From: Blattabacterium cuenoti
GTDB taxonomy: Bacteria > Bacteroidota > Bacteroidia > Flavobacteriales > Blattabacteriaceae
NCBI RefSeq assembly: GCF_014252435.1
Contig: NZ_CP059220.1
Span: 186,001 to 250,000, forward strand
Direction of reading: 5' to 3'
DNA length: 64,000 nt
A model generated the notes under the pieces. It searched no databases. It was given only the letters and a program-made list of their open reading frames with translations, and had not been told where the DNA came from. Shown in pieces: positions 1-64,000 of the stretch. The stretch's first letter is position 1. The number at the start of each line of letters is the position of its first letter. A program made the position numbers and the translations under genes.

Positions 1-566
1 TATTATAAAAAGACATCTACAGAAATAATAGTTATTATTATTCATAATCTTCATGGAGAAGATCCAAATATCATAGCAAATGAATGGGGACAAAAATGGA
101 AAATTGGAAAATTATATAAAAACAATGGTATTGTTATTTTAATATCTATAGATGATAAAAAAATATCTATTCAGAATGGATATGGAATAGAACCTTATAT
201 TACAGATATTATAACTGGAAACATTATCAAAAAAGTTAATCCATATTTAAAAAATCGAATGTACTATCAAACTATCAATTCCATTGTCAATGAATTATCC
301 AAATTTTTAAAACATCATTTTAAAAAAAAAATCATGTTCCAAAAAATTCATGGATTTTTAGTTTATTTATCGTAATCCTCTTTTTTTTCTTTTTATTATA
401 TAGTGGAATATTCAATGTCAGTTTATTCCAAACTTTATTTATCACAAATTTTTTCTTCAAAAATGATATGTTGCAATATCATGAGTATGATGAGGATGAT
501 AATTTTGATGGATTAGGTGGAGGTGGAGAATTTGGAGGAGGAGGTGGCGATGGAGATTGGATTTAA
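1..566 (+). CDS. TPM-domain (YgcG-like) membrane protein, 5'-truncated by the window and frame-shifted at poly-A
   Basis: The window opens inside this gene. Positions 1-375 encode a TPM-domain segment including 'NEWGQKWKIGK', a run of 'GIVILIS' and 'QNGYGIEPYITD', then hit a stop. The next frame (codons starting at multiples of 3) carries a hydrophobic segment and an acidic, glycine-rich tail, 'GGGGEFGGGGGDGDWI', typical of the C-terminus of these proteins, ending at 566. The two frames join perfectly if the run of 10 A at 322-331 had 11. TPM proteins are membrane-anchored and their function is poorly defined. The stop codon shares TTAA with convergent valS. It may still be made by polymerase slippage, or it may be a recent pseudogene. 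I am sure of the family and of the frameshift in the sequence given. Confidence 0.8.
322..331 (+). other. poly-A tract (A10), frameshift point in the TPM gene
   Basis: Ten consecutive A separate the two reading frames of the TPM-domain gene. Adding one A restores a single continuous frame through the transmembrane segment and the glycine-rich tail. This is a candidate site for transcriptional slippage. Confidence 0.75.
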
Positions 567-3223
567 TCAAAATTTTGTTTTATGTTTTTTAAATATTTTG
601 TTAGTTGATTTATTTTGATCAATGTATCCTGTTCTTTTTGCTTTTCCTTTAATAAAATCCGTTTCGGAACTGATTTGACATATTGATCATTTGATAAATT
701 TTTCCGAATAATGGATAATAATCCATATAAATATTTTATTTTTTTTTCTAGATTAGAAACATATTTTGTTGCAAAAAAACTGATGGGCCCTTCTTGACTA
801 AAGGATAAAAAAAATTTTTTTAAACCTAAAAAAAAAGGAAAACAAAAACTATTTTTTGGCTTTTTGGATATTGGGATGATTTTCGATACATTAGCTAATT
901 TTAGTAAAATAAAATGATATTTTTTCTCCTTGATATCGCAAAATAGAATGCAACTTTTATTATTAGGAATGTTATTCTTCATTCGTATATTGCGTATTTT
1001 AGTTATCATATTGATTATATTTTCAAAAGAATATAATATGTTGATATCATAAGATTGTTTTTCAGGCCAAAAAGATGTAATCAATAAACTTTTTGATTTA
1101 TTTTGATCAATGAAACTCCATATTTCTTCCGAAATAAAAGGAACATATGGATGTAATAATTTCATAATATTTTTATAGTTATCCATAATTTTTAAATAGA
1201 CTATATGAGATATTTTTTGATGATCATGATATATAGATTTTATTATTTCAAGAAACCAGGAACAAAAATCAATCCAAAAAAATTTATATATTATCATCAA
1301 TAATTCATCTAATTTATATTCTAGAAATTTTTTTTCAATCATTTCCAGTATAAAATAAAAACGATTTTGAATCCATTCAATAATAGGTAAGTAAAATTTA
1401 TCATCATTTTGAAAATGTGAATCCACCTTCCAACTTTTGATCAAACGAAAAGAATTCCATATTTTATTCAAAAAATTTCTTCCTTGAATACACATTTCTT
1501 CTTTAAAATGAAAATCTTTTCCAAAATGAGATTTCAACATAAGACTGAACCGTACTGCATCTGCTCCATATTTATCTATTAATTTTGTAGGATTTTCAAA
1601 ATTATTCAAAGATTTAGATATTTTGTTATTATCAGAATCTCTCACAATTCCAGTAAATAAAACTTTTTTAAACGGTTTTTTTTTTTTGAAAAAAAAACTA
1701 GACATAATCATACGAGCAACCCAAAAAAATAAAATATCAGATCCTGTTACTAAATTTTCTGTAGGATAATAATAACATATATCTTTATTATCAGGATTTT
1801 GAATTCCATCAAATACAGTAATTGGTAATAACCAAGAAGAGAACCAAGTGTCTAAAACATCTGAATCTTGCCATATATTTTCACGATTTAACCTTCGATT
1901 ATTTCCTTTTTTTCTAGCTTTTACTAAAGCTATATCCAAATTTTCTGCAACAACAAAATCATTTATTTCTTTTCCATAATAAAAAACTGGAATTCTATGC
2001 CCCCACCATAATTGTCTCGATATATTCCAATCATGAATATTATTCATCCATTGTAAGTATATTTTTTTCATTTTACTAGGATAAAATGTAATATCTCCAT
2101 TTTTTACAGCCTCTATTGCGGGTATAGATAAATCTTTCATTTTGACAAACCACTGCATTGATAATCGATATTCAACTATTGATGATGTACGCTCCGAAAT
2201 TCCTATTTTATGCTTTAATTTTTCTACTTTGATTAAATGACCTAAATCCATTAACTCTTGTACTAATTTAGTTCTTGCATTAAGCGGTTTCATTCCTTTA
2301 TAATGGAATCCATGATGGTTTATAGTTCCATCTTCATTAAAAATATTAATAATATTCAAATTATGTTTATCCCCTATTTTTTTATCATGTAAATCATGAG
2401 CAGGAGTTACTTTGAAACATCCACTCCCAAAATTTTTATCTACATATGTATCTTGAATAATAGGAATACACATATTAGTTATTGGAACTTCTACATATTT
2501 ATTTTTCAAATTAAAATAACGTGGATCATCCGGATGGACACATATAGCCGTATCTCCAAATATTGTTTCAGGACGTGTTGTCGCTATAGTTACATAATTT
2601 GTTTCATTTCTTATTTTATACTTAATAAAATATAATTTACCCAAACGTTCTTCATAAATAACTTCTTCATCAGAAATAGTAGTTCGAGCTTTTGGATCCC
2701 AATTTACTAAATGATAGTCTCGATATATATAACCTTTTTCATAAAGATTTATAAAAGCCATTTTTACAGAATGATATAGTTGATCATTCATAGTAAATTG
2801 AAAACGATTCCAATCACAAGAACATCCTATTTTTTGTAATTGATCAATAATAATATTTTTATGTTGTTTAGACCACTTTAATACAGAAAATAAAAATTTT
2901 TTTCTTCCTAAACGAATTTTAGATAATCCTTTTTTTTTTAAAAAATCTACAACTTTTGCTTCTGTAGCTATAGATGCATGATCTATTCCTGGAATCCAAC
3001 AAGCATTATTTCCTTTCATTCTAGCTATTCTAATTAAAACATCTTGTATCGTATTATTTAATATATGTCCTATATGAAGGATACCAGTTATATTTGGAGG
3101 AGGCATAATAATTGTGTACGGATTTTTTTTATTTGGATAAGATGCAAAGCAATCTTGTTCTATCCATTTTCTATATATTTTATATTCGATTAATTTCGGA
3201 TTATATTTCTTAGGAATTTCCAT
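563..3223 (-). CDS. valS: valyl-tRNA synthetase
   Basis: Charges tRNA-Val with valine in the cytoplasm. The class I signature HIGH lies at residues 50-53 within 'PPPNITGILHIGH', and the KMSKS loop appears as KISKS near residue 531. 'TTRPETIFGDTAICVHPDD' belongs to the CP1 editing domain that deacylates Thr-tRNA-Val. The C-terminal third holds the anticodon-binding helical domain and a coiled-coil arm. 886 residues is normal for ValS. The start ATG lies 39 bp from the divergent folA start. The 3' end shares TTAA with the TPM gene on the other strand. Confidence 0.97.
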   Translation of the reverse strand: MEIPKKYNPKLIEYKIYRKWIEQDCFASYPNKKNPYTIIMPPPNITGILHIGHILNNTIQDVLIRIARMKGNNACWIPGIDHASIATEAKVVDFLKKKGLSKIRLGRKKFLFSVLKWSKQHKNIIIDQLQKIGCSCDWNRFQFTMNDQLYHSVKMAFINLYEKGYIYRDYHLVNWDPKARTTISDEEVIYEERLGKLYFIKYKIRNETNYVTIATTRPETIFGDTAICVHPDDPRYFNLKNKYVEVPITNMCIPIIQDTYVDKNFGSGCFKVTPAHDLHDKKIGDKHNLNIINIFNEDGTINHHGFHYKGMKPLNARTKLVQELMDLGHLIKVEKLKHKIGISERTSSIVEYRLSMQWFVKMKDLSIPAIEAVKNGDITFYPSKMKKIYLQWMNNIHDWNISRQLWWGHRIPVFYYGKEINDFVVAENLDIALVKARKKGNNRRLNRENIWQDSDVLDTWFSSWLLPITVFDGIQNPDNKDICYYYPTENLVTGSDILFFWVARMIMSSFFFKKKKPFKKVLFTGIVRDSDNNKISKSLNNFENPTKLIDKYGADAVRFSLMLKSHFGKDFHFKEEMCIQGRNFLNKIWNSFRLIKSWKVDSHFQNDDKFYLPIIEWIQNRFYFILEMIEKKFLEYKLDELLMIIYKFFWIDFCSWFLEIIKSIYHDHQKISHIVYLKIMDNYKNIMKLLHPYVPFISEEIWSFIDQNKSKSLLITSFWPEKQSYDINILYSFENIINMITKIRNIRMKNNIPNNKSCILFCDIKEKKYHFILLKLANVSKIIPISKKPKNSFCFPFFLGLKKFFLSFSQEGPISFFATKYVSNLEKKIKYLYGLLSIIRKNLSNDQYVKSVPKRILLKEKQKEQDTLIKINQLTKYLKNIKQNFD

Positions 3224-3262
3224 ATATATAAAAATAGAAAAAAAAATTAAAAATAATAAAAA

Positions 3263-3748
3263 ATGAAAATAATATTAATCGCTTCTGTTTCCAAAAATGG
3301 ATATATAGGTAAAAATAATAAACTAATGTGGAATATACCTAATGATTTAAAACGTTTTAAAAATCTCACTATAGGAGAAACAATACTTATGGGTAGAAAA
3401 ACATTTGATTCCATCGGAAAAATCCTTCCTGGAAGAAAAAATGTAATATTAACAAGAAAAATACATAAAAATAATATCAAACATCATGTTCAATTTATTT
3501 CTTCTATAAAATGTGTAAAAAATATTCCTTGTAAAAAATTATTTGTGATAGGAGGAGGGGAGATATATACTTCTCTTTTGAAAGAAGCAAATATTATCGA
3601 ACTGACAAAAATACATAAAAATTTTTTTGGCGATACAAAATTTCCCAAAATTAATATGAAAAAATGGAAAAAAATACACGAACTTTTTTATGAAGAAAAT
3701 CACACGTATAATTATAGTTTGATTAGGTTCGAAAGAATTAAAAAATAA
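3263..3748 (+). CDS. folA: dihydrofolate reductase
   Basis: Reduces dihydrofolate to tetrahydrofolate with NADPH, feeding the C1 pathway also represented here by folD, metF and gcvH. The N-terminus 'SVSKNGYIGKNNKLMWNIPN' holds the substrate-binding loop (Met20-loop region). 'GETILMGRKTFDSIG' is the conserved cofactor and substrate segment, and 'VIGGGEIY' the nucleotide-binding glycine motif. Length (161 aa) is standard. Divergent from valS. In free-living Flavobacteria folA usually lies near thyA and the bifunctional-nuclease gene; here the broken nuclease gene still lies next door but no thyA is visible. Confidence 0.96.
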   Translation: MKIILIASVSKNGYIGKNNKLMWNIPNDLKRFKNLTIGETILMGRKTFDSIGKILPGRKNVILTRKIHKNNIKHHVQFISSIKCVKNIPCKKLFVIGGGEIYTSLLKEANIIELTKIHKNFFGDTKFPKINMKKWKKIHELFYEENHTYNYSLIRFERIKK

Positions 3749-3754
3749 AATGGA

Positions 3755-4381
3755 TTATCTCCTATCTAATTCTTTTTTTACTCGTTCCGCAAGTTCATAA
3801 TATTCATTAAATACAGCATGATTCAATAAATCATGTAGATTTTCTTTGGTCATGTTTTCTAAATCTTTTTTACTTTTTTCTTTACAAAAAATCAAACCAC
3901 CATTATTGAGTTTCATACTATAATTTTTTTCCTTATCAATAGATCATCTATTTTCAAAATACATTCCTGCTTTGTCAAATATATATGTTGTTGTATATAT
4001 ATAAGCTTGGATCTCACTGATAACGCAATAGCATCAGATGTTTTTGAATTTAATTTATGTTCTTTTATTTTTGTTTCAAATCCATTATTCTCAAAAAAAA
4101 GAGAATAATAATAAATTCCATTAACAATTTTACAAATTACTACATATTTTAAAAATATATGAAAATTTTTTGCAAAGGATAAAAATAAATCGTGAGTAAA
4201 AGTTTTGGATAAATATTTTTGTTTCTCAAACGGAAGCAATGGATTTAGCTTGAGAACTTTCTATAACAATAGGAAGTTTACCTTTTTCATCGTTTTCTTT
4301 TTCAAGTAATAGAACATACATACCATATTGAAGTTCATTGAAGGATCTTCCTCGTATAATTAACCTAATCAATTTATCCAT
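3755..4381 (-). pseudogene. bifunctional nuclease family protein (DUF151) with C-terminal UVR motif, broken by two frameshifts
   Basis: Three consecutive pieces in three frames rebuild one protein. Positions 4381-4229 give 'MDKLIRLIIRGRSF...LPIVIESSQAKSIAS'. From about 4239 to 3916 the frame changes and reads 'PFEKQKYLSKTFTHDLF' and 'TSDAIALSVRS', the DUF151 hallmark. A last piece (3916-3755) reads 'MTKENLHDLLNHAVFNEYYE' and 'LAERVKKELDRR', a UvrB/UvrC-type motif that ends these proteins in Bacteroidetes. The first shift (one extra base in a CTTCC context) is not in a homopolymer; the second falls in A7 of the minus strand. I start at 4381 because a TATATTTG box at 4428-4421 lies just upstream. 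Probably a recent pseudogene. Confidence 0.7.
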
Positions 4382-4420
4382 AACATAAAAAAAATCAATG
4401 ATAAATATTTCTAATGCAAT

Positions 4421-4428
4421 CAAATATA
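4421..4428 (-). promoter_or_regulatory. putative -7 box (TATATTTG) of the DUF151 gene
   Basis: Minus-strand TATATTTG matches the Bacteroidetes -7 consensus TAnnTTTG and lies 40 nt before the ATG at 4381. No clear -33 TTTG is seen at 19 bp. Confidence 0.5.
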
Positions 4429-4444
4429 CTAATTTTATAAGCAT

Positions 4445-5255
4445 GTTCTTTTTGAAGAAAAAAATATATTTTATATGATAATTTTTTTCATATATTCATA
4501 CATAGTATTTATAATATATTTCATGATCAATACTTTTATAAGTAGTTCCATTTTATCGGTTGTTTCGATTCTGATTTGTGATATGTTAATATCCTATTAT
4601 CATCATATTTCTATTCCAACAAATAAAAATCATCATCAAAAGTTTTGAGAAAAAACATAGAGTATACATAAAAATATTCATTATAAAAAAGAAATATTTG
4701 ATATTCCTTACAAAAAATATTGTATTTTGTATGAAAAAATGTAGAAAAAGAAAAAATGGAAACAATACAAATTATCAAAAAATAAATTTTGACAATAAAA
4801 AAATTATTTCTAATTTTTTATTAATAAAAATTGATCCTTTTTGTTTATATAAAAAAATTTCAAAGTAATAATATTCAAGAATTCAATCAAAAAAAGAATC
4901 AATTGAAAAAAAATAAAAAAAAACGATTGATTCATTACAATGAATATACTGAACTTGTTTATCATCACAAGATAATTTACAAAAAATGGAAAAGAAAAAA
5001 ATTGTGAATCATAGACTAAATGGTTCTATGGAGCAATTTATATCTGAAAAAAAACTAGAGGAACAAGAAGAATGGATAGAATATAGTATCAAAACATTAA
5101 AAAAAATATATCATATTATTAAAATTGAAAAAAAATTATTCTTGATTCATAAAGAAAAAAGTTCTAAAAATGAGAAAACGACAATTGATCATGTTTGAAA
5201 AACAAATGAAAAAAAATGAAATAAAAAATTATTAACAGGTTTATATATCGATATT
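4445..5255. other. eroded intergenic region, no confident gene
   Basis: About 800 bp of very AT-rich DNA with many stops on both strands. One open frame of 70 codons (4986-5198, plus strand, charged, Lys/Glu-rich) can be read, and an out-of-frame stretch just before it also looks codon-like, but I recognise neither. In free-living Flavobacteria the electron-transfer flavoprotein genes often lie between pdhB and the DUF151 nuclease, so this may be where they decayed; I could not see ETF motifs. Probably gene remains. Confidence 0.4.
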
Positions 5256-5299
5256 ATGACAACGGAAAAACAATGATATCATTGTTTTTCCGTTGTCAT
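5256..5299. repeat. 44-bp perfect palindrome upstream of pdhB
   Basis: Two 22-bp arms (5256-5277 and 5278-5299) are exact reverse complements with no spacer. The arm begins ATGACAACGG and ends ACAATGAT. The bases outside (T on both sides) do not pair. Only four T follow on the plus strand and none on the minus strand, so it is not a typical intrinsic terminator. It lies immediately upstream of the predicted pdhB -7 box, so it could be an operator, a cruciform, or a transcript-end hairpin. Confidence 0.9.
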
Positions 5300-5307
5300 T
5301 TTAATGC

Positions 5308-5315
5308 TATTTTTG
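5308..5315 (+). promoter_or_regulatory. putative -7 box (TATTTTTG) of pdhB
   Basis: Matches TAnnTTTG, 32 nt before the pdhB ATG. The expected -33 position falls inside the right arm of the 44-bp palindrome, where TTTT stands in place of TTTG. Confidence 0.45.
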
Positions 5316-5346
5316 ATATACAATATAAATCATAATTCTAATATTT

Positions 5347-6327
5347 ATGAAAAAAAAAACTTTTCGTGAAGTAATAGCAGAAGCTATGAGCGAAGAAATG
5401 AGAAGAGATAAAACGGTCTATCTTATGGGAGAAGAAGTAGCTCAATATAATGGAGCATATAAGGCCTCCAAAGGTATGCTAGATGAATTCGGTCCTATGA
5501 GAGTAATAGACACTCCTATTTCGGAATTAGGATTTTCTGGAATAGGAATCGGATCAGCTATGAATGGATGTAGACCAATTATCGAATTTATGACTTTTAA
5601 TTTTTCATTGGTAGCTATGGATCAAATAATTAATAATGCGGCTAAAATACGGTATATGAGTGGAGGTCAATGGAGTATTCCTATTGTATTTAGAGGTCCA
5701 ACAGGTTTTGCTGGTCAATTAGGAGCTACTCATTCTCAATCTTTTGAAAATTGGTATTCTAATTGTCCTGGATTAAAAGTTGTTATTCCTTGTAATCCTT
5801 ATGATGCAAAAGGTTTATTAAAATCTGCAATAAGAGATAATAATCCTGTTATTTTTATGGAATCTGAACAGATGTATGGAGATCAAATGATGATTCCAGA
5901 ACAAGAATATATTGTACCTATTGGAAAAGCTGATATTAAAAAAAAAGGAAAAGATGTTAGTTTAGTTTCTTTTGGAAAAATAATGAAAATAGCTTTAAAA
6001 ATTGCCGATAAATTAGATAAAGAAAATATCAGTGTAGAAGTTATCGATATTCGAACTATACGTCCAATAGATTATAAATCCATATTAATTTCCGTAAAAA
6101 AAACAAATCGATTAGTAATATTAGAAGAATCATGGCCTTTTTCTTCTATTTCATCTGAAATTTCATACTTTATACAAAAAAAAGCATTCGATTATCTTGA
6201 TGCACCAATAAATAGAATTACATTGCTAGATACTCCTGCTCCTTATGCTACTAATCTCATCCAAAATTGGTATCCCAATGAGAATAAAATAATAAATTCT
6301 ATTAAAGAAACTCTATATATGAATTAA
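5347..6327 (+). CDS. pdhB: pyruvate dehydrogenase E1 component, beta subunit
   Basis: Beta chain of the thiamine-diphosphate E1 that decarboxylates pyruvate to feed acetyl-CoA synthesis. The pyrimidine-binding domain fills the N-terminal half, with 'VIDTPISELGFSGIGIGSAM' and 'GPTGFAGQLGATHSQS'. The transketolase C-terminal domain follows ('VSLVSFGKIMKIALKIADKL', 'VEVIDIRTIRPID'). 326 aa is standard. The alpha subunit and E2/E3 are outside the window. It stands alone behind its own predicted promoter and the 44-bp palindrome, and converges on metF with a 7-bp gap. Confidence 0.95.
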   Translation: MKKKTFREVIAEAMSEEMRRDKTVYLMGEEVAQYNGAYKASKGMLDEFGPMRVIDTPISELGFSGIGIGSAMNGCRPIIEFMTFNFSLVAMDQIINNAAKIRYMSGGQWSIPIVFRGPTGFAGQLGATHSQSFENWYSNCPGLKVVIPCNPYDAKGLLKSAIRDNNPVIFMESEQMYGDQMMIPEQEYIVPIGKADIKKKGKDVSLVSFGKIMKIALKIADKLDKENISVEVIDIRTIRPIDYKSILISVKKTNRLVILEESWPFSSISSEISYFIQKKAFDYLDAPINRITLLDTPAPYATNLIQNWYPNENKIINSIKETLYMN

Positions 6328-6334
6328 TTGATAC

Positions 6335-7303
6335 TTAGTAAACAGACTGAACTACTTGATAAATAATTTCAGGTTTATCCATTGTATAATAATGTATAAT
6401 TTCTGATCCAAAATTTTTTAATTCTTGAGATTGATGAATAGCCCATTCTATTCCAACGTGGGATACACTATCTTTATTTTTTGCTTTTTCAATTTCTATC
6501 ACTAATTCATTTGGTATACTCAAATAAAAATTAGAAGGAAGACTATTTAATTGCTCTTTTGAAGAAATCGGTTTAATTCCAGGAATGATAGGTACAGAAA
6601 TACCTTTTGATCTACATCTTTCTACAAAAGAAAAATATTTTTTATTATCAAAAAACATTTGAGTTACAATATAATCAGCACCAGCCTCTATTTTTTTTTT
6701 TAAAAAAAATAAATCACTTTCGATATTCGGTGCTTCAAAATGTTTTTCAGGATATCCAGCTACTCCAATACAAAAATCAAATAATGTAGAATTATGATTA
6801 ATTTTTTCAATTAACGTTTTATCAAGGTATTGTCCCGTATTTAAATTTTTAACTTGTTTTACAAGTTCTACTGCATATTTATGACCATCTTCTTGGGCAT
6901 TAAAATTTTTTTCATAATGTAAGGAATCTCCTCGAATAAGTAAAACGTTATTAATTCCTAAAAAATTAAAATCAATTAAAGTATTTTCTGTCATTTGTTT
7001 ACTCAATCCACCACAAATAAGATGTGGGACAGCATCCACTCCATATTTATTCATAATAGCTGCGCATATTCCTACAGTACCTGGCCTTTTTGATAATTTT
7101 TTTTTTTGTATAAATCCATCTTGTCTTTCTATATAAAGCAATTCTTCTCTATGATAAGTAACATCGATAAAAGGTGGATTAAATTCCATGAGGGGATCTA
7201 ATGTTGAAAAAATTTTTTGAAGATCATGGCCCCTTAAAGGAGGAAGAATTTCAAAAGAAAATAAACTTTTTTTTGCTTGAGATATATGTTCTGTAACTTT
7301 CAT
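6335..7303 (-). CDS. metF: 5,10-methylenetetrahydrofolate reductase
   Basis: Reduces methylene-THF to methyl-THF with FAD, supplying methyl groups for methionine synthesis. 'SFEILPPLRGHD' near the N-terminus holds the catalytic Glu region. 'DVTYHREE', 'LLIRGDSLHYEK' and 'GADYIVTQMFFDN' are conserved barrel segments. 322 aa is a little longer than E. coli MetF (296). It follows serS by 9 nt on the minus strand, so the two are likely co-transcribed. Confidence 0.95.
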   Translation of the reverse strand: MKVTEHISQAKKSLFSFEILPPLRGHDLQKIFSTLDPLMEFNPPFIDVTYHREELLYIERQDGFIQKKKLSKRPGTVGICAAIMNKYGVDAVPHLICGGLSKQMTENTLIDFNFLGINNVLLIRGDSLHYEKNFNAQEDGHKYAVELVKQVKNLNTGQYLDKTLIEKINHNSTLFDFCIGVAGYPEKHFEAPNIESDLFFLKKKIEAGADYIVTQMFFDNKKYFSFVERCRSKGISVPIIPGIKPISSKEQLNSLPSNFYLSIPNELVIEIEKAKNKDSVSHVGIEWAIHQSQELKNFGSEIIHYYTMDKPEIIYQVVQSVY

Positions 7304-7312
7304 AAAACATTT

Positions 7313-8593
7313 TTATTTGATATAATCAAACCCTGTATAAGGAATTAAAACTTTAGGAATCAATATTTTGTTATTAGATTGATTATTTTCTAACAAAGTG
7401 GATAAAATTCTTGGTACCGCTAAAGCACTTCCATTAAGAGTATGACAATATTTTATTTTTCCTTTATAATTCTTATACTTGAGTTTTAACCTATTTGACT
7501 GAAAATCCGTGCAATTTGAAACAGAACTGACTTCCATCCATTTTTTTTGTGCTATCGAGTAAACTTCAAAATCATAAGTTATAGAAGAAGTTGGACTAAG
7601 ATCAGTAGCATTTAAACGTAAAATACGAAAAGGTAATTCTAAAGAATGCAACATTTTTTTTACATGAAAAACCATTTCTTCTAATGAAAATGAAGATAAT
7701 TCAGATGTAGTAATTTGAATTATTTCAACTTTGTCAAATTGATGTAATCTATTTAATCCTCTTACTTTAGAACCATAAGAACCTGCTTCTCTTCTAAAAC
7801 AAGAAGTGTAAGTAGTAGCTTTAATAGGTAAATGGGATTCCAACAATGTTTTATTTCTGTAACAATTCATAAGGGGTATTTCACCAGTAGGAATAAGATA
7901 AAAATTATCTTTTTCTATCAAATACATTTGATTTTCCTTATCCGGAATTTGACCAGTACAAAATCCAGATTGTTCGTTGATTACATAAGGAAGGTTATAT
8001 TCCTGATATGACGCTTGTATATTTTGATCTAAAAAATATTGAATTAAACTTCTTTGTAATTTAGCGCATTGATTTATATATACGGGAAATCCAGCACCAC
8101 ATATTTCGGATCCTAACTTCAAATCAAACAAACAAAATTTTTTTGATAGTTCCCAATGAGTAAGTATATTTTCATTTTTTTTAACATAAGAATAAATATT
8201 TTTTTCATGAAAAATAATATCATTTTCTACAGAAAACTTGTTCACTTTTTCATCAGGTATGTTAGGTACTTGATTTAATTTTTCTTGTAACTGAAGAAAA
8301 ATTTTTTTCAGTTGAATACTTATTTTTTTTTTTTCATTTTTTAATTTGTAACACTGTTGCTTAAAATTATCAACATTATCATTGTATCCGTTTTGTTCCG
8401 AGAAATATTTTCCTATTTTTTTGGTTATACAATTTTCTTGTTCTAATATTTTATTTAAAAAACTTTGAATTTTCTTTTTTTCCTGATCTAAAATTAATAT
8501 TTCATCTATTAAATATAACCTTTGAAAATTCCGTTTTTTTAATCCTAATAAAATTTTTTTTTTATTTTTACGTATAAAGGAAATTTGAAGCAT
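7313..8593 (-). CDS. serS: seryl-tRNA synthetase
   Basis: Charges tRNA-Ser (and tRNA-Sec where present). The N-terminal approximately 110 residues are the Lys/Glu-rich coiled-coil tRNA-binding arm. The class II core follows with motif 2 'TSCFRREAGSYGSKVRGLNR' and motif 3 at the C-terminus ('NGSALAVPRILSTLLENNQ'). 426 aa is normal. First gene of a serS-metF pair on the minus strand, divergent from rsmA. Confidence 0.96.
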   Translation of the reverse strand: MLQISFIRKNKKKILLGLKKRNFQRLYLIDEILILDQEKKKIQSFLNKILEQENCITKKIGKYFSEQNGYNDNVDNFKQQCYKLKNEKKKISIQLKKIFLQLQEKLNQVPNIPDEKVNKFSVENDIIFHEKNIYSYVKKNENILTHWELSKKFCLFDLKLGSEICGAGFPVYINQCAKLQRSLIQYFLDQNIQASYQEYNLPYVINEQSGFCTGQIPDKENQMYLIEKDNFYLIPTGEIPLMNCYRNKTLLESHLPIKATTYTSCFRREAGSYGSKVRGLNRLHQFDKVEIIQITTSELSSFSLEEMVFHVKKMLHSLELPFRILRLNATDLSPTSSITYDFEVYSIAQKKWMEVSSVSNCTDFQSNRLKLKYKNYKGKIKYCHTLNGSALAVPRILSTLLENNQSNNKILIPKVLIPYTGFDYIK

Positions 8594-8687
8594 ATAAAAA
8601 GATCAAATCGTTTATCATTATCAAAAACTGATAAATCCATTCCACAGTATAAAGATAAAAAATTTTATATTTTTAATTTACTTTTTT

Positions 8688-9467
8688 ATGTATAACTCAT
8701 TTTTTATAAGAAAATCGGACCAATTCTTTCTAAAAGATAATGATATAGCAAAAAAAATTGTAAATTCTCTTTCATTTCAAAATTATAATTCAGTTGTTGA
8801 AGTAGGACCCGGTTTAGGAATTTTGACTCAAAATTTATTAAAATGCGTTGCTTCAAATCATTTATTTTTAATAGAGTCGGATAAGGATTTAATTCATTTC
8901 TTAATGAAATTTTTTCCAATATCTAAAAATCGAATTATACATAATACTTTTTTAAAATGGAATCCTGATCAAATATTTCTAAAAAATTTTGCAATCATAG
9001 GAAATTTTCCTTATAGTATTTCATCTCCAATACTATTTCATATATTAAAATATTCCAGATATATTCCAGAATGCATTGGAATGTTTCAAAAAGAATTTGC
9101 AGAAAAAATTACTTCTCATAAAGGAGGAAATAGATATGGTAGGTTATCTGTATTAATTCAAATTTTCTATGAAGTAAAATATTTATTTAATGTAGAAAGT
9201 TCTTTTTTTTATCCTAAACCAAATGTCTGTTCTGCAGTCATATCCTTAAAAAGAAAAAAAAAAGTATTTACTCCTGTATATCAACAATTATTATTCAAAT
9301 GTGTTCAAATGGCTTTTCATCAAAGAAGAAAAAAATTAAAAAATTCTTTAAAATTATGGAATCATCTTTCAAAATTTCATGAAATATCATTCCTAGATAA
9401 GAGAGCAGAAGAATTATCTGCAAAAGATTTTTTGAAGTTAACAAAAGAAATAGAAATTAGGAAATGA
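8688..9467 (+). CDS. rsmA: 16S rRNA (adenine1518-N6/adenine1519-N6) dimethyltransferase
   Basis: KsgA/RsmA dimethylates two adenines in helix 45 of 16S rRNA using SAM. The start region 'DQFFLKDNDIAKKIVNSL' corresponds to the family's GQHFL motif, followed by the SAM loop 'VVEVGPGLGILTQNLL' (residues 36-51) and the catalytic 'IIGNFPYSISSPILFH'. The C-terminal helical domain has 'MAFHQRRKKLKNSL'. 259 aa is normal. The stop overlaps the folD start by 4 nt (ATGA), indicating translational coupling. Confidence 0.96.
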   Translation: MYNSFFIRKSDQFFLKDNDIAKKIVNSLSFQNYNSVVEVGPGLGILTQNLLKCVASNHLFLIESDKDLIHFLMKFFPISKNRIIHNTFLKWNPDQIFLKNFAIIGNFPYSISSPILFHILKYSRYIPECIGMFQKEFAEKITSHKGGNRYGRLSVLIQIFYEVKYLFNVESSFFYPKPNVCSAVISLKRKKKVFTPVYQQLLFKCVQMAFHQRRKKLKNSLKLWNHLSKFHEISFLDKRAEELSAKDFLKLTKEIEIRK

Positions 9468-10345
9468 CAAAATTATTAGATGGAAATAAAATAGCAGAAG
9501 AAATAAAAAAAGAAATTACTTCAGAAATTCAAAATAAATTTTTATCCAAAAAAATACGAGTACCTCATCTTGGAATTATTTTAACAGGAAATAACTATTC
9601 TAGTTTAACATATGTAAATAATAAAATTAAAGATTGCAATAAAGTAGGTATTAAATCAACTTTAGTTCATTTACCAAAAAATGTAATTGAAAGAATTCTA
9701 TTCAAAGAAATTGATAAAATGAATAAAAATCCTTTTATAGATGGATTTATTATTCAATTTCCTATTGAAAAACATATTAATCAGGAAAATATAATACTAT
9801 CTATTGATCCAAAAAAAGATGTAGATGGATTTCATCCCGAAAATTTTGGAAAAATGATTTGTAATATGAAAAGTTTTTGTCCTGCTACAGCATTAGGAAT
9901 AATGGAAATATTATTCAAAAACAAAATTCAAATACAAGGAAAACATACAGTAGTAATTGGAAGAAGCAAAATAGTAGGATTGCCTATTAGCATTTTAATG
10001 AGTAGGAAAAAATATTTAGGAAATAGTACCGTGACTATTGTTCATAGTTACACTAAAAATATAGAATATTATACCAAAATAGCAGATATCATTATAGTAG
10101 CAATAGGTATTCCAAAATTTTTAAAAGGAAAAATGATTAAAAAAGGTTCAATCATTATCGATGTAGGAATTAATAGAATTAAAAATTCACACAAATTAGT
10201 AGGAGACGTAGATATTGAGAGTATCAATGGAATAGCCTCTTATGTAACACCAGTTCCAGGAGGAATAGGTCCTATGACACGAATCATGTTATTAAAAAAT
10301 GTGGTAACATCCGCTATCAATAATAAAAAAAATATAAATGAATAA
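9464..10345 (+). CDS. folD: bifunctional methylene-THF dehydrogenase / methenyl-THF cyclohydrolase
   Basis: Interconverts methylene-, methenyl- and 10-formyl-THF. The catalytic YxxxK is in 'SLTYVNNKIKDC' (Tyr51, Lys55). 'DVDGFHPENFGKM' is the folate-binding signature, 'VIGRSKIVGLP' the nucleotide-binding loop, and 'TPVPGGIGPMTRIML' the C-terminal signature. 293 aa. Translationally coupled to rsmA; the decayed queE lies immediately downstream on the same strand. Confidence 0.97.
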   Translation: MTKLLDGNKIAEEIKKEITSEIQNKFLSKKIRVPHLGIILTGNNYSSLTYVNNKIKDCNKVGIKSTLVHLPKNVIERILFKEIDKMNKNPFIDGFIIQFPIEKHINQENIILSIDPKKDVDGFHPENFGKMICNMKSFCPATALGIMEILFKNKIQIQGKHTVVIGRSKIVGLPISILMSRKKYLGNSTVTIVHSYTKNIEYYTKIADIIIVAIGIPKFLKGKMIKKGSIIIDVGINRIKNSHKLVGDVDIESINGIASYVTPVPGGIGPMTRIMLLKNVVTSAINNKKNINE

Positions 10346-10371
10346 AACAAATCCTTTCCTATAAAAAATAC

Positions 10372-10885
10372 ATGGTATTCTATACAATGGAAAAAAATTT
10401 TATTTTTATTCATATTTGATTCGATTGGAAAGATGCCCAATAAAATGTGATTGGTATTATAAAAAAAACAATAATTTTCCATTTATTTTCGAAATAGTAT
10501 CTAATACAGGTAAAAATATAATTATTATTGTAGGAGATCCTTCTATATAGAATATCGTTTTTTAAAATAAAATTTTGGATAAAGAATATTTCGATGTACA
10601 CATCAAAACATATGGATATTATCCGATCAAAAAAAATATATATATTGAAAAATCATTACTTACAAGAAACAATACCCCTATAAAAAAATGAATGAATGAA
10701 AAGTTATTATTTCAAACGAAAATAATTTTATATTTTTGGAAAGTCAAGCTATTTTTAGTCGAAATAACAATTTGATTTTATTTTTTCAATATAAATGGAG
10801 TAATAAAGGATTTATCACACAAAAATTATTTTTTTGTATTCAAAAAAACCGAAAATGAAAAATATCGATATATATTCTTAAATGA
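10372..10885 (+). pseudogene. queE: 7-carboxy-7-deazaguanine synthase (QueE) pseudogene
   Basis: Fragments spread over three frames follow QueE in order. 'VFYT' at 10375 matches the FYTIQGEG start. 'SYLIRLERCPIKCDWYYKK' matches the radical-SAM segment, but the third cysteine of CX3CX2C has become Tyr. 'IFEIVSNTGKNIIIIVGDPS' matches the GGEP region. 'DVHIKTYGYYP' matches the HIETSGAYP region. 'NNNLILFFQYKWSN' and 'RK*KISIY' match the C-terminal LQPEWS and NPKWKISL segments, with Trp now a TGA stop. Several frameshifts and stops rule out function. The first committed steps of queuosine synthesis are therefore lost here. Confidence 0.85.
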
Positions 10886-10895
10886 AAATAGCCCC

Positions 10896-11528
10896 TTAAC
10901 TCACATCGTCTTTTTTCATATGTCTTTTTTCTAGGACATTAATTACTTCTTGTATTGAAGTTTTTTTATAATATAAAATAATCAAGTAATGAAATAATAA
11001 ATCCGCAGATTCATTTAAAAATAAATTTTTATCATGATCTTTAGATTCAATAATCATTTCTATAGATTCTTCTCCTAATTTTTGAATTATTCGATTGATT
11101 CCTTTTTTTAATAATTGATATATATAAGAATTTTTATTTTTTTCGTGATACTTTTTCGAAATTAAAGATTCTAAATAGAAAAGAAAATTACATTTATTTC
11201 TTTCTTTCCAACACGTATCTAGTCCTTTATGACAAGTCGGCCCATTAGGTTTGACTTTAATTAACAATGTATCTTGATCACAATCAATCAATATTTCTTG
11301 AATAAAAAGAAAATTTTTGCTTGTTTCTCCTTTAGTCCATAATCTGTTTTTCGATCTACTGTAAAAAGTCACTATTTTTTCATGAATACTTTTTTTATAT
11401 GCATTTTCATTCATATATCCTAGCATTAACACTTTATTTGTATTTATATCTTGAATAATGACTGGAATTAATTGATTCTTGAAATCAATTTTTTCTTTTA
11501 TTAGAAAATGTTTTCCATTTTGATTCAT
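10896..11528 (-). CDS. hisIE: phosphoribosyl-AMP cyclohydrolase / phosphoribosyl-ATP pyrophosphatase
   Basis: Bifunctional enzyme for the second and third steps of histidine synthesis. The HisI half (about residues 1-115) carries the metal-binding aspartates in 'LIDCDQDTLLIKV' and the cysteines of 'CHKGLDTCW'. The HisE half (about 115-210) has 'LGEESIEMIIESKDHDKNLF' and 'ESADLLFHYLI'. 210 aa fits the fused form. Last gene of the his operon, 16 bp downstream of hisF. Confidence 0.96.
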   Translation of the reverse strand: MNQNGKHFLIKEKIDFKNQLIPVIIQDINTNKVLMLGYMNENAYKKSIHEKIVTFYSRSKNRLWTKGETSKNFLFIQEILIDCDQDTLLIKVKPNGPTCHKGLDTCWKERNKCNFLFYLESLISKKYHEKNKNSYIYQLLKKGINRIIQKLGEESIEMIIESKDHDKNLFLNESADLLFHYLIILYYKKTSIQEVINVLEKRHMKKDDVS

Positions 11529-11544
11529 ATTATTATAAATGTTA

Positions 11545-12300
11545 TTATATTCTCATAGGAATATGAAGATTTTTCAAATACAATTTAAGATCAGGTATTT
11601 TTATTTCTCTATAATGAAAAATACTAGCGGCCAATGCAGCATCTGCTTTTCCATTACTGAAAATTTGATAAAAATCTTCCATTTTTCCTGCTCCTCCAGA
11701 AGCAATAATTGGAATAGGTATTTTTTCAGAAATTTTTCTAGTAATATTTACAGCAAATCCATTCTTAGTTCCATCATGATTCATTGAAGTTAATAATATC
11801 TCTCCAGCTCCTCTATTAAATCCTTCTTTTGCCCAATCTAAAGATCTTTTTCCAGTAGGCATTCTTCCTCCATTTAAATAAACTAACCACTCATTATTTT
11901 CATATTTTGTATCAATAGCTAAAACTATACATTGGCTACCGAATCTTTTAGAGGATTGTTCTAAAAGATTGGGATTATTAAAAGCTTCTGTATTAATAGA
12001 TATTTTATCTGCTCCAGCATGTAATAATGATTCTATATCTTCTTCTTTTCGTATTCCTCCTCCAACTGTGAAAGGAATATTAATATGAATCGATATTTCT
12101 CTAACTAAACTAATTAATGTTTTACGTTTTTCATTTGTAGCTGATATATCTAAAAATACTAATTCATCTGCTCCTTGAGAAGTATACCAACGAACTAATT
12201 CTATTGGATCACCTGCATCTCTTAAATCTTGAAATTTTATCCCTTTTACAGTTCTTCCATTTTGGATATCTAAACAAGGTATAATACGTTTAGTTAACAT
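11545..12300 (-). CDS. hisF: imidazole glycerol phosphate synthase, cyclase subunit
   Basis: Uses ammonia delivered from HisH to convert PRFAR into imidazole-glycerol phosphate and AICAR. The barrel aspartates are in '[14 protein letters not shown]' (Asp11) and 'VLAIDTKY' (near Asp130). Phosphate sites are '[12 protein letters not shown]' and '[13 protein letters not shown]'. 251 aa is standard. Lies between hisA and hisIE with short gaps. Confidence 0.97.
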
Positions 12301-12319
12301 TTCATGAATATTTATATAT

Positions 12320-13054
12320 TTATTTTATAATAACTTCTTGAAGTTCATCAAAAGATATATGATTTTCATATATAGCTTTTCCAATAATTACTCCAAAACA
12401 ACCCATTTGTATCAATTTTTTAATATCTTGTATATTTCTAATTCCTCCACTTGCTATTAGATCAATAGCAGAATATTTTTGTATAATTTTTTTATATAGA
12501 TCAAAGGATGGACCATTTAACGATCCATCTTGATAAATATCTGTACAAAAAATTTGTCTGATTCCATGATCTATTTGTTCTTTGATAAAGTCTATATAGG
12601 ATACATTGGTAATAGTTCTCCATCCATTTATTGCTATTTTTTCATTTTTAATATCTACACCTAGCAATATTTTTTCATTTCCATAAATATTGATCCATTC
12701 ATTGAACAAAATAGGATTTTGTAATGCAATACTACCTATAGAGACCATATTTGCTCCACAATCCAATATAAATTGAAAATCATTTGTAGAATGAATGCCA
12801 CCACCAAAATCAATGACAAGACTAGTATTTTTTGCAATTTTTTCTAATATTTTCCAATGGATAACTTGTCCCATTCTTGCTCCATCTAAATCTACTAAAT
12901 GAATTCTATTTATTCCATGATCTTCCATTAAAAAAGCTATTTCTAATGGATTTTGATTATAAATTTTTTTTTTTCCAAAATCACCCTGAGTTAAACGTAC
13001 ACATTTTCCATCTATAAGATCTATTGCTACTATTATATTATGGTTTTTTATCAT
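12320..13054 (-). CDS. hisA: ProFAR isomerase
   Basis: Isomerises the aminoaldose ProFAR to the aminoketose PRFAR. The half-barrel pattern resembles HisF, with the first catalytic Asp in '[17 protein letters not shown]' and the second in '[11 protein letters not shown]'. '[12 protein letters not shown]' and '[13 protein letters not shown]' are the phosphate loops. 244 aa. Its ATG shares one base with the hisH stop (TAATG), so translation is likely coupled. Confidence 0.96.
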
Positions 13055-13644
13055 TATAATTGAATAAAATTTTCTAAAATTTTATGTCCTATAAAAGACG
13101 ATTTTTCTGGATGAAATTGAACAGCATAAAAATTATCTTTTTGTAATGCAGAACTATAAGAAGTAATATATTCAGTTTTTGCTATGGTACATTTTACTAG
13201 TGGAACATAATAACCATGTACAAAATATTGATAACTACCATTTGGTATTTGTTGAAATAAAGGACCTCTTAAATTATGAATAGTATTCCATCCTATTTGA
13301 GGAATTTTATGTTCTTTATACTCTGATTTGAATTTCCGCACTTTTATATTAAAAACTCCTATACATGTGGTATGGCTTTCTTCAGAATATTGGCAAAGTA
13401 AATGCATTCCTAGACATATCCCTAATACAGGTTTTTTTAATTCAGATAACAGAACGTCTAATTTTTTTTTTTTTAAATATTTCATAGCAAAACTAGCTTC
13501 ACCTACTCCAGGTAAAATCACTTTTTCGGCATTTTGAATAGATTCTTTTGAATTTGTAACAATAGCTTGAATTCCAATTCGTTCTAAAGAAAAAAGAACG
13601 GATTGGATATTTCCTGTAGGATATTTAATAATGACTATTTTCAT
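13054..13644 (-). CDS. hisH: imidazole glycerol phosphate synthase, glutaminase subunit
   Basis: Class I glutamine amidotransferase that supplies NH3 to HisF. The nucleophile Cys is in 'GICLGMHLLC', and the catalytic His and Glu are in 'VQFHPEKSS'. 'ILPGVGEASFAM' and 'FVHGYYV' are family motifs. 196 aa. Sits upstream of hisA with a 1-nt overlap. Confidence 0.96.
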   Translation of the reverse strand: MKIVIIKYPTGNIQSVLFSLERIGIQAIVTNSKESIQNAEKVILPGVGEASFAMKYLKKKKLDVLLSELKKPVLGICLGMHLLCQYSEESHTTCIGVFNIKVRKFKSEYKEHKIPQIGWNTIHNLRGPLFQQIPNGSYQYFVHGYYVPLVKCTIAKTEYITSYSSALQKDNFYAVQFHPEKSSFIGHKILENFIQL

Positions 13645-13665
13645 AAAACTTTTTTCATAAATTTT

Positions 13666-14850
13666 TTATAACAAACCTTTAGAACTAGGTATACGATGAA
13701 TATTTGCGATAGAAGAGTCCTTTGTTATCGCCATTCTAATAGCCCTAGCAAAACATTTAAAGATAGACTCTATTTTATGATGTTCATTGATACCATTCGA
13801 ATTTATATGGACATTGCATTTTGCAGACATTGAAAATGATTTAAAAAAATGATAAAACATTTCCGTAGAAATTTTTCCTATATTTTCTCGATAAAATTGA
13901 ACATTCCACAAAAGTTCACTTCTACCACTAATATCTATTGCTACTGTAGACAAACATTCATCCATAGGTAAAATATAAAAACCATATCGTTCGATTCCTT
14001 TTTTTTCACCCAAAAATTTATCAAAAATTTCTCCTAATGAAATTCCAATGTCTTCTACAATATGATGATCGTCTATATGATGATCCCCTTTTGATTGAAT
14101 ATTAATATCCATAAGACTATGAAACGATAATTGTTGAAGAAGATGATCAAAAAAACCAATTCCTGTTTTTATATGATTTTTTCCTGTTCCATATACAGAA
14201 AGAGAAATTCTAATTTGTGTTTCTAATGTATTACGTTCATGGGTTATCATCTTATTATTATTTAACGTCGATAAATATTCATATATATTTTTCCAATTAT
14301 CAGTTTTTAAAGATATTGTTTTATGAAATTTGTTTTCATGAATCATAGAATAATAATATTGATCCTCTTTTGTCAATACATTATCAGAATGATTTGTTTT
14401 TATCCATATGGATTTACACCCTAATTTACAAGCTAATAGTACATCCGTTATTCGATCTCCAATCACAAAAGATTCCGAAATGCTATAATTCTCTAGTTTA
14501 TTTAAATATGGACTTAACATTCCTATGTTAGGCTTTCTTGTATTACTGTTTTCTTCTTGAAAAGTTCTATCGATATGAATCGAAAAAAAATGAATTCCTT
14601 CTGATTTTAATATTCTAATGATAAGATTATGTATAGGCCAAAATGTTTTTTCAGGAAATGAATTAGTTCCTAATCCGTCTTGATTAGTTACCATAATTAA
14701 TATATATTTGAACTCCTTTACTATTTTGGATAAAAAATATATAGATTTTGGAAGAAAGTTAATTTTTTCAATTGAATCAATTTGATTAGTATTCGGACAT
14801 TCATCTATAATAGTTCCATCTCTATCAATAAATAATATTTTTTTTTTCAT
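13666..14850 (-). CDS. hisB: histidinol-phosphatase / imidazoleglycerol-phosphate dehydratase
   Basis: Bifunctional. The N-terminal HAD phosphatase (about 1-170) opens with 'FIDRDGTIIDECPNT', where the two Asp form the nucleophile/acid pair, and has 'MVTNQDGLGT' and 'FVIGDRITDVLLA'. The C-terminal IGP dehydratase (about 200-394) has 'TGIGFFDHLLQQLSFHS' and the Mn-binding cluster 'DHHIDDHHIVEDIGISLG'. 394 aa is slightly longer than E. coli HisB. It shares one base with the hisC stop. Confidence 0.96.
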   Translation of the reverse strand: MKKKILFIDRDGTIIDECPNTNQIDSIEKINFLPKSIYFLSKIVKEFKYILIMVTNQDGLGTNSFPEKTFWPIHNLIIRILKSEGIHFFSIHIDRTFQEENSNTRKPNIGMLSPYLNKLENYSISESFVIGDRITDVLLACKLGCKSIWIKTNHSDNVLTKEDQYYYSMIHENKFHKTISLKTDNWKNIYEYLSTLNNNKMITHERNTLETQIRISLSVYGTGKNHIKTGIGFFDHLLQQLSFHSLMDINIQSKGDHHIDDHHIVEDIGISLGEIFDKFLGEKKGIERYGFYILPMDECLSTVAIDISGRSELLWNVQFYRENIGKISTEMFYHFFKSFSMSAKCNVHINSNGINEHHKIESIFKCFARAIRMAITKDSSIANIHRIPSSKGLL

Positions 14851-15956
14851 TATAATTTATTTTTAATAAGTAAAGAATATTGTATCATTTTTTTTACTAA
14901 TAATTGATTTTCATAACGGGTTCCTACTGTAATTCTTAAACAATCATTACATAAAATAATTTTTGACCTATCCCTAACAAAAATTTGATTTTTGATTAAA
15001 TATTGATAAACTTTTTTGGATAAAAAATGGATTTTTACTAATAAAAAATTAGTTGAACTGGGATAGACTTTTGTTATAAAAGAAATTTTTTTAAAATTTT
15101 CTTCTAAATATTTTCTTTCTTTAAGAATACTTTTGAGGTGATAAAAATATAAATCTTTATTTTCAAGAGCTTGAATTGCTACTTCTTGAGAAAGAATATT
15201 AATATTGTAAGGAAATTTTATTTTATTCATCCATTCTATAATTTCTTTAGAAGCAAATCCAATTCCTATTCTTATTCCTGCTAATCCCCATGATTTAGAT
15301 AATGTTTGTAATACTATCAGATTAGGATATTGATCTATTTTATTGGAAAAAGATTTTTTTTTTGAAAAATCAATATAAGCTTCATCTAAAACAACAATTC
15401 CTGAAAAATTGTTTAAAATGTTTTCAATATCTTGTTCTAGTATATCATTTCCCGTTGGATTATTTGGAGAACAAATAAAAATAATTTTACTATACTGATT
15501 GATAGAATTTTCAATCTTTTCAATATTGAGTTGATATCGATCCATTGTTAATGGAATTTTAATGACATTTATTCCGTGAATTCGACCACTTACTTCATAC
15601 ATACCATAAGTAGGTGGAAATATAATAGAATGATCCACTCCAGGACGAGAAAAAATTCGATAAATTATATCAATAATTTCATCACTACCATTTCCTATAA
15701 AAATATTAGAAATAGAAATATTTTTTAATTCTGATATTTTGTTTTTCAATTGTATTTGTAAAGGATCTGGATATCTATTATAGAAATTATAAAAAGACAA
15801 TGGAGATCCAAATGAATTTTCATTTGCATCTAAAAAAATAGATTCTTGTTTTTTTTTATGCTCTATCCTAGCTGATGTATATGGATAAATATTTAGTATG
15901 TTTTCTCTTATTAAAGAATTCAAATTAAATTTAGAACAATCATTTCTACTATTCAT
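14850..15956 (-). CDS. hisC: histidinol-phosphate aminotransferase
   Basis: PLP-dependent transaminase that makes histidinol phosphate. The Schiff-base Lys is in 'LQTLSKSWGLAGIRIG'. 'FICSPNNPTGN' and 'VVLDEAYIDFS' are fold-type I aminotransferase signatures, and 'NRYPDP' is near the N-terminus. 368 aa. Sits between hisD (13-bp gap) and hisB. Confidence 0.95.
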   Translation of the reverse strand: MNSRNDCSKFNLNSLIRENILNIYPYTSARIEHKKKQESIFLDANENSFGSPLSFYNFYNRYPDPLQIQLKNKISELKNISISNIFIGNGSDEIIDIIYRIFSRPGVDHSIIFPPTYGMYEVSGRIHGINVIKIPLTMDRYQLNIEKIENSINQYSKIIFICSPNNPTGNDILEQDIENILNNFSGIVVLDEAYIDFSKKKSFSNKIDQYPNLIVLQTLSKSWGLAGIRIGIGFASKEIIEWMNKIKFPYNINILSQEVAIQALENKDLYFYHLKSILKERKYLEENFKKISFITKVYPSSTNFLLVKIHFLSKKVYQYLIKNQIFVRDRSKIILCNDCLRITVGTRYENQLLVKKMIQYSLLIKNKL

Positions 15957-15969
15957 TAGTAATAATTAT

Positions 15970-17289
15970 TTATGATGAATCGTTTTGTAAACGAATATTA
16001 ATTGATTTTTTATGAGCTAATAATCCTTCTTCAGAAGATAAATCTTCAATGCATTCCGATAAATTGATTAGTCCTTCTTTAGATATCATTTGAAATGAAA
16101 TTCTTTTCAAAAAACTACTGACAGATATTCCACTATAAGATTTAGCATAACCGTATGTAGGAAGAACATGATTGGTTCCAGTAGCATAATCTCCAGCACT
16201 TACTGGTGAATAATTACCTAGAAAAACAGATCCTGCATTAATGACCTTATTAGCCCAATAATATGAATCTTTACAATTAATAATCAAATGCTCTGGAGCA
16301 ATGTCATTTACTAATTTAATACAATCTTTTAAGGAGGATAAAATGATTATTTTACTATTTTTTAATGATTTTTGAACAATATTTTTTCTTTCAACAATCT
16401 GACTATACTGTTTTTTCAATTCTTTGTCTAATTGATTCAACCATAATTTATTATTAATAGTTAAAAGAATAATATAACTTTCTGGATCATGTTCCGATTG
16501 CGATAATAAATCAGAAGCGACAAATTTTGGATTTGCATTATTATCAGCTATTATTGCAATTTCTGTAGGACCCGAAGGCATATCTATAGATACAATACTT
16601 TTTTGAGATATTATTTTTTTAGCCATTGTAACATAAGTATTACCTGGACCAAATATTTTATAAACTGATGGAATACTTTCTGTTCCATATGCCATCGCCG
16701 CAATAGCTTGTGCTCCACCTACTTTATATACGTGATCGATACCAATATATTTAGAAATATATAATAAATCATGATGAATGGATCCATCTTGATTTGGAGG
16801 AGTGCATAAAATAATATTTTTACATTTTGCTAGTAATGCTGGTATTCCTAACATTAATATAGTAGATAATAGAGGAGCATTTCCACCAGGAATATATAAT
16901 CCAACTTTTTCTATTGGAATATATTTAATCCAACATACAACACCTTTAGATACTTTTATTTTTATATCTTTTTCCAAGATATTTTTTTTATGAAAATATT
17001 TGATATTGCTATATGCTTTTTCTACAGATTTTTTAAATCGATTAGATACTTTCCTCATAGCTTGATTAAAATATTTTTCCGTTACTCGAAATTCGGTTAT
17101 ATCCGCATGATCATATTTTTTACTATATTTTTTAATTGCCTCATCACCATATTTTTCAACATTTTGGATAATAGAATTAACTACATGTGTTACTTGATAA
17201 GGGTCATTTAATGATTCTCTTTTTATTATGGAATTCCATTCTGTTATCGAAGGATAAGAATATATTTGAACCATATTTCCATCTTTCAT
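15970..17289 (-). CDS. hisD: histidinol dehydrogenase
   Basis: Zinc enzyme that oxidises histidinol to histidine in two NAD-dependent steps. Recognised by 'YIPGGNAPLLSTILMLGIPA', 'VGGAQAIAAMAYGTESIP', 'GPGNTYVTMAKKI', the zinc-ligand segment 'LLSQSEHDPES' and 'APEHLIINCKDSYYWA'. The start could instead be the Met five codons in ('MVQIYSYP'). 439 aa from the upstream start. Follows hisG by 15 bp. Confidence 0.96.
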   Translation of the reverse strand: MKDGNMVQIYSYPSITEWNSIIKRESLNDPYQVTHVVNSIIQNVEKYGDEAIKKYSKKYDHADITEFRVTEKYFNQAMRKVSNRFKKSVEKAYSNIKYFHKKNILEKDIKIKVSKGVVCWIKYIPIEKVGLYIPGGNAPLLSTILMLGIPALLAKCKNIILCTPPNQDGSIHHDLLYISKYIGIDHVYKVGGAQAIAAMAYGTESIPSVYKIFGPGNTYVTMAKKIISQKSIVSIDMPSGPTEIAIIADNNANPKFVASDLLSQSEHDPESYIILLTINNKLWLNQLDKELKKQYSQIVERKNIVQKSLKNSKIIILSSLKDCIKLVNDIAPEHLIINCKDSYYWANKVINAGSVFLGNYSPVSAGDYATGTNHVLPTYGYAKSYSGISVSSFLKRISFQMISKEGLINLSECIEDLSSEEGLLAHKKSINIRLQNDSS

Positions 17290-17304
17290 ATTCGTTTTGA
17301 TTAT

Positions 17305-18162
17305 TTATAATATAATTTTTTCTATGGGTAATACTAATATATCTTGAGCTCCAAGTGATTTTAAATTTTCCACAATCCCCCAAAAGTCATTTTCATTTAC
17401 AACGGAATGAACGGAACTACATTCTGAATTTGCTAAAGGAAGAATGACAGGACTTTTAATTCCTGGTAAATAAGATATGATTTTTTCTAATCGATCATTA
17501 GGAACATTTAACAATATATATTTGTTATTCTTAGCTTTTTTTACGGCTCTAATTCTAAATAATAACTTATCCATTATTAAATTTTTTGGATAATTTAAAT
17601 GAATATGTGATGCTAAAACAGCTTCAGATTGAAGGATTGTTTCTACTTCTTTTAATCCATTCATAAATAATGTAGAACCACTACTTACTAAATCACATAT
17701 ACAATCTGCTAATCCGATACCTGGAGCAATTTCCACTGCTCCAGATATTTCATGTATTTCAGCTGAAATACATCTTTCTCTAAAAAATCTTTGAACTAAA
17801 AATGGATAACTAGTCGCAATTTTTTTTCCATTTAAATTATTGATATTGATATAATCTAATGATTTAGGTACAGCTATAGAAAGTCTACACTTTCCAAATC
17901 CTAGAGTTTCCTTAATTTTTATTTTTTTTCTCTTTTCTAAAAGTATATTTTTTCCTACAATACCTATATCGGCTACTCCATCTTCTAAATATTGAGGAAT
18001 ATCATCGTCTCTTAAAAATAGGATTTCTAACGGAAAATTTAAAGCGGTGGTTTTTAATTTGTCTATTCCAATATTTATTTCAATACTACAATCTTTCAGT
18101 AACTTAATGGAATCTTCATAGAGGCGACCAGATTTTTGAATAGCTATTTTAAGTTTATCCAT
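17305..18162 (-). CDS. hisG: ATP phosphoribosyltransferase (long form)
   Basis: Commits PRPP and ATP to histidine synthesis. 'LKIAIQKSGRLYEDS' opens the catalytic domain. 'LVSSGSTLFMNGLKEVETIL' is the PRPP loop region. About 75 residues after 'YILLNVPNDRLEKI' form the C-terminal ACT-like regulatory domain, which marks the long, self-sufficient, histidine-inhibited form. 285 aa. First gene of hisGDCBHAF(IE). Its ATG follows a U-tract terminator hairpin by only 8 nt. Confidence 0.96.
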   Translation of the reverse strand: MDKLKIAIQKSGRLYEDSIKLLKDCSIEINIGIDKLKTTALNFPLEILFLRDDDIPQYLEDGVADIGIVGKNILLEKRKKIKIKETLGFGKCRLSIAVPKSLDYININNLNGKKIATSYPFLVQRFFRERCISAEIHEISGAVEIAPGIGLADCICDLVSSGSTLFMNGLKEVETILQSEAVLASHIHLNYPKNLIMDKLLFRIRAVKKAKNNKYILLNVPNDRLEKIISYLPGIKSPVILPLANSECSSVHSVVNENDFWGIVENLKSLGAQDILVLPIEKIIL

Positions 18163-18170
18163 ATATTAGG

Positions 18171-18212
18171 AAAAAAAAAGAACAATAAACTTACAATAGT
18201 AACTTTATTGTT
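18171..18212 (-). terminator. intrinsic-terminator-like hairpin in the hisG leader
   Basis: On the minus strand, a 9-bp stem (AACAATAAA/TTTATTGTT), one G-G mismatch and a 4-bp extension (TTAC/GTAA) close on a TATT loop, and the stem is followed by C and nine T. It lies between the predicted hisG -7 box and the hisG ATG. Because the neighbouring xth gene is divergent, no upstream gene needs this terminator, so it is a candidate attenuator. No His-rich leader peptide fits in the short leader. Confidence 0.65.
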
Positions 18213-18245
18213 TTAAAAAGATCAAATTTAATTAACGTATTTAAG

Positions 18246-18253
18246 CAAATATA
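18246..18253 (-). promoter_or_regulatory. putative -7 box (TATATTTG) of the his operon
   Basis: Minus-strand TATATTTGC lies 84 nt before the hisG ATG. The same nine bases precede tRNA-Lys and trpE. A matching -33 element is not evident. Confidence 0.55.
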
Positions 18254-18314
18254 AAACAATTTTAAATATTTTTTCATTAATCCAACAATAGGAAAAATAA
18301 TGCGTAAATATAAA

Positions 18315-19088
18315 ATGAAAATCATTAGTTATAATATAAATGGAATTAGATCCGTAATCAAAAAAGGTTTTTCACATTGGATAAAAATGATAGACCCAGA
18401 TGTATTATGTTTACAAGAGATCAAAGCACATACTCATCAAATCAGAAATGATATATTTAATCGTTTAGGTTATCATTATTATTGGTTTCCTTCAAAAAAA
18501 AAAGGATATAGTGGAGTAGGATTATTGTCTAAAAAAAAACCATTTCATGTGGAATATGGTATAGGAGTTCAATCTATAGATGAAGAAGGGCGAATTTTAA
18601 GAATAGATCTAAAAGAAGAAAATTTATCAATAATGAGTGTGTACATTCCTTCAGGAAATAATATGAAAAAAAGATTAGATTTTAAGTTATTTTTTATGGA
18701 AAAGTTTTTCCTTCATATCAAAAAAATCAAAAATGAAATTCAAAATTTAATTATTTGTGGTGATTATAATATCTGTCATTATGAGAAAGATATTCACGAT
18801 CCTATCAAAAATTTAAATATATCTGGATTTCTTCCAATAGAAAGAAAATGGATGACAAATTTGATAAAATTAGGTTTTATAGATAGTTTTAGAAATTATA
18901 TAAAAACAGGAGGACATTACAGTTGGTGGAATTATCGTTTTAATTCTAGAAAAAATAATAAAGGATGGAGAATTGATTATATATTGATAAATAACTCTTT
19001 GAGAAAAAATATGATAAATGCATATTTATTACCAAGTATACAATATTCTGATCATTGTCCTATGATATTGGAAATAAGTATAATATAA
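18315..19088 (+). CDS. xth: exodeoxyribonuclease III family AP endonuclease
   Basis: Base-excision repair nuclease that cuts at abasic sites. 'MKIISYNINGIRS' is the canonical start, so I chose the second Met (18315) over the one at 18300. Catalytic motifs are 'LCLQEIKA' (Mg-binding Glu), 'ICGDYNICH' (Asp/Asn), 'WRIDYILI' and 'SDHCPMILEI' (His). 257 aa. One of the few repair genes visible in the window. Divergent from the his operon. Confidence 0.93.
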   Translation: MKIISYNINGIRSVIKKGFSHWIKMIDPDVLCLQEIKAHTHQIRNDIFNRLGYHYYWFPSKKKGYSGVGLLSKKKPFHVEYGIGVQSIDEEGRILRIDLKEENLSIMSVYIPSGNNMKKRLDFKLFFMEKFFLHIKKIKNEIQNLIICGDYNICHYEKDIHDPIKNLNISGFLPIERKWMTNLIKLGFIDSFRNYIKTGGHYSWWNYRFNSRKNNKGWRIDYILINNSLRKNMINAYLLPSIQYSDHCPMILEISII

Positions 19089-19099
19089 TACAAAAAACA

Positions 19100-19172
19100 T
19101 GACCTGACTGGGATTCGAACCCAGGACCCTTACATTAAAAGTGTAATGCTCTACCATCTGAGCTATCAGGTC
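19100..19172 (-). tRNA. tRNA-Lys (TTT)
   Basis: Read on the minus strand, a 7-bp acceptor stem (GACCTGA/TCAGGTC), the D-arm 'TAGCTCAGATGGTAGAGC', an anticodon loop CTTTTAA with anticodon TTT, and the T-arm 'CTGGGTTCGAATCCCAG' fold into a standard cloverleaf of 73 nt with discriminator A. CCA is not encoded. A TATATTTGC promoter box lies 21 nt upstream. Confidence 0.97.
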
Positions 19173-19193
19173 TCATATTTTGTATTTTATGAG

Positions 19194-19201
19194 CAAATAT
19201 A
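19194..19201 (-). promoter_or_regulatory. putative -7 box (TATATTTG) of tRNA-Lys
   Basis: Minus-strand TATATTTGC lies 21 nt before the tRNA 5' end, the spacing expected for a tRNA promoter. This supports TATATTTG as a real -7 box in this genome. Confidence 0.6.
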
Positions 19202-19223
19202 CTATAAATTTTGTGTTTTTTTT

Positions 19224-19751
19224 ATGAAAATTACTTTAATAGGATATATGGGAAGTGGAAAAACTACTATAGGTAAAATGTTATCAAAGAAATTGAATAT
19301 TAATTTTTTTGATTTAGATTCACTGATTATGAAAAAACATAAAGATTCAATTTTAAATATTTTTAATAAAAAAGGAGAATATTTTTTTCGAAAAGAAGAA
19401 AATTTAACACTTAGAAAATTTATCAAAAAAACAAAACAATATATATTGTCTGTTGGAGGAGGGACACCTTGCTATTTTAACAATATATATTTGTTAAATA
19501 AATATTCAATTACTTTTTATTTAAAATCGGATTGTTATACTTTATTTAAAAGATTATTTTCAGAGAACCAAACGCGACCCTTAATTTATCATTTAAACAA
19601 AAATGAATTATTTCAGTTTATCATGAAAAATTTATATAAAAGAATTGATTTTTATGAAAAATCACATGAAACAATTAACATTGTAAAAAAATCAAAAAAA
19701 GAAATCATTTATAATATTTTTAATATTATACAAAATAATTATTCGTCCTGA
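19224..19751 (+). CDS. aroK: shikimate kinase
   Basis: Phosphorylates shikimate with ATP; with aroA it supplies chorismate for the trp operon. The start at 19224 ('MKITLIGYMGSGKTTIGK') is chosen because an earlier in-frame Met lies inside tRNA-Lys and the Walker A loop is normally at residues 8-17. 'FFDLDSLI' gives the shikimate-binding Asp and 'LSVGGGTPCY' the Gly-rich shikimate site. 'NQTRPLI' is the lid Arg. 175 aa. Its stop shares a base with the tilS ATG. Confidence 0.94.
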   Translation: MKITLIGYMGSGKTTIGKMLSKKLNINFFDLDSLIMKKHKDSILNIFNKKGEYFFRKEENLTLRKFIKKTKQYILSVGGGTPCYFNNIYLLNKYSITFYLKSDCYTLFKRLFSENQTRPLIYHLNKNELFQFIMKNLYKRIDFYEKSHETINIVKKSKKEIIYNIFNIIQNNYSS

Positions 19752-21094
19752 TGAACAAACGTTTTGTGCTAGAAATAGAAAAATTTTTTTTTAACAAGAA
19801 ACCAGAAAGCATAGGTGTATCCGTAAGTAGTGGAATGGATAGTATGGTATTAATCCATTTACTTATGGAATGTTTAGACATAGATCATTTAGAAGTCATT
19901 CATTGTAATTTTCAATTAAGAGGAATAGAATCCGATCAAGACGAATTTTTTATTCGAAATTTTTGTATTAAAAAAAATATTATATGTCATGTAAAAAAGT
20001 TTCATCCTTTAGATTTTTCTAAGAAAAAAAAAATTTCATTACAAATGGCTGCTAGAAAATTAAGATATGATTGGTTTCATCAATTATTTAGACAACAATT
20101 GTATGATTATATAGCATTGGGACATCATTTAGATGATTCTATAGAAACTTTTTTTATTAATATAATGAGAGGAACAGGTTTGAAAGGTTTAAGAGGTATT
20201 TCAAAAATACAAGGAAAATTTATCCGACCTTTGTTAAATTTTACAAAAAAAGACATTTTTAATTATGCAAAAAACAACAATGTTCAATGGAGATTAGACC
20301 ATAGTAATCTATATTTTAAATATTTAAGAAATAAAATTCGATTACATTTAAAAATAATGCGTTTCTTTTCCTATTTTTCTTATAAAGGAATAAAAAAAAC
20401 CATAAAAAATATTTATGAAGAAAATTGTTTACTAGAAATAGGAATCAAAAAAATTGAAAAATCTATTACAATAGAAAAAAAAAATCATCCATTTATTTGG
20501 AAAATAAAATGTCAAGAAATCAAAAAATTACATCCTTTATCTTTATACCTATTTAAATTATTTTCTCCTTATGGATTTCATGATATGAATAGTATTAAAA
20601 ATTTGATTGAATCCTCTTCGGGAAAACAAATTATATCAAAAAAATATCGAATTATCAAAAATAGAGAATATTGGATTTTGGTATCGAATCAATTTTTTTT
20701 AGAAAAAAAAGATAGAGTATTTATTGTTACAAATGAGGAAAAAATGAATCAAAAAATAGATACACCTATGAAAATTCGATTTTTCATTCATTCTAAAAAA
20801 ATTAGGAATAATAATAAACATAAAATTATTGTAGATTTTGATAAAATTAAATACCCATTATTATTGAGAACATGGAGAATAGGAGATTTTTTTATACCTT
20901 ATAATATGATAGGGAGAAAAAAAATCAGTAAGTACTATAAGGATAGTAAATTTTCTCTTTTAGAAAAAGAACAAACATGGTTGTTAATTAATGGAAATGG
21001 AAATATTATTTGGATTATAAACAATCGATTAGATGATCGGTTTAAAATAACAAAGAATACCAAAAATTTTTTAGAAATCAGTGTAGATGATTGA
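19751..21094 (+). CDS. tilS: tRNA(Ile)-lysidine synthase
   Basis: Converts the wobble C of the CAU tRNA-Ile to lysidine so that AUA, a frequent codon in such AT-rich genomes, is read as Ile. The PP-loop is 'GVSVSSGMDSMVL' (SGGxDS with Met for Gly). 'ALGHHLDDSIETFFINIMRG' and 'RPLLNFTKKDIFNY' are family motifs, and a C-terminal TilS domain begins near residue 370 ('LLRTWRIGDFFIP'). 447 aa is normal. Overlaps aroK by one base. Confidence 0.95.
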   Translation: MNKRFVLEIEKFFFNKKPESIGVSVSSGMDSMVLIHLLMECLDIDHLEVIHCNFQLRGIESDQDEFFIRNFCIKKNIICHVKKFHPLDFSKKKKISLQMAARKLRYDWFHQLFRQQLYDYIALGHHLDDSIETFFINIMRGTGLKGLRGISKIQGKFIRPLLNFTKKDIFNYAKNNNVQWRLDHSNLYFKYLRNKIRLHLKIMRFFSYFSYKGIKKTIKNIYEENCLLEIGIKKIEKSITIEKKNHPFIWKIKCQEIKKLHPLSLYLFKLFSPYGFHDMNSIKNLIESSSGKQIISKKYRIIKNREYWILVSNQFFLEKKDRVFIVTNEEKMNQKIDTPMKIRFFIHSKKIRNNNKHKIIVDFDKIKYPLLLRTWRIGDFFIPYNMIGRKKISKYYKDSKFSLLEKEQTWLLINGNGNIIWIINNRLDDRFKITKNTKNFLEISVDD

Positions 21095-21798
21095 TTTATT
21101 TTGATATTATTATATTCAAAAAAAATAGTGATTTATTTTACTTCTTTTTATGAAAAAGATAGGGAATCTCAATAAATGCATTTTCACTCTATCAAAATCA
21201 GTGATGAAACAATCATCTCACTTTATCATTGAACTTGATACTAGTGTATTTTCAATATTCTATATTGATCATATAAATATTATTTTCCCTATAAAATAGA
21301 AATAAAAAATCATTTAGTATATATTGTAATACATACAACGTTCCCAATTTTGGATATTATGTTCATTTTATATAATACTATGGTTGAATGACAAATCAAA
21401 ACATTTCCTAAAACATAACTTACAATTGTTTTCGATATGTATTCGGATGTTTTTATAAAAAAATTAAAATTACGGAATTTTAATTTAACTTATGTATCGT
21501 GTCAAAAAAATGGGAACACATATAAGATAAATATTGTAATTATTGACAATAATTTTTTACAAAAAAAGGAACTATATGTTAGGATTATAAAATATATATA
21601 AAAAATTAAAGGATTTAACATAATCCAAATTTTTATTCTATGTATATTTCAAAGTTTACTATGAAATGAATTCTTTATAAAGGAGTATTCCATAGATATC
21701 AATTTGAATGGATGTAGATCAATCATGTACAATACTTTACCAATAAAACGTATTCTATTTTTAGTAGAAACAATGAAAGAATTTGAAAAATATTTTTC
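21095..21798. other. 704-bp intergenic region without a recognisable gene
   Basis: AT-rich and dense in stops. Short codon-like stretches can be read on the plus strand (around 21160-21290 and 21670-21798, the latter just before yggS), which suggests a decayed gene on that strand, but I could not assign a family. No tRNA, RNase P or tmRNA signature is visible. Confidence 0.5.
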
Positions 21799-22446
21799 AT
21801 GAATCATTTTATAGAAAACAATTTTTCATATATTAAAAAATCGATACCTAAATGGGTCAAAATTTTAGTTGTATCTAAAAATCAAGATATTTTTTCTATA
21901 AAAAAATTATATCAAATAGGACATAGGGATTTTGGAGAAAATTACGTTCAAGAAATGTTGAAAAAATATAAAAAATTACCTAAAGATATTCGATGGCATA
22001 TGATTGGTAGAATTCAAAGTAATAAGTTAAAACATATCATTCCTTTTATTCATCTTATTCATAGTGTACAAAAATTTGAACATATTGAAATCATAAATAA
22101 AATTGGATTAAAATACAATAGAGTCATTCATTGTCTTTTACAAATAAAGATAGGTGAAGAACCGAGTAAATCTGGTATTACCAATCATGAAGCTATCTAT
22201 ATTCTAGAAAAAATAATGAATATGAAAAATATAAAAATAAAAGGTTTAATGGGTATGTCATCCTTTCATGAAAATATGGAAAAGATATATGAAGAATTTG
22301 TATTTTTACAAAAACTGTATAATTTTTACAAAAAACGATTCCAATTCAATATTCTTTCTATGGGTATGAGTCGCGATTATAATATAGCTATAAAATGCGG
22401 AAGTACAATGATTCGATTAGGTACTTCAATTTTTCGAAAAAATTAA
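21799..22446 (+). CDS. yggS: YggS-family pyridoxal-phosphate homeostasis protein
   Basis: Single-domain PLP-binding barrel related to the alanine racemase fold, involved in vitamin B6 and amino-acid homeostasis. The PLP Lys is in 'ILVVSKNQD'. 'GENYVQEMLKKYKKL', 'RWHMIGRIQSNKLKHI', 'IKIGEEPSKSGI', 'IKGLMGMSSF' and 'LSMGMSRDYNIAIKCGST' are hallmark segments. 215 aa is normal. Shares its stop (TTAA) with the convergent trpA. Confidence 0.95.
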   Translation: MNHFIENNFSYIKKSIPKWVKILVVSKNQDIFSIKKLYQIGHRDFGENYVQEMLKKYKKLPKDIRWHMIGRIQSNKLKHIIPFIHLIHSVQKFEHIEIINKIGLKYNRVIHCLLQIKIGEEPSKSGITNHEAIYILEKIMNMKNIKIKGLMGMSSFHENMEKIYEEFVFLQKLYNFYKKRFQFNILSMGMSRDYNIAIKCGSTMIRLGTSIFRKN

Positions 22447-23219
22447 TTTATGAATTGGATAGAATGAATATATTTTTTGATACTTTTTTCTAAGTTTTTT
22501 TTATCTAATGATTTTATAAAATCACTTCCTATAATACCTCCATTTGCGTATTTACATGATAATTCAAAAGTGTATTTATTTTTTATTCCAAATCCAATTA
22601 ATTTTGGTTTTTTAATTGAAAGTTTTTTGATACGTTGAAAAAAGGATAATTGTTGTTCTCCAAAAAAATCGATTTCTCCTGTTATGGAACTAGAAGATAC
22701 TAAATATAAAAATCCATTCGTTATATGATCTAAAAAAAGGATTCTTGTATTATTTGTTTGGGGTGTAATTAAAAAAATTATAGATAACGAATATTTTTGA
22801 AATAATTGTTGATACTTATCTAAATAAATTTCATATGGAAGATCCGGTATTATTAATCCAGAAATTGCTAATTCATTACATTTCTTCAAAAAAATTTCCA
22901 CTCCAAATTGGTAAATTTGATTGAAACATCCCATAAGAATAATAGGTAATTTGATTTCTTGTTTTACACTTGTTAGCTGTTCGAATAATAAAGAAACATT
23001 CATTCCATTTTTCAACGAAATTTGATTACTTTTTTGTATAATCTTTCCATCTACTAAAGAATCGGAATAAGGAATTCCTATTTCGATTAAATCAACATTA
23101 AGATTTTGCAATATGTTCAAAATTTTGTCAGTGCTATTTATATCAGGGTATCCGGCTGTATAATAAATACATAATATTTGTTTTTTTTTTGTTTGAAATA
23201 ATTCATGTAATCGGTTCAT
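22443..23219 (-). CDS. trpA: tryptophan synthase alpha chain
   Basis: Cleaves indole-glycerol phosphate to indole, which is channelled to TrpB. The catalytic Glu and Asp are in 'VDLIEIGIPYSDSLVDG'. 'QFGVEIFLKKC', 'LIIPDLPYE' and 'FGIKNKYTFELSC' are family segments. 258 aa. Its start overlaps the end of trpB by 17 nt. Last gene of the trp operon. Confidence 0.95.
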   Translation of the reverse strand: MNRLHELFQTKKKQILCIYYTAGYPDINSTDKILNILQNLNVDLIEIGIPYSDSLVDGKIIQKSNQISLKNGMNVSLLFEQLTSVKQEIKLPIILMGCFNQIYQFGVEIFLKKCNELAISGLIIPDLPYEIYLDKYQQLFQKYSLSIIFLITPQTNNTRILFLDHITNGFLYLVSSSSITGEIDFFGEQQLSFFQRIKKLSIKKPKLIGFGIKNKYTFELSCKYANGGIIGSDFIKSLDKKNLEKSIKKYIHSIQFIN

Positions 23220-24405
23220 GATTCAAAAAATTTTTATTCATAAATTGATTATATACATTAATATCTTTGTCACCTCTTCCAGATAAAGTAATAATAACTA
23301 TCTCATTTTTTTTAAAAAATATTTTTTTTAATGCGGATAATGCATGTGCACTTTCTAATGCAGGAATTATTCCTTCTAATTTCATTAATTCAAATCCAGC
23401 TTGTAAAGCTTCATTATCTGTAGAATGCAAGAATTTTACTCTTTTTTTCATAAAAAGATCAGCATGCATAGGTCCAATTCCTGGGTAATCTAGTCCTGGT
23501 GATATAGAATAAGTAGGGAGTACTTGACCGTCTTGATTTTGTAACACAAAAGTCATACTTCCATGTAAAATTCCTTTAGACCCACAAAAAATAGTCGCTG
23601 CTGTTTTTTTTGTATGTATTCCTAAACCTGCAGCTTCTACTGCTAATAATTTTACTTTTTTATTATCTAAATAATGATAAAAAGATCCAGCTGCATTACT
23701 TCCACCTCCTATACAACTAATAATATAATTTGGATATATAATTCCTTTTTTTTTCAATTGTATTTTTATTTCTTCACTTATAATGGATTGTAAATCAGAA
23801 ACAATCATAGGATAAGGATGAGGTCCAACTGTCGATCCAATTAAATAATAACTTTCCGGATTGTTGATCCAATAACGGATAGATTCATTTACCGCATCTT
23901 TTAAAGTTTTACTGCCACTATAAACTGGAATAACTTTTGCACCTAAAGACTTCATTATAAGGACATTAGAGTATTGTCTATGCATATCAATCTCTCCCAT
24001 GAATATCATACATTCCAAATTCATTAAAGAACATGTAGTGGCAACTGCTATTCCATGCTGTCCAGCTCCTGTTTCAGCTATAATTTTTTTTTTCCCTAAT
24101 TTCTTAGCTAATAAACTTTGTCCTATTGCATTATTAATCTTATGAGACCCTGTATGATTTAAATCTTCTCTTTTAAGATATATTTTGGCATTATATCTTT
24201 TAGAATATGTCTTACAAAAAAAAAGTGGAGTTGGTCTTCCCACATAATTTTTTAATATTTTTCTGTATATTTTTTGAAATTCAATATCTTTTTGATAAAT
24301 ATTATATTTTTCTTCTAGTTCATTAATATTATCTCGAAGCATCTCTGGAATAAAAGAGCCTCCAAATTCTCCATAAAATCCATTTTTATTTCTTTTCGAA
24401 AACAT
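23203..24405 (-). CDS. trpB: tryptophan synthase beta chain
   Basis: PLP enzyme that condenses indole with serine to make tryptophan. The PLP Lys is in 'HTGSHKINNAIGQ'. 'KREDLN', 'AETGAGQHGIAVAT', the phosphate loop 'GGGSNAAG' and 'ILHGSMTFVLQ' are classical TrpB1 motifs. 400 aa is normal. Seven-bp gap after trpF. Confidence 0.97.
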   Translation of the reverse strand: MFSKRNKNGFYGEFGGSFIPEMLRDNINELEEKYNIYQKDIEFQKIYRKILKNYVGRPTPLFFCKTYSKRYNAKIYLKREDLNHTGSHKINNAIGQSLLAKKLGKKKIIAETGAGQHGIAVATTCSLMNLECMIFMGEIDMHRQYSNVLIMKSLGAKVIPVYSGSKTLKDAVNESIRYWINNPESYYLIGSTVGPHPYPMIVSDLQSIISEEIKIQLKKKGIIYPNYIISCIGGGSNAAGSFYHYLDNKKVKLLAVEAAGLGIHTKKTAATIFCGSKGILHGSMTFVLQNQDGQVLPTYSISPGLDYPGIGPMHADLFMKKRVKFLHSTDNEALQAGFELMKLEGIIPALESAHALSALKKIFFKKNEIVIITLSGRGDKDINVYNQFMNKNFLNHEPIT

Positions 24406-24411
24406 ACTTTA

Positions 24412-25023
24412 TCAATTTTTTATATTGTTTATAAAAATTTTTAAAATTTTTTCATTTTTATTACCTGGAAATATTTCAAATCGACTATTAACATCAATTC
24501 CAAATATTTTTGGATGGGAAATGCTTCTTATCTTTTCACAATCTTCTAATCCAATTCCTCCACTCAAAAAAAATGGAATTTCAAAATTATATTCCTCCAA
24601 TTTTCTCCATTGAAATTGATGCCCACTTCCACCATTATTATCAAATAAAAAGTACGAACAGAAAGGAATATAATTTGAAATATTTTTAAAAGAAAAAGAA
24701 TTATGAATTTTGAAACTTTTAATGATTTTTATGTTTTTTTGAAAAAATTTTTCACAAAAAGAATAGCTTACATTTCCATGTAATTGAATAAAATTTAGTT
24801 TCTGTTCGTTGTATATTTTCAATATATATTGTTCATTTTCATGAATAAAAACTCCTACTTTTGATATTTTATCCGATAATTTGGGAATATTAAAATTTTT
24901 TCCTACAAATCTAGGAGATTTAGGAGAGAACAAAAAACCCATAAAATCAGGAAATAAATTCGAAATTTTTTCTATGTTATATTTTACTCCGCAAACTTTT
25001 ATTTTTAGTATTTTTGATTTCAT
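24412..25023 (-). CDS. trpF: phosphoribosylanthranilate isomerase
   Basis: Third step of tryptophan synthesis. The catalytic Cys is in 'IKVCGVKYN', and 'FIQLHG', 'DNNGGSGHQFQW' (catalytic Asp region) and 'FFLSGGIG' complete the barrel signature. 203 aa. Starting at the first Met gives a 47-nt overlap with trpC, long for this operon. No later Met fits, because the next lies after the catalytic Cys. Confidence 0.93.
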   Translation of the reverse strand: MKSKILKIKVCGVKYNIEKISNLFPDFMGFLFSPKSPRFVGKNFNIPKLSDKISKVGVFIHENEQYILKIYNEQKLNFIQLHGNVSYSFCEKFFQKNIKIIKSFKIHNSFSFKNISNYIPFCSYFLFDNNGGSGHQFQWRKLEEYNFEIPFFLSGGIGLEDCEKIRSISHPKIFGIDVNSRFEIFPGNKNEKILKIFINNIKN

Positions 25024-25810
25024 TTTTTTTTTGCATTAAAAAAGTAATAAAATTTTGACAAAATACTCCTGGATCTTTTTTTTTCATAAAAAATTCTCCA
25101 ATAAGAAATCCCTGAAATCCATTTTTTTCTAATGTGATAATGTCATATATACTATCAATACCACTTTCTGCTATTTTTATATAATGTTTAGGAATTTTTG
25201 AGCATAGTTTGAAACTACCATTTTTATCCACTTCAAAATTATTTAAATTCCTATTGTTTATACCTATCATATCTATATGATTCGTTATTTTTTCTATTTC
25301 ATGTTCTTCATGAATCTCAAGAATTACTTCTAATCCGATTCTTTTTGCAAAATATGATAAATGTTCTATTTTTTTTTTTTCTAAAATTTTTGCAATTAGT
25401 AAAATAACATCAGATCCTATAGATTTTGATTCTAATATTTGATATTCATCAATAATAAAATCTTTTCTTAACAAAGGTATAGAAACTAATGAACGAGATC
25501 TTTTCATGTTTTCATCTTTTCCTAAAAAAAAATAGTAATCAGTCAGTACTGATATTCCACTTACACCTGCTTTCTCATAATTTTTAATAATATCATTTAA
25601 AGAAGCCTTATGATTAATTATTCCTCTAGAAGGTGATTTTAATTTAAATTCAGCAATCACTCCGTTTTCACTATTTTTTAAATTTTCTTTTAAAGAAAAA
25701 ATTTTTCTTTCAAAAAAAGAAGATTTTTCTAATGTTTTGATAGGAAAAAGAATTTTTTTATTTTGAACTTCTTTCTTTTTGAAAGATATAATTCGATCTA
25801 GCAAATTCAT
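24977..25810 (-). CDS. trpC: indole-3-glycerol-phosphate synthase
   Basis: Closes the indole ring from CdRP. 'GVIAEFKLKSPSRGII' carries the catalytic Lys and Ser. 'LLRKDFIIDEYQI', 'IGINNRNL' and 'IAESGI' are barrel motifs. The last roughly 15 residues overlap trpF in another frame. 277 aa. Its ATG overlaps the trpD stop by 4 nt. Confidence 0.95.
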   Translation of the reverse strand: MNLLDRIISFKKKEVQNKKILFPIKTLEKSSFFERKIFSLKENLKNSENGVIAEFKLKSPSRGIINHKASLNDIIKNYEKAGVSGISVLTDYYFFLGKDENMKRSRSLVSIPLLRKDFIIDEYQILESKSIGSDVILLIAKILEKKKIEHLSYFAKRIGLEVILEIHEEHEIEKITNHIDMIGINNRNLNNFEVDKNGSFKLCSKIPKHYIKIAESGIDSIYDIITLEKNGFQGFLIGEFFMKKKDPGVFCQNFITFLMQKKNEIKNTKNKSLRSKI

Positions 25811-26808
25811 TTATCTAATAATTTTTTCAAAACATTTTTAGCATTTCCACTTTTTAAAGAATATTTCGCTTTTTCATAATTAATTTCAAATGTTTTTTTA
25901 TTAATTAAACTCAATGCAAATGTTGCATTGATTAATGCAACTTCATTTTGTGTGAAAGTCCCATTACCAGATAATATACTCATGAACATTCGTTTATTTT
26001 CTTCTATATTGTTTCCACATTTTAATTCATAAGGATTGATTCTTATTTTACTTTTGCTTATGGATAATAAGTTATTTAAAGAAATAAAACTTTCTCCGAA
26101 TGAAGAATAATACTTGATTGCGCTTGTTAATGTTATTTCATCATAACCATCTAAACTATGAACAATAGCATAATTATTATTCATATTTTGATATATATAA
26201 TAATATATTCTTGCTAATTCTAAATTATTTACTCCTAATAATTGATTTTTGGGAAAACCAGGATTTAATAAAGGACCAAGTGAATTAAAAATAGTTTTTA
26301 TTCCTAATTTTTTTCTAATATTGGTTATCCTATCTAAAATAGGATGAAATAAAGGAGCATGTAAGTAACAAAAACCAAACTGATTTAATTGTCTTTTCAA
26401 AGTATCTTCTTTATTAGTAAATACATATCCTAATTCTTTCATAAGATCTGATGAACCCATTATAGATGAAGATCCATAATTTCCATGTTTGATTACTTTT
26501 ACTCCTGTTCCAGCTACAATAAAACATGCTAAAGTGGAAATATTGAATGTATTTTTTCCATCTCCTCCTGTTCCTACAATGTCAACAGCATTAAATTCTT
26601 TTAAATCTATTTTAATAGATAATTGCATTATTGATTTTTTAAATCCTAATATTTCTTCTACAGTAGGATTTCTCATATTATATATAGAAATAATCGATGA
26701 AATTTGATATTCATTGATTTTTCCTTTGGATAATTCTGTAATTAATTTCTCAGATTCATATTTTGTTAAAGTTTTTCCCAAAAAAAGATATTCTAATATT
26801 TTATTCAT
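25807..26808 (-). CDS. trpD: anthranilate phosphoribosyltransferase
   Basis: Transfers phosphoribose from PRPP to anthranilate. 'VDIVGTGGDGKNTFNIST' is the PRPP/anthranilate site, with 'KHGNYGSSSIMGSSDLM' following. An open frame extends upstream into trpG, but I start at 26808 ('MNKILEYLFLGKTL'), where ATG overlaps the trpG TGA by 4 nt and the length (333 aa) fits the family. Confidence 0.95.
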   Translation of the reverse strand: MNKILEYLFLGKTLTKYESEKLITELSKGKINEYQISSIISIYNMRNPTVEEILGFKKSIMQLSIKIDLKEFNAVDIVGTGGDGKNTFNISTLACFIVAGTGVKVIKHGNYGSSSIMGSSDLMKELGYVFTNKEDTLKRQLNQFGFCYLHAPLFHPILDRITNIRKKLGIKTIFNSLGPLLNPGFPKNQLLGVNNLELARIYYYIYQNMNNNYAIVHSLDGYDEITLTSAIKYYSSFGESFISLNNLLSISKSKIRINPYELKCGNNIEENKRMFMSILSGNGTFTQNEVALINATFALSLINKKTFEINYEKAKYSLKSGNAKNVLKKLLDK

Positions 26809-27386
26809 AATTTTTTGATATTCAACCAATTTTCTATTATTTTTTCTCCATATGGAGTTAAAATAGATTCTGGATGAAATTGGACTCCACATACATCATA
26901 TATTTTATGACGTAACGCCATAATTTCTCCTTTACTTCCAATAGCAGTAATTTGTAATTCTTTTGGAAAGTTCTTTTGAGATATCATCCAAGAATGATAA
27001 CGACCGACCTTAATTTTTTTTGGTAATTTTCTAAATAAAATTTCCTTTGAATCAATAATTTTTATAAAACTAGTTATTCCATGATATACTTTTGTTGTAT
27101 TCACCAATGTAGCTCCAAAAACTTCTCCTATAGCTTGTTGTCCCAAACAAACTCCAAATATACTTTTAGTATTAGCGAATGTTTGTATTAATGGTTTTAA
27201 AATATTTGCATCATTAGGAATTCCTGGTCCTGGTGATAATATGATTTTATCGTATTGATTCACTTCTGATAGTTCTATTTCATTATTTCTATAAACTTTT
27301 ATACAATCTTGACTCATTTTTTTTACAACATGTACAAGATTATAAGTGAAAGAATCATAATTATCCAAAATTAAAATTTTGTTCAT
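26805..27386 (-). CDS. trpG: anthranilate synthase, glutaminase subunit
   Basis: Delivers ammonia from glutamine to TrpE. 'ILILDNYDSFTYNLVH' is the start signature. The nucleophile Cys is in 'FGVCLGQQAIGEVFG', and the His/Glu pair in 'VQFHPESILT'. 193 aa, so it is a stand-alone glutaminase not fused to TrpD. Six-bp gap after trpE, 4-nt overlap with trpD. Confidence 0.96.
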   Translation of the reverse strand: MNKILILDNYDSFTYNLVHVVKKMSQDCIKVYRNNEIELSEVNQYDKIILSPGPGIPNDANILKPLIQTFANTKSIFGVCLGQQAIGEVFGATLVNTTKVYHGITSFIKIIDSKEILFRKLPKKIKVGRYHSWMISQKNFPKELQITAIGSKGEIMALRHKIYDVCGVQFHPESILTPYGEKIIENWLNIKKL

Positions 27387-27392
27387 GATACC

Positions 27393-28802
27393 TTATATTT
27401 TTTGAGCTAAATCAATGGCTTGAAATAACGCCATTAGTTTATTATTTACTTCTTCTAATTCTTTTTTTTCCTTTGAGCTTGAAACGATTCCTGCTCCAGC
27501 TTGAAAAAAAAGCGTATTATTTTTACTAATAAAAGAACGTATTATAATAGCTGTATCAATAAAAGAATTATTTAGTCCAAAAAAACCAATTGCTCCACCA
27601 TAAGCTCCTCTTTGTTGATTCTCTATTTTATCTATTAATTCCATTGCTTTATATTTTGGTGCTCCAGAAAGTGTTCCAGCTGGAAAAGTATCTCCAAATA
27701 CTTTGACAATGGATTTATTATTTTCTAATTTTCCAGATACTTTAGAAACCATATGTAAGACATGAGAAAAAAACTGAATTTTTTTAAATTCTTCAATTTT
27801 TACATCAAAAGAATTTTTACTTAAATCATTTCTTGCTAAATCGACTAACATAACATGTTCTGCATTCTCTTTGGGATCTTTAATAAGATCATAATATAAT
27901 TTGATGTTTTTTTTATGGTTATCACCTTTTTTTATAGTACCTGCAATTGGATTAATATAAGCAACTTGATCATGAATAATCAATTGTGATTCTGGAGAGG
28001 AACCAAATAACTTATATTCTCCATAATCAAAATAAAAAAGATATGGAGAAGGATTAATACATCTTAATGCTCTATATACATTAAACTCATCTCCTTTAAA
28101 CTTTTGTTGAAATTGTCTAGATAACACAATTTGAAATACATCTCCCCGAAAACAAGCTTTGATACCTTGAGATACCATTTTTTTGTATTCTTCATCGGTC
28201 ACATTAGATCGTTTTTCTTCAGTAGATTGAAAAGGAAAAACAAAAAATTTTTTTCTTTTAATTAAATCAATTAATTCATAAATGGAAGTTTTTTTTTCAA
28301 TGTTATAAAATTGGTGTTCGACTAAATTCAGTTCATTATGAAGGTGATGAAAAATAATTAAATTTTTATAAAATCCAAATCGAATTTTCGGTATATTATG
28401 AATTTTTTGAATTGGAGCATCAAATCTAATATTCTCGAAATATGGAATACTATCATAAGATAAATACCCATATAATCCAGAAAAAGGAAAAGAAAAATCT
28501 TTATTTTTAAATTTTTTTAAAAAATTATCAATTATCTCTTGTATGTTTGATTTATTTTTTATGGAAATATGTTCTTGTACATTATTAGGATATGATATAT
28601 TTAATACATTTTCATATAAAATAAATTCCGAAATGGGATTAATACATAAAATAGATAGATGATTTTTATCAATTTTACATTCATAAAATTCCATTAATAA
28701 TGTATTCGGAAAAATGTCTCTTAACTTTAAATACAATTCTATTGGTGTTATGCTATCATTTAATATTTTTTTTTGAATAGTTTTAAAATGAAATTTCAAC
28801 AT
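27393..28802 (-). CDS. trpE: anthranilate synthase component I, with altered feedback motif
   Basis: Makes anthranilate from chorismate. The chorismate-binding C-terminal half has 'FQIVLSRQF', 'NPIAGTIKKG', 'HVMLVDLARNDLS', 'FPAGTLSGAPKYKAMELID' and 'GGAIGFFG'. 469 aa is typical. In the N-terminal regulatory domain the tryptophan-binding motif LLES reads LMEF (residues 36-39, in 'NTLLMEFYE'), so the Ser matching E. coli Ser40 is Phe. Ser40-to-Phe is a known feedback-resistant change in E. coli TrpE. First gene of trpEGDCFBA, preceded by a terminator-like hairpin. Confidence 0.95.
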   Translation of the reverse strand: MLKFHFKTIQKKILNDSITPIELYLKLRDIFPNTLLMEFYECKIDKNHLSILCINPISEFILYENVLNISYPNNVQEHISIKNKSNIQEIIDNFLKKFKNKDFSFPFSGLYGYLSYDSIPYFENIRFDAPIQKIHNIPKIRFGFYKNLIIFHHLHNELNLVEHQFYNIEKKTSIYELIDLIKRKKFFVFPFQSTEEKRSNVTDEEYKKMVSQGIKACFRGDVFQIVLSRQFQQKFKGDEFNVYRALRCINPSPYLFYFDYGEYKLFGSSPESQLIIHDQVAYINPIAGTIKKGDNHKKNIKLYYDLIKDPKENAEHVMLVDLARNDLSKNSFDVKIEEFKKIQFFSHVLHMVSKVSGKLENNKSIVKVFGDTFPAGTLSGAPKYKAMELIDKIENQQRGAYGGAIGFFGLNNSFIDTAIIIRSFISKNNTLFFQAGAGIVSSSKEKKELEEVNNKLMALFQAIDLAQKI

Positions 28803-28826
28803 GACTTATAGTATTTATTGCATAAT

Positions 28827-28855
28827 AAAAAAAGGCTGTCTTAATGACAAGCCTT
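28827..28855 (-). terminator. intrinsic-terminator-like hairpin in the trpE leader
   Basis: On the minus strand a 9-bp stem with one bulged T (AAGGC-TTGTC/GACA-GCCTT) and an ATTAA loop runs straight into a T tract. This is GC-richer than its surroundings. It ends about 24 nt before the trpE ATG and lies downstream of a TATATTTGC promoter box. The upstream neighbour gcvH is divergent, so it is placed to attenuate the trp operon. Confidence 0.75.
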
Positions 28856-28957
28856 AGCAATATATTTTTTGTTCAAAAATTTTTATTCCTCAATTACTTT
28901 GAAACTAAATGAAAATATAACATCTATTCCATATCAAGTAATGACATTCATCCATTG

Positions 28958-28965
28958 CAAATATA
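28958..28965 (-). promoter_or_regulatory. putative -7 box (TATATTTG) of the trp operon
   Basis: Minus-strand TATATTTGC lies 156 nt upstream of trpE and would give a leader of about 150 nt that includes the terminator hairpin. It is identical to the box before hisG and tRNA-Lys. No good -33 element is seen. Confidence 0.5.
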
Positions 28966-29610
28966 TCATTTTTTTTACATCTATATTTTATTTTTATGAA
29001 AAATAATATCACTATATAATAGGAACATATTTATTTTTTTATTTCCTACTTTTAAATTTTACAAAAAAAAATATCTATTAAATTGGTTCAATTTATCAAA
29101 AAATGATTCAATCCATATAAAGAAAAATTTAAATATTATCAAAAAATTTTGCAAAAAAAATAGAATATTTATATAAAACATGTTATAGAAAAAAATGTAA
29201 TTTAATAAAAAATGAAATGATTCAATATATTAAATAATATGCATTATTTTTATAATCAAAATGAAAAAAATTCATTGGAAAAATAAATAACAAACTATTC
29301 TGGAATTAAACGTGTAATAAATTGAATAAGGGATATGACTATAAATAGGATCGATATCAGGAATGTTTTAGACATATAACATTTTATAAAAAATTTGTCT
29401 AATGATCATTCTAATGGATTTCAATATATAAAAAAAAATGAACTTTCATTTGAACTTTATCATGTAAAAAAATCATATTCAAAAAAATAGTTATGATTAT
29501 TGAAAATATCACGGAATTTTTTTGTAGGATTTCATTATATTATTTCATATATACCAAATAAATTTATATAATAATTTTTTCACATTTATAACATAAAAAA
29601 TACATAGCAA
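28966..29610. other. divergent trpE-gcvH intergenic region
   Basis: About 650 bp of AT-rich DNA. Apart from the small minus-strand frame at 29295-29375 and the trp promoter box next to it, I see no gene, tRNA or structured RNA. Many poly-A/poly-T runs suggest decayed sequence. Confidence 0.5.
29295..29375 (-). CDS. candidate 26-aa single-helix membrane peptide
   Basis: ATG to TAG, 27 codons. After Met-Ser-Lys-Thr comes an uninterrupted hydrophobic stretch (FLISILFIVISLIQFI) and a short TRLIPE tail, as in small single-pass membrane proteins. Its codons (CTG, TCG, ATC, GTC, TCC) are less AT-rich than the surrounding spacer. No family recognised and no promoter box seen, so this may be chance or the remnant of a larger gene. 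Confidence 0.25.
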   Translation of the reverse strand: MSKTFLISILFIVISLIQFITRLIPE

Positions 29611-30015
29611 ATGAAACCTAATGATTTGAAATTTAGTAAAAATCACGAATGGGTCGGATTAGAAAAACAAAAAACTTCAACAAATAATGAAATATTTGCT
29701 TATGTGGGAATTACTTTTTTTGCTCAAAAAGAATTAGGAGACATTATATATTTCGATATAGATTCTTCTATATTAAAACAGGAAAAAAAAAAAGGATATT
29801 CTTTTGGAACAGTAGAAGCGGTGAAAACAGTTTCGGATTTATTCATGCCAGTTACAGGTTTTGTGATTGAAATTAATCAATCATTGATATCTAAACCTGA
29901 ATTGATTAATCAAAATCCATACAATTCTTGGATGATCAAAATAAAAATATCCAAAATATCAGAATACGATAATTTATTATCTTTCGATGAATATAAAAAA
30001 TATATCAATTATTAA
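29611..30015 (+). CDS. gcvH: glycine cleavage system H protein
   Basis: Lipoylated carrier that shuttles the aminomethyl group between the P, T and L proteins. The lipoyl Lys is residue 72 in 'FGTVEAVKTVSDLFMPVTG'. The N-terminal 'SKNHEWVGLE' is a family signature. 134 aa. It also links to the THF genes elsewhere in the window, since glycine cleavage yields methylene-THF. Thirty bp before ccoI. Confidence 0.96.
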   Translation: MKPNDLKFSKNHEWVGLEKQKTSTNNEIFAYVGITFFAQKELGDIIYFDIDSSILKQEKKKGYSFGTVEAVKTVSDLFMPVTGFVIEINQSLISKPELINQNPYNSWMIKIKISKISEYDNLLSFDEYKKYINY

Positions 30016-30045
30016 TTAAACAAAACAATAACAAATCGAAATATA

Positions 30046-32283
30046 ATGTGCAATAATAAAAATGAAATTTACAATATTTTTGATAGGAAAGATATTTTGG
30101 ATAAAATTATTGATTTTCATCAGAAAAATATTACTAAAATTCATTTTTTCATTCCTTCTATCCATTGTATTTCTTGTGTGTTTATTTTAGAAAATTTACA
30201 TCAAAAAAATAAACATATTTTCGAATCTATAGTAGATTTTTCGAGAAAAAAAATTTGGATCACATTCAATAATGATCATTTAAAATCAAGTGATTTAGCT
30301 AATATTCTAGATGAAATGGGTTTTAAACCTTCTATTAATTTTGGATTAATAGATAATAAAAAAGAAATCAAAGATGTCTTTTTTAAGAAAGAATTAGTTA
30401 CCAAATTAGCTATATCTTTTTTTTGTTTCGGAAACATTATGCTGTTATCTATACCGGAATATGTTGGATCATTGAAAGATCCTTGGTATTTTCACCATCG
30501 TTATTTTTTCCGTTATTTAATGTTAATTCTAACCATTCCAATTATTTTATTTTCTTTATGGGATCACATCCGATATGCAATTATAGGGATCAAAAAATAT
30601 ATCATTAACATAGATATTCCTATTATTTTAGGATTATCTGTTTTATTCTCATGGAGTTGCTACGAAATATTTTTTGATTTAGGACCAGGTTATTTTGATA
30701 GTCTTTCTAGTTTTTCTTTATTCTTAATAATAAGTAAATTATTACAAATACATACAAATAATAATATTATTCAATTCGATAAAGATTACAAATCCTTTTA
30801 TCCTATTTTAATTACAAAGATAGATGAAAAAAATGGGAAAGAAAAAAAAGTCATTCTTTCTTCTTTAAAAACGAATGATATTATTTTAATTAAAAATGAA
30901 GAAATTATTCCTACCGATTCTATATTAATGAAAGGGAAAGCGATAATGGACAATAGTTTCATTACAGGAGAATCTTATTTAGTTAGTAAAAAAATAGGAG
31001 ATAGAATTTATGCTGGATCAAAGCAAAAAGGAGAAGCTATTTACTTACAAGTTATTAAAAATGTAGATCATAGTTATTTAAGTATTTTATGGAATAAAAA
31101 TAAATGTCATAATAAAAAATATTTTTTTCAATCTTTATCTAATAGATTTAGCAAGTATTTTACTACCGTAGTATTATTGATTTCTACAATAACTGGATTA
31201 TATTGGTATATCATGAACGATATACAAAAAATATTTCAAACTACATTTTCTGTTTTAATCATTACATGTCCATGTGCATTAGTACTTTCTACTCCAATGA
31301 TATTTGGTAGTATAATACATATTTTTTCAACAAAAGGTTTTTATATTAAAGATATTTCAACAATGGAAAAAATTACCAAATTAAAAACATTAATTTTCGA
31401 TAAAACAGGAACTTTAACGGATCCTCAAAAAGAAAAAATTTATTTTATAGGACGTTTAAATAAATATGAAAAAAAGATGATAGCGTCTTTGTTAAGAAAT
31501 TCTATTCATCCATTAAGTAAAAAAATTTTATCTGAATTATCAATTCATCAATTCTATCCTATCAAAAACTTCAAAGAAGTAGAAGGAAAAGGATTAGAAT
31601 GTATGATTAATAATATGTTAATCAAAATTGGTTCTCCAAAATATTTAAATTTAAAAAATAGAGAATTTAGTAATAATCAAACTACAGTTTCTATTTCTAT
31701 AAATAAAAAATTTCTAGGTTATTTTCTCTTTCGAAATTATTATCGCAAAGGAATTACAAAAATATTTCAAAAATTAATAGGATATAAAATAATTATTTTA
31801 TCTGGAGATAATAATGAATTAGAAAAAAAATATTTAAAATCTATTTTACCTCAATCAAGTGAAATATTATTTAATCAAAGTCCGGAAAAGAAAATGAAAT
31901 ATGTACAAACAATGCAGAAAAAAGGAAAAAATATCATAATGTTTGGAGATGGAATTAACGATTGTGCTGCATTAAATATAAGTGAAGTAGGTGTAGGTGT
32001 ATCTGACAATACTTCGAATTTTTATCCTAACTGTGATGCTTTTATTAAGTCTAGTTGTTTAAATAAAATACACTTATTTTTGAAAGTATCAAGGATATCT
32101 TCAAAATTAGTCATCGCTAATTTTTTGATTAGTATATTTTATAATTTATTTGGAATTTCATTTGCTGTCACAGGAAATTTAAAACCTATTATTGCATCTA
32201 TTTTAATGCCTTTAAGTTCTATTTCTGTTATATGTTTTTCTATTATATCTACTCGAATAATTTCAAGAATATTAACATTTTAA
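30046..32283 (+). CDS. ccoI: cbb3 oxidase-associated copper P-type ATPase
   Basis: P1B-type ATPase expected to export Cu to the envelope for cbb3 oxidase assembly. A heavy-metal-associated domain has Cys41-x2-Cys44 ('HCISCVF'). The membrane CPC motif is in 'ITCPCALVLSTP' (about 408), the phosphorylated Asp in 'FDKTGTLTD' (about 450), a His-Pro in 'SIHPLSKKI', and the hinge in 'FGDGINDCAAL' (about 633). 745 aa. First of the cco genes; the assignment to CcoI rests on this context. Confidence 0.93.
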   Translation: MCNNKNEIYNIFDRKDILDKIIDFHQKNITKIHFFIPSIHCISCVFILENLHQKNKHIFESIVDFSRKKIWITFNNDHLKSSDLANILDEMGFKPSINFGLIDNKKEIKDVFFKKELVTKLAISFFCFGNIMLLSIPEYVGSLKDPWYFHHRYFFRYLMLILTIPIILFSLWDHIRYAIIGIKKYIINIDIPIILGLSVLFSWSCYEIFFDLGPGYFDSLSSFSLFLIISKLLQIHTNNNIIQFDKDYKSFYPILITKIDEKNGKEKKVILSSLKTNDIILIKNEEIIPTDSILMKGKAIMDNSFITGESYLVSKKIGDRIYAGSKQKGEAIYLQVIKNVDHSYLSILWNKNKCHNKKYFFQSLSNRFSKYFTTVVLLISTITGLYWYIMNDIQKIFQTTFSVLIITCPCALVLSTPMIFGSIIHIFSTKGFYIKDISTMEKITKLKTLIFDKTGTLTDPQKEKIYFIGRLNKYEKKMIASLLRNSIHPLSKKILSELSIHQFYPIKNFKEVEGKGLECMINNMLIKIGSPKYLNLKNREFSNNQTTVSISINKKFLGYFLFRNYYRKGITKIFQKLIGYKIIILSGDNNELEKKYLKSILPQSSEILFNQSPEKKMKYVQTMQKKGKNIIMFGDGINDCAALNISEVGVGVSDNTSNFYPNCDAFIKSSCLNKIHLFLKVSRISSKLVIANFLISIFYNLFGISFAVTGNLKPIIASILMPLSSISVICFSIISTRIISRILTF

Positions 32284-32294
32284 TTTTGAACATA

Positions 32295-32441
32295 ATGGAT
32301 ATAATAATAATTATGATCATATCAAGCATTTCTTTAGGCTCTATTTTTTTAGTATTATTTATAATAGGCATATATAATGGACAGTTTAATGATTATGAAT
32401 CGCCGAAAATAAGAATTTTAATAGATGATGATATAGAATAA
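32295..32441 (+). CDS. ccoS: cbb3 oxidase maturation protein CcoS
   Basis: 48-residue protein with one N-terminal transmembrane helix, then 'GQFNDYESPKIRILIDD', matching the acidic CcoS tail ('GQFDDLESPAHRIL-DD' type). I chose the ATG at 32295, 11 bp after ccoI; an upstream start would lie inside ccoI. Needed for metal and heme insertion into cbb3 oxidase in other bacteria. Confidence 0.9.
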   Translation: MDIIIIMIISSISLGSIFLVLFIIGIYNGQFNDYESPKIRILIDDDIE

Positions 32442-32465
32442 AATATAGAAAATGAATTATTCATC

Positions 32466-34658
32466 ATGATGAAATTAAAAAAATATTATTACAATAATAA
32501 AATTGTTAAAGCATTTTTATATGCTACAATGTTTTGGGCTTTTATTAGTTTTTTAGCTGGATTAATTATAGCTATTCTTCTGTTTTCTCCTAAACTTCCT
32601 GAAATGATTTTTGGAAATAGATTAAAAGAAACTCAAGGTATGTTTGGATTTGGTCGTTGGAGAATGTTACATACAAATACGGCTATTTTTGCATTTGTAG
32701 GAAATATAATTTTTACAGGATATTATTATTCTTTACAACGTTTATTAAAAACTAGAATATTTAGCGACATTTTGAGTTGGATTCATTTTTGGGGATGGCA
32801 ATTATTTATTGTATCCACTTGGATCACTTTTTTATTAGGAATCAATACAAGCAAAGAATATGCAGAACATGAATGGCCTATAGATATTGGCTTATTATTT
32901 ATATGGATTATTTATGGAATCAATATGATAGGAAGTATTTTAAATAGAAAAATTAAACACTTATATGTCAGTATATGGTTTTTGTTAGGTACATGGGTTG
33001 CAGTAGCTATGTTACATATATTCAATAACCTTGAATTGCCTATATCTCTTTTTTCTTTTAAAAGTTACTCTATATATGCAGGTGTACAAGATGCTTTAAT
33101 GCAATGGTGGTATGGACATAATGCTGTTGCTTTTATTCTAACTACTCCTATTCTTGGATTAATGTATTATTTTGTGCCAAAGGCATCAAATCAACCTATT
33201 TTTTCCTATAAACTATCTATTATTCATTTTTGGTCTTTAATTTTTATATATATTTGGGCTGGACCTCATCACTTAATGTATACATCGCTTCCTAATTGGG
33301 CTCAAATGTTAGGAACTATTTTTTCTATAATGTTAATAGCTCCTTCTTGGGGAGGTATGTTAAATGGATTATTAACGTTAAGAGGAGCTTGGAATCAAAT
33401 GAAAAAGAATCCTACTTTAAAATTTTTTACAGTGGGAATTACTTGTTATGGAATGGCTACTTTTGAAGGTCCAATGTTAGCTACTAAAACTTTAAATTCT
33501 ATTGCTCATTTTACTGATTGGGTCATAGCTCACGTTCATTTAGGAACTTTAGGTTGGAATGGTTTCATGGCTTTTGGTATCATTTATTGGATGACACAAA
33601 AAATATGGAATACCAAATTATATTCAAATTCATTGGCTAATACGCACTTTTGGTTAGGTGTAATCGGAATCATTTTATATATTTTTCCTATGTATTTTGG
33701 ATCTGTAGTTCAATCAATCATGTGGAAAAAATTTAACCCAGATGGAACTTTGTCTTATAAAAATTTTTTAGATTCTGTTTTATCCATAATTATTTTTTAC
33801 AAAATACGATTTGTAGGAGGGTTAATATATTTTACAGGATTCATTTTAATGATTTATAATATTTTAAAAACTATAAAAAATGGAAAATCAGTTGACAATG
33901 AAAAATTTAAATATGATATTTCATATAATTATACTGATAACGTTCATAAAAATTTTCATGATTGGCTAGAAAAAAAACCAATACAACTCACTATTTTAGC
34001 TTTTTTAGCTGTAGCAGTTGGAGGTTTTATAGAAATTATACCTACCATAGTTATCAAATCAAACGTCCCTACTATTCATAATATCAAACCTTATAAGGCA
34101 CTTGAATTAGAAGGACGAGATTTATTTGTTAGAGAAGGATGTAATGGATGTCATAGTGCACAAGTTCGTCCATTTCGAGATGAAGTCGTTCGTTATGGAG
34201 AATATTCTAAAGCCGGAGAATTTGTATATGATCATCCTTTTCTTTGGGGTTCAAAAAGAACTGGTCCGGATTTAGCAAGAGAAGGTGGAAAAAATCCTAG
34301 TTCTTGGCATTATAATCATATGTTGAATCCTAGAAAAACATCTCCTGGATCAATTATGCCTAGATATCCTTGGTTAATTTATAACAAATTAGATAGATCG
34401 AATACAGAAAAAAAAATAAAGGCAATGATAAAATTAGGTGTTCCATATACTATGTCATATGTAAAAAATATTTATAAGGATATGGATCAACAAGCAAATA
34501 AAATAGTACATGAAATTTATAATGAATATCCTAAATTAAAAAAAGAAATAAATAAACAAAAAAAAGTAGAAAAAGAAAAATTTATTCCTTTAGAAAAAAG
34601 GGAAATTATAGCTTTGATATCTTATTTGCAACGTATAGGAACAGATATTAAATCTTAA
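32466..34658 (+). CDS. ccoN: cbb3-type cytochrome c oxidase subunits I and II, fused (CcoN-CcoO)
   Basis: The CcoN half (about 1-480) is a multi-pass heme-copper oxidase subunit with 'RMLHTNTAIFAF', 'QWWYGHNAVAFIL' and the binuclear-centre segment 'YIWAGPHHLMYTSLP', plus 'HFTDWVIAHVHLGTLGWNG'. The CcoO half (about 520-730) has a membrane anchor and a c-type heme site 'REGCNGCHSAQVRPF'. Fusion of the two is usual in Bacteroidetes. High-affinity terminal oxidase for low-oxygen respiration in the inner membrane. Confidence 0.95.
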   Translation: MMKLKKYYYNNKIVKAFLYATMFWAFISFLAGLIIAILLFSPKLPEMIFGNRLKETQGMFGFGRWRMLHTNTAIFAFVGNIIFTGYYYSLQRLLKTRIFSDILSWIHFWGWQLFIVSTWITFLLGINTSKEYAEHEWPIDIGLLFIWIIYGINMIGSILNRKIKHLYVSIWFLLGTWVAVAMLHIFNNLELPISLFSFKSYSIYAGVQDALMQWWYGHNAVAFILTTPILGLMYYFVPKASNQPIFSYKLSIIHFWSLIFIYIWAGPHHLMYTSLPNWAQMLGTIFSIMLIAPSWGGMLNGLLTLRGAWNQMKKNPTLKFFTVGITCYGMATFEGPMLATKTLNSIAHFTDWVIAHVHLGTLGWNGFMAFGIIYWMTQKIWNTKLYSNSLANTHFWLGVIGIILYIFPMYFGSVVQSIMWKKFNPDGTLSYKNFLDSVLSIIIFYKIRFVGGLIYFTGFILMIYNILKTIKNGKSVDNEKFKYDISYNYTDNVHKNFHDWLEKKPIQLTILAFLAVAVGGFIEIIPTIVIKSNVPTIHNIKPYKALELEGRDLFVREGCNGCHSAQVRPFRDEVVRYGEYSKAGEFVYDHPFLWGSKRTGPDLAREGGKNPSSWHYNHMLNPRKTSPGSIMPRYPWLIYNKLDRSNTEKKIKAMIKLGVPYTMSYVKNIYKDMDQQANKIVHEIYNEYPKLKKEINKQKKVEKEKFIPLEKREIIALISYLQRIGTDIKS

Positions 34659-34682
34659 TTTAAACTAATATTTTGAAATAAA

Positions 34683-34871
34683 ATGATAAGTTTTTTAAAA
34701 AATTATTTTAGAGAAGAAAAAAATATTGGAATATTTCAATCTATTATGCTAGTATCTTTTTTCTTATTTTTTATTATTATAATATGTTTTATACTTACAA
34801 AGAATAAAACATATTATAGAAAATTAAGCTCTATTCCTTTGGAAAAAGACAAACATAATCATGAGGTCTAA
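34683..34871 (+). CDS. ccoQ: CcoQ-like small subunit
   Basis: 62 residues with a single transmembrane helix (about 18-38) and a charged tail, located between ccoNO and ccoP with an 11-nt overlap into ccoP. Sequence alone is weak; identity rests on size, topology and position, which match CcoQ/FixQ. Confidence 0.7.
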   Translation: MISFLKNYFREEKNIGIFQSIMLVSFFLFFIIIICFILTKNKTYYRKLSSIPLEKDKHNHEV

Positions 34872-35745
34872 AATATCTTCTACTATTGTAATTTTTTCTT
34901 TTTTATCTGTTATAATATTTATGTTTTATGTATTCTTAAAAAGTTATAATCATGAATCTTATATCATTCATCCTATCACTATATTATTCTTCGTTATAGT
35001 AACAATATTATTATTCATATTAGAATCTATTAACAATTTAATTTTTAGAATTAAATTAAAATTTCTTTCTCAAGAAGAAAAAAAGAAAATTTTAGAAAAA
35101 AATGAAGGGAATTATTTATACAGTTTGTACAAATTTATATTTCATGATCCAAAAGAAATAAATAAGGGTGTTCAGAAAATCGATCATGGATTTGATGGTA
35201 TATTAGAAATGGATAATGAATTACCACTTTGGTGGATCCATCTTTTTTATATAACTATTGTTTTTTCTGCTATTTATTTTTTTTCCTATTTACTCATAGA
35301 TTTTTCTAATCCATATAAGGAATATGATAGATCCTATAAAAAACAATTAAGAGAAATAGAAATTTTTGAAAAAAATACTCCTCAAGCCTCTTTAGATAAA
35401 ACTTTCTTTAAAAAAACATTAATTAATGATGGAAGGGTCCTTTTTAATGAAAATTGTGCTACCTGTCATCAATCAGATGGTAGTGGAAATATTGGTCCAA
35501 ATCTAACAGATATTTATTGGATAAATCGAGTAGAAAAAGATTTATACAAAAATATATTTTCTATAATATGGAATGGAAGTGAAAAAAATCCATCTATGCG
35601 TCCTTTTGGAAAATCTGGAGAAATAAAAGGAAATGATATAGAAAAAATATCTAGTTATGTTTATTCTATAAATAGAAATAACAAAAAACCATTAAAACAT
35701 AAAGAACCTCAGGGCAAAAAAATACTAGATTGGAATAATGTATAG
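34861..35745 (+). CDS. ccoP: cbb3 oxidase diheme-subunit homologue CcoP, with a single heme site
   Basis: Three hydrophobic segments, the last being the conserved anchor 'ELPLWWIHLFYITIVFSAIY', then a cytochrome c domain with one CXXCH (CATCH) in 'FNENCATCHQSDGSGNIGPN' and a distal Met in 'PSMRPFG'. Proteobacterial CcoP carries two hemes; this one shows one. 294 aa. Passes electrons to CcoO/CcoN. Confidence 0.92.
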   Translation: MRSKISSTIVIFSFLSVIIFMFYVFLKSYNHESYIIHPITILFFVIVTILLFILESINNLIFRIKLKFLSQEEKKKILEKNEGNYLYSLYKFIFHDPKEINKGVQKIDHGFDGILEMDNELPLWWIHLFYITIVFSAIYFFSYLLIDFSNPYKEYDRSYKKQLREIEIFEKNTPQASLDKTFFKKTLINDGRVLFNENCATCHQSDGSGNIGPNLTDIYWINRVEKDLYKNIFSIIWNGSEKNPSMRPFGKSGEIKGNDIEKISSYVYSINRNNKKPLKHKEPQGKKILDWNNV

Positions 35746-35797
35746 AAGAAAATAGTTTGATTTTTTCATGAAAATTATTTATTAAATTATTTTAATT

Positions 35798-36256
35798 ATG
35801 AAAATTAAATTTAATTGGGATATTGGAATTTTATTATCTTTATTCATATTTATAATATTCATTGTTTATATTGCTTTTTTTTTTCCAAATGTAGAAAGCC
35901 AATTAGTTTCTGATCAATATTATGAAGATGAAATTAAATATCAAGATATCATTAATGAAAAGAAAAATACATTAGAGCTTTCTCATCCAATCAAAATATT
36001 GATGAATTCTGATGGAATTCAAATATATTTTCCTCATTATAAAGGAAAAAAAATTGAGGGATTTGTTACCTTGTTTAGATATTCTTCTAAAAATCTAGAC
36101 GTGAAAAAATATTTTGAAATATTCGATGATTCTGAAAAAAAATTATTTATACCAAAAAAATTATTAAAAATAGGATATTATAAGCTTATAATTAGATGGA
36201 TTTCTGATAAAAACAAAAAATATTTTTTTGAAAAAGAATTATTCTGGAAATCATAA
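35798..36256 (+). CDS. ccoH: FixH/CcoH-family cbb3 assembly protein
   Basis: 152 residues with one N-terminal transmembrane helix (about 10-30), then 'YYEDEIKYQDIINEKKN', a FixH signature, and a beta-rich periplasmic domain. Follows ccoP by 52 bp. In other Bacteroidetes ccoG usually sits between ccoP and ccoH, but there is no room for it here. Confidence 0.85.
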   Translation: MKIKFNWDIGILLSLFIFIIFIVYIAFFFPNVESQLVSDQYYEDEIKYQDIINEKKNTLELSHPIKILMNSDGIQIYFPHYKGKKIEGFVTLFRYSSKNLDVKKYFEIFDDSEKKLFIPKKLLKIGYYKLIIRWISDKNKKYFFEKELFWKS

Positions 36257-36303
36257 TTCATCATGAAAAAAATTTTTTATCAGAATTCAAAATTACTAAT
36301 ATT

Positions 36304-38583
36304 ATGAGAAAAAAAACAAATACTTTTCGTAAAGAATCTTTAAATTATCATAGTAAATTTCCTTCTGGAAAAATACAAGTAACGCCAACAAAAAAATATG
36401 AAAGTCAAAGAGATCTATCTCTTGCTTACTCTCCAGGAGTTGCCGAACCTTGTAAAGAAATAGCTCGTTCTTCTAAAGAAGTTTACAAATATACATCTAA
36501 GGGAAATCTTGTAGCAGTGATTACAAATGGATCAGCAGTATTAGGTCTAGGAAAAATAGGTGCATTAGCTTCTAAACCAGTAATGGAAGGAAAATCTTTA
36601 CTATTTAAGATTTTTTCTGGAATTGATGTATTTGATATAGAAATCAATGAATCCGACCCAAACAAATTTATAGAAATAGTAAAATCAATATCTCCGACTT
36701 TTGGTGGGATAAATTTAGAAGATATCAAAGCTCCAGAAGCTTTTCAAATAGAAAAAACTCTTGAGAAAGAATTAGATATTCCTGTTATGCATGATGATCA
36801 ACATGGAACAGCTATTATTTCAGGAGCTGCATTAATTAATGCAATATCTTTCGTTGGAAAAAAAATTCATAAGATCAAAATGGTAGTCAATGGAGCAGGT
36901 GCTGCTGCTATATCTTGTGCAAGAATATATAAAAAACTTGGAGTTGATTCAAATAATATTTTGATGTTTGATAGTAAAGGATTATTACATGATTCAAGAA
37001 ATGATTTAAATAAAGAAAAAAAAGAATTTCGTGTCAATAGTTATCCTATTCAAAAATTAGAACATGCTATTCAAAATGCAGATGTATTTATTGGATTATC
37101 TGTAGGAGGTGTATTAACTTCCAATATGTTGAAAAGCATGAATAAAAATCCTATTGTATTTGCAATGGCCAATCCCGATCCAGAAATAGATTATAATCTT
37201 GCGGTAAGAATTCGTCCAGATATTATTATGGCGACAGGGAGAAGTGATTTTCCAAATCAAGTAAATAATGTTTTAGGTTTTCCTTATATTTTCAGAGGAG
37301 CATTGGATGTTCAGGCTTGTATTATTAATGATGAAATGAAACTAGCAGCAGTTCATGCTATTGCTTCATTAGCGAAGGAAACAGTTCCAGAACAAATCAA
37401 TATCGTGTATAATAAAAAAAATATTACTTTTGGTAAAGAATACATTATTCCCAAACCATTTGATAACCGTTTAATTACACGAGTTTCTCCTGCAGTAGCT
37501 AAAGCTGCAATGGAAACTGGAGTAGCAAGAAATCCTATATTAGATTGGAAGCTTTATGAAGAAACATTACTTGATCGAATGGGATATGAAAACAAAATGC
37601 TTCGAATGATTCAAAACAGAGCACGAACTCATCCTAAAAAAATCATTTTTTGTGATGGGGAAGAATATGATGTTCTTAAATCCGTTCAAATTCTTCATGA
37701 AAAAGGAATGATATACGACCCGATTGTTTTAGGAAATGAAAACAAAATTAAACGTTTAATAAACCATAATAAATTAAATATTGAAGTAACAATCATAGAT
37801 CCAGAAAAAGAAAAAAATATAAAAAAAGTGGAATATTATGCCAATCTTCTTTGGAAGAGAAGAAATAGAAAAGGATTGACATTGTATGATGCTAAAATTC
37901 GTATGCGTAATAATGATTATTTTGGAGCGATGATGTTAGATCAAAATGAAATAGACGCTGTAATTACGGGTTATTCTAGAAGTTTTTCATTAAGTTTACG
38001 TCCTATGTTAGAAATTATAGGAAAAGCTCCTACGGTTCATAAAATTGCAGGAATGATTATTTTATTAACAAAAAAAGGACCATTATTTTTAGCCGATACT
38101 GCGGTAATTCCAGATCCTACAAGTGAAGAACTTGCTCAGATTGCTTTGATGACAGCAAATGTAGTAAAAGGATTAGATATCGAACCACATATTGCTCTTT
38201 TATCTTTTCAAAACTTTTCATCAGAATCAAAAACATCAAATAAAGTATCTAATACCGTATCTTTTCTACATAAACAATATCCAAATTTAATTGTAGATGG
38301 AGAAATACAACCTGATTTTGCTTTAAATGAATTGTTGCTATCCAATAAATTTCCTTTTTCTAAACTTGTAAAAAAACGAGCAAACATTTTTATTTTCCCA
38401 AATCTTGAATCAGGAAATTTAACTTATAAATTCATTAGAGGATTAGGAAGTGTTCAAACGATAGGACCGTTAATGCTAGGTATGAGAAAACCAGCGCATG
38501 TCATGCAAATGCAATCAAGTATAGAAGAAATTATAAATTTAGCAACTATAGCAGTTATAGATTCACAAATGAGGAAATATTAA
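36304..38583 (+). CDS. maeB: NADP-dependent malic enzyme, MaeB type
   Basis: Decarboxylates malate to pyruvate. The malic domain (about 1-165) has 'RDLSLAYSPGVAEPCKEIA' and 'EDIKAPEAFQIEKTL'. The nucleotide-binding domain (about 165-420) has 'VVNGAGAAAISCARIY'. The C-terminal half (about 430-759) is a phosphotransacetylase-like domain, probably regulatory. 759 aa is standard for MaeB. Shares a TTAA stop with convergent murI. Confidence 0.95.
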   Translation: MRKKTNTFRKESLNYHSKFPSGKIQVTPTKKYESQRDLSLAYSPGVAEPCKEIARSSKEVYKYTSKGNLVAVITNGSAVLGLGKIGALASKPVMEGKSLLFKIFSGIDVFDIEINESDPNKFIEIVKSISPTFGGINLEDIKAPEAFQIEKTLEKELDIPVMHDDQHGTAIISGAALINAISFVGKKIHKIKMVVNGAGAAAISCARIYKKLGVDSNNILMFDSKGLLHDSRNDLNKEKKEFRVNSYPIQKLEHAIQNADVFIGLSVGGVLTSNMLKSMNKNPIVFAMANPDPEIDYNLAVRIRPDIIMATGRSDFPNQVNNVLGFPYIFRGALDVQACIINDEMKLAAVHAIASLAKETVPEQINIVYNKKNITFGKEYIIPKPFDNRLITRVSPAVAKAAMETGVARNPILDWKLYEETLLDRMGYENKMLRMIQNRARTHPKKIIFCDGEEYDVLKSVQILHEKGMIYDPIVLGNENKIKRLINHNKLNIEVTIIDPEKEKNIKKVEYYANLLWKRRNRKGLTLYDAKIRMRNNDYFGAMMLDQNEIDAVITGYSRSFSLSLRPMLEIIGKAPTVHKIAGMIILLTKKGPLFLADTAVIPDPTSEELAQIALMTANVVKGLDIEPHIALLSFQNFSSESKTSNKVSNTVSFLHKQYPNLIVDGEIQPDFALNELLLSNKFPFSKLVKKRANIFIFPNLESGNLTYKFIRGLGSVQTIGPLMLGMRKPAHVMQMQSSIEEIINLATIAVIDSQMRKY

Positions 38584-39380
38584 AAAACGTGTTTTTTAAT
38601 AAATACATTTTTTCCAAAAATAGAATGTACTTTCTTTTCAAAAGAAGAAAAATTGGTACTAGATGTATAAAAAATAATGTATCCATTCCAATGTGAATGA
38701 AAATCCAGCATTTTTTTTTCATTCAATTTTTTTTTAATTTCTTGTACTACTATTTTTTGCACATTAATTAAATGAATTTTATAATGGTAATATTTTTCAA
38801 ATTCTTCCTTGATAAATAGATAATGAGTACAAGCCAAAAGCAAAACATCTATTGATTGAAATTGATATAAATAATTCTTTAACATTATACCAATAAATTT
38901 TTTATTTATTTCTTTTTCAATAAAGTATGATAAAAAAGGGATCGATATTTGAGTGATATCTAAATGTTGATGATATTTTTTGATATTTCTAATATAGAAA
39001 TTTGACCGTATAGTTGCAGGAGTAGCAATTATTCCTAATTTTTTGAAAGAAAGTAAAACCTTATTTTTTATAATAGGATCTATCACATTATATATTAACA
39101 TTTTTTCATTAAATCTATGACAAATTACATCTAATGCATTGGATGTTATAGAATTACATGCTATTACCAATATTTTACATTTTTTTTTATAAAGAAAAGA
39201 AACAATTTTGATAGAATTTTTTATGATAAATTCTGTAGATTTTTCTCCATAAGGCATATTTTCAGTATCTCCTACATAAATAAAATTTTCATTCGGCATT
39301 TGTTTTTTCATTTCTTCAGCTATCAGAAGGCCTCCTATTCCAGAATCAAATATTCCTATTGGATGCTTTTCTTTGATCAT
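38580..39380 (-). CDS. murI: glutamate racemase
   Basis: Makes D-glutamate for peptidoglycan. 'IGIFDSGIGGLLIAEEM' holds the catalytic Asp/Ser, 'LVIACNSITSNA' the first catalytic Cys and 'LLACTHYLF' the second. 266 aa. Feeds MurD, which is encoded at 58.8 kb. Confidence 0.95.
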   Translation of the reverse strand: MIKEKHPIGIFDSGIGGLLIAEEMKKQMPNENFIYVGDTENMPYGEKSTEFIIKNSIKIVSFLYKKKCKILVIACNSITSNALDVICHRFNEKMLIYNVIDPIIKNKVLLSFKKLGIIATPATIRSNFYIRNIKKYHQHLDITQISIPFLSYFIEKEINKKFIGIMLKNYLYQFQSIDVLLLACTHYLFIKEEFEKYYHYKIHLINVQKIVVQEIKKKLNEKKMLDFHSHWNGYIIFYTSSTNFSSFEKKVHSIFGKNVFIKKHVF

Positions 39381-39465
39381 GAAACAAAATGTTATGTGAC
39401 ATTAATGGCTTGAATTGAAATTGTAAAAAAAATGGACATCATGTTCGTCAATATCATGAAAAAAA

Positions 39466-39708
39466 TCAATAATGAATAGGTAATTTTTTTTTCAATTTTT
39501 TTTTAATTCTAGAAGCTTTATTAATATGAATGATATTTTTTTTAGATAATTTATCTATCATAGATATAACTTTATAATAATCTGTTTTATTAGTATTTTT
39601 GATCAATTTTTTGATAGCGGTTTTTGTACTTTTATACGCATATTTATTCCGTATACGTTTATTCTGATTTTGTTTTATTCTTTTAAAAGAAGATAAATGT
39701 TTTGTCAT
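39466..39708 (-). CDS. rpsT: 30S ribosomal protein S20
   Basis: 80-residue, Lys/Arg-rich helical protein with 'SSFKRIKQNQNKRIRNK', 'KSTKTAIKKLIK' and 'KNIIHINKASRIKKKL', matching S20, a primary binder of 16S rRNA. Lies just downstream of tRNA-Glu on the same strand. Confidence 0.94.
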   Translation of the reverse strand: MTKHLSSFKRIKQNQNKRIRNKYAYKSTKTAIKKLIKNTNKTDYYKVISMIDKLSKKNIIHINKASRIKKKLKKKLPIHY

Positions 39709-39746
39709 AAAAAAAAATAAAATAATATATTAGTTCATTACGATAA

Positions 39747-39818
39747 TAGCTCATAGGGGAATCGAACCCCTCTTTCCAGGATGAAAACCTGACGTCCTAA
39801 CCAATAGACGAATGAGCC
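39747..39818 (-). tRNA. tRNA-Glu (TTC)
   Basis: Minus-strand cloverleaf: acceptor stem GGCTCAT/ATGAGCT (one G-U pair), D-arm 'TCGTCTATTGGTTAGGAC', anticodon loop TTTTCAT with anticodon TTC, T-arm 'GAGGGGTTCGATTCCCCT', discriminator A. 72 nt, no encoded CCA. Just upstream of rpsT. Confidence 0.96.
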
Positions 39819-39881
39819 TTATAATACAAATTAAATTTTTTTTTATTTTTAGAAAAATAATTATCATATTCCCTATTATAA

Positions 39882-41156
39882 TCATGAAATGAATTCTTCA
39901 TTATCTCTTTTACAAATTTCCATTGAAAAACCCATACTTTTTAAGTCTTTCCAAAAAAATGGATAAGATTTATATACAACATTTGGATTTTCTATTCTTA
40001 TCGAATGATAGCACAATGTAAAAATTGAAAATGCCATAGCCATTCTATGATCTTGATATGTTTTTATTTTCACAAGTGAAATATTTTTTGGTTGAAAGAA
40101 ATGATATATTTCTAAAATAGAATTTGTAATTTTGGTTTTAACTCCAAACTTCCACAGTTCTTCTTTTAATGCTTGTAATCTATCTGTTTCTTTAATTTTT
40201 AAAGTTTCTAATCCTTTCAATTTGCATTTTATTCCAATAGCTGCACAAGTAACAGATATAGTTTGTGCTATATCAGGTGTTTTATTCAAGTCTAATTCAA
40301 TAAAGTTTCGATAAATAAAATTTGAATTTTTCTTTAATGTAATTCCTTTTTTTTCAAAAATAGTAGATATTCCAAAATATTTTTCATATATGGAGATCAC
40401 TTCATTATCACCTTGTAAACTTTTTTTATTGTATGAATATAAAGTTATTTTGCTCTTATTTGAAATTGTTGCCATGGCATAATAATAAGAGGCAGAACTC
40501 CAATCTGATTCTACATGAAAATATTTTTTCACTTTTTCCTTCCCTGGATAAATATGTATTATTTTTTCATTCCAATCAACTTTAATTCCTGATGATATTA
40601 ATAAATGGAAAGTCATTTTTATATAAGGAATAGAAGTAATATTTCCTTTCAAAATCAGTTGTAATCCCATTTGAAATTTACTAGCTATCAGCATTAAAGA
40701 ACTAATATATTGACTGCTAATTTTTGCATTTATATCTAACTTTCCTCCTAAAATTTTTTTTCCGTATATTTTTATTGGGGGATATCCATATTTTTCTAAA
40801 TAGGTAATATTAGATCCTAACTTTTTTAAAGTTTCTACAAGCACCAATATGGGTCTTTCTTTCATTCTATTTGATCCAGTTAATATCGTCTCTCTTCCTT
40901 CTTGTATCGATAAATAAGAAGTTAAAAATCGCATAGCTGTACCTGCATGATGAATATCTATTATAGAAGAAGTACTATTTAAACTTTCTTGTAAAACTTT
41001 CGTATCATCACAATTCGAAATGTTTTCAATGTATATATCATGATTATAAAGTGCTTTTAAAATTAAAAGACGGTTAGATATACTTTTAGATCCCGTTATA
41101 TATATAGATCCATATAAAGGATCCGTTTTTTGACGTATATGAATGTAATGAGACAT
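39882..41156 (-). CDS. aroA: 5-enolpyruvylshikimate-3-phosphate synthase
   Basis: Sixth shikimate-pathway step, upstream of chorismate and the trp operon. 'ITGSKSISNRLLILKAL' is the conserved N-terminal motif with catalytic Lys. 'HHAGTAMRFLTSYLS', 'GSNRMKERPI', 'ISSQYISSLML', 'ESDWSSASYYYAMATI', 'KETDRLQALKEEL' and 'YQDHRMAMAFSI' follow in order. 424 aa. Confidence 0.96.
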   Translation of the reverse strand: MSHYIHIRQKTDPLYGSIYITGSKSISNRLLILKALYNHDIYIENISNCDDTKVLQESLNSTSSIIDIHHAGTAMRFLTSYLSIQEGRETILTGSNRMKERPILVLVETLKKLGSNITYLEKYGYPPIKIYGKKILGGKLDINAKISSQYISSLMLIASKFQMGLQLILKGNITSIPYIKMTFHLLISSGIKVDWNEKIIHIYPGKEKVKKYFHVESDWSSASYYYAMATISNKSKITLYSYNKKSLQGDNEVISIYEKYFGISTIFEKKGITLKKNSNFIYRNFIELDLNKTPDIAQTISVTCAAIGIKCKLKGLETLKIKETDRLQALKEELWKFGVKTKITNSILEIYHFFQPKNISLVKIKTYQDHRMAMAFSIFTLCYHSIRIENPNVVYKSYPFFWKDLKSMGFSMEICKRDNEEFIS

Positions 41157-41231
41157 AAACTATAATAATTTTTTATTCCTATGATATCTTATATGATCTA
41201 TTGTTTTTTCTAATTTTTTATTGAAAAATTT

Positions 41232-41380
41232 TTATAAATTCACTCCAGTTTGATTAGCTAAACAAACTATGAAAAATAAAACATTCGATAATTCTTCTCC
41301 AAGATGATCAATTTCATTTTTTTTTAATGGTTCTCCATAATGTCTATCAATGATTCTATAAATTGTTATTAATTATTCAT
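41232..41380 (-). pseudogene. MazG-like nucleotide pyrophosphohydrolase remnant
   Basis: About 40 codons on the minus strand read 'RIIDRHYGEPLKKNEIDHLG' then 'EELSNVLFFIVCLANQTGVN' and a stop, matching the metal-binding EELGDVLF...CLAN core of MazG-like (YpjD type) proteins. An in-frame stop lies a few codons upstream, and the N-terminal helices and C-terminal tail are missing. In Bacteroidetes a gene of this family commonly neighbours aroA, which supports decay in place. Confidence 0.8.
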
Positions 41381-41464
41381 ATACAAGTAAAAAATTTGTC
41401 ATTATATTGAAATAACGGATACCATAATTCAATATTCATTCATGTACCAGATTTTGTGTTTTTT

Positions 41465-42433
41465 TCATGATTTTTTTCTTTTTAACACAGCTTGTACTTG
41501 ATTAATAATGGCTTTACAATCAATTTTATATTTATTTAATAATTCTATTGGTTTTCCACTTTCTCCAAAAGAATCACAAACTGATACCAAATTTTGAGGA
41601 ATAAAAGATTGATTTTTAGTGGTAATTACTCTCGAAATACTTTCACCTAATCCTCCAAAATAATTATGTTCTTCTGCTGTGACTATACATTTTGTTTTAT
41701 TAATAGAATTTAAAATTGTATTATCATCTAATGGCTTGATCGTATGTATATTAATCACTTCACATTCAATTCTCTTTTCTTCATATAAATATTTAGAAGC
41801 TTCTAAAGCCTCCCAGACTAAATGCCCTGTACATGCAATCGTAACGTCTTTTCCTTTTGTTAAAACAATAGCTTTTCCTATTTCAAATATTTGATTTTCA
41901 TCTGTAAAATTAGCAACGGAAGGACGTCCAAAACGTAAATATACTGCTCCAAAATGTTTATAAATAGCAATGGTAGCTGCATATGTTTGATTGTAATCAC
42001 AAGTATTAATAACAGTCATACCTGGAAGCATTTTCATCATCCCTATGTCTTCTAAACTTTGATGTGTTGCTCCATCTTCCCCTAATGTAAGTCCAGAATG
42101 TGACGCACATATTTTCACATTTTTACGTGAATAAGAAATTGATTGACGAATTTGATCATATACACGAGATGTTGCAAAATTAGCAAATGTTCCAACAAAT
42201 GGAATATATCCTCCTATAGTCATACCAGAAGCTATTCCTAACATATTTGCTTCTGCTATTCCAATTTGAAAAAATCGTTCAGGAAATTCTTGAGAAAATT
42301 CTTTCATAGATAAAGAACTTGTAAGATCTGCACATAATGCAACTACTTTTTTATCTTGTTTTCCTAAAGAAGTTAATGCTTTACCAAATCCTGATCTCGT
42401 ATCTTTTGATCCTTGATTTTTATATATTTTCAT
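41465..42433 (-). CDS. tktB: transketolase, C-terminal subunit
   Basis: The pyrimidine-binding and C-terminal domains of transketolase as a separate protein. 'RFFQIGIAEANMLGIASGM' contains the catalytic Glu. 'THQSLEDIGMMKMLPGM', 'GKAIVLTKGKDVTIACTGH' and 'VINIHTIKPLDD' follow. 322 aa. Needs the partner encoded 14 bp upstream to form the active site in the non-oxidative pentose phosphate pathway. Confidence 0.94.
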   Translation of the reverse strand: MKIYKNQGSKDTRSGFGKALTSLGKQDKKVVALCADLTSSLSMKEFSQEFPERFFQIGIAEANMLGIASGMTIGGYIPFVGTFANFATSRVYDQIRQSISYSRKNVKICASHSGLTLGEDGATHQSLEDIGMMKMLPGMTVINTCDYNQTYAATIAIYKHFGAVYLRFGRPSVANFTDENQIFEIGKAIVLTKGKDVTIACTGHLVWEALEASKYLYEEKRIECEVINIHTIKPLDDNTILNSINKTKCIVTAEEHNYFGGLGESISRVITTKNQSFIPQNLVSVCDSFGESGKPIELLNKYKIDCKAIINQVQAVLKRKKS

Positions 42434-42447
42434 GAAATAATGATTTA

Positions 42448-43305
42448 TTATGATAATGGATAATCTTCCAATAAACTTTTAGGAAGTTGGTTCAATGCTT
42501 CTTTTAATTCTTGATCATTTGGATATTTTCCATGCCATATATGATTATCTATCATAAAATCAACTCCATATCCCATTTTTGTATGTAATATGATGACAAC
42601 TGGATATCCTTGTCTTGTTTCTTTTTTTGCTTCTTTTAGAATTTCAATAACCTTTGTCAGATTATTTCCATTTGATTCTTCTAAAACTTTCCATTCAAAA
42701 GATTGAAATTTTTTTTTCAAATTTCCTAAAGGTAAAACTTCATCTGTCGTACCATCTATTTGTTGTCCATTATAATCGATGGTTGCTATATAATTATCTA
42801 TTTTTTTAGATCCAGCGTATAAAACTGCTTCCCAAATTTGGCCTTCATTTAATTCTCCATCACCATGCAAACTATAAATAATTGTATCAATTTCTTTGTT
42901 TAATTTTTTTGATAATGCAGCACCAATAGAAACGGACATTCCTTGCCCTAAGGAACCAGAAGATATTCGTATTCCAGGTAAATTATTATATACAGAAGGA
43001 TGGCCTTGTAAACGGGAATTTATTTTTCTGAAAGAAGAAAGTTCTTTTATTGGAAAAAATCCAAATCGAGCTAAAGTACTATAATAAACAGGAGAGATAT
43101 GTCCATTAGAAAGAAAAAATAAATCTTCTTCACTTCCTTTTAAAGTAAATTTTTTTGCATTATATTTCATAAGCTGATATAAAGCTACAAAATATTCCGT
43201 ACATCCTAAAGACCCTCCAGGATGACCAGATTTAGCATTATTGACCATACGTAAAATATCTCTTCTTATTTGAGTACATAAATTCCTTAAATAAGGTATG
43301 TTCAT
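42448..43305 (-). CDS. tktA: transketolase, N-terminal subunit
   Basis: The thiamine-pyrophosphate-binding half. 'NAKSGHPGGSLG', 'FFLSNGHISPVYYSTLARFG', 'SSGSLGQGMSVSIGAALS' and the ThDP motif 'LHGDGELNEGQIWEA...YN' are all present. I start at the ATG at 43305 (285 aa), since the longer frame to 43335 begins with TTG. A TAATTTTG promoter box lies 59 nt upstream. The two-gene arrangement is usual in Bacteroidetes. Confidence 0.94.
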   Translation of the reverse strand: MNIPYLRNLCTQIRRDILRMVNNAKSGHPGGSLGCTEYFVALYQLMKYNAKKFTLKGSEEDLFFLSNGHISPVYYSTLARFGFFPIKELSSFRKINSRLQGHPSVYNNLPGIRISSGSLGQGMSVSIGAALSKKLNKEIDTIIYSLHGDGELNEGQIWEAVLYAGSKKIDNYIATIDYNGQQIDGTTDEVLPLGNLKKKFQSFEWKVLEESNGNNLTKVIEILKEAKKETRQGYPVVIILHTKMGYGVDFMIDNHIWHGKYPNDQELKEALNQLPKSLLEDYPLS

Positions 43306-43363
43306 CTTATTATAATTTTTTAAATTTAATATCAATTAACCTATTTTATATGTTTCTTTATAG

Positions 43364-43371
43364 CAAAATTA
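43364..43371 (-). promoter_or_regulatory. putative -7 box (TAATTTTG) of the transketolase genes
   Basis: Minus-strand TAATTTTGC fits TAnnTTTG and lies in the 76-bp divergent gap between the transketolase and smpB genes. Confidence 0.45.
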
Positions 43372-43381
43372 ATCATTAATT

Positions 43382-43819
43382 ATGAGTATTTTAAATAGAA
43401 AAGCAAAGTTTCAATATCATTTTTTAGAACATTATACAGCTGGAATACAACTGTATGGAACAGAAGTGAAATCAATAAGACAAAATAAAGTCGATCTAAA
43501 TAATAGTTTTTGTCAAATGAAAAATGGAGAACTTTACTCAATGAACATGTACATAGCTGAATATACATTTGGAACTCATGACAATCATTTAATTAAAAGA
43601 GAAAGAAAATTATTGTTAAACAAAAGAGAATTATTAAAAATTCATAAAAAGTTAATGAATCCTGGTCTATCTATTGTTCCTATAGAATTATTTTTTAATA
43701 ATCAAGGATGGATTAAATTGAACATAGTTTTAGCAAAAGGGAAAAAAATATACGATAAACGTGAAATATTAAAAAAAAAAGATTCTATACGAGAAATGAA
43801 ACGATTTTTCAAAAATTAA
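43382..43819 (+). CDS. smpB: SsrA-binding protein
   Basis: Escorts tmRNA to stalled ribosomes. 'NRKAKFQYHFLEHYTAGIQL', 'GTEVKSIRQNKVDLNNSFC', 'KRERKLLLNKRE' and 'WIKLNIVLAKGKKIYDKRE' match SmpB in order, ending with the basic tail. 145 aa. The tmRNA gene is not in this window. Confidence 0.96.
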   Translation: MSILNRKAKFQYHFLEHYTAGIQLYGTEVKSIRQNKVDLNNSFCQMKNGELYSMNMYIAEYTFGTHDNHLIKRERKLLLNKRELLKIHKKLMNPGLSIVPIELFFNNQGWIKLNIVLAKGKKIYDKREILKKKDSIREMKRFFKN

Positions 43820-43857
43820 AAATTTTGTTTAATTTATTATTGATTAAATATTTATGA

Positions 43858-43865
43858 TATCTTTG
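43858..43865 (+). promoter_or_regulatory. putative -7 box (TATCTTTG) of the OmpA-family gene
   Basis: Matches TAnnTTTG, 34 nt before the ATG at 43899. It overlaps the upstream in-frame Met at 43854, which argues against that start. Confidence 0.5.
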
Positions 43866-43898
43866 TCCAGATTAAAAATTCAAAAAAATTATAGTTTT

Positions 43899-45173
43899 AT
43901 GAAAAACATAAATTTTTTTTTCATTTCCTTATTTACCTTTTTTTCATTTGCGTTTGCTGATAATCCAAACTTGGATGAAAAATGGTCGATACGAATGGGT
44001 ATGCATGATGTAAATTTTTTTCCTACAAAATCTATTTTTAAAGAATTTTTTGATAAAAAAAACAATAGTTTTCATCCTGTTATTTCTGATGTTGGAATTG
44101 GATATGATGTCAATAAACATGTTAATCTATCACTAGATGCATCATTAGGTTTGGTAGATAATCCTAGATGGAATAAACAAAATGCATTTTTGATGCAATG
44201 TCGTCCCAGTTTAAATTTTTATACATTTCCTCAACATAAATATAAAATAGATCCTTATTTAACAATAGGAAGTAGTTATGTCAGATCCAATACATATCTT
44301 GATCAAGACTTAATTTTGTCTGAAACAAAATTATTTTGTACTAATAGAAAAAATTTTGGATCTGTAGATGGTGGAATTGGAGTTAATGTTTGGATAACGC
44401 CTAATATAGGAATCAATGCTCAAAGTACATATAATCACTTAATAGCAAGACAATCCAATCATTATTTAGATTTTTGGAAACATAATATAGGATTCATTTT
44501 TCGTTTTAACAAATTTATTGAATTTTTAAAAAACCATAAGATCAAAATATTACAAAAAAATCAAAAGGAACAAGATATGAAAAAAATAGTTCCATTTGAT
44601 AAAGATGTATCTTATTATCCATCAATAGTAGAAAATAAAAAACAAGGAGAGCCAGTACAACAAGGAGAGCCAGTACAACAAGGAAAGCCAGTACAACAAG
44701 GAAAGCCAGTACAACAAGGAGAGCCAGTACAACAAGGAGAGCCAGTACAACAAGGAGAGCAAGTACAACAAGGAGAGCAAGATTTATATAAAGATGATCT
44801 TTTATATAAAGCAGATGTTTGCCCCAAAAAATTTGAATTAAAAAAATTTCAAGATTGTCCTAAAGTAACATTCCAACCCATATTTTTTAATTCAGGTAAA
44901 TATTCATTATCAAATCGTAATATTTTCGCTATTGAAAAAATGGCTAATACAATGAATAATATTATACCTAATTCTAAATTTTATATAGATGGATATGCAG
45001 ATTCTCATGGAGGATATAATCTGAATAAAATATTATCAACTAAAAGAGCAAAAGCAGTATATAATATTTTAGTTCGTAATGGGGTCGATCCTTCCAGAAT
45101 TGAAACAAGAGTATTTGTTGGAAAAAAACATACTAAACAAGGAAGACGTGTGAATATTATTTTGAATCAATAA
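43899..45173 (+). CDS. OmpA-family outer-membrane protein with a Gln/Gly/Glu/Pro repeat
   Basis: Signal peptide ('FFFISLFTFFSFAFA', cleavage before DNP), an N-terminal beta-barrel domain (about 20-220), a repeat linker of QGEPVQ-type hexapeptides, and a C-terminal peptidoglycan-binding OmpA domain with 'FYIDGYADSHGGYNLNKILS' and 'KRAKAVYNILVRNGVDPSRI'. Start 43899 gives a proper signal peptide; a Met at 43854 would fall in the promoter box. 424 aa. Likely anchors the outer membrane to peptidoglycan. Confidence 0.92.
   Translation: MKNINFFFISLFTFFSFAFADNPNLDEKWSIRMGMHDVNFFPTKSIFKEFFDKKNNSFHPVISDVGIGYDVNKHVNLSLDASLGLVDNPRWNKQNAFLMQCRPSLNFYTFPQHKYKIDPYLTIGSSYVRSNTYLDQDLILSETKLFCTNRKNFGSVDGGIGVNVWITPNIGINAQSTYNHLIARQSNHYLDFWKHNIGFIFRFNKFIEFLKNHKIKILQKNQKEQDMKKIVPFDKDVSYYPSIVENKKQGEPVQQGEPVQQGKPVQQGKPVQQGEPVQQGEPVQQGEQVQQGEQDLYKDDLLYKADVCPKKFELKKFQDCPKVTFQPIFFNSGKYSLSNRNIFAIEKMANTMNNIIPNSKFYIDGYADSHGGYNLNKILSTKRAKAVYNILVRNGVDPSRIETRVFVGKKHTKQGRRVNIILNQ
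44643..44780 (+). repeat. 18-bp in-frame tandem repeat in the OmpA-family gene
   Basis: About 7.7 copies of an 18-bp unit (CAAGGAGAGCCAGTACAA) encode QGEPVQ with variants QGKPVQ and QGEQVQ. The unit is richer in G+C than its surroundings. It lies between the barrel and the peptidoglycan-binding domain and keeps frame, so copy number can vary without breaking the protein. Confidence 0.95.
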
Positions 45174-45971
45174 TTATTTCGAATTGATAAAAAAATAAGA
45201 AATATATATACTTCCTTGATATAGTATCATCAAAGGTATCATAACAATGATTGTGCTTAATATATCACCAGGCGTGATAGCAGAAGATATAATTAACATA
45301 ATAAAAAAAGCATATCTCCTATATTTTTTTAAATATATAGGAGATATGATTCCTATTTTCGTAAAAAAAAATATAAAAAATGGAAATAAAAAAAGGAAAC
45401 CCATAGATAAAACAGAATGGATCATCAATGATATATAATCTGACAAATCAAATATATTTTTTGGAAAATGACTGATTTTAAAAGAAAATCCAAAATGAAT
45501 TAAAAATGGAAATAAAATAAAATAACCAAAAAAAATACCAATAAAAAATAGTGTAGATAAAAACATAATAATTCCTTTCGAATATTTTTTTTCTTTAGCA
45601 GAAAGAGCTGGTTTTATAAATTTCCAAAATTCATAAAATATATAAGGAGATGATAAAATCAAACCTCCCATTAAACAAAACCATATATAAGTATTAAATT
45701 GTCCAAATATTTTTCTATTTTGAATTTCTAAATTGTCGGATAAATAAAATACAGGTTTTATAAAAAAGCTTATTTTCTTTGTAAAAAGAGATAATAAACG
45801 ATAAGTAATAAAATTTTTTTTTGCTGGACCGAATAAAATGTAATCAAATATAATTTTCTTATTATTCATTAGAATAACCGTAGATATCGCAATGGCATAA
45901 AAACAATGAATTATGTGTTTTCTTAATTCTTCAATGTGTTCCCAAAAAAAAATCTCTTTTTGTTCATCCAT
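45174..45971 (-). CDS. tatC: twin-arginine translocase subunit TatC
   Basis: Six-helix receptor of the Tat export pathway. The N-terminal 'FFWEHIEELRKHIIHCFYAI' is the TatC signature (HLxELRxR), and 'SPYIFYEFWKFIKPALSAKE' is the conserved cytoplasmic loop. 265 aa. TatA-type partner is not in the window. Abuts the OmpA-family gene end to end and is divergent from ychF. Confidence 0.95.
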   Translation of the reverse strand: MDEQKEIFFWEHIEELRKHIIHCFYAIAISTVILMNNKKIIFDYILFGPAKKNFITYRLLSLFTKKISFFIKPVFYLSDNLEIQNRKIFGQFNTYIWFCLMGGLILSSPYIFYEFWKFIKPALSAKEKKYSKGIIMFLSTLFFIGIFFGYFILFPFLIHFGFSFKISHFPKNIFDLSDYISLMIHSVLSMGFLFLFPFFIFFFTKIGIISPIYLKKYRRYAFFIMLIISSAITPGDILSTIIVMIPLMILYQGSIYISYFFINSK

Positions 45972-45989
45972 GATTTATAGTTAATTTTG
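45959..45989 (+). promoter_or_regulatory. Bacteroidetes-type promoter of ychF (TTTG-N19-TAATTTTG)
   Basis: TTTG at 45959-45962 and TAATTTTG at 45982-45989 are separated by exactly 19 bp, the consensus spacing for the Bacteroidetes primary sigma factor. 39 nt before the ychF ATG. This is the best complete promoter match I found. Confidence 0.65.
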
Positions 45990-46028
45990 AATTATTCAAT
46001 TTCTTGAAATTTTTTAAATTAAAATCAA

Positions 46029-47045
46029 ATGAAATGCGGAATTATTGGACTTCCAAATATAGGAAAATCGACATTTTTTAATATTATTTCTAATTCTAAA
46101 GTTCTTTCACAAAATTTTCCATTTTGTACTATAGAACCTAACCATGGAATGGTAATAGTACCGGATACAAGATTAAATCAATTACAAAAAATCCACCATT
46201 CAGAAAAAATTATTCCATCTTTAATCAAGATAGTAGATATAGCAGGATTAGTTAAGGGATCTCATAAAGGAGAAGGATTGGGTAATAAATTTTTATCTCA
46301 TATCAGAGAAACAAATGTTATTATTCATATGATTCGTTTTTTTCATGATAAAAGTATCACTCATGTCGAAAATTCGATAGATCCTATTAGAGATAAAGAA
46401 ATTATTGATATGGAATTACAATTAAAAGATTTGGAAACGATCGAAAAAAAAATAAAAAAAATTATAAAAAAAAATAAAAACGATCAACGTATAAAAATAT
46501 TAAACAATCTTCTTTCTTTTTTAAAAAAAGGAAAAAATATTAGAATGTATCCATTTCAAGAAATGGAAAAAAAATATGTAAAAAAATTTCAACTATTAAC
46601 TGAAAAACCAGTAATATACATAGCAAATGTAGATGAATTTCAAAACAAAACTTTTTCATATATAAAAAATATGAAAATATTAGTTGAAAAAGAAAAATCA
46701 ATTCTTATTACATTACCTTTGAAAGGTAGAAAAAACATATCACATAATATACAAAAATTCATCCAAAAAACTCATCATTTATTATCATTACAAAATTTTT
46801 TTACCGTAGGTAAAAAAGAAATCCGATCTTGGAGCATACCTAATCCATGTACAGCCTATCATGCTTCTTCCGTCATTCATACCGATTTACAAAAAGGTTT
46901 CATCAAAGCAAAAATCATACATTACAATGATTATGTTACATATCAATCAGAAGAAAAAATAAAAAAATTAGGAAAACTACTAATAGTCGGAAAAAATTAT
47001 TTAATACAAGATGGAGACATCATTCATTTTCGATTCAATCAATAA
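46029..47045 (+). CDS. ychF: ribosome-binding ATPase YchF
   Basis: Obg-family P-loop protein that hydrolyses ATP and binds ribosomes. G1 'GLPNIGKSTFFNII' (residues 6-19), G3 'IVDIAGLVKGSHKGEGLGNK', and 'YIANVDE' in place of NKxD. The C-terminal TGS domain has 'SWSIPNPCTAYHASSVIHTD' and 'GKNYLIQDGDIIHFRFN'. 338 aa, about 25 shorter than usual, mainly in the coiled-coil insert. Overlaps the convergent M42 gene by 7 nt. Confidence 0.95.
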   Translation: MKCGIIGLPNIGKSTFFNIISNSKVLSQNFPFCTIEPNHGMVIVPDTRLNQLQKIHHSEKIIPSLIKIVDIAGLVKGSHKGEGLGNKFLSHIRETNVIIHMIRFFHDKSITHVENSIDPIRDKEIIDMELQLKDLETIEKKIKKIIKKNKNDQRIKILNNLLSFLKKGKNIRMYPFQEMEKKYVKKFQLLTEKPVIYIANVDEFQNKTFSYIKNMKILVEKEKSILITLPLKGRKNISHNIQKFIQKTHHLLSLQNFFTVGKKEIRSWSIPNPCTAYHASSVIHTDLQKGFIKAKIIHYNDYVTYQSEEKIKKLGKLLIVGKNYLIQDGDIIHFRFNQ

Positions 47046-48127
47046 AATAATTTGTCATGATGATCATTAATACTTTTTAAAGTTTCAAACATTAATGAAA
47101 TGCCCATTTCTACATCTTTTTTATGAACCATTTCTACCGTAGTATGCATGTATTTAAGTGGAATAGAAATTAACGAAGATAAAACTCCTTTATTGGAATA
47201 TGCAAAAACATCTAAATCTGTTCCTGTATATCTAGACAAAGACAAACGTTGAAATTTAATATTTTGTTCATTAGCTGTATTAATAATTAATTCTCTAATG
47301 TTTTCTTTTATAGATGGAGCGTATCCAATGACAGGACCAGATCCACATTGAATATCTCCTTCTATTTTCTTATCAATCATAGGAGTAGAAGTATGATGTG
47401 TCACATCAGTTACAATAACTATATGAGGTTTGATAGATTGTGCTATCATTTTCGCTCCTTTTAGACCAACCTCTTCTTGTACTGAATTAACTATATACAA
47501 TCCATACTTCAAATTAATGTTATGTTCTACTAATAATTTTGTTACTTCTGCTATAATAAAACCTCCTATTTTATTATCTAAACTTTTGGATACAAAAAAA
47601 TTATGATTCATGATAAAAAAATTATTAGGATAAGTAATGATACATCCTACATGAATTCCTAATTCCCTCACTTCTTTTCTACTTGAAACTCCAACATCTA
47701 CGAATATATTATATACGTTAGGATATTTTTCTTCTGAAGATTTTCTTGTATGAATGGCTGGCCATCCAAAAATTCCTGAGATAGTCTTCCCTGTTTTTGT
47801 ATGAATAATAACTTTTTTAGATGGAGCGATGATATGATCAGAACCTCCATTACGAGATACATATATTAATCCATCTTCTGTAATATAATTTACATACCAT
47901 GATATTTCATCTACATGAGCCTCTATAATTAATTTATATGGAGAATCTGGATTAATAATACCAATAGCTGTTCCATATAAATCTATATCCATTTTTTCTA
48001 CATAATGATTCACATAATCCATCCATATTTTTTGTCCTTCATTTTCATTTCCTGATGGTGAAAAGCTCTGAAGATATTTTTCAACAAATTTTATCGATTC
48101 ATTTTTGATTTTATAACAATTTTTCAT
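47039..48127 (-). CDS. M42-family metallo-aminopeptidase
   Basis: Cytosolic zinc/cobalt aminopeptidase of the tetrahedral (TET/FrvX/YpdE) family. Metal ligands appear in 'IEAHVDEISW' (His, Asp), 'SLDNKIGGF' (Asp), 'VNSVQEEVGLKGAK' (Glu-Glu), 'IVTDVTHH' and 'KYMHTTVEMVHKKDVE' (His). 362 aa. Lies 24 bp downstream of dapF on the same strand. Substrate preference cannot be read from sequence. Confidence 0.92.
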   Translation of the reverse strand: MKNCYKIKNESIKFVEKYLQSFSPSGNENEGQKIWMDYVNHYVEKMDIDLYGTAIGIINPDSPYKLIIEAHVDEISWYVNYITEDGLIYVSRNGGSDHIIAPSKKVIIHTKTGKTISGIFGWPAIHTRKSSEEKYPNVYNIFVDVGVSSRKEVRELGIHVGCIITYPNNFFIMNHNFFVSKSLDNKIGGFIIAEVTKLLVEHNINLKYGLYIVNSVQEEVGLKGAKMIAQSIKPHIVIVTDVTHHTSTPMIDKKIEGDIQCGSGPVIGYAPSIKENIRELIINTANEQNIKFQRLSLSRYTGTDLDVFAYSNKGVLSSLISIPLKYMHTTVEMVHKKDVEMGISLMFETLKSINDHHDKLFY

Positions 48128-48151
48128 ATTATGAAATATAATTTGATATAG

Positions 48152-48961
48152 TTAAACAAAAAAAACACCTTGATATACCATTTGTACTGGTCCAGTTAAA
48201 TAAATATTTTGATATTCATTTTTTTTTTTTTCAAAAGATACCTCTAGCATTCCTCCTAAAGTTTGTACAAAAAATGTTGTACAATGATGACTAATTCTAT
48301 TAGTTTCATATGCAGCTATAACAGAAGCAACTACTCCTGTCCCACATGATAAAGTTTCATTTTCTATTCCTCTTTCATAAGTACGAACTTGTATATAATT
48401 TTTATCTAATATTTTTACAAAATTAACATTTACACCTTTTTTAGAAAAAGGATATTGATATCGAATGCTGCGACCTTTATCATATACATTTATATTATTA
48501 ATATTTTCTAAAAATGTAATATAATGTGGAGATCCTGTATTTAAAAATACATATTTTGGTTGAATGATTATATTTTTTTGATTTAAATCAATCAATTTAA
48601 TGGAAACTATATTTTCATTATCGGTTTTTATATTTCCATAATGATATCCATCCGATGATCGAAAAAATATTGTATGTTTCTCGCATTTTTGGGATTGTTT
48701 ATAGAAAAATATAGAACATCGAGCTCCATTTCCACACATGGTACTTTCTATTCCATCTGAGTTATAATATTTCATGTAAAAATCACTTTTAACATCTTTT
48801 TGAATTAAAATAATTCCATCAGCACCAATTCCAAAATGTCTATCGCATAATTTTTTAAAAAACATTTCATTTTGATCGAATAATTGTAATTCGTTTGTGA
48901 TAGAATTCAAAATGATAAAATCATTTCCGGTTCCATGCAATTTGAAAAAAACTAAATTCAT
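48152..48961 (-). CDS. dapF: diaminopimelate epimerase
   Basis: Converts LL-DAP to meso-DAP for lysine and for MurE. The paired active-site cysteines are in 'STMCGNGARCS' and 'ETLSCGTGVVASV'. 'FFKLHGTGNDFI' opens the protein. I start at the ATG at 48961 (269 aa); the longer frame to 48970 begins with TTG. A TACTTTTG box lies 50 nt upstream. Probably co-transcribed with the M42 peptidase gene. Confidence 0.95.
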   Translation of the reverse strand: MNLVFFKLHGTGNDFIILNSITNELQLFDQNEMFFKKLCDRHFGIGADGIILIQKDVKSDFYMKYYNSDGIESTMCGNGARCSIFFYKQSQKCEKHTIFFRSSDGYHYGNIKTDNENIVSIKLIDLNQKNIIIQPKYVFLNTGSPHYITFLENINNINVYDKGRSIRYQYPFSKKGVNVNFVKILDKNYIQVRTYERGIENETLSCGTGVVASVIAAYETNRISHHCTTFFVQTLGGMLEVSFEKKKNEYQNIYLTGPVQMVYQGVFFV

Positions 48962-49010
48962 AATAAACAAAAACCAAGTTTATCCAATTTAAAATAATAT
49001 CTTGACATAC

Positions 49011-49018
49011 CAAAAGTA
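49011..49018 (-). promoter_or_regulatory. putative -7 box (TACTTTTG) of dapF
   Basis: Minus-strand match to TAnnTTTG, placed back to back with the htrA box on the other strand (14 bp between them). Confidence 0.45.
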
Positions 49019-49032
49019 TCATCTCTATTTTC

Positions 49033-49040
49033 TATATTTG
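49033..49040 (+). promoter_or_regulatory. putative -7 box (TATATTTG) of the DegQ/HtrA gene
   Basis: Matches TAnnTTTG, 33 nt before the ATG at 49074; this supports that start over the in-frame Met at 49002. Confidence 0.5.
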
Positions 49041-49073
49041 TTATATACAAGTGATTTTCTATTTTATGTATAT

Positions 49074-50588
49074 ATGAAGAGAATAGTTTTTTATATTATA
49101 ATCAGCAGTTTGATGAGCTCTATCATCAGTATAGTTGCATACAAAAAATATTCTAAAGAAAACAAATCGAAAATTCCAACTTATGCATTAGAAGAAAATA
49201 AATTAACGTCATCTACCTTAAATTATTCATCATTGGAACATTCTAACATTCCTGATTTTACAAGAGTAGTCAAAAAAACGATCCATACTGTAGTTAATGT
49301 AAAAAATTATTCGGATAAGTATAATGATCAGTTTGATCCATTTGACTTTTTTTTTGGTTTTTCAGAAGATTTTAATAATAACCATCAAAAAATGCAACAA
49401 GAGGAACATCCTGGACTTCATGGATCAGGAGTCATCATATCATCTGATGGATATATTGTAACGAATCATCATGTAATACAAAATGCAGATAAAATTGAAA
49501 TTACTTTGAATAATCAAAGAACTTATGAAGCAAAATTGATCGGTTCAGATCCTAGTACTGATATTTCTTTATTAAAAATAAACGAAAAGAATTTGCCTTT
49601 TATATTTTTTTCAGATTCTAATAAAGTCCAAGTTGGAGAATGGGTCTTAGCTATAGGTAATCCTTTTGATTTGAATTCAACTGTAACAGCAGGAATTATT
49701 AGCGCAAAAAATAGGAGTATTGGTTTATTAAAAGGAGAGCCTCATTCATCTTCTTCAGCTATCGAGTCTTTTTTTCAAACAGATGCTGCAGTAAATCCAG
49801 GAAATAGTGGTGGAGCATTGATCAACACTCAAGGAGAGCTTATTGGAATTAACACCGCTATATCATCAGATTCGGGAAATTTTATAGGATATAGTTTTGC
49901 TGCACCTTCTAATTTGGTATCTAAAGTCATTCAAGATATTCAAAAATATGGATCCGTTCAACGTGCTTTTTTAGGTGTTAAAGGAATGGATTTATCTCAT
50001 TCCGAATTTTTACAAGATTTTAATAAAAAAACAAATAAACATATACAAACCCAAAAAGGATTTCTAATTGGAGAAGTATTTGAAAAAAGTGCAGCAGATG
50101 AAGGGGGTCTGATGATGGGAGATGTGATCAAAAAAATAGATGGAAAAATGATAGAAAATGCATCTGATTTATCATTTATTATAGGAATGAAACATCCAGG
50201 AGATCAAATTAACATGGATATTTTACGTGATGAACAAAAAATATCATGCAAAATTACTTTAAAAGATTTGATAGGTAACAAAAAAATTGAACATAAATAT
50301 ACAATCACTCCATCTGAATTATTAGGAGGTTCTTTTGAATCAATTGATTTCGATTCAAAGAGATATTTTAATATTAATTTTGGAATAAAAATTAAAAAAA
50401 TAACAAACGGATTTTTACATGATATGGGTATAGATGAAGGAGATATTATTTTATATATTAATGGAAAAAAAATGGAAAAACCTAAGGATGTAGATCAAGT
50501 TTTAAAACAATATTCAGGAGATGTTATGATCAAATTTATCAAGAAAAATGGTCAACTATATATAGTTGGATTTGAAATCAATCATTAA
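49074..50588 (+). CDS. degQ: DegP/DegQ-type periplasmic serine protease (HtrA family)
   Basis: Envelope protein-quality protease. N-terminal membrane anchor or signal ('VFYIIISSLMSSIISIVAY'). The catalytic triad is His in 'VTNHHVIQNA', Asp in 'SDPSTDISLLKI' and Ser in 'AAVNPGNSGGALI'. Two PDZ domains follow ('GFLIGEVFEKSAADEGGLMM' and 'FLHDMGIDEGDIILYINGKK'). 504 aa from 49074, the start I prefer because of the upstream promoter box. Shares a TTAA stop with the convergent lptF/G gene. Confidence 0.94.
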   Translation: MKRIVFYIIISSLMSSIISIVAYKKYSKENKSKIPTYALEENKLTSSTLNYSSLEHSNIPDFTRVVKKTIHTVVNVKNYSDKYNDQFDPFDFFFGFSEDFNNNHQKMQQEEHPGLHGSGVIISSDGYIVTNHHVIQNADKIEITLNNQRTYEAKLIGSDPSTDISLLKINEKNLPFIFFSDSNKVQVGEWVLAIGNPFDLNSTVTAGIISAKNRSIGLLKGEPHSSSSAIESFFQTDAAVNPGNSGGALINTQGELIGINTAISSDSGNFIGYSFAAPSNLVSKVIQDIQKYGSVQRAFLGVKGMDLSHSEFLQDFNKKTNKHIQTQKGFLIGEVFEKSAADEGGLMMGDVIKKIDGKMIENASDLSFIIGMKHPGDQINMDILRDEQKISCKITLKDLIGNKKIEHKYTITPSELLGGSFESIDFDSKRYFNINFGIKIKKITNGFLHDMGIDEGDIILYINGKKMEKPKDVDQVLKQYSGDVMIKFIKKNGQLYIVGFEINH

Positions 50589-51673
50589 TCTTTGATAAAA
50601 TTTCTGTAACAAAAAAATAACATAGCAATAAATCCAAAAAAAATATTGGGTAACCAAATAGAAATTAAAGAAGAAAGACCATATTTTGTAGATAATATTT
50701 TGGATACTTCTGACAAAAAAATATATACAAAAGAAAAAATAATTCCTATTATAATAGGATAATGTATATTTAATTTTTTTATTGAAGAAATAGATAAACC
50801 AAGAATAGTAAAGATGAAAGTTGAAAAAGGAAGACTTGTTCTTTGATAAAATTCATTCAAATAAATATTTATGTTTTTATCATTTGTTTTTCTATCGATA
50901 AAATTTTTTAAATCATGTATATTCATGGTTTCTGCTATATATTCTTCTGGTAACAATTCATTTGGAGATAATGGAATTTTTACAATTTTATATTTTCCAT
51001 GAGTTAATACGTCTCTTTTTTTTTGAATTCTAGTTTCATAGTAGTCATATAAAGTGTAAGTTTTACTTTTATGATTCCAAAAAATATATTTTGATTTTAT
51101 AATATATGTTAATTTTTTCTTCAAAAATTTTTCATATATGTATTCTATTCCTATATTTTTTTTTTTGAAAAATTTTTGAAGAAAAATATATTCATTTTTG
51201 GAAATTTGATCAATTATATATTGATTATTTTCATATTTATTTTTATATCTTGAACTTAGTAAATATTGGTAATGAAACTCATTTTTTTTTTTATTAGCTA
51301 TAGGTAATAAATAATAATTGATTAATAATGTCATTGTTCCTATGATCATAGATGATATAATATATGGATAAGTAAATCTTTTAAAACTAATTCCACTGGT
51401 CATGATAGCATCAATTTCCAAATTTTTAGTAAGTTTTGATGTAAAAAAAATAACGGATAAAAAAACAGAAATAGGAGAAAAAGTATTAGCTAACCATATA
51501 GACCAAAAAGGATAATATAAAAATAAAGCTTCCTTGATCGTTCCTTTATTTTGTTCTAAACGATGCATCCTTTGTGAGATATCTACAATTATGGATATTG
51601 ATTGCGATGATATCGTAAAAAATAAAAAAGTAATGATCAAATTTTTCATAATATATCGATCTAGAATCTTCAT
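50585..51673 (-). CDS. LptF/LptG-family permease
   Basis: Inner-membrane permease component of the LPS export ABC transporter. 'MKILDRYIMKNLIITFLFF' is the family's N-terminus. Six hydrophobic helices in two sets of three flank a periplasmic domain (about 130-260). 'RTSLPFSTFIFTILGLSISS' is the typical motif before helix 4. 362 aa. One base after tgt. I cannot say whether it is F or G. Confidence 0.88.
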   Translation of the reverse strand: MKILDRYIMKNLIITFLFFTISSQSISIIVDISQRMHRLEQNKGTIKEALFLYYPFWSIWLANTFSPISVFLSVIFFTSKLTKNLEIDAIMTSGISFKRFTYPYIISSMIIGTMTLLINYYLLPIANKKKNEFHYQYLLSSRYKNKYENNQYIIDQISKNEYIFLQKFFKKKNIGIEYIYEKFLKKKLTYIIKSKYIFWNHKSKTYTLYDYYETRIQKKRDVLTHGKYKIVKIPLSPNELLPEEYIAETMNIHDLKNFIDRKTNDKNINIYLNEFYQRTSLPFSTFIFTILGLSISSIKKLNIHYPIIIGIIFSFVYIFLSEVSKILSTKYGLSSLISIWLPNIFFGFIAMLFFCYRNFIKD

Positions 51674-51674
51674 A

Positions 51675-52802
51675 TTATAAACGTTTTGTTAACGATGAAA
51701 TAACGGATCGTTTCCAAGAAACAAAATTATTTTGTAAAATATGATCCCTTGCTTGTTTTACTAAGTTAAAATAAAAATAAAGATTATGTATAGATGCAAC
51801 TTCTTTTCCCAAATTTTCTTTAGAAAGGAAAAGATGTCTTACATAAGATTTGCTATATAATTGATCTACAGGTGATGTTCCTCCTTCGTCTAAACAAGAA
51901 TAGTCATATTTCCATTTTCTATTTTTTATATTGACGATTCCATTCCATGTAAATAACATACCATGACGACCATTTCTTGTAGGTATGACACAATCGAACA
52001 TGTCTATTCCAAGTTCTATATTTTCTAAAATATCTTTTGGGCTTCCAACTCCCATCAAATATCGTGGATTTTTTTTAGGTATTATGTTTGTTAATAAATC
52101 AGTTATACTATATGTTTTTTCTTTTTTTTCACCTATACTTAAACCTCCAATGGCATACCCATCGACTTCTTCTACAAAATTCATTGTTTCTTCTACAGAA
52201 TGTTTCCTTAAATCAGGATAAATACTTCCATGTATAATAGGAAAAAAGTATTGTTTATGATTATATATTTCTGGATTTTTTTTTAAAAAATATATACATT
52301 GTTTTAACCAAAAGAGTGTCCTTTTTAAGGATTGTTTAGTTTCTAAATAACTACATGGAAAAGAAGGACAATCGTCAAAAGACATAATAATGTCACCTCC
52401 AATTATACGTTGTATTTTCATTGATTTGTCTGGAGAAAATAAATGAGAAGATCCATCTAAAATAGATCGAAATATAACTCCATGTTCAGTTACTTTGTTT
52501 AATTTTTTTAGTGAAAAAATTTGATAACCACCACTATCTGTTAATATAGGTTTGTTCCAATTCATAAAAGAATGAATTCCTCCTATTTTTTTTATCACTT
52601 TCATTCCAGGTTGAATAGATAAATGGTAAGCATTTCCTAATATTATTGATATATCACTAAAATTTTGCATAAGTATAGATTTAATATATCCTTTTGAAGC
52701 TATTGGTATAAAAACAGGAGTTTTTATTTTTCCATGATCTGTTTGAATAAGACCTACTCTTGCTTTAGAAAACACATCTGTTTTTATTAAATTGAATTCC
52801 AT
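51675..52802 (-). CDS. tgt: tRNA-guanine transglycosylase
   Basis: Exchanges G34 of GUN-anticodon tRNAs for a deazaguanine base. Active-site Asp residues are in 'LTDSGGYQIFSL' and 'DMFDCVIPTRNGRHG'. 'VDGYAIGGLSIGE' is the substrate pocket. The C-terminal CxCxxC zinc site is absent; the region reads 'DYSCLDEGGTSPVDQLYSKS', although 'SIHNLYFY' remains. 375 aa. The queE gene needed to make its usual substrate is a pseudogene at 10.4-10.9 kb. Confidence 0.94.
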   Translation of the reverse strand: MEFNLIKTDVFSKARVGLIQTDHGKIKTPVFIPIASKGYIKSILMQNFSDISIILGNAYHLSIQPGMKVIKKIGGIHSFMNWNKPILTDSGGYQIFSLKKLNKVTEHGVIFRSILDGSSHLFSPDKSMKIQRIIGGDIIMSFDDCPSFPCSYLETKQSLKRTLFWLKQCIYFLKKNPEIYNHKQYFFPIIHGSIYPDLRKHSVEETMNFVEEVDGYAIGGLSIGEKKEKTYSITDLLTNIIPKKNPRYLMGVGSPKDILENIELGIDMFDCVIPTRNGRHGMLFTWNGIVNIKNRKWKYDYSCLDEGGTSPVDQLYSKSYVRHLFLSKENLGKEVASIHNLYFYFNLVKQARDHILQNNFVSWKRSVISSLTKRL

Positions 52803-52860
52803 GAATATTTTTTTAAAAATTTATACTTATAAGGTATAATTTCGTGTATAAATAAAAAAA

Positions 52861-53760
52861 ATGAAAAATCCATATCATATATCAGTACTTGTAAAAGAAA
52901 GTATAGAAAAATTAATTACCGATAAAAATGGTATATATATAGACGCTACATTTGGAGGAGGAGGCCATTCACATGCTATTTTGAATAGATTAGATCAAAA
53001 AGCGACTTTAATTGCCATGGATCAAGATATAGATGCTGTAAAAAGAAATTTGATTAAAGACAAACGTTTTCATTTATTTCATACGAATTTTATTCATATA
53101 GAGGATATTTTAAAAAAAAAACAAATAGAAAAAGTATCAGGAATATTGGTTGATTTAGGACCATCTTATTTTCAGATAACAAATCCCAAAAGAGGTTTTT
53201 CTAATCAATTAAATTGTATGTTGGATATGAGAATGAATCAAGAATCAAATTATTCAGCGAAACATATTATCAATGAATATTCTAAAAATCAATTAAGCCA
53301 GTTATTTCAAAAATATGGAGAATTTAATAATGCAAAAGAAATAGCAAATAAAATATTAAAAAAAAGAATAAAAAAGGAAATTATCACTACTTTTGATTTA
53401 AAAAATATTTTTTTCATCAAAGGATCTTCAAAAAGTAAAAAAAGATTTTTTGCTAGATTATTTCAATCTATACGAATAGAAGTAAATAATGAAATCAATC
53501 TTTTCCAAGATTTTTTGTTCAAATCGAAGAATATTATTTCACCAGGTGGGCGAATGGCTATTATATCCTATCATTCTATTGAAGATAGAATAGCAAAATT
53601 TTTTTTTAAAAATAGAATGTTTTTTATGAAAAAAAATGATATTAGTCGTTTTTCATTTAAAATGATTCATAAAAAAGTTATTAAACCGAGTGTACCAGAA
53701 ATCAAAAAAAATCCTAGATCTAGAAGCGCTAAATTAAGAGTTGCAGAAAAACAAATTTGA
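52861..53760 (+). CDS. rsmH: 16S rRNA (cytosine1402-N4)-methyltransferase
   Basis: MraW/RsmH. 'YHISVLVKESIEKL' and 'YIDATFGGGGHSHAIL' (SAM loop), 'GILVDLGPSYFQITNPKRGF', 'LDMRMNQ' and 'ISYHSIEDRIAKFFF' match in order, ending with 'KNPRSRSAKLRVAEK'. 299 aa. First gene of the division/cell-wall cluster; mraZ, which usually precedes it, is absent. Confidence 0.96.
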   Translation: MKNPYHISVLVKESIEKLITDKNGIYIDATFGGGGHSHAILNRLDQKATLIAMDQDIDAVKRNLIKDKRFHLFHTNFIHIEDILKKKQIEKVSGILVDLGPSYFQITNPKRGFSNQLNCMLDMRMNQESNYSAKHIINEYSKNQLSQLFQKYGEFNNAKEIANKILKKRIKKEIITTFDLKNIFFIKGSSKSKKRFFARLFQSIRIEVNNEINLFQDFLFKSKNIISPGGRMAIISYHSIEDRIAKFFFKNRMFFMKKNDISRFSFKMIHKKVIKPSVPEIKKNPRSRSAKLRVAEKQI

Positions 53761-53771
53761 AAAGAATAAAA

Positions 53772-54101
53772 ATGAGTATTCAAGATATTTTAAAAGGAAC
53801 ATTTTTGATTCAAAAAAATTCTCATAAAACATGGAATTTTATTATTTTTCTTACCGCATTATCATTAATTAGTATTACTAGTTCACATATAATGGATCGA
53901 AAAATTCGCGAATTTACAAAAATTAGTGAAGAAGTCATCGGATTAAAATCTGAATACGCATATTTACATAGTAAATGCATGAAAATGCAATTGGCATCTT
54001 TTTTACAAAAAAAATTATCTCATAAATTAAAACATTTAGAAGAACCTCCATATGAATTAATTTTGAATGATCAAAAAAGAAATGAAAAAGAAATATCCTA
54101 G
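53772..54101 (+). CDS. ftsL: FtsL-like division protein
   Basis: 109 residues with one transmembrane helix (about 25-44) and a short periplasmic helix. It sits between rsmH and the ftsI gene and matches the Bacteroidetes FtsL-like family ('ILKGTFLIQKNSHKTWNFII', 'IMDRKIREFTKISEEVIGLK', 'SEYAYLHSKCMKMQLAS'). I use the ATG at 53772; a TTG at 53757 overlapping the rsmH stop is possible. Confidence 0.82.
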   Translation: MSIQDILKGTFLIQKNSHKTWNFIIFLTALSLISITSSHIMDRKIREFTKISEEVIGLKSEYAYLHSKCMKMQLASFLQKKLSHKLKHLEEPPYELILNDQKRNEKEIS

Positions 54102-54120
54102 AAAAATAGGTAATATAGAA

Positions 54121-56109
54121 ATGAAAATCGAAAATAAAAATAGATATCTTCCTTTGTATAAATCTTACTTAATTGGTCTACTATTTGTTTTTATTGCTTT
54201 GTTGATCATTTTCAATTTATTGCATATTCAAAATGCATACGAAAAGTATAAAAAATATATTATAGAAAAAAGAATAAAAATTAATTTAATTCCAGCTAAA
54301 CGGGGTAATATTTATTCTGCAGATAACCGAATATTATCTACATCAGTGATAAAATATGATGTTCATATTGATTTTCAATCAATTTCTGATGAATTATTCA
54401 ATCATAATATCGTTTCTTTATGTAATTCGTTAGAATTTATATTAAAAAGACCAAAAGGTTTTTTTTATAAAAAATTTATAAAAGAAAAAAAAAAAGGAAA
54501 TAGATATTTTTTATTAGCAAAAAATTTAGATTTTTCAAAATTACAAATGCTTCAAAAACTTCCTATTTTCAATAAAGGAAAAAGGATAGGAGGATTTATT
54601 TCAGAACATAAAATATCTAGAATTCATACATTAAATATAGGAATCCGAACATTAGGATATGATGATCATCGAGGAAAAATTGGAATAGAAGGAGCATTTA
54701 GTAAATATTTAAGAGGAAAAGATGGAAAAAGATTAGAGCAACGTATTAGCTCAAATATATGGAAACCATTACAATCAAAAAATGAAATCGATCCAGAAGA
54801 TGGAAAAGATATCCATTCTACTATTGACATATCTTTACAAGATATTTCTTATCATGCCTTGCTACAAAAATTATGTGCATTTAAAGCTGATCATGGATGT
54901 GTAGTCTTAATGGAAGTAAAAAGTGGGAAAATATCTGTTATGATCAATCTTGAAAAAACCAAAAATAATACTTATGAAGACATAAGAAATTTTTCCGTAT
55001 GGGAAGGAAATGAACCAGGATCTACATTTAAAACTATAGCTCTTTTAGCAGCATTATCAGATAAAAAAATAGATATGAACATGTTAGTAGATATTAATGG
55101 TGGAGTCATGAAATTTAAAGGAAAAGAAATACGTGATAGTCATCATTATGAAACATACAAAAAATTAAATCCAAAACAAATTTTAGAAATTTCTTCTAAT
55201 GTAGGAATAGCAAAACTGATTCATGAAAAATATAAAAAAGAACCAGAAAAATTTATCAATCACTTATACAAATGGAATTTAAATAAAAAAATAGGAATAG
55301 ATATTCCTGGAGAAGGAACTCCTTTTATCCCAAAACCTGGAAAAAAAGAATGGAATGAAATGACTTTACCATGGATGACTTTTGGATATAACATCAAATT
55401 AACTCCTTTACAGATCCTTACTTTTTACAATGCTATAGCAAATGGAGGAAAAATGGTAAAACCTATGTTTGTCACAGAAATTAGAGATAAAGGAAAAAAT
55501 ATCAAAACATTCAAAACACCTATTGTCATTAATCCTTCTATAGCAGATCAAGATTCTTTGAACAAGATTCGGTATATGTTAGAAGGAGTAGTGAAAAATG
55601 GTACAGCAAAAAAATATTATCATCCAAAATGGCCATATGCAGGAAAAACAGGTACAACTCAATTTGAATATTGGGATAAAAATAAATCTACTACTTATAT
55701 TAGTTCTTTTGTTGGATTTTTTCCATATCAAAAACCAAAATATACTTGTATTGTCGTCATTTCTAAACCTAAAAAAAAACATTATGGTGTTGAAGTAGCT
55801 GTTCCAGTATTTGATCAAATTGTCCAATCAATTTATACAAGAATGAAAAAAAAGGAATTTCCTATTAATAAAAAACGAAATCAAACAGATTGGAAGAAAA
55901 AAATCAAAGAACGCAAAAATATTTTTTTATCCGATAAAAAAATTATGCCAAATGTTCTATCTCTTCCTGGTAAAGAAGTGATTCCATTGTTAGAAAATAA
56001 AGGATACATCATTCAATATGATGGAATAGGGAAAGTCATTCAACAATCAATCAAACCAGGAAAAAAAATAAAAAAAAACCAAGTTATTTTTCTAAAATTA
56101 GAAAAGTAG
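54121..56109 (+). CDS. ftsI: division-specific penicillin-binding protein (FtsI/PBP3-type transpeptidase)
   Basis: Cross-links septal peptidoglycan. One N-terminal transmembrane helix, a dimerisation domain, then the transpeptidase domain with SxxK in 'NEPGSTFKTIALLAAL', SxN in 'EISSNVGIAKLIHEK' and KTG in 'WPYAGKTGTTQFEYW'. A C-terminal PASTA-like domain has 'MPNVLSLPGKEVIPLLENKG'. Several in-frame ATGs exist (54067, 54082, 54121). I chose 54121 ('MKIENKNRYLPLY') since it clears ftsL and puts the helix near the start. Confidence 0.93.
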   Translation: MKIENKNRYLPLYKSYLIGLLFVFIALLIIFNLLHIQNAYEKYKKYIIEKRIKINLIPAKRGNIYSADNRILSTSVIKYDVHIDFQSISDELFNHNIVSLCNSLEFILKRPKGFFYKKFIKEKKKGNRYFLLAKNLDFSKLQMLQKLPIFNKGKRIGGFISEHKISRIHTLNIGIRTLGYDDHRGKIGIEGAFSKYLRGKDGKRLEQRISSNIWKPLQSKNEIDPEDGKDIHSTIDISLQDISYHALLQKLCAFKADHGCVVLMEVKSGKISVMINLEKTKNNTYEDIRNFSVWEGNEPGSTFKTIALLAALSDKKIDMNMLVDINGGVMKFKGKEIRDSHHYETYKKLNPKQILEISSNVGIAKLIHEKYKKEPEKFINHLYKWNLNKKIGIDIPGEGTPFIPKPGKKEWNEMTLPWMTFGYNIKLTPLQILTFYNAIANGGKMVKPMFVTEIRDKGKNIKTFKTPIVINPSIADQDSLNKIRYMLEGVVKNGTAKKYYHPKWPYAGKTGTTQFEYWDKNKSTTYISSFVGFFPYQKPKYTCIVVISKPKKKHYGVEVAVPVFDQIVQSIYTRMKKKEFPINKKRNQTDWKKKIKERKNIFLSDKKIMPNVLSLPGKEVIPLLENKGYIIQYDGIGKVIQQSIKPGKKIKKNQVIFLKLEK

Positions 56110-57585
56110 ATGAAAAAAGTATTAAAAAATGTATTGAAAGGAGTCCATATTATTAAAAAAATTGGTAAGGAAACTTCTCAATGGATCATAGGAATTTCTA
56201 TATCATCTCCAATGATTCATAAACATATGATTTTTATTGCTATAAAAGGAGAACAAACAGATGGTCATTTTTTTATTGAAGAAGCGATCAAAAATGGATC
56301 ACAAACCATCGTTTGTGAATATGTTCCTATTTCTTATCAAAAAAATGTATTGTATATATTGGTTCCAAATTCTAAAAAAGCTTTAGGAAAAATTTCGTCT
56401 AATTTTTACGAAAATCCCACAAAAAAAATAAAATTGATAGGAATTACAGGTACAAATGGAAAAACATCTGTAGCATATATATTACATCAGTTATTTTCCA
56501 ATATAGGAAAAAAAAGTATTCTTATTTCTACAATAGGAGTGAAAATACTATCCAAGGTCTATCCTAATTCACATACTACGCCCAATATTATTGATATCAA
56601 TAAATATTTATATGTTTCAATTCGAAAAGGATGTCAATATGCTTTTATGGAAGTCAGTTCACACGGAATTCATCAACAAAGAATTGAAGGTTTGTCATTT
56701 GAAGGAGGAATCTTTACTAATATCACTCACGATCATTTGGATTATCATCAATCTTTTCATCATTATTTATATACTAAGAGAAATTTTTTTCAAAGTTTAT
56801 CCAAAAAATCTTTTGCTTTGATTAATATCGATGACAAGAATTCACATAAAATAACAAGAAATATTTTGGCCAAGAAATATTTTTATGGATTAAAAAACAA
56901 TAAAAATTTTTTTGTAAAAGTATTACGAAAAAATCTTAATGGAAGTCAATTATTGATTGATGGTACTTATCCAATATTTACTAAAATTATTGGAAAATTT
57001 AATATATACAATATTTTAGCTGTATATGCAACATCTATTTTATTACAAATGGATAAAGATATCATCATAAAAAATTTGTCAAATATAAAACCCGTAAAAG
57101 GACGTTTTGAGCAGTTTTTATCAAAAAAAGGAATACGAATTATTGTAGATTATGCGCATAATCCAAATGGATTAAAATCAGTTTTAAAAACTATTACAGA
57201 TCTTACAAAAAAAAAGGATTCTAAATTGATATGTGTCGTAGGTTGTGGAGGAAATCGAGATAGAAAAAAACGTTCTATTATGGGTAAAATGGTTTATGAA
57301 ACATGCGATATTTCTATTTTTACATCTGATAATCCAAGATCAGAGGATCCACATAATATAATAAAAGATATGAAAAATTTTTCATCATATTTAAATTCAA
57401 AAAAAAATTTCTCTTTTATCAATCGAAAACAAGCAATTAATCAAGCTATTCAAATTGCAAATAAAAATGATATTGTTTTAATAGTAGGAAAAGGACATGA
57501 AAATTATCAAGAAATAAAAGGAATTCAATATCCTTTTAATGATATGAAAATTGCTAAAAAATTTCTTTTTGATAACAAAAAATAA
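56110..57585 (+). CDS. murE: UDP-MurNAc-L-Ala-D-Glu:meso-DAP ligase
   Basis: Adds meso-diaminopimelate. The ATP loop is 'GITGTNGKTSVAYIL', with 'NITHDHLDYH' and 'VDYAHNPNGL' following. 'FTSDNPRSEDPHNI' holds the DNPR motif that selects meso-DAP over lysine, consistent with dapF in this window. 491 aa. Starts directly after the ftsI stop. Confidence 0.96.
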   Translation: MKKVLKNVLKGVHIIKKIGKETSQWIIGISISSPMIHKHMIFIAIKGEQTDGHFFIEEAIKNGSQTIVCEYVPISYQKNVLYILVPNSKKALGKISSNFYENPTKKIKLIGITGTNGKTSVAYILHQLFSNIGKKSILISTIGVKILSKVYPNSHTTPNIIDINKYLYVSIRKGCQYAFMEVSSHGIHQQRIEGLSFEGGIFTNITHDHLDYHQSFHHYLYTKRNFFQSLSKKSFALINIDDKNSHKITRNILAKKYFYGLKNNKNFFVKVLRKNLNGSQLLIDGTYPIFTKIIGKFNIYNILAVYATSILLQMDKDIIIKNLSNIKPVKGRFEQFLSKKGIRIIVDYAHNPNGLKSVLKTITDLTKKKDSKLICVVGCGGNRDRKKRSIMGKMVYETCDISIFTSDNPRSEDPHNIIKDMKNFSSYLNSKKNFSFINRKQAINQAIQIANKNDIVLIVGKGHENYQEIKGIQYPFNDMKIAKKFLFDNKK

Positions 57586-57597
57586 TTCAAACAAATA

Positions 57598-58752
57598 ATG
57601 TTAACCTATTTATTTAATATCGATTCTATTTTTTATAGATCATTTATTTCTTTTTTATTATCATTTTTTATATCTCATTTCTCTTATAAAAGAATTATAT
57701 GTTGGAATCATAAAACAAAAAATGGTATCAAAGAAAATGTGAGAAATCTTGGTTTGATAGAGGAAAAAAAAAAAATTGGAATTCCAACAATGGGTGGTTT
57801 CGTTATGATATTTTCTACACTAATTTCTACTATACTATTTTCATCATTACAAAACATATATGTTATTATACTCATTATTACTTTGATTTTTATAGGATTG
57901 ATTGGATTTATAGACGATTATATCAAAATAAAATATCATAATAAAAAAGGATTAAGTATAATGGGAAAAATATTAGGACAAACGATTATAAGTTTTTTTA
58001 TAGGAACTATTATATATTTTTATCCAAATTCTTCTATTCATCAATCATTTTTTGATAAAACAAAACATGGATTCCAAACAACTATTCCTATGTTTTCTCA
58101 AAAATATTCAAAAAAAGAATTTGATTATTCTTATATATTAAGTTGGTATAATAAAAAATTAGAAAAATATACATGGATTATTTTTATTCCTATAGTTATT
58201 TTCATTGTTATATTTTTTTCTAATGGATCCAATATCACGGATGGAATAGATGGATTAAATGCTGGTCTTTCTGCTATTAGTTTTGTCACTTTATCTATAT
58301 TATCTATAATTTCAAGTAATAAAATTTATTCTCAATATTTTCATTCAATTTATATTCCTGGTTTAGAAGAAACAATTATATTTTCTTGTTCTTTTTTAGG
58401 AACTTTAATCAGTTATCTTTGGTATAACTCCTATCCAGCTCAAATTTTTATGGGAGATATGGGTAGTCTACCTATAGGAGGATCAATAGCTATACTAGCT
58501 ATTTTAAATAGGAAAGAATTGTTATTACCGTTTATATGTGGAATTTTTTTCATGGAGAATATTTCCGTACTTATACAAATATGTTATTTTAAATTTTCTA
58601 AAAAAAAATATGGAATAGGAAGAAGAATTTTTAGGATGACACCTATTCATCATCATTTTCAAAAATTAGGATATCACGAAAATAAAATTTGTAGTCGTTT
58701 TTTTATCATACAAATAATACTTTCTATATTGGTATTTATTTTTCTTATATAA
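57598..58752 (+). CDS. mraY: phospho-MurNAc-pentapeptide transferase
   Basis: Integral membrane enzyme that makes lipid I. Ten or so hydrophobic helices. 'KKIGIPTMGGFVMI', 'GFIDDYIKIKYHNKKGLSIM', 'SNITDGIDGLNAGLSAI', 'MGDMGSLPIGGSIAI' and 'RMTPIHHHFQKLGYHE' carry the Mg-binding aspartates and the His motif. 384 aa; the 'KKFDYSYI' insert is typical of Bacteroidetes. Confidence 0.96.
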   Translation: MLTYLFNIDSIFYRSFISFLLSFFISHFSYKRIICWNHKTKNGIKENVRNLGLIEEKKKIGIPTMGGFVMIFSTLISTILFSSLQNIYVIILIITLIFIGLIGFIDDYIKIKYHNKKGLSIMGKILGQTIISFFIGTIIYFYPNSSIHQSFFDKTKHGFQTTIPMFSQKYSKKEFDYSYILSWYNKKLEKYTWIIFIPIVIFIVIFFSNGSNITDGIDGLNAGLSAISFVTLSILSIISSNKIYSQYFHSIYIPGLEETIIFSCSFLGTLISYLWYNSYPAQIFMGDMGSLPIGGSIAILAILNRKELLLPFICGIFFMENISVLIQICYFKFSKKKYGIGRRIFRMTPIHHHFQKLGYHENKICSRFFIIQIILSILVFIFLI

Positions 58753-58760
58753 AAAAATTG

Positions 58761-60130
58761 ATGAAAAAAGATTTAATCGTAATATTAGGAGGAGGAGAAA
58801 GTGGAATAGGAGCTGCTATATTAGCTAATAAATATGGATTGAAAACATTTGTATCAGATTCTGAAAAAATTCCCAATAAATACAAAAATATGTTAATTAA
58901 ACATCAAATTTCTTTTGAAGAAAAAGGTCATTCAAGGAAATTTATAATGAAAAAAGCGAGTAAAATTATTAAAAGTCCAGGTATTTCTGTCAAAAATTCA
59001 TTTTTAAAAAAAATAAAATATATGGGAATTCCCATATTATCTGAATTAGAATTTGGAAAAAGTTTTTTAAAAAAATCATATATCATAAGTATTACAGGAA
59101 GTAACGGAAAGACTACTACCAGCAAACTAATATACAATATATTGAAAAACAATCAAAAACAAACTGTAGGTTTAGCTGGAAATATTGGAAATAGTTTCTC
59201 CAAAGAAATTTTAAAAAAAAAAAAATTTATGTATTAGAGGTAAGTAGTTTTCAATTAGATGATTGTTTAAATTTTCGTTCGAATATTGCAGTTATATTAA
59301 ATATAACAAGAGATCATTTGAATAGATATGATAATAATATAGATAAATACATACATTCTAAACTAAAACTAGCAATATTTCAAAAAAAAGAAGATATTTT
59401 AGTTTACAATTATGATGATCCAATTCTTCGAGAAGGACTGATGAAATATGCAATCCATCCTCAATGCATTCCTTTTTCTATAGAAAAAAAATTACATATG
59501 GGTGCTTATTTCAAAGATGATAAAATATGGATTCAAAGTGGAAATAAAAAAAAATTCAAATTTTTGAATATAAAAGATATTCTTTTAATAGGTCATCATA
59601 ATATTTACAATGTAATGGCTTCATTAATTGTATCTCAAATACTCAACATAGATAAAAAATTTGTAATAAATACTATATCAAAATTTAAACCAATGAAACA
59701 TCGTATGGAGTATTTTTTTCATATAAACGGAATAACATTCATCAACGATTCTAAAGCTACTAATGTTAATTCCGTTTTTTATGCATTGGATAGTATAAAG
59801 GGACCCATTATATTGATTATTGGTGGATATGATAAAGGAAATGATTATCATGAATTGATCCCATTACTGAAAAAAAAAGTTAAAGCTATCATATGTTTAG
59901 GGAGAAAAAACAAAAAAATTATTAAATCTTTCGAAAAGATTATCGATTGTATTGAAGAAACCCAATCTATGAGAGAAGCTGTACGAATGGCATATAGATT
60001 TTCTTCGTATGGAGACTGTATTTTGTTGTCTCCTGCGTGTTCTAGTTTTGATCTATTCAAGGATTATAAAGAAAAAGGGAACAAATTTAAACAAGAAGTG
60101 AAAGAATTGTTCACTAAAAAGATGAAATAA
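58761..60130 (+). CDS. murD: UDP-MurNAc-L-Ala:D-Glu ligase, frame-shifted at a poly-A tract
   Basis: Adds D-Glu (made by MurI) to UDP-MurNAc-Ala. Frame one (58761-59237) gives 'LIVILGGGESGIGAAILANK', 'SPGIS' and the ATP loop 'SITGSNGKTTTSKLIY', then runs through 13 A at 59213-59225 to a stop. In the -1 frame, 'YVLEVSSFQLDD' begins at about 59228, and 'FINDSKATNVNSVFYAL', 'IIGGYDKGNDY' and 'LLSPACSSFDLF' continue to 60130. One extra A rebuilds a full-length, roughly 456-aa MurD. All other domains look intact, so rescue by slippage is likely. A TTG at 58758 could also serve as start. Confidence 0.88.
59213..59225 (+). other. poly-A tract (A13), frameshift point in murD
   Basis: Thirteen A in a row lie exactly where the murD frame changes. 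Fourteen (or eleven) A would keep the frame. The run encodes a Lys stretch in a surface region between the ATP loop and the SSFQL motif. Confidence 0.85.
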
Positions 60131-60133
60131 ATA

Positions 60134-61291
60134 ATGAAACTTGATATATTTATAAAAAAATATGTAAGAGGAGATAAATATTTATGGTCATTTATATCTC
60201 TATTATCTATTTTCTCTTTTTTACCTGTATATTCCGCAAGTATTAATTTAGTGAACGCATATGGATGTAGTTCTAATATTGTTTTTTATTTTTTATTCAA
60301 ACATACTTTGTTCATATTAATTGGATATGGTATTCTTTTTTTTTCTCAATTCATAAATTATAAATATATTTATCGTACATCTATATATCCAATTCCATTC
60401 GTCTCGATTTTATTAATTTTAACATTAATTCAAGGAAAACAATTACATGGAGTGAATGCATCTCGTTGGTTATACATTCCTATTCTTAATATATCTTTTC
60501 AAACTTCGAATATTGCTGGATTAGCACTTTTTATTTATTGCTCCAAATTTCTTTATCAAAAAAAAAATTGTGGTTTTATTTATTCATTGTTTACATTGTG
60601 GTTCCCAATATTTTTTGTTATAGGACTAATTTTACCCGCTAATGGATCTACGGCTGTTCTTATTTTTTTTTCGATTTGCATTTTACTTTTTATAGGTGGA
60701 TACCCAATATCAAGATTAATAGGAATTTTATTCATGGGAATATTATTTGCAACAATATACATTTACTCCGTTCTAAAATGGGGTGAAAACCAACCAGTTC
60801 ATAGAGTTTTTACATGGAAAAGTCGAATAGAAAAATTCTATAATCCATCTGGAGACAATTATCAAATTCAATTAGCAAAATCAGCTATTTTTTTAGGAAA
60901 AAAATTTGGACGTGGACCAGGAAAAAGTGTATTAAAAGCTTTTCTCCCACAATCCTCTTCAGATTTTATTTATGCTATTATTATAGAAGAATATGGATTG
61001 ATAGGGGGAGTTCTCCTTTTATTCATATATTTGCTTATATTACTCAGAATCATTATAATAGCAACAAAAATACAAAATTATTACTGTACTTTGCTTGTAC
61101 TGTCATTAGGTTTCCCTATAATTACTCAAGCATTCATTAATATGGGGATAGTGGTTGGATTATTTCCTGTAACAGGACAAAATTTACCTCTGATAAGTTC
61201 TGGAGGAACATCTATGTGGGTTACTTTTTTTAGTTTTGGTATTATACTTAGTGTCAGTAAATTAATAAATAAAAAATCGATAAGTCAATGA
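60134..61291 (+). CDS. ftsW: septal peptidoglycan glycosyltransferase FtsW
   Basis: SEDS-family polymerase partnered with FtsI. About ten membrane helices. 'VNASRWLYIPILNISFQTSN' carries the (G)ARRW-type segment. 'YQIQLAKSAIFLGKKFGRGP' and 'LPQSSSDFIYAIIIEEYGLI' hold the conserved Asp/Glu loops, and 'FPVTGQNLPLISSGGTSMW' the C-terminal signature. 385 aa. Its stop overlaps the murG start. Confidence 0.95.
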   Translation: MKLDIFIKKYVRGDKYLWSFISLLSIFSFLPVYSASINLVNAYGCSSNIVFYFLFKHTLFILIGYGILFFSQFINYKYIYRTSIYPIPFVSILLILTLIQGKQLHGVNASRWLYIPILNISFQTSNIAGLALFIYCSKFLYQKKNCGFIYSLFTLWFPIFFVIGLILPANGSTAVLIFFSICILLFIGGYPISRLIGILFMGILFATIYIYSVLKWGENQPVHRVFTWKSRIEKFYNPSGDNYQIQLAKSAIFLGKKFGRGPGKSVLKAFLPQSSSDFIYAIIIEEYGLIGGVLLLFIYLLILLRIIIIATKIQNYYCTLLVLSLGFPIITQAFINMGIVVGLFPVTGQNLPLISSGGTSMWVTFFSFGIILSVSKLINKKSISQ

Positions 61292-62397
61292 ATTTCAATT
61301 TGCATCCAAAAGTGTTAATTAGCAGTGGTGGAACTGGAGGTCATATTTATACAGGTATAGCCATCGCAGATGCCATCACGAAAATCATTCCAAAATCAAA
61401 AATTTTATTTATTGGTTCCAAAAAACACATGGAAATCAAAAAAATACCAAAATCTGGTTATTCTATTGAAAAAATTCATATAACAGGCGGTAGAAATAGA
61501 TTAAAATCTGTTTTAGGCTGTATATCATTACTGATGGAAGTAATAAATAGTTTTTTTTTAGCAGATAAAATTCTAAAAAAATTTTTGCCTAATATAGTAA
61601 TTGGTACAGGTGGTTTTACTAGTTTTCCTACATTAAGTGCTGCAATCAAAAATGGAATACCTATTCTTATTCAAGAACAAAATGCGTTCCCAGGATTGAC
61701 TAATAGAATATTTTCTAGATATGCTAAAAAGATATGCATAGCCTATGAAGAAGCTAAACAATATTTACCAAAAAACAAAACAATAGTTACTGGAAATCCA
61801 ATTCGTTCCAAAATTTTAAAAACAGATCTTAGTAAAAAAGATGCTTGCATTCAGTTAGGTATAAATATAGAAAATCCTGTTATTTTATCTATAGGAGGAA
61901 GTCAAGGTTCTGAAAATATAAATAATGCTTGGATGAATGGATTACAACGATTAATCCATTTAAATATACAACTGATTTGGCATACAGGAAAATTTATTCA
62001 TCAAATTAAAAATAACAAAATATCTCATCATTCTAATTTTATTTTAATGGAATTTATTGATAATATAGAAATTTGTTATGCAGCTGCTGATGTAATTGTA
62101 TCTAGAGCTGGGGCTTTAACTATATCAGAAATATGTTTGATAAGAAAGCCTTATATATTAATTCCTTTTCCTTGGTCAACGGATGATCATCAAAATAAAA
62201 ATGCAAAAGTATTAGAAAATCAAAAAGCAGCATTAATCATTAAGAATAATGAAATAAATCAAAAGTTAGTGGATTCTACAATAAGATTATTACAAGATTC
62301 TTGTTTAAAAAAACAAATGATGCAAAATATGATTCAATTTGGAAAACCTAATGCAACAAAAGACATTGTAAATGAAATTTTACATATTATATTATGA
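61288..62397 (+). CDS. murG: lipid II synthase (GlcNAc transferase)
   Basis: Adds GlcNAc to lipid I on the inner face of the membrane. 'SSGGTGGHIYTGIAIADAI' is the first G-loop; 'IGTGGFTSFPTLSAAIKNGI' and 'IQEQNAFPGLTNRIFSRYAK' follow, then 'LSIGGSQGSENIN' and the donor site 'VSRAGALTISEICLIRKPYI'. 369 aa. Four-nt overlaps with both neighbours. Confidence 0.96.
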   Translation: MNFNLHPKVLISSGGTGGHIYTGIAIADAITKIIPKSKILFIGSKKHMEIKKIPKSGYSIEKIHITGGRNRLKSVLGCISLLMEVINSFFLADKILKKFLPNIVIGTGGFTSFPTLSAAIKNGIPILIQEQNAFPGLTNRIFSRYAKKICIAYEEAKQYLPKNKTIVTGNPIRSKILKTDLSKKDACIQLGINIENPVILSIGGSQGSENINNAWMNGLQRLIHLNIQLIWHTGKFIHQIKNNKISHHSNFILMEFIDNIEICYAAADVIVSRAGALTISEICLIRKPYILIPFPWSTDDHQNKNAKVLENQKAALIIKNNEINQKLVDSTIRLLQDSCLKKQMMQNMIQFGKPNATKDIVNEILHIIL

Positions 62398-63767
62398 ATT
62401 TAAATAAAATTAATTTTTTTTATTTTCTAGGTATAGGTGGAATTGGAATGAGTTCATTAGCTAGATACTTTCATTATATGGGAAAAGTAGTACATGGACA
62501 TGATCAAAATAAAACTTATCTAACTAAAAATTTAGAACAAGAAGGTATTATGATTAATTATCGTGATAATATAAAATTTTTACCAAAATGGATTGATTCT
62601 AAAAAATGTTTAATCATATATACTCCAGCTATTCCTCATGATCATCAACAATGGATGGCTTTAAAAAAATGTGGAAAAAATATAAAAAAAAGATCTCAAG
62701 TATTATCTTTAATAACAAAAGAATCTATTTGTATCGCTATAGGAGGTACTCATGGAAAAACAACTACATGCAGTATATTAAGTCATATTTTTTATAATGC
62801 TGGAATAAGTTTTACTGCTTTTTTAGGAGGAATACCAGATAACTATGGATCGAATTTAATATTAAATGGGAATAAATTTATTCTAGTAGAAGCTGATGAA
62901 TTTGATCATTCTTTCTTATACTTATCACCAAATATAGCTTGTATTACATCTATAGATCAAGATCATGTAGATATTTATCCTAAAAAAACATGTATGAAAA
63001 AAGCTTATATCAATTTTTCAAATCAAATAAAAAAACCATATAATAAACTCTTTCTTTGTAAAGAAGATACATTTTTTCAAGAAAATGCTATTTATTATTC
63101 AGTAGAAAAAAAAGAAAGTTATTATTCGAATCGAATTTACATTAAACAAAATAGATGGTATTTTGATTTTCATACTCCAAAAGAAATATGGAGATCGATC
63201 CCATTACCTATTCCAGGAATTCATAATGTAAAAAATACTACTGCGGCTTTGGCTATTTCTGATTATTTAAATATTCATCAAGAAAAAGTTCGAAATGCAT
63301 TATATTTATTTTCAGGAATTCAAAGAAGATTTTATTTTCATTATATATCTAAAAAAAAAATATATATAGATGATTATGCTCATCATCCAACAGAAATTAA
63401 TGCATTAATTCATACTGTGAGAAAATGCTATCCTAAAAAAATCATATTAGGTATTTTTCAACCACACTTATTTAGTAGAACTAAGTTTTTTGAAAAATCT
63501 TTTGCAAGAAGTTTGGAAAAATTAGATTTATTAATCTTGCTAGATATTTATCCAGCAAGAGAATCTCCTATGGATCATAATATTAATTCGAATATTTTAT
63601 TGCAAAAAATAAAAATCAGTCCTCAAAATAAAGAAATATCTTCATTGTCAAAAATTTTAGAAAAAATTAAAAAAAAATGTTTCGATATTATTATTACAAT
63701 AGGAGCAGGAAATATAGATAATTTAATTATTCCTATCAAAAAATGGTTGAATAAAACATATGGATAA
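62394..63767 (+). CDS. murC: UDP-MurNAc:L-Ala ligase
   Basis: Starts the stem peptide. 'YFLGIGGIGMSSLARYFHYM' is the Rossmann loop, and the ATP loop is 'IAIGGTHGKTTTCSIL'. 'LVEADEFDHSFLYLSP', 'SIDQDHVDIYP' and 'IDDYAHHPTEI' are Mur-ligase motifs characteristic of MurC. 457 aa. Followed directly by ftsQ. Confidence 0.96.
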   Translation: MNLNKINFFYFLGIGGIGMSSLARYFHYMGKVVHGHDQNKTYLTKNLEQEGIMINYRDNIKFLPKWIDSKKCLIIYTPAIPHDHQQWMALKKCGKNIKKRSQVLSLITKESICIAIGGTHGKTTTCSILSHIFYNAGISFTAFLGGIPDNYGSNLILNGNKFILVEADEFDHSFLYLSPNIACITSIDQDHVDIYPKKTCMKKAYINFSNQIKKPYNKLFLCKEDTFFQENAIYYSVEKKESYYSNRIYIKQNRWYFDFHTPKEIWRSIPLPIPGIHNVKNTTAALAISDYLNIHQEKVRNALYLFSGIQRRFYFHYISKKKIYIDDYAHHPTEINALIHTVRKCYPKKIILGIFQPHLFSRTKFFEKSFARSLEKLDLLILLDIYPARESPMDHNINSNILLQKIKISPQNKEISSLSKILEKIKKKCFDIIITIGAGNIDNLIIPIKKWLNKTYG

Positions 63768-64000
63768 ATGAAAAGAAAGAGAGTCTCTTTTATTTTTATT
63801 TTATTCTTATATATTATATTTTTAATGTTATTGACTTTTTTTACTGTTAAAAACCATAAAAATAGGAGTTTGAAAAAATTCCATATTATTATTCATTCCA
63901 AATCCAATAATCATTTTATCAATAAAAAAATCATTCAAAATATTATTTTTCATGAATCAAACAAAAATGAAAAAACCATTGGTCAATTATGTATATTAGA
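63768..64000 (+). CDS. ftsQ: FtsQ-like cell-division protein, cut by the window end
   Basis: The ATG lies immediately after the murC stop and the frame stays open to the window end (77 codons). A basic N-terminus, one transmembrane helix ('SFIFILFLYIIFLMLLTFF') and the start of a periplasmic domain with 'NHFINKKIIQNIIF' fit FtsQ (POTRA-like domain), as does its position after murC in this cluster. Confidence 0.8.
   Translation, partial: MKRKRVSFIFILFLYIIFLMLLTFFTVKNHKNRSLKKFHIIIHSKSNNHFINKKIIQNIIFHESNKNEKTIGQLCIL

Follow-up and report, generated by a model that had tools for sequence, protein, structure and literature searches.

Bacterial RNA polymerase slips efficiently on runs of at least nine A or T residues, and where frameshifted genes carry poly-A tracts slippage puts 12–50% of their transcripts right, cell-wall genes of an aphid symbiont being among the examples (PMC5009743). 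In Buchnera, genes that carry frameshifts in poly(A) tracts are rescued by transcriptional slippage, as outlined in PMC5009743 (its ref. 244), and poly(A) frameshift genes have also been described in Blochmannia (B. vafer; PMC3017870). At the homopolymers of Buchnera the insertions made during transcription outnumber the deletions; the same study nonetheless gives grounds for caution, as frame-restoring transcription errors went undetected in its survey of Buchnera and E. coli (PMC5574713). In the translational systems, it is the presence of tRNA-Lys UUU as the sole tRNA-Lys that makes the heptamer A_AAA_AAG shift-prone in E. coli (PMC5009743).

The preliminary description of the locus treated here had alluded to the rescue of poly-A frameshifts in other insect endosymbionts, and for Buchnera and Blochmannia such rescue is indeed established (PMC5009743, PMC3017870). 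Slippage-corrected poly-A shifts are known from these two symbionts; what is unusual in Blattabacterium is the breadth of the phylogenetic record. Our literature search, which missed many subscription papers, found no report for Blattabacterium of rescued poly-A frameshifts or of their clade-wide persistence. Here, we analyze the murD gene in a window of 64,000 nucleotides from the genome of Blattabacterium cuenoti (G000), and compare it with the same locus in related genomes. We suggest that its -1 frameshift is real and that full-length MurD is probably still made through slippage of RNA polymerase on a long A tract.

A murD gene divided between two frames

Direct reading of the sequence bears out the earlier claim that murD (58761-60130) is split over two frames, which join at a homopolymer of exactly 13 A residues (59213-59225) and require a -1 correction. 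The break sits in a lysine-rich stretch ahead of the VLEVSSFQL strand, and the C part, in the -1 frame, reads IYVLEVSSFQL... The N part corresponds to positions 2-149 of the NCBIfam murD model TIGR01087 (91.8 bits, its best match) and the C part to positions 154-440 of the 441 in that model (273.5 bits, against a cut-off of 211.95), so that almost no MurD sequence is missing in between. For both parts the best structure matches are solved MurD structures, the N part matching 3lk7 with an E value of 4.9e-14. The remaining genes of the peptidoglycan cluster had been described as intact, and this too holds, as murE, mraY, ftsW, murG and murC are each a single uninterrupted ORF within the window (Table 1).

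Table 1. Features of the murD locus in the window
Feature	Coordinates	Strand	Basis and remarks
mraY, intact, upstream of murD	57598..58752	+	Named by gene order and earlier cluster assignment; orthologues in all relatives
murD 5' part	58761..59237	+	Zero frame from ATG 58761 to TAG 59235-59237; carries the N-terminal domain and the P-loop GSNGKTTT
murD 3' part, -1 frame	59195..60130	+	Reading frame open from 59195, with conserved MurD residues beginning at 59225; stop at 60130
A13 homopolymer, frame junction, needs -1	59213..59225	+	Tract aligned with its counterpart in the 48 further Blattabacterium genomes
Zero-frame TAG stop shortly past the A13 tract	59235..59237	+	Direct reading
ftsW, intact, downstream of murD	60134..61291	+	Intact ORF; orthologue comparison with relatives

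Recurrence of the shift and selection on the broken gene

The C part of murD was used to search a sample of 49 Blattabacterium genomes, G000 included, and from each of them about 8 kb around the gene was taken and the frames of the N and C parts were compared. The comparison among strains that had been proposed earlier proved informative: at the same tract murD is shifted by -1 in 23 of the 49 genomes (22 of the 48 besides G000), over uninterrupted runs of A9 (n=14), A10 (n=1), A11 (n=4), A13 (n=3) and A14 (n=1). The other 26 genomes have the gene in frame, with runs of 5 to 13 at the tract. Every shifted case is -1, and not one +1 murD occurs among the 49. The same search found no second murD in these genomes, its other matches being weak and attributable to other Mur ligases, and a backup copy was on this ground rejected.

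On a tree of five neighbouring proteins (support values from FastTree), 20 of the 23 shifted genomes fall in one clade of 24 species with a support of 1.0. The three that lie outside it, G000 (A13), G030 (A10) and G015 (A13), appear to have acquired their shifts independently of the clade. Within the clade the tract itself is in frame in G042, G031 and G044, which are apparent direct reversions; the last of these, matched to Blaberus giganteus, has a run of A10. G046, matched to Nauphoeta cinerea, has retained an A9 tract and returns to frame by a 2-base deletion just downstream, a natural second-site reversion (on the reverse strand in that genome). Parsimony from an in-frame ancestor requires eight changes at murD, which we read as about four gains and four losses. 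To judge from host matches such as Panesthia angustipennis (G017, shifted, A9) and Blattella germanica (G042, in frame), the shifted clade appears to comprise the symbionts of Blaberidae and of part of the Ectobiidae, and from the relationships of these hosts its age is presumably on the order of 100 million years.

Beyond the break, pairwise dN/dS is 0.13-0.33 in shifted pairs versus 0.18-0.32 in intact pairs, and the N part of murD, mraY, ftsW, murG and murC give values similar to those of the C part. The gene is under purifying selection on both sides of its break. Together with the recurrence in 23 of 49 genomes and a search that found no second murD, this strongly supports the earlier proposal that the frameshift is tolerated although the gene is indispensable.

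Other genes are affected in the same manner. When G036, a genome of the shifted clade, is compared with G000, poly-A shifts of -1 are found in mvaK (A10), miaA (A12), nadD (A11) and ung (A10), and one of +1 in truA (A14); these five genes were named from sequence alone. The nadD gene is shifted in 37 of 48 genomes, always at runs of A10-A11 near residue 47, with 29 copies at -1 and 8 at +1; the shifted copies include those of genomes matched to Mastotermes, Blaberus, Nauphoeta and Panesthia. Its frameshift (for example in G036, G044 and G043) is more widespread than that of murD (37/48 versus 23/49). In-frame nadD copies often have decayed runs such as A6 or AAGAAA, and the copy of G000, located outside the window (G000:C1:305415-306032), is intact. 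The mevalonate-kinase-like mvaK is shifted in 13 of 32 sampled genomes, among them G036 and G017, always at A10 and always by -1; judged from the length of the open frame, about 18 of the 49 have it shifted. It was counted among the pseudogenes of another Blattabacterium strain (PMC6039017). The cell-wall genes around murD have six sporadic single-species shifts, all -1 and all at A9-A11: murE in G003, G020 and G008, murG in G022 and G003, and ftsW in G025. One murE tract and one murG tract were each hit twice, in separate lineages. Stop readthrough was also considered in G036 and rejected, as the in-frame stops sit in apparent non-gene antisense ORFs.

Proposed RNA polymerase slippage and its rivals

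The cell almost certainly corrects the murD frame in making either RNA or protein, and we infer that the correction takes place at the RNA level and leads to full-length MurD. As RNA polymerase transcribes the A run, the RNA-DNA hybrid would shift, so that part of the mRNAs would acquire one more A or differ in length in some other way. Those in which the frame is restored would yield complete MurD by ordinary translation, and translation of the remainder would terminate at the TAG that closely follows the tract. Small changes of length would probably be harmless, because the tract lies in a lysine-rich and length-tolerant stretch before the VLE(V/M)SSFQL strand. The shifted state may persist over evolutionary time, since one and the same long run causes the break and would also cure it; the state would end either through a correct number of A or through a second indel nearby.

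When murD, nadD and mvaK are taken together, all 73 shifted copies carry 9 or more A without interruption, versus 37 of the 56 in-frame copies (Fisher 1.6e-8, a value that treats the copies as unrelated and ignores phylogeny). This fits the length reported for efficient slippage of bacterial RNA polymerase. In murD alone an argument from the absence of AAG interruptions is a weak one, given that AAG accounts for only 6% of the Lys codons. The excess of -1 shifts fits the predominance of insertions in Buchnera transcripts (PMC5574713); it could equally result from a mutational bias in replication towards the loss of one A. In the coding sequence of G000, in-frame A runs of at least 9 number about 495, as against 73 T runs of that length. 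If RNA polymerase slips on A9 and longer, the transcripts of many normal genes should also vary in length.

For murD itself the main rival, though an unlikely one, is -1 ribosomal frameshifting: a programmed or tolerated shift of the dnaX type at A_AAA_AAG or A_AAA_AAA would yield full-length MurD from an unaltered mRNA. The direction is right in all 23 shifted genes, tRNA-Lys UUU is the only tRNA-Lys found in the genome, and one of the two heptamers lies in frame at the shifted junctions, although any A9 run contains one. However, no downstream structure accompanies them, the mean z of shifted junctions being 0.13 over 60 nt and 0.34 over 90 nt against 0.10 and 0.21 for intact ones in a calculation of pseudoknot-free folds, and at the murD junctions no upstream Shine-Dalgarno-like stimulator was seen by eye. 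The heptamer needs just seven A, yet the runs of shifted murD are never shorter than nine. Moreover, the nadD copies occur in both phases and the truA of G036 is shifted by +1 at A14, and these cannot be cured by -1 frameshifting. Transcripts of variant length can cure both nadD phases, which -1 slippage of the ribosome cannot; it is this, with the lack of downstream structure, that leads us to favour slippage of RNA polymerase.

A doubtful extension of RNA polymerase slippage would make the tracts a form of control. The out-of-frame murD and nadD tracts would then be kept as regulators of dosage, with slippage setting a fixed low functional fraction of MurD and NadD and selection holding the run at 9 A or more, out of frame, throughout entire clades of cockroach symbionts.

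A sequencing or assembly error was the main alternative in the preliminary description, and it fares badly. Long A runs are error-prone, and the A13 of G000, being the call for a single genome, could by itself be a miscall. As an explanation of the murD shift, error is nevertheless very unlikely, for the same tract and phase recur in 23 species, down to A9, G046 carries a compensating second-site deletion, and shifted nadD is found in genomes from several separate publications. In G000, in-frame A runs of at least 9 number about 495 within the coding sequence that was aligned to a relative, and 87 of these reach at least 11; murD is the one gene in which a poly-A frameshift was found. The remaining candidates for ORFs split at A runs mostly look like gene boundaries. 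With so many runs intact and one broken, the break in murD is more than chance, and an error that happened to coincide with exactly this tract in G000 is unlikely. Error cannot account for the pattern shared among the genomes, and it was rejected as a general cause on the recurrence in murD and nadD and on these intact runs. The only other homopolymer frameshift found in G000, outside the window (G000:C1:533228-535917), is a -1 shift at T10 that splits a large gene, possibly encoding an AddB/RecB-like nuclease, whose orthologue in G036 has 890 aa.

It is highly improbable that murD is a decaying pseudogene whose function has been lost or is supplied by another enzyme or by the host. Gene loss is common in symbiont genomes, and such genes have been labelled pseudogenes in papers on Blattabacterium, for example mvaK in one strain (PMC6039017). 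But the dN/dS of both murD halves equals that of intact genes, the gene has a single break, and among relatives the frame has been regained repeatedly; the reading was rejected on its dN/dS.

A pseudogene would be expected to show dN/dS drifting towards 1 and additional breaks. We reject as scarcely credible the last alternative, two separately translated chains of which the second starts just past the tract: both halves are long open frames, but in at least six species (G000, G005, G007, G015, G024 and G025) no ATG, GTG or TTG occurs from the opening stop to a point some 20 codons beyond the tract, in most other genomes the first start lies within the conserved VLE(V/M)SSFQL strand, part of which would be lost, and the split falls within the central ATPase domain.

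Significance and comparison with known systems

If the frame is corrected as we propose, an entire clade of symbionts can radiate while one of its essential genes remains formally broken. Automatic annotation would label such genes pseudogenes and in this way underestimate the metabolism of the symbiont, here that of cell wall and NAD. The locus amounts to a natural experiment, in which one site followed through 49 related genomes displays gains, reversions and a second-site compensation and has in nadD a companion with both phases. Drift and selected regulation could consequently be told apart directly, with RNA from laboratory cockroaches.

The closest known cases are those of Buchnera and Blochmannia. 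Like them, murD of Blattabacterium belongs to an insect endosymbiont with an AT-rich genome and is an otherwise intact cell-wall gene with just one indel within a long A tract, conserved between species; the features found here, one indel in a long A run, purifying selection and persistence across species, are among those of the slippage-rescued class. Unlike them, Blattabacterium is a member of the Bacteroidota, a different phylum, and its record consists of one site over 49 species with about four gains, three apparent direct reversions and one second-site compensation, the rescue being deduced from sequence.

The slippage systems of Thermus thermophilus dnaX (9 A/T) and Shigella mxiE likewise depend on a run of about nine or more, and there the product comes from a fraction of mRNAs of variant length, as we propose for murD. 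Those two systems, however, use two products or control a regulator, whereas the short product of murD looks useless and only the full-length protein is expected to matter. With the -1 frameshifting of E. coli dnaX, murD shares an in-frame A_AAA_AAG/A heptamer, a single tRNA-Lys UUU and the -1 direction. It differs from that system in that neither a stimulatory stem-loop nor (by eye) an upstream Shine-Dalgarno element was found at murD, and in that sibling genes of murD are shifted in the opposite direction as well.
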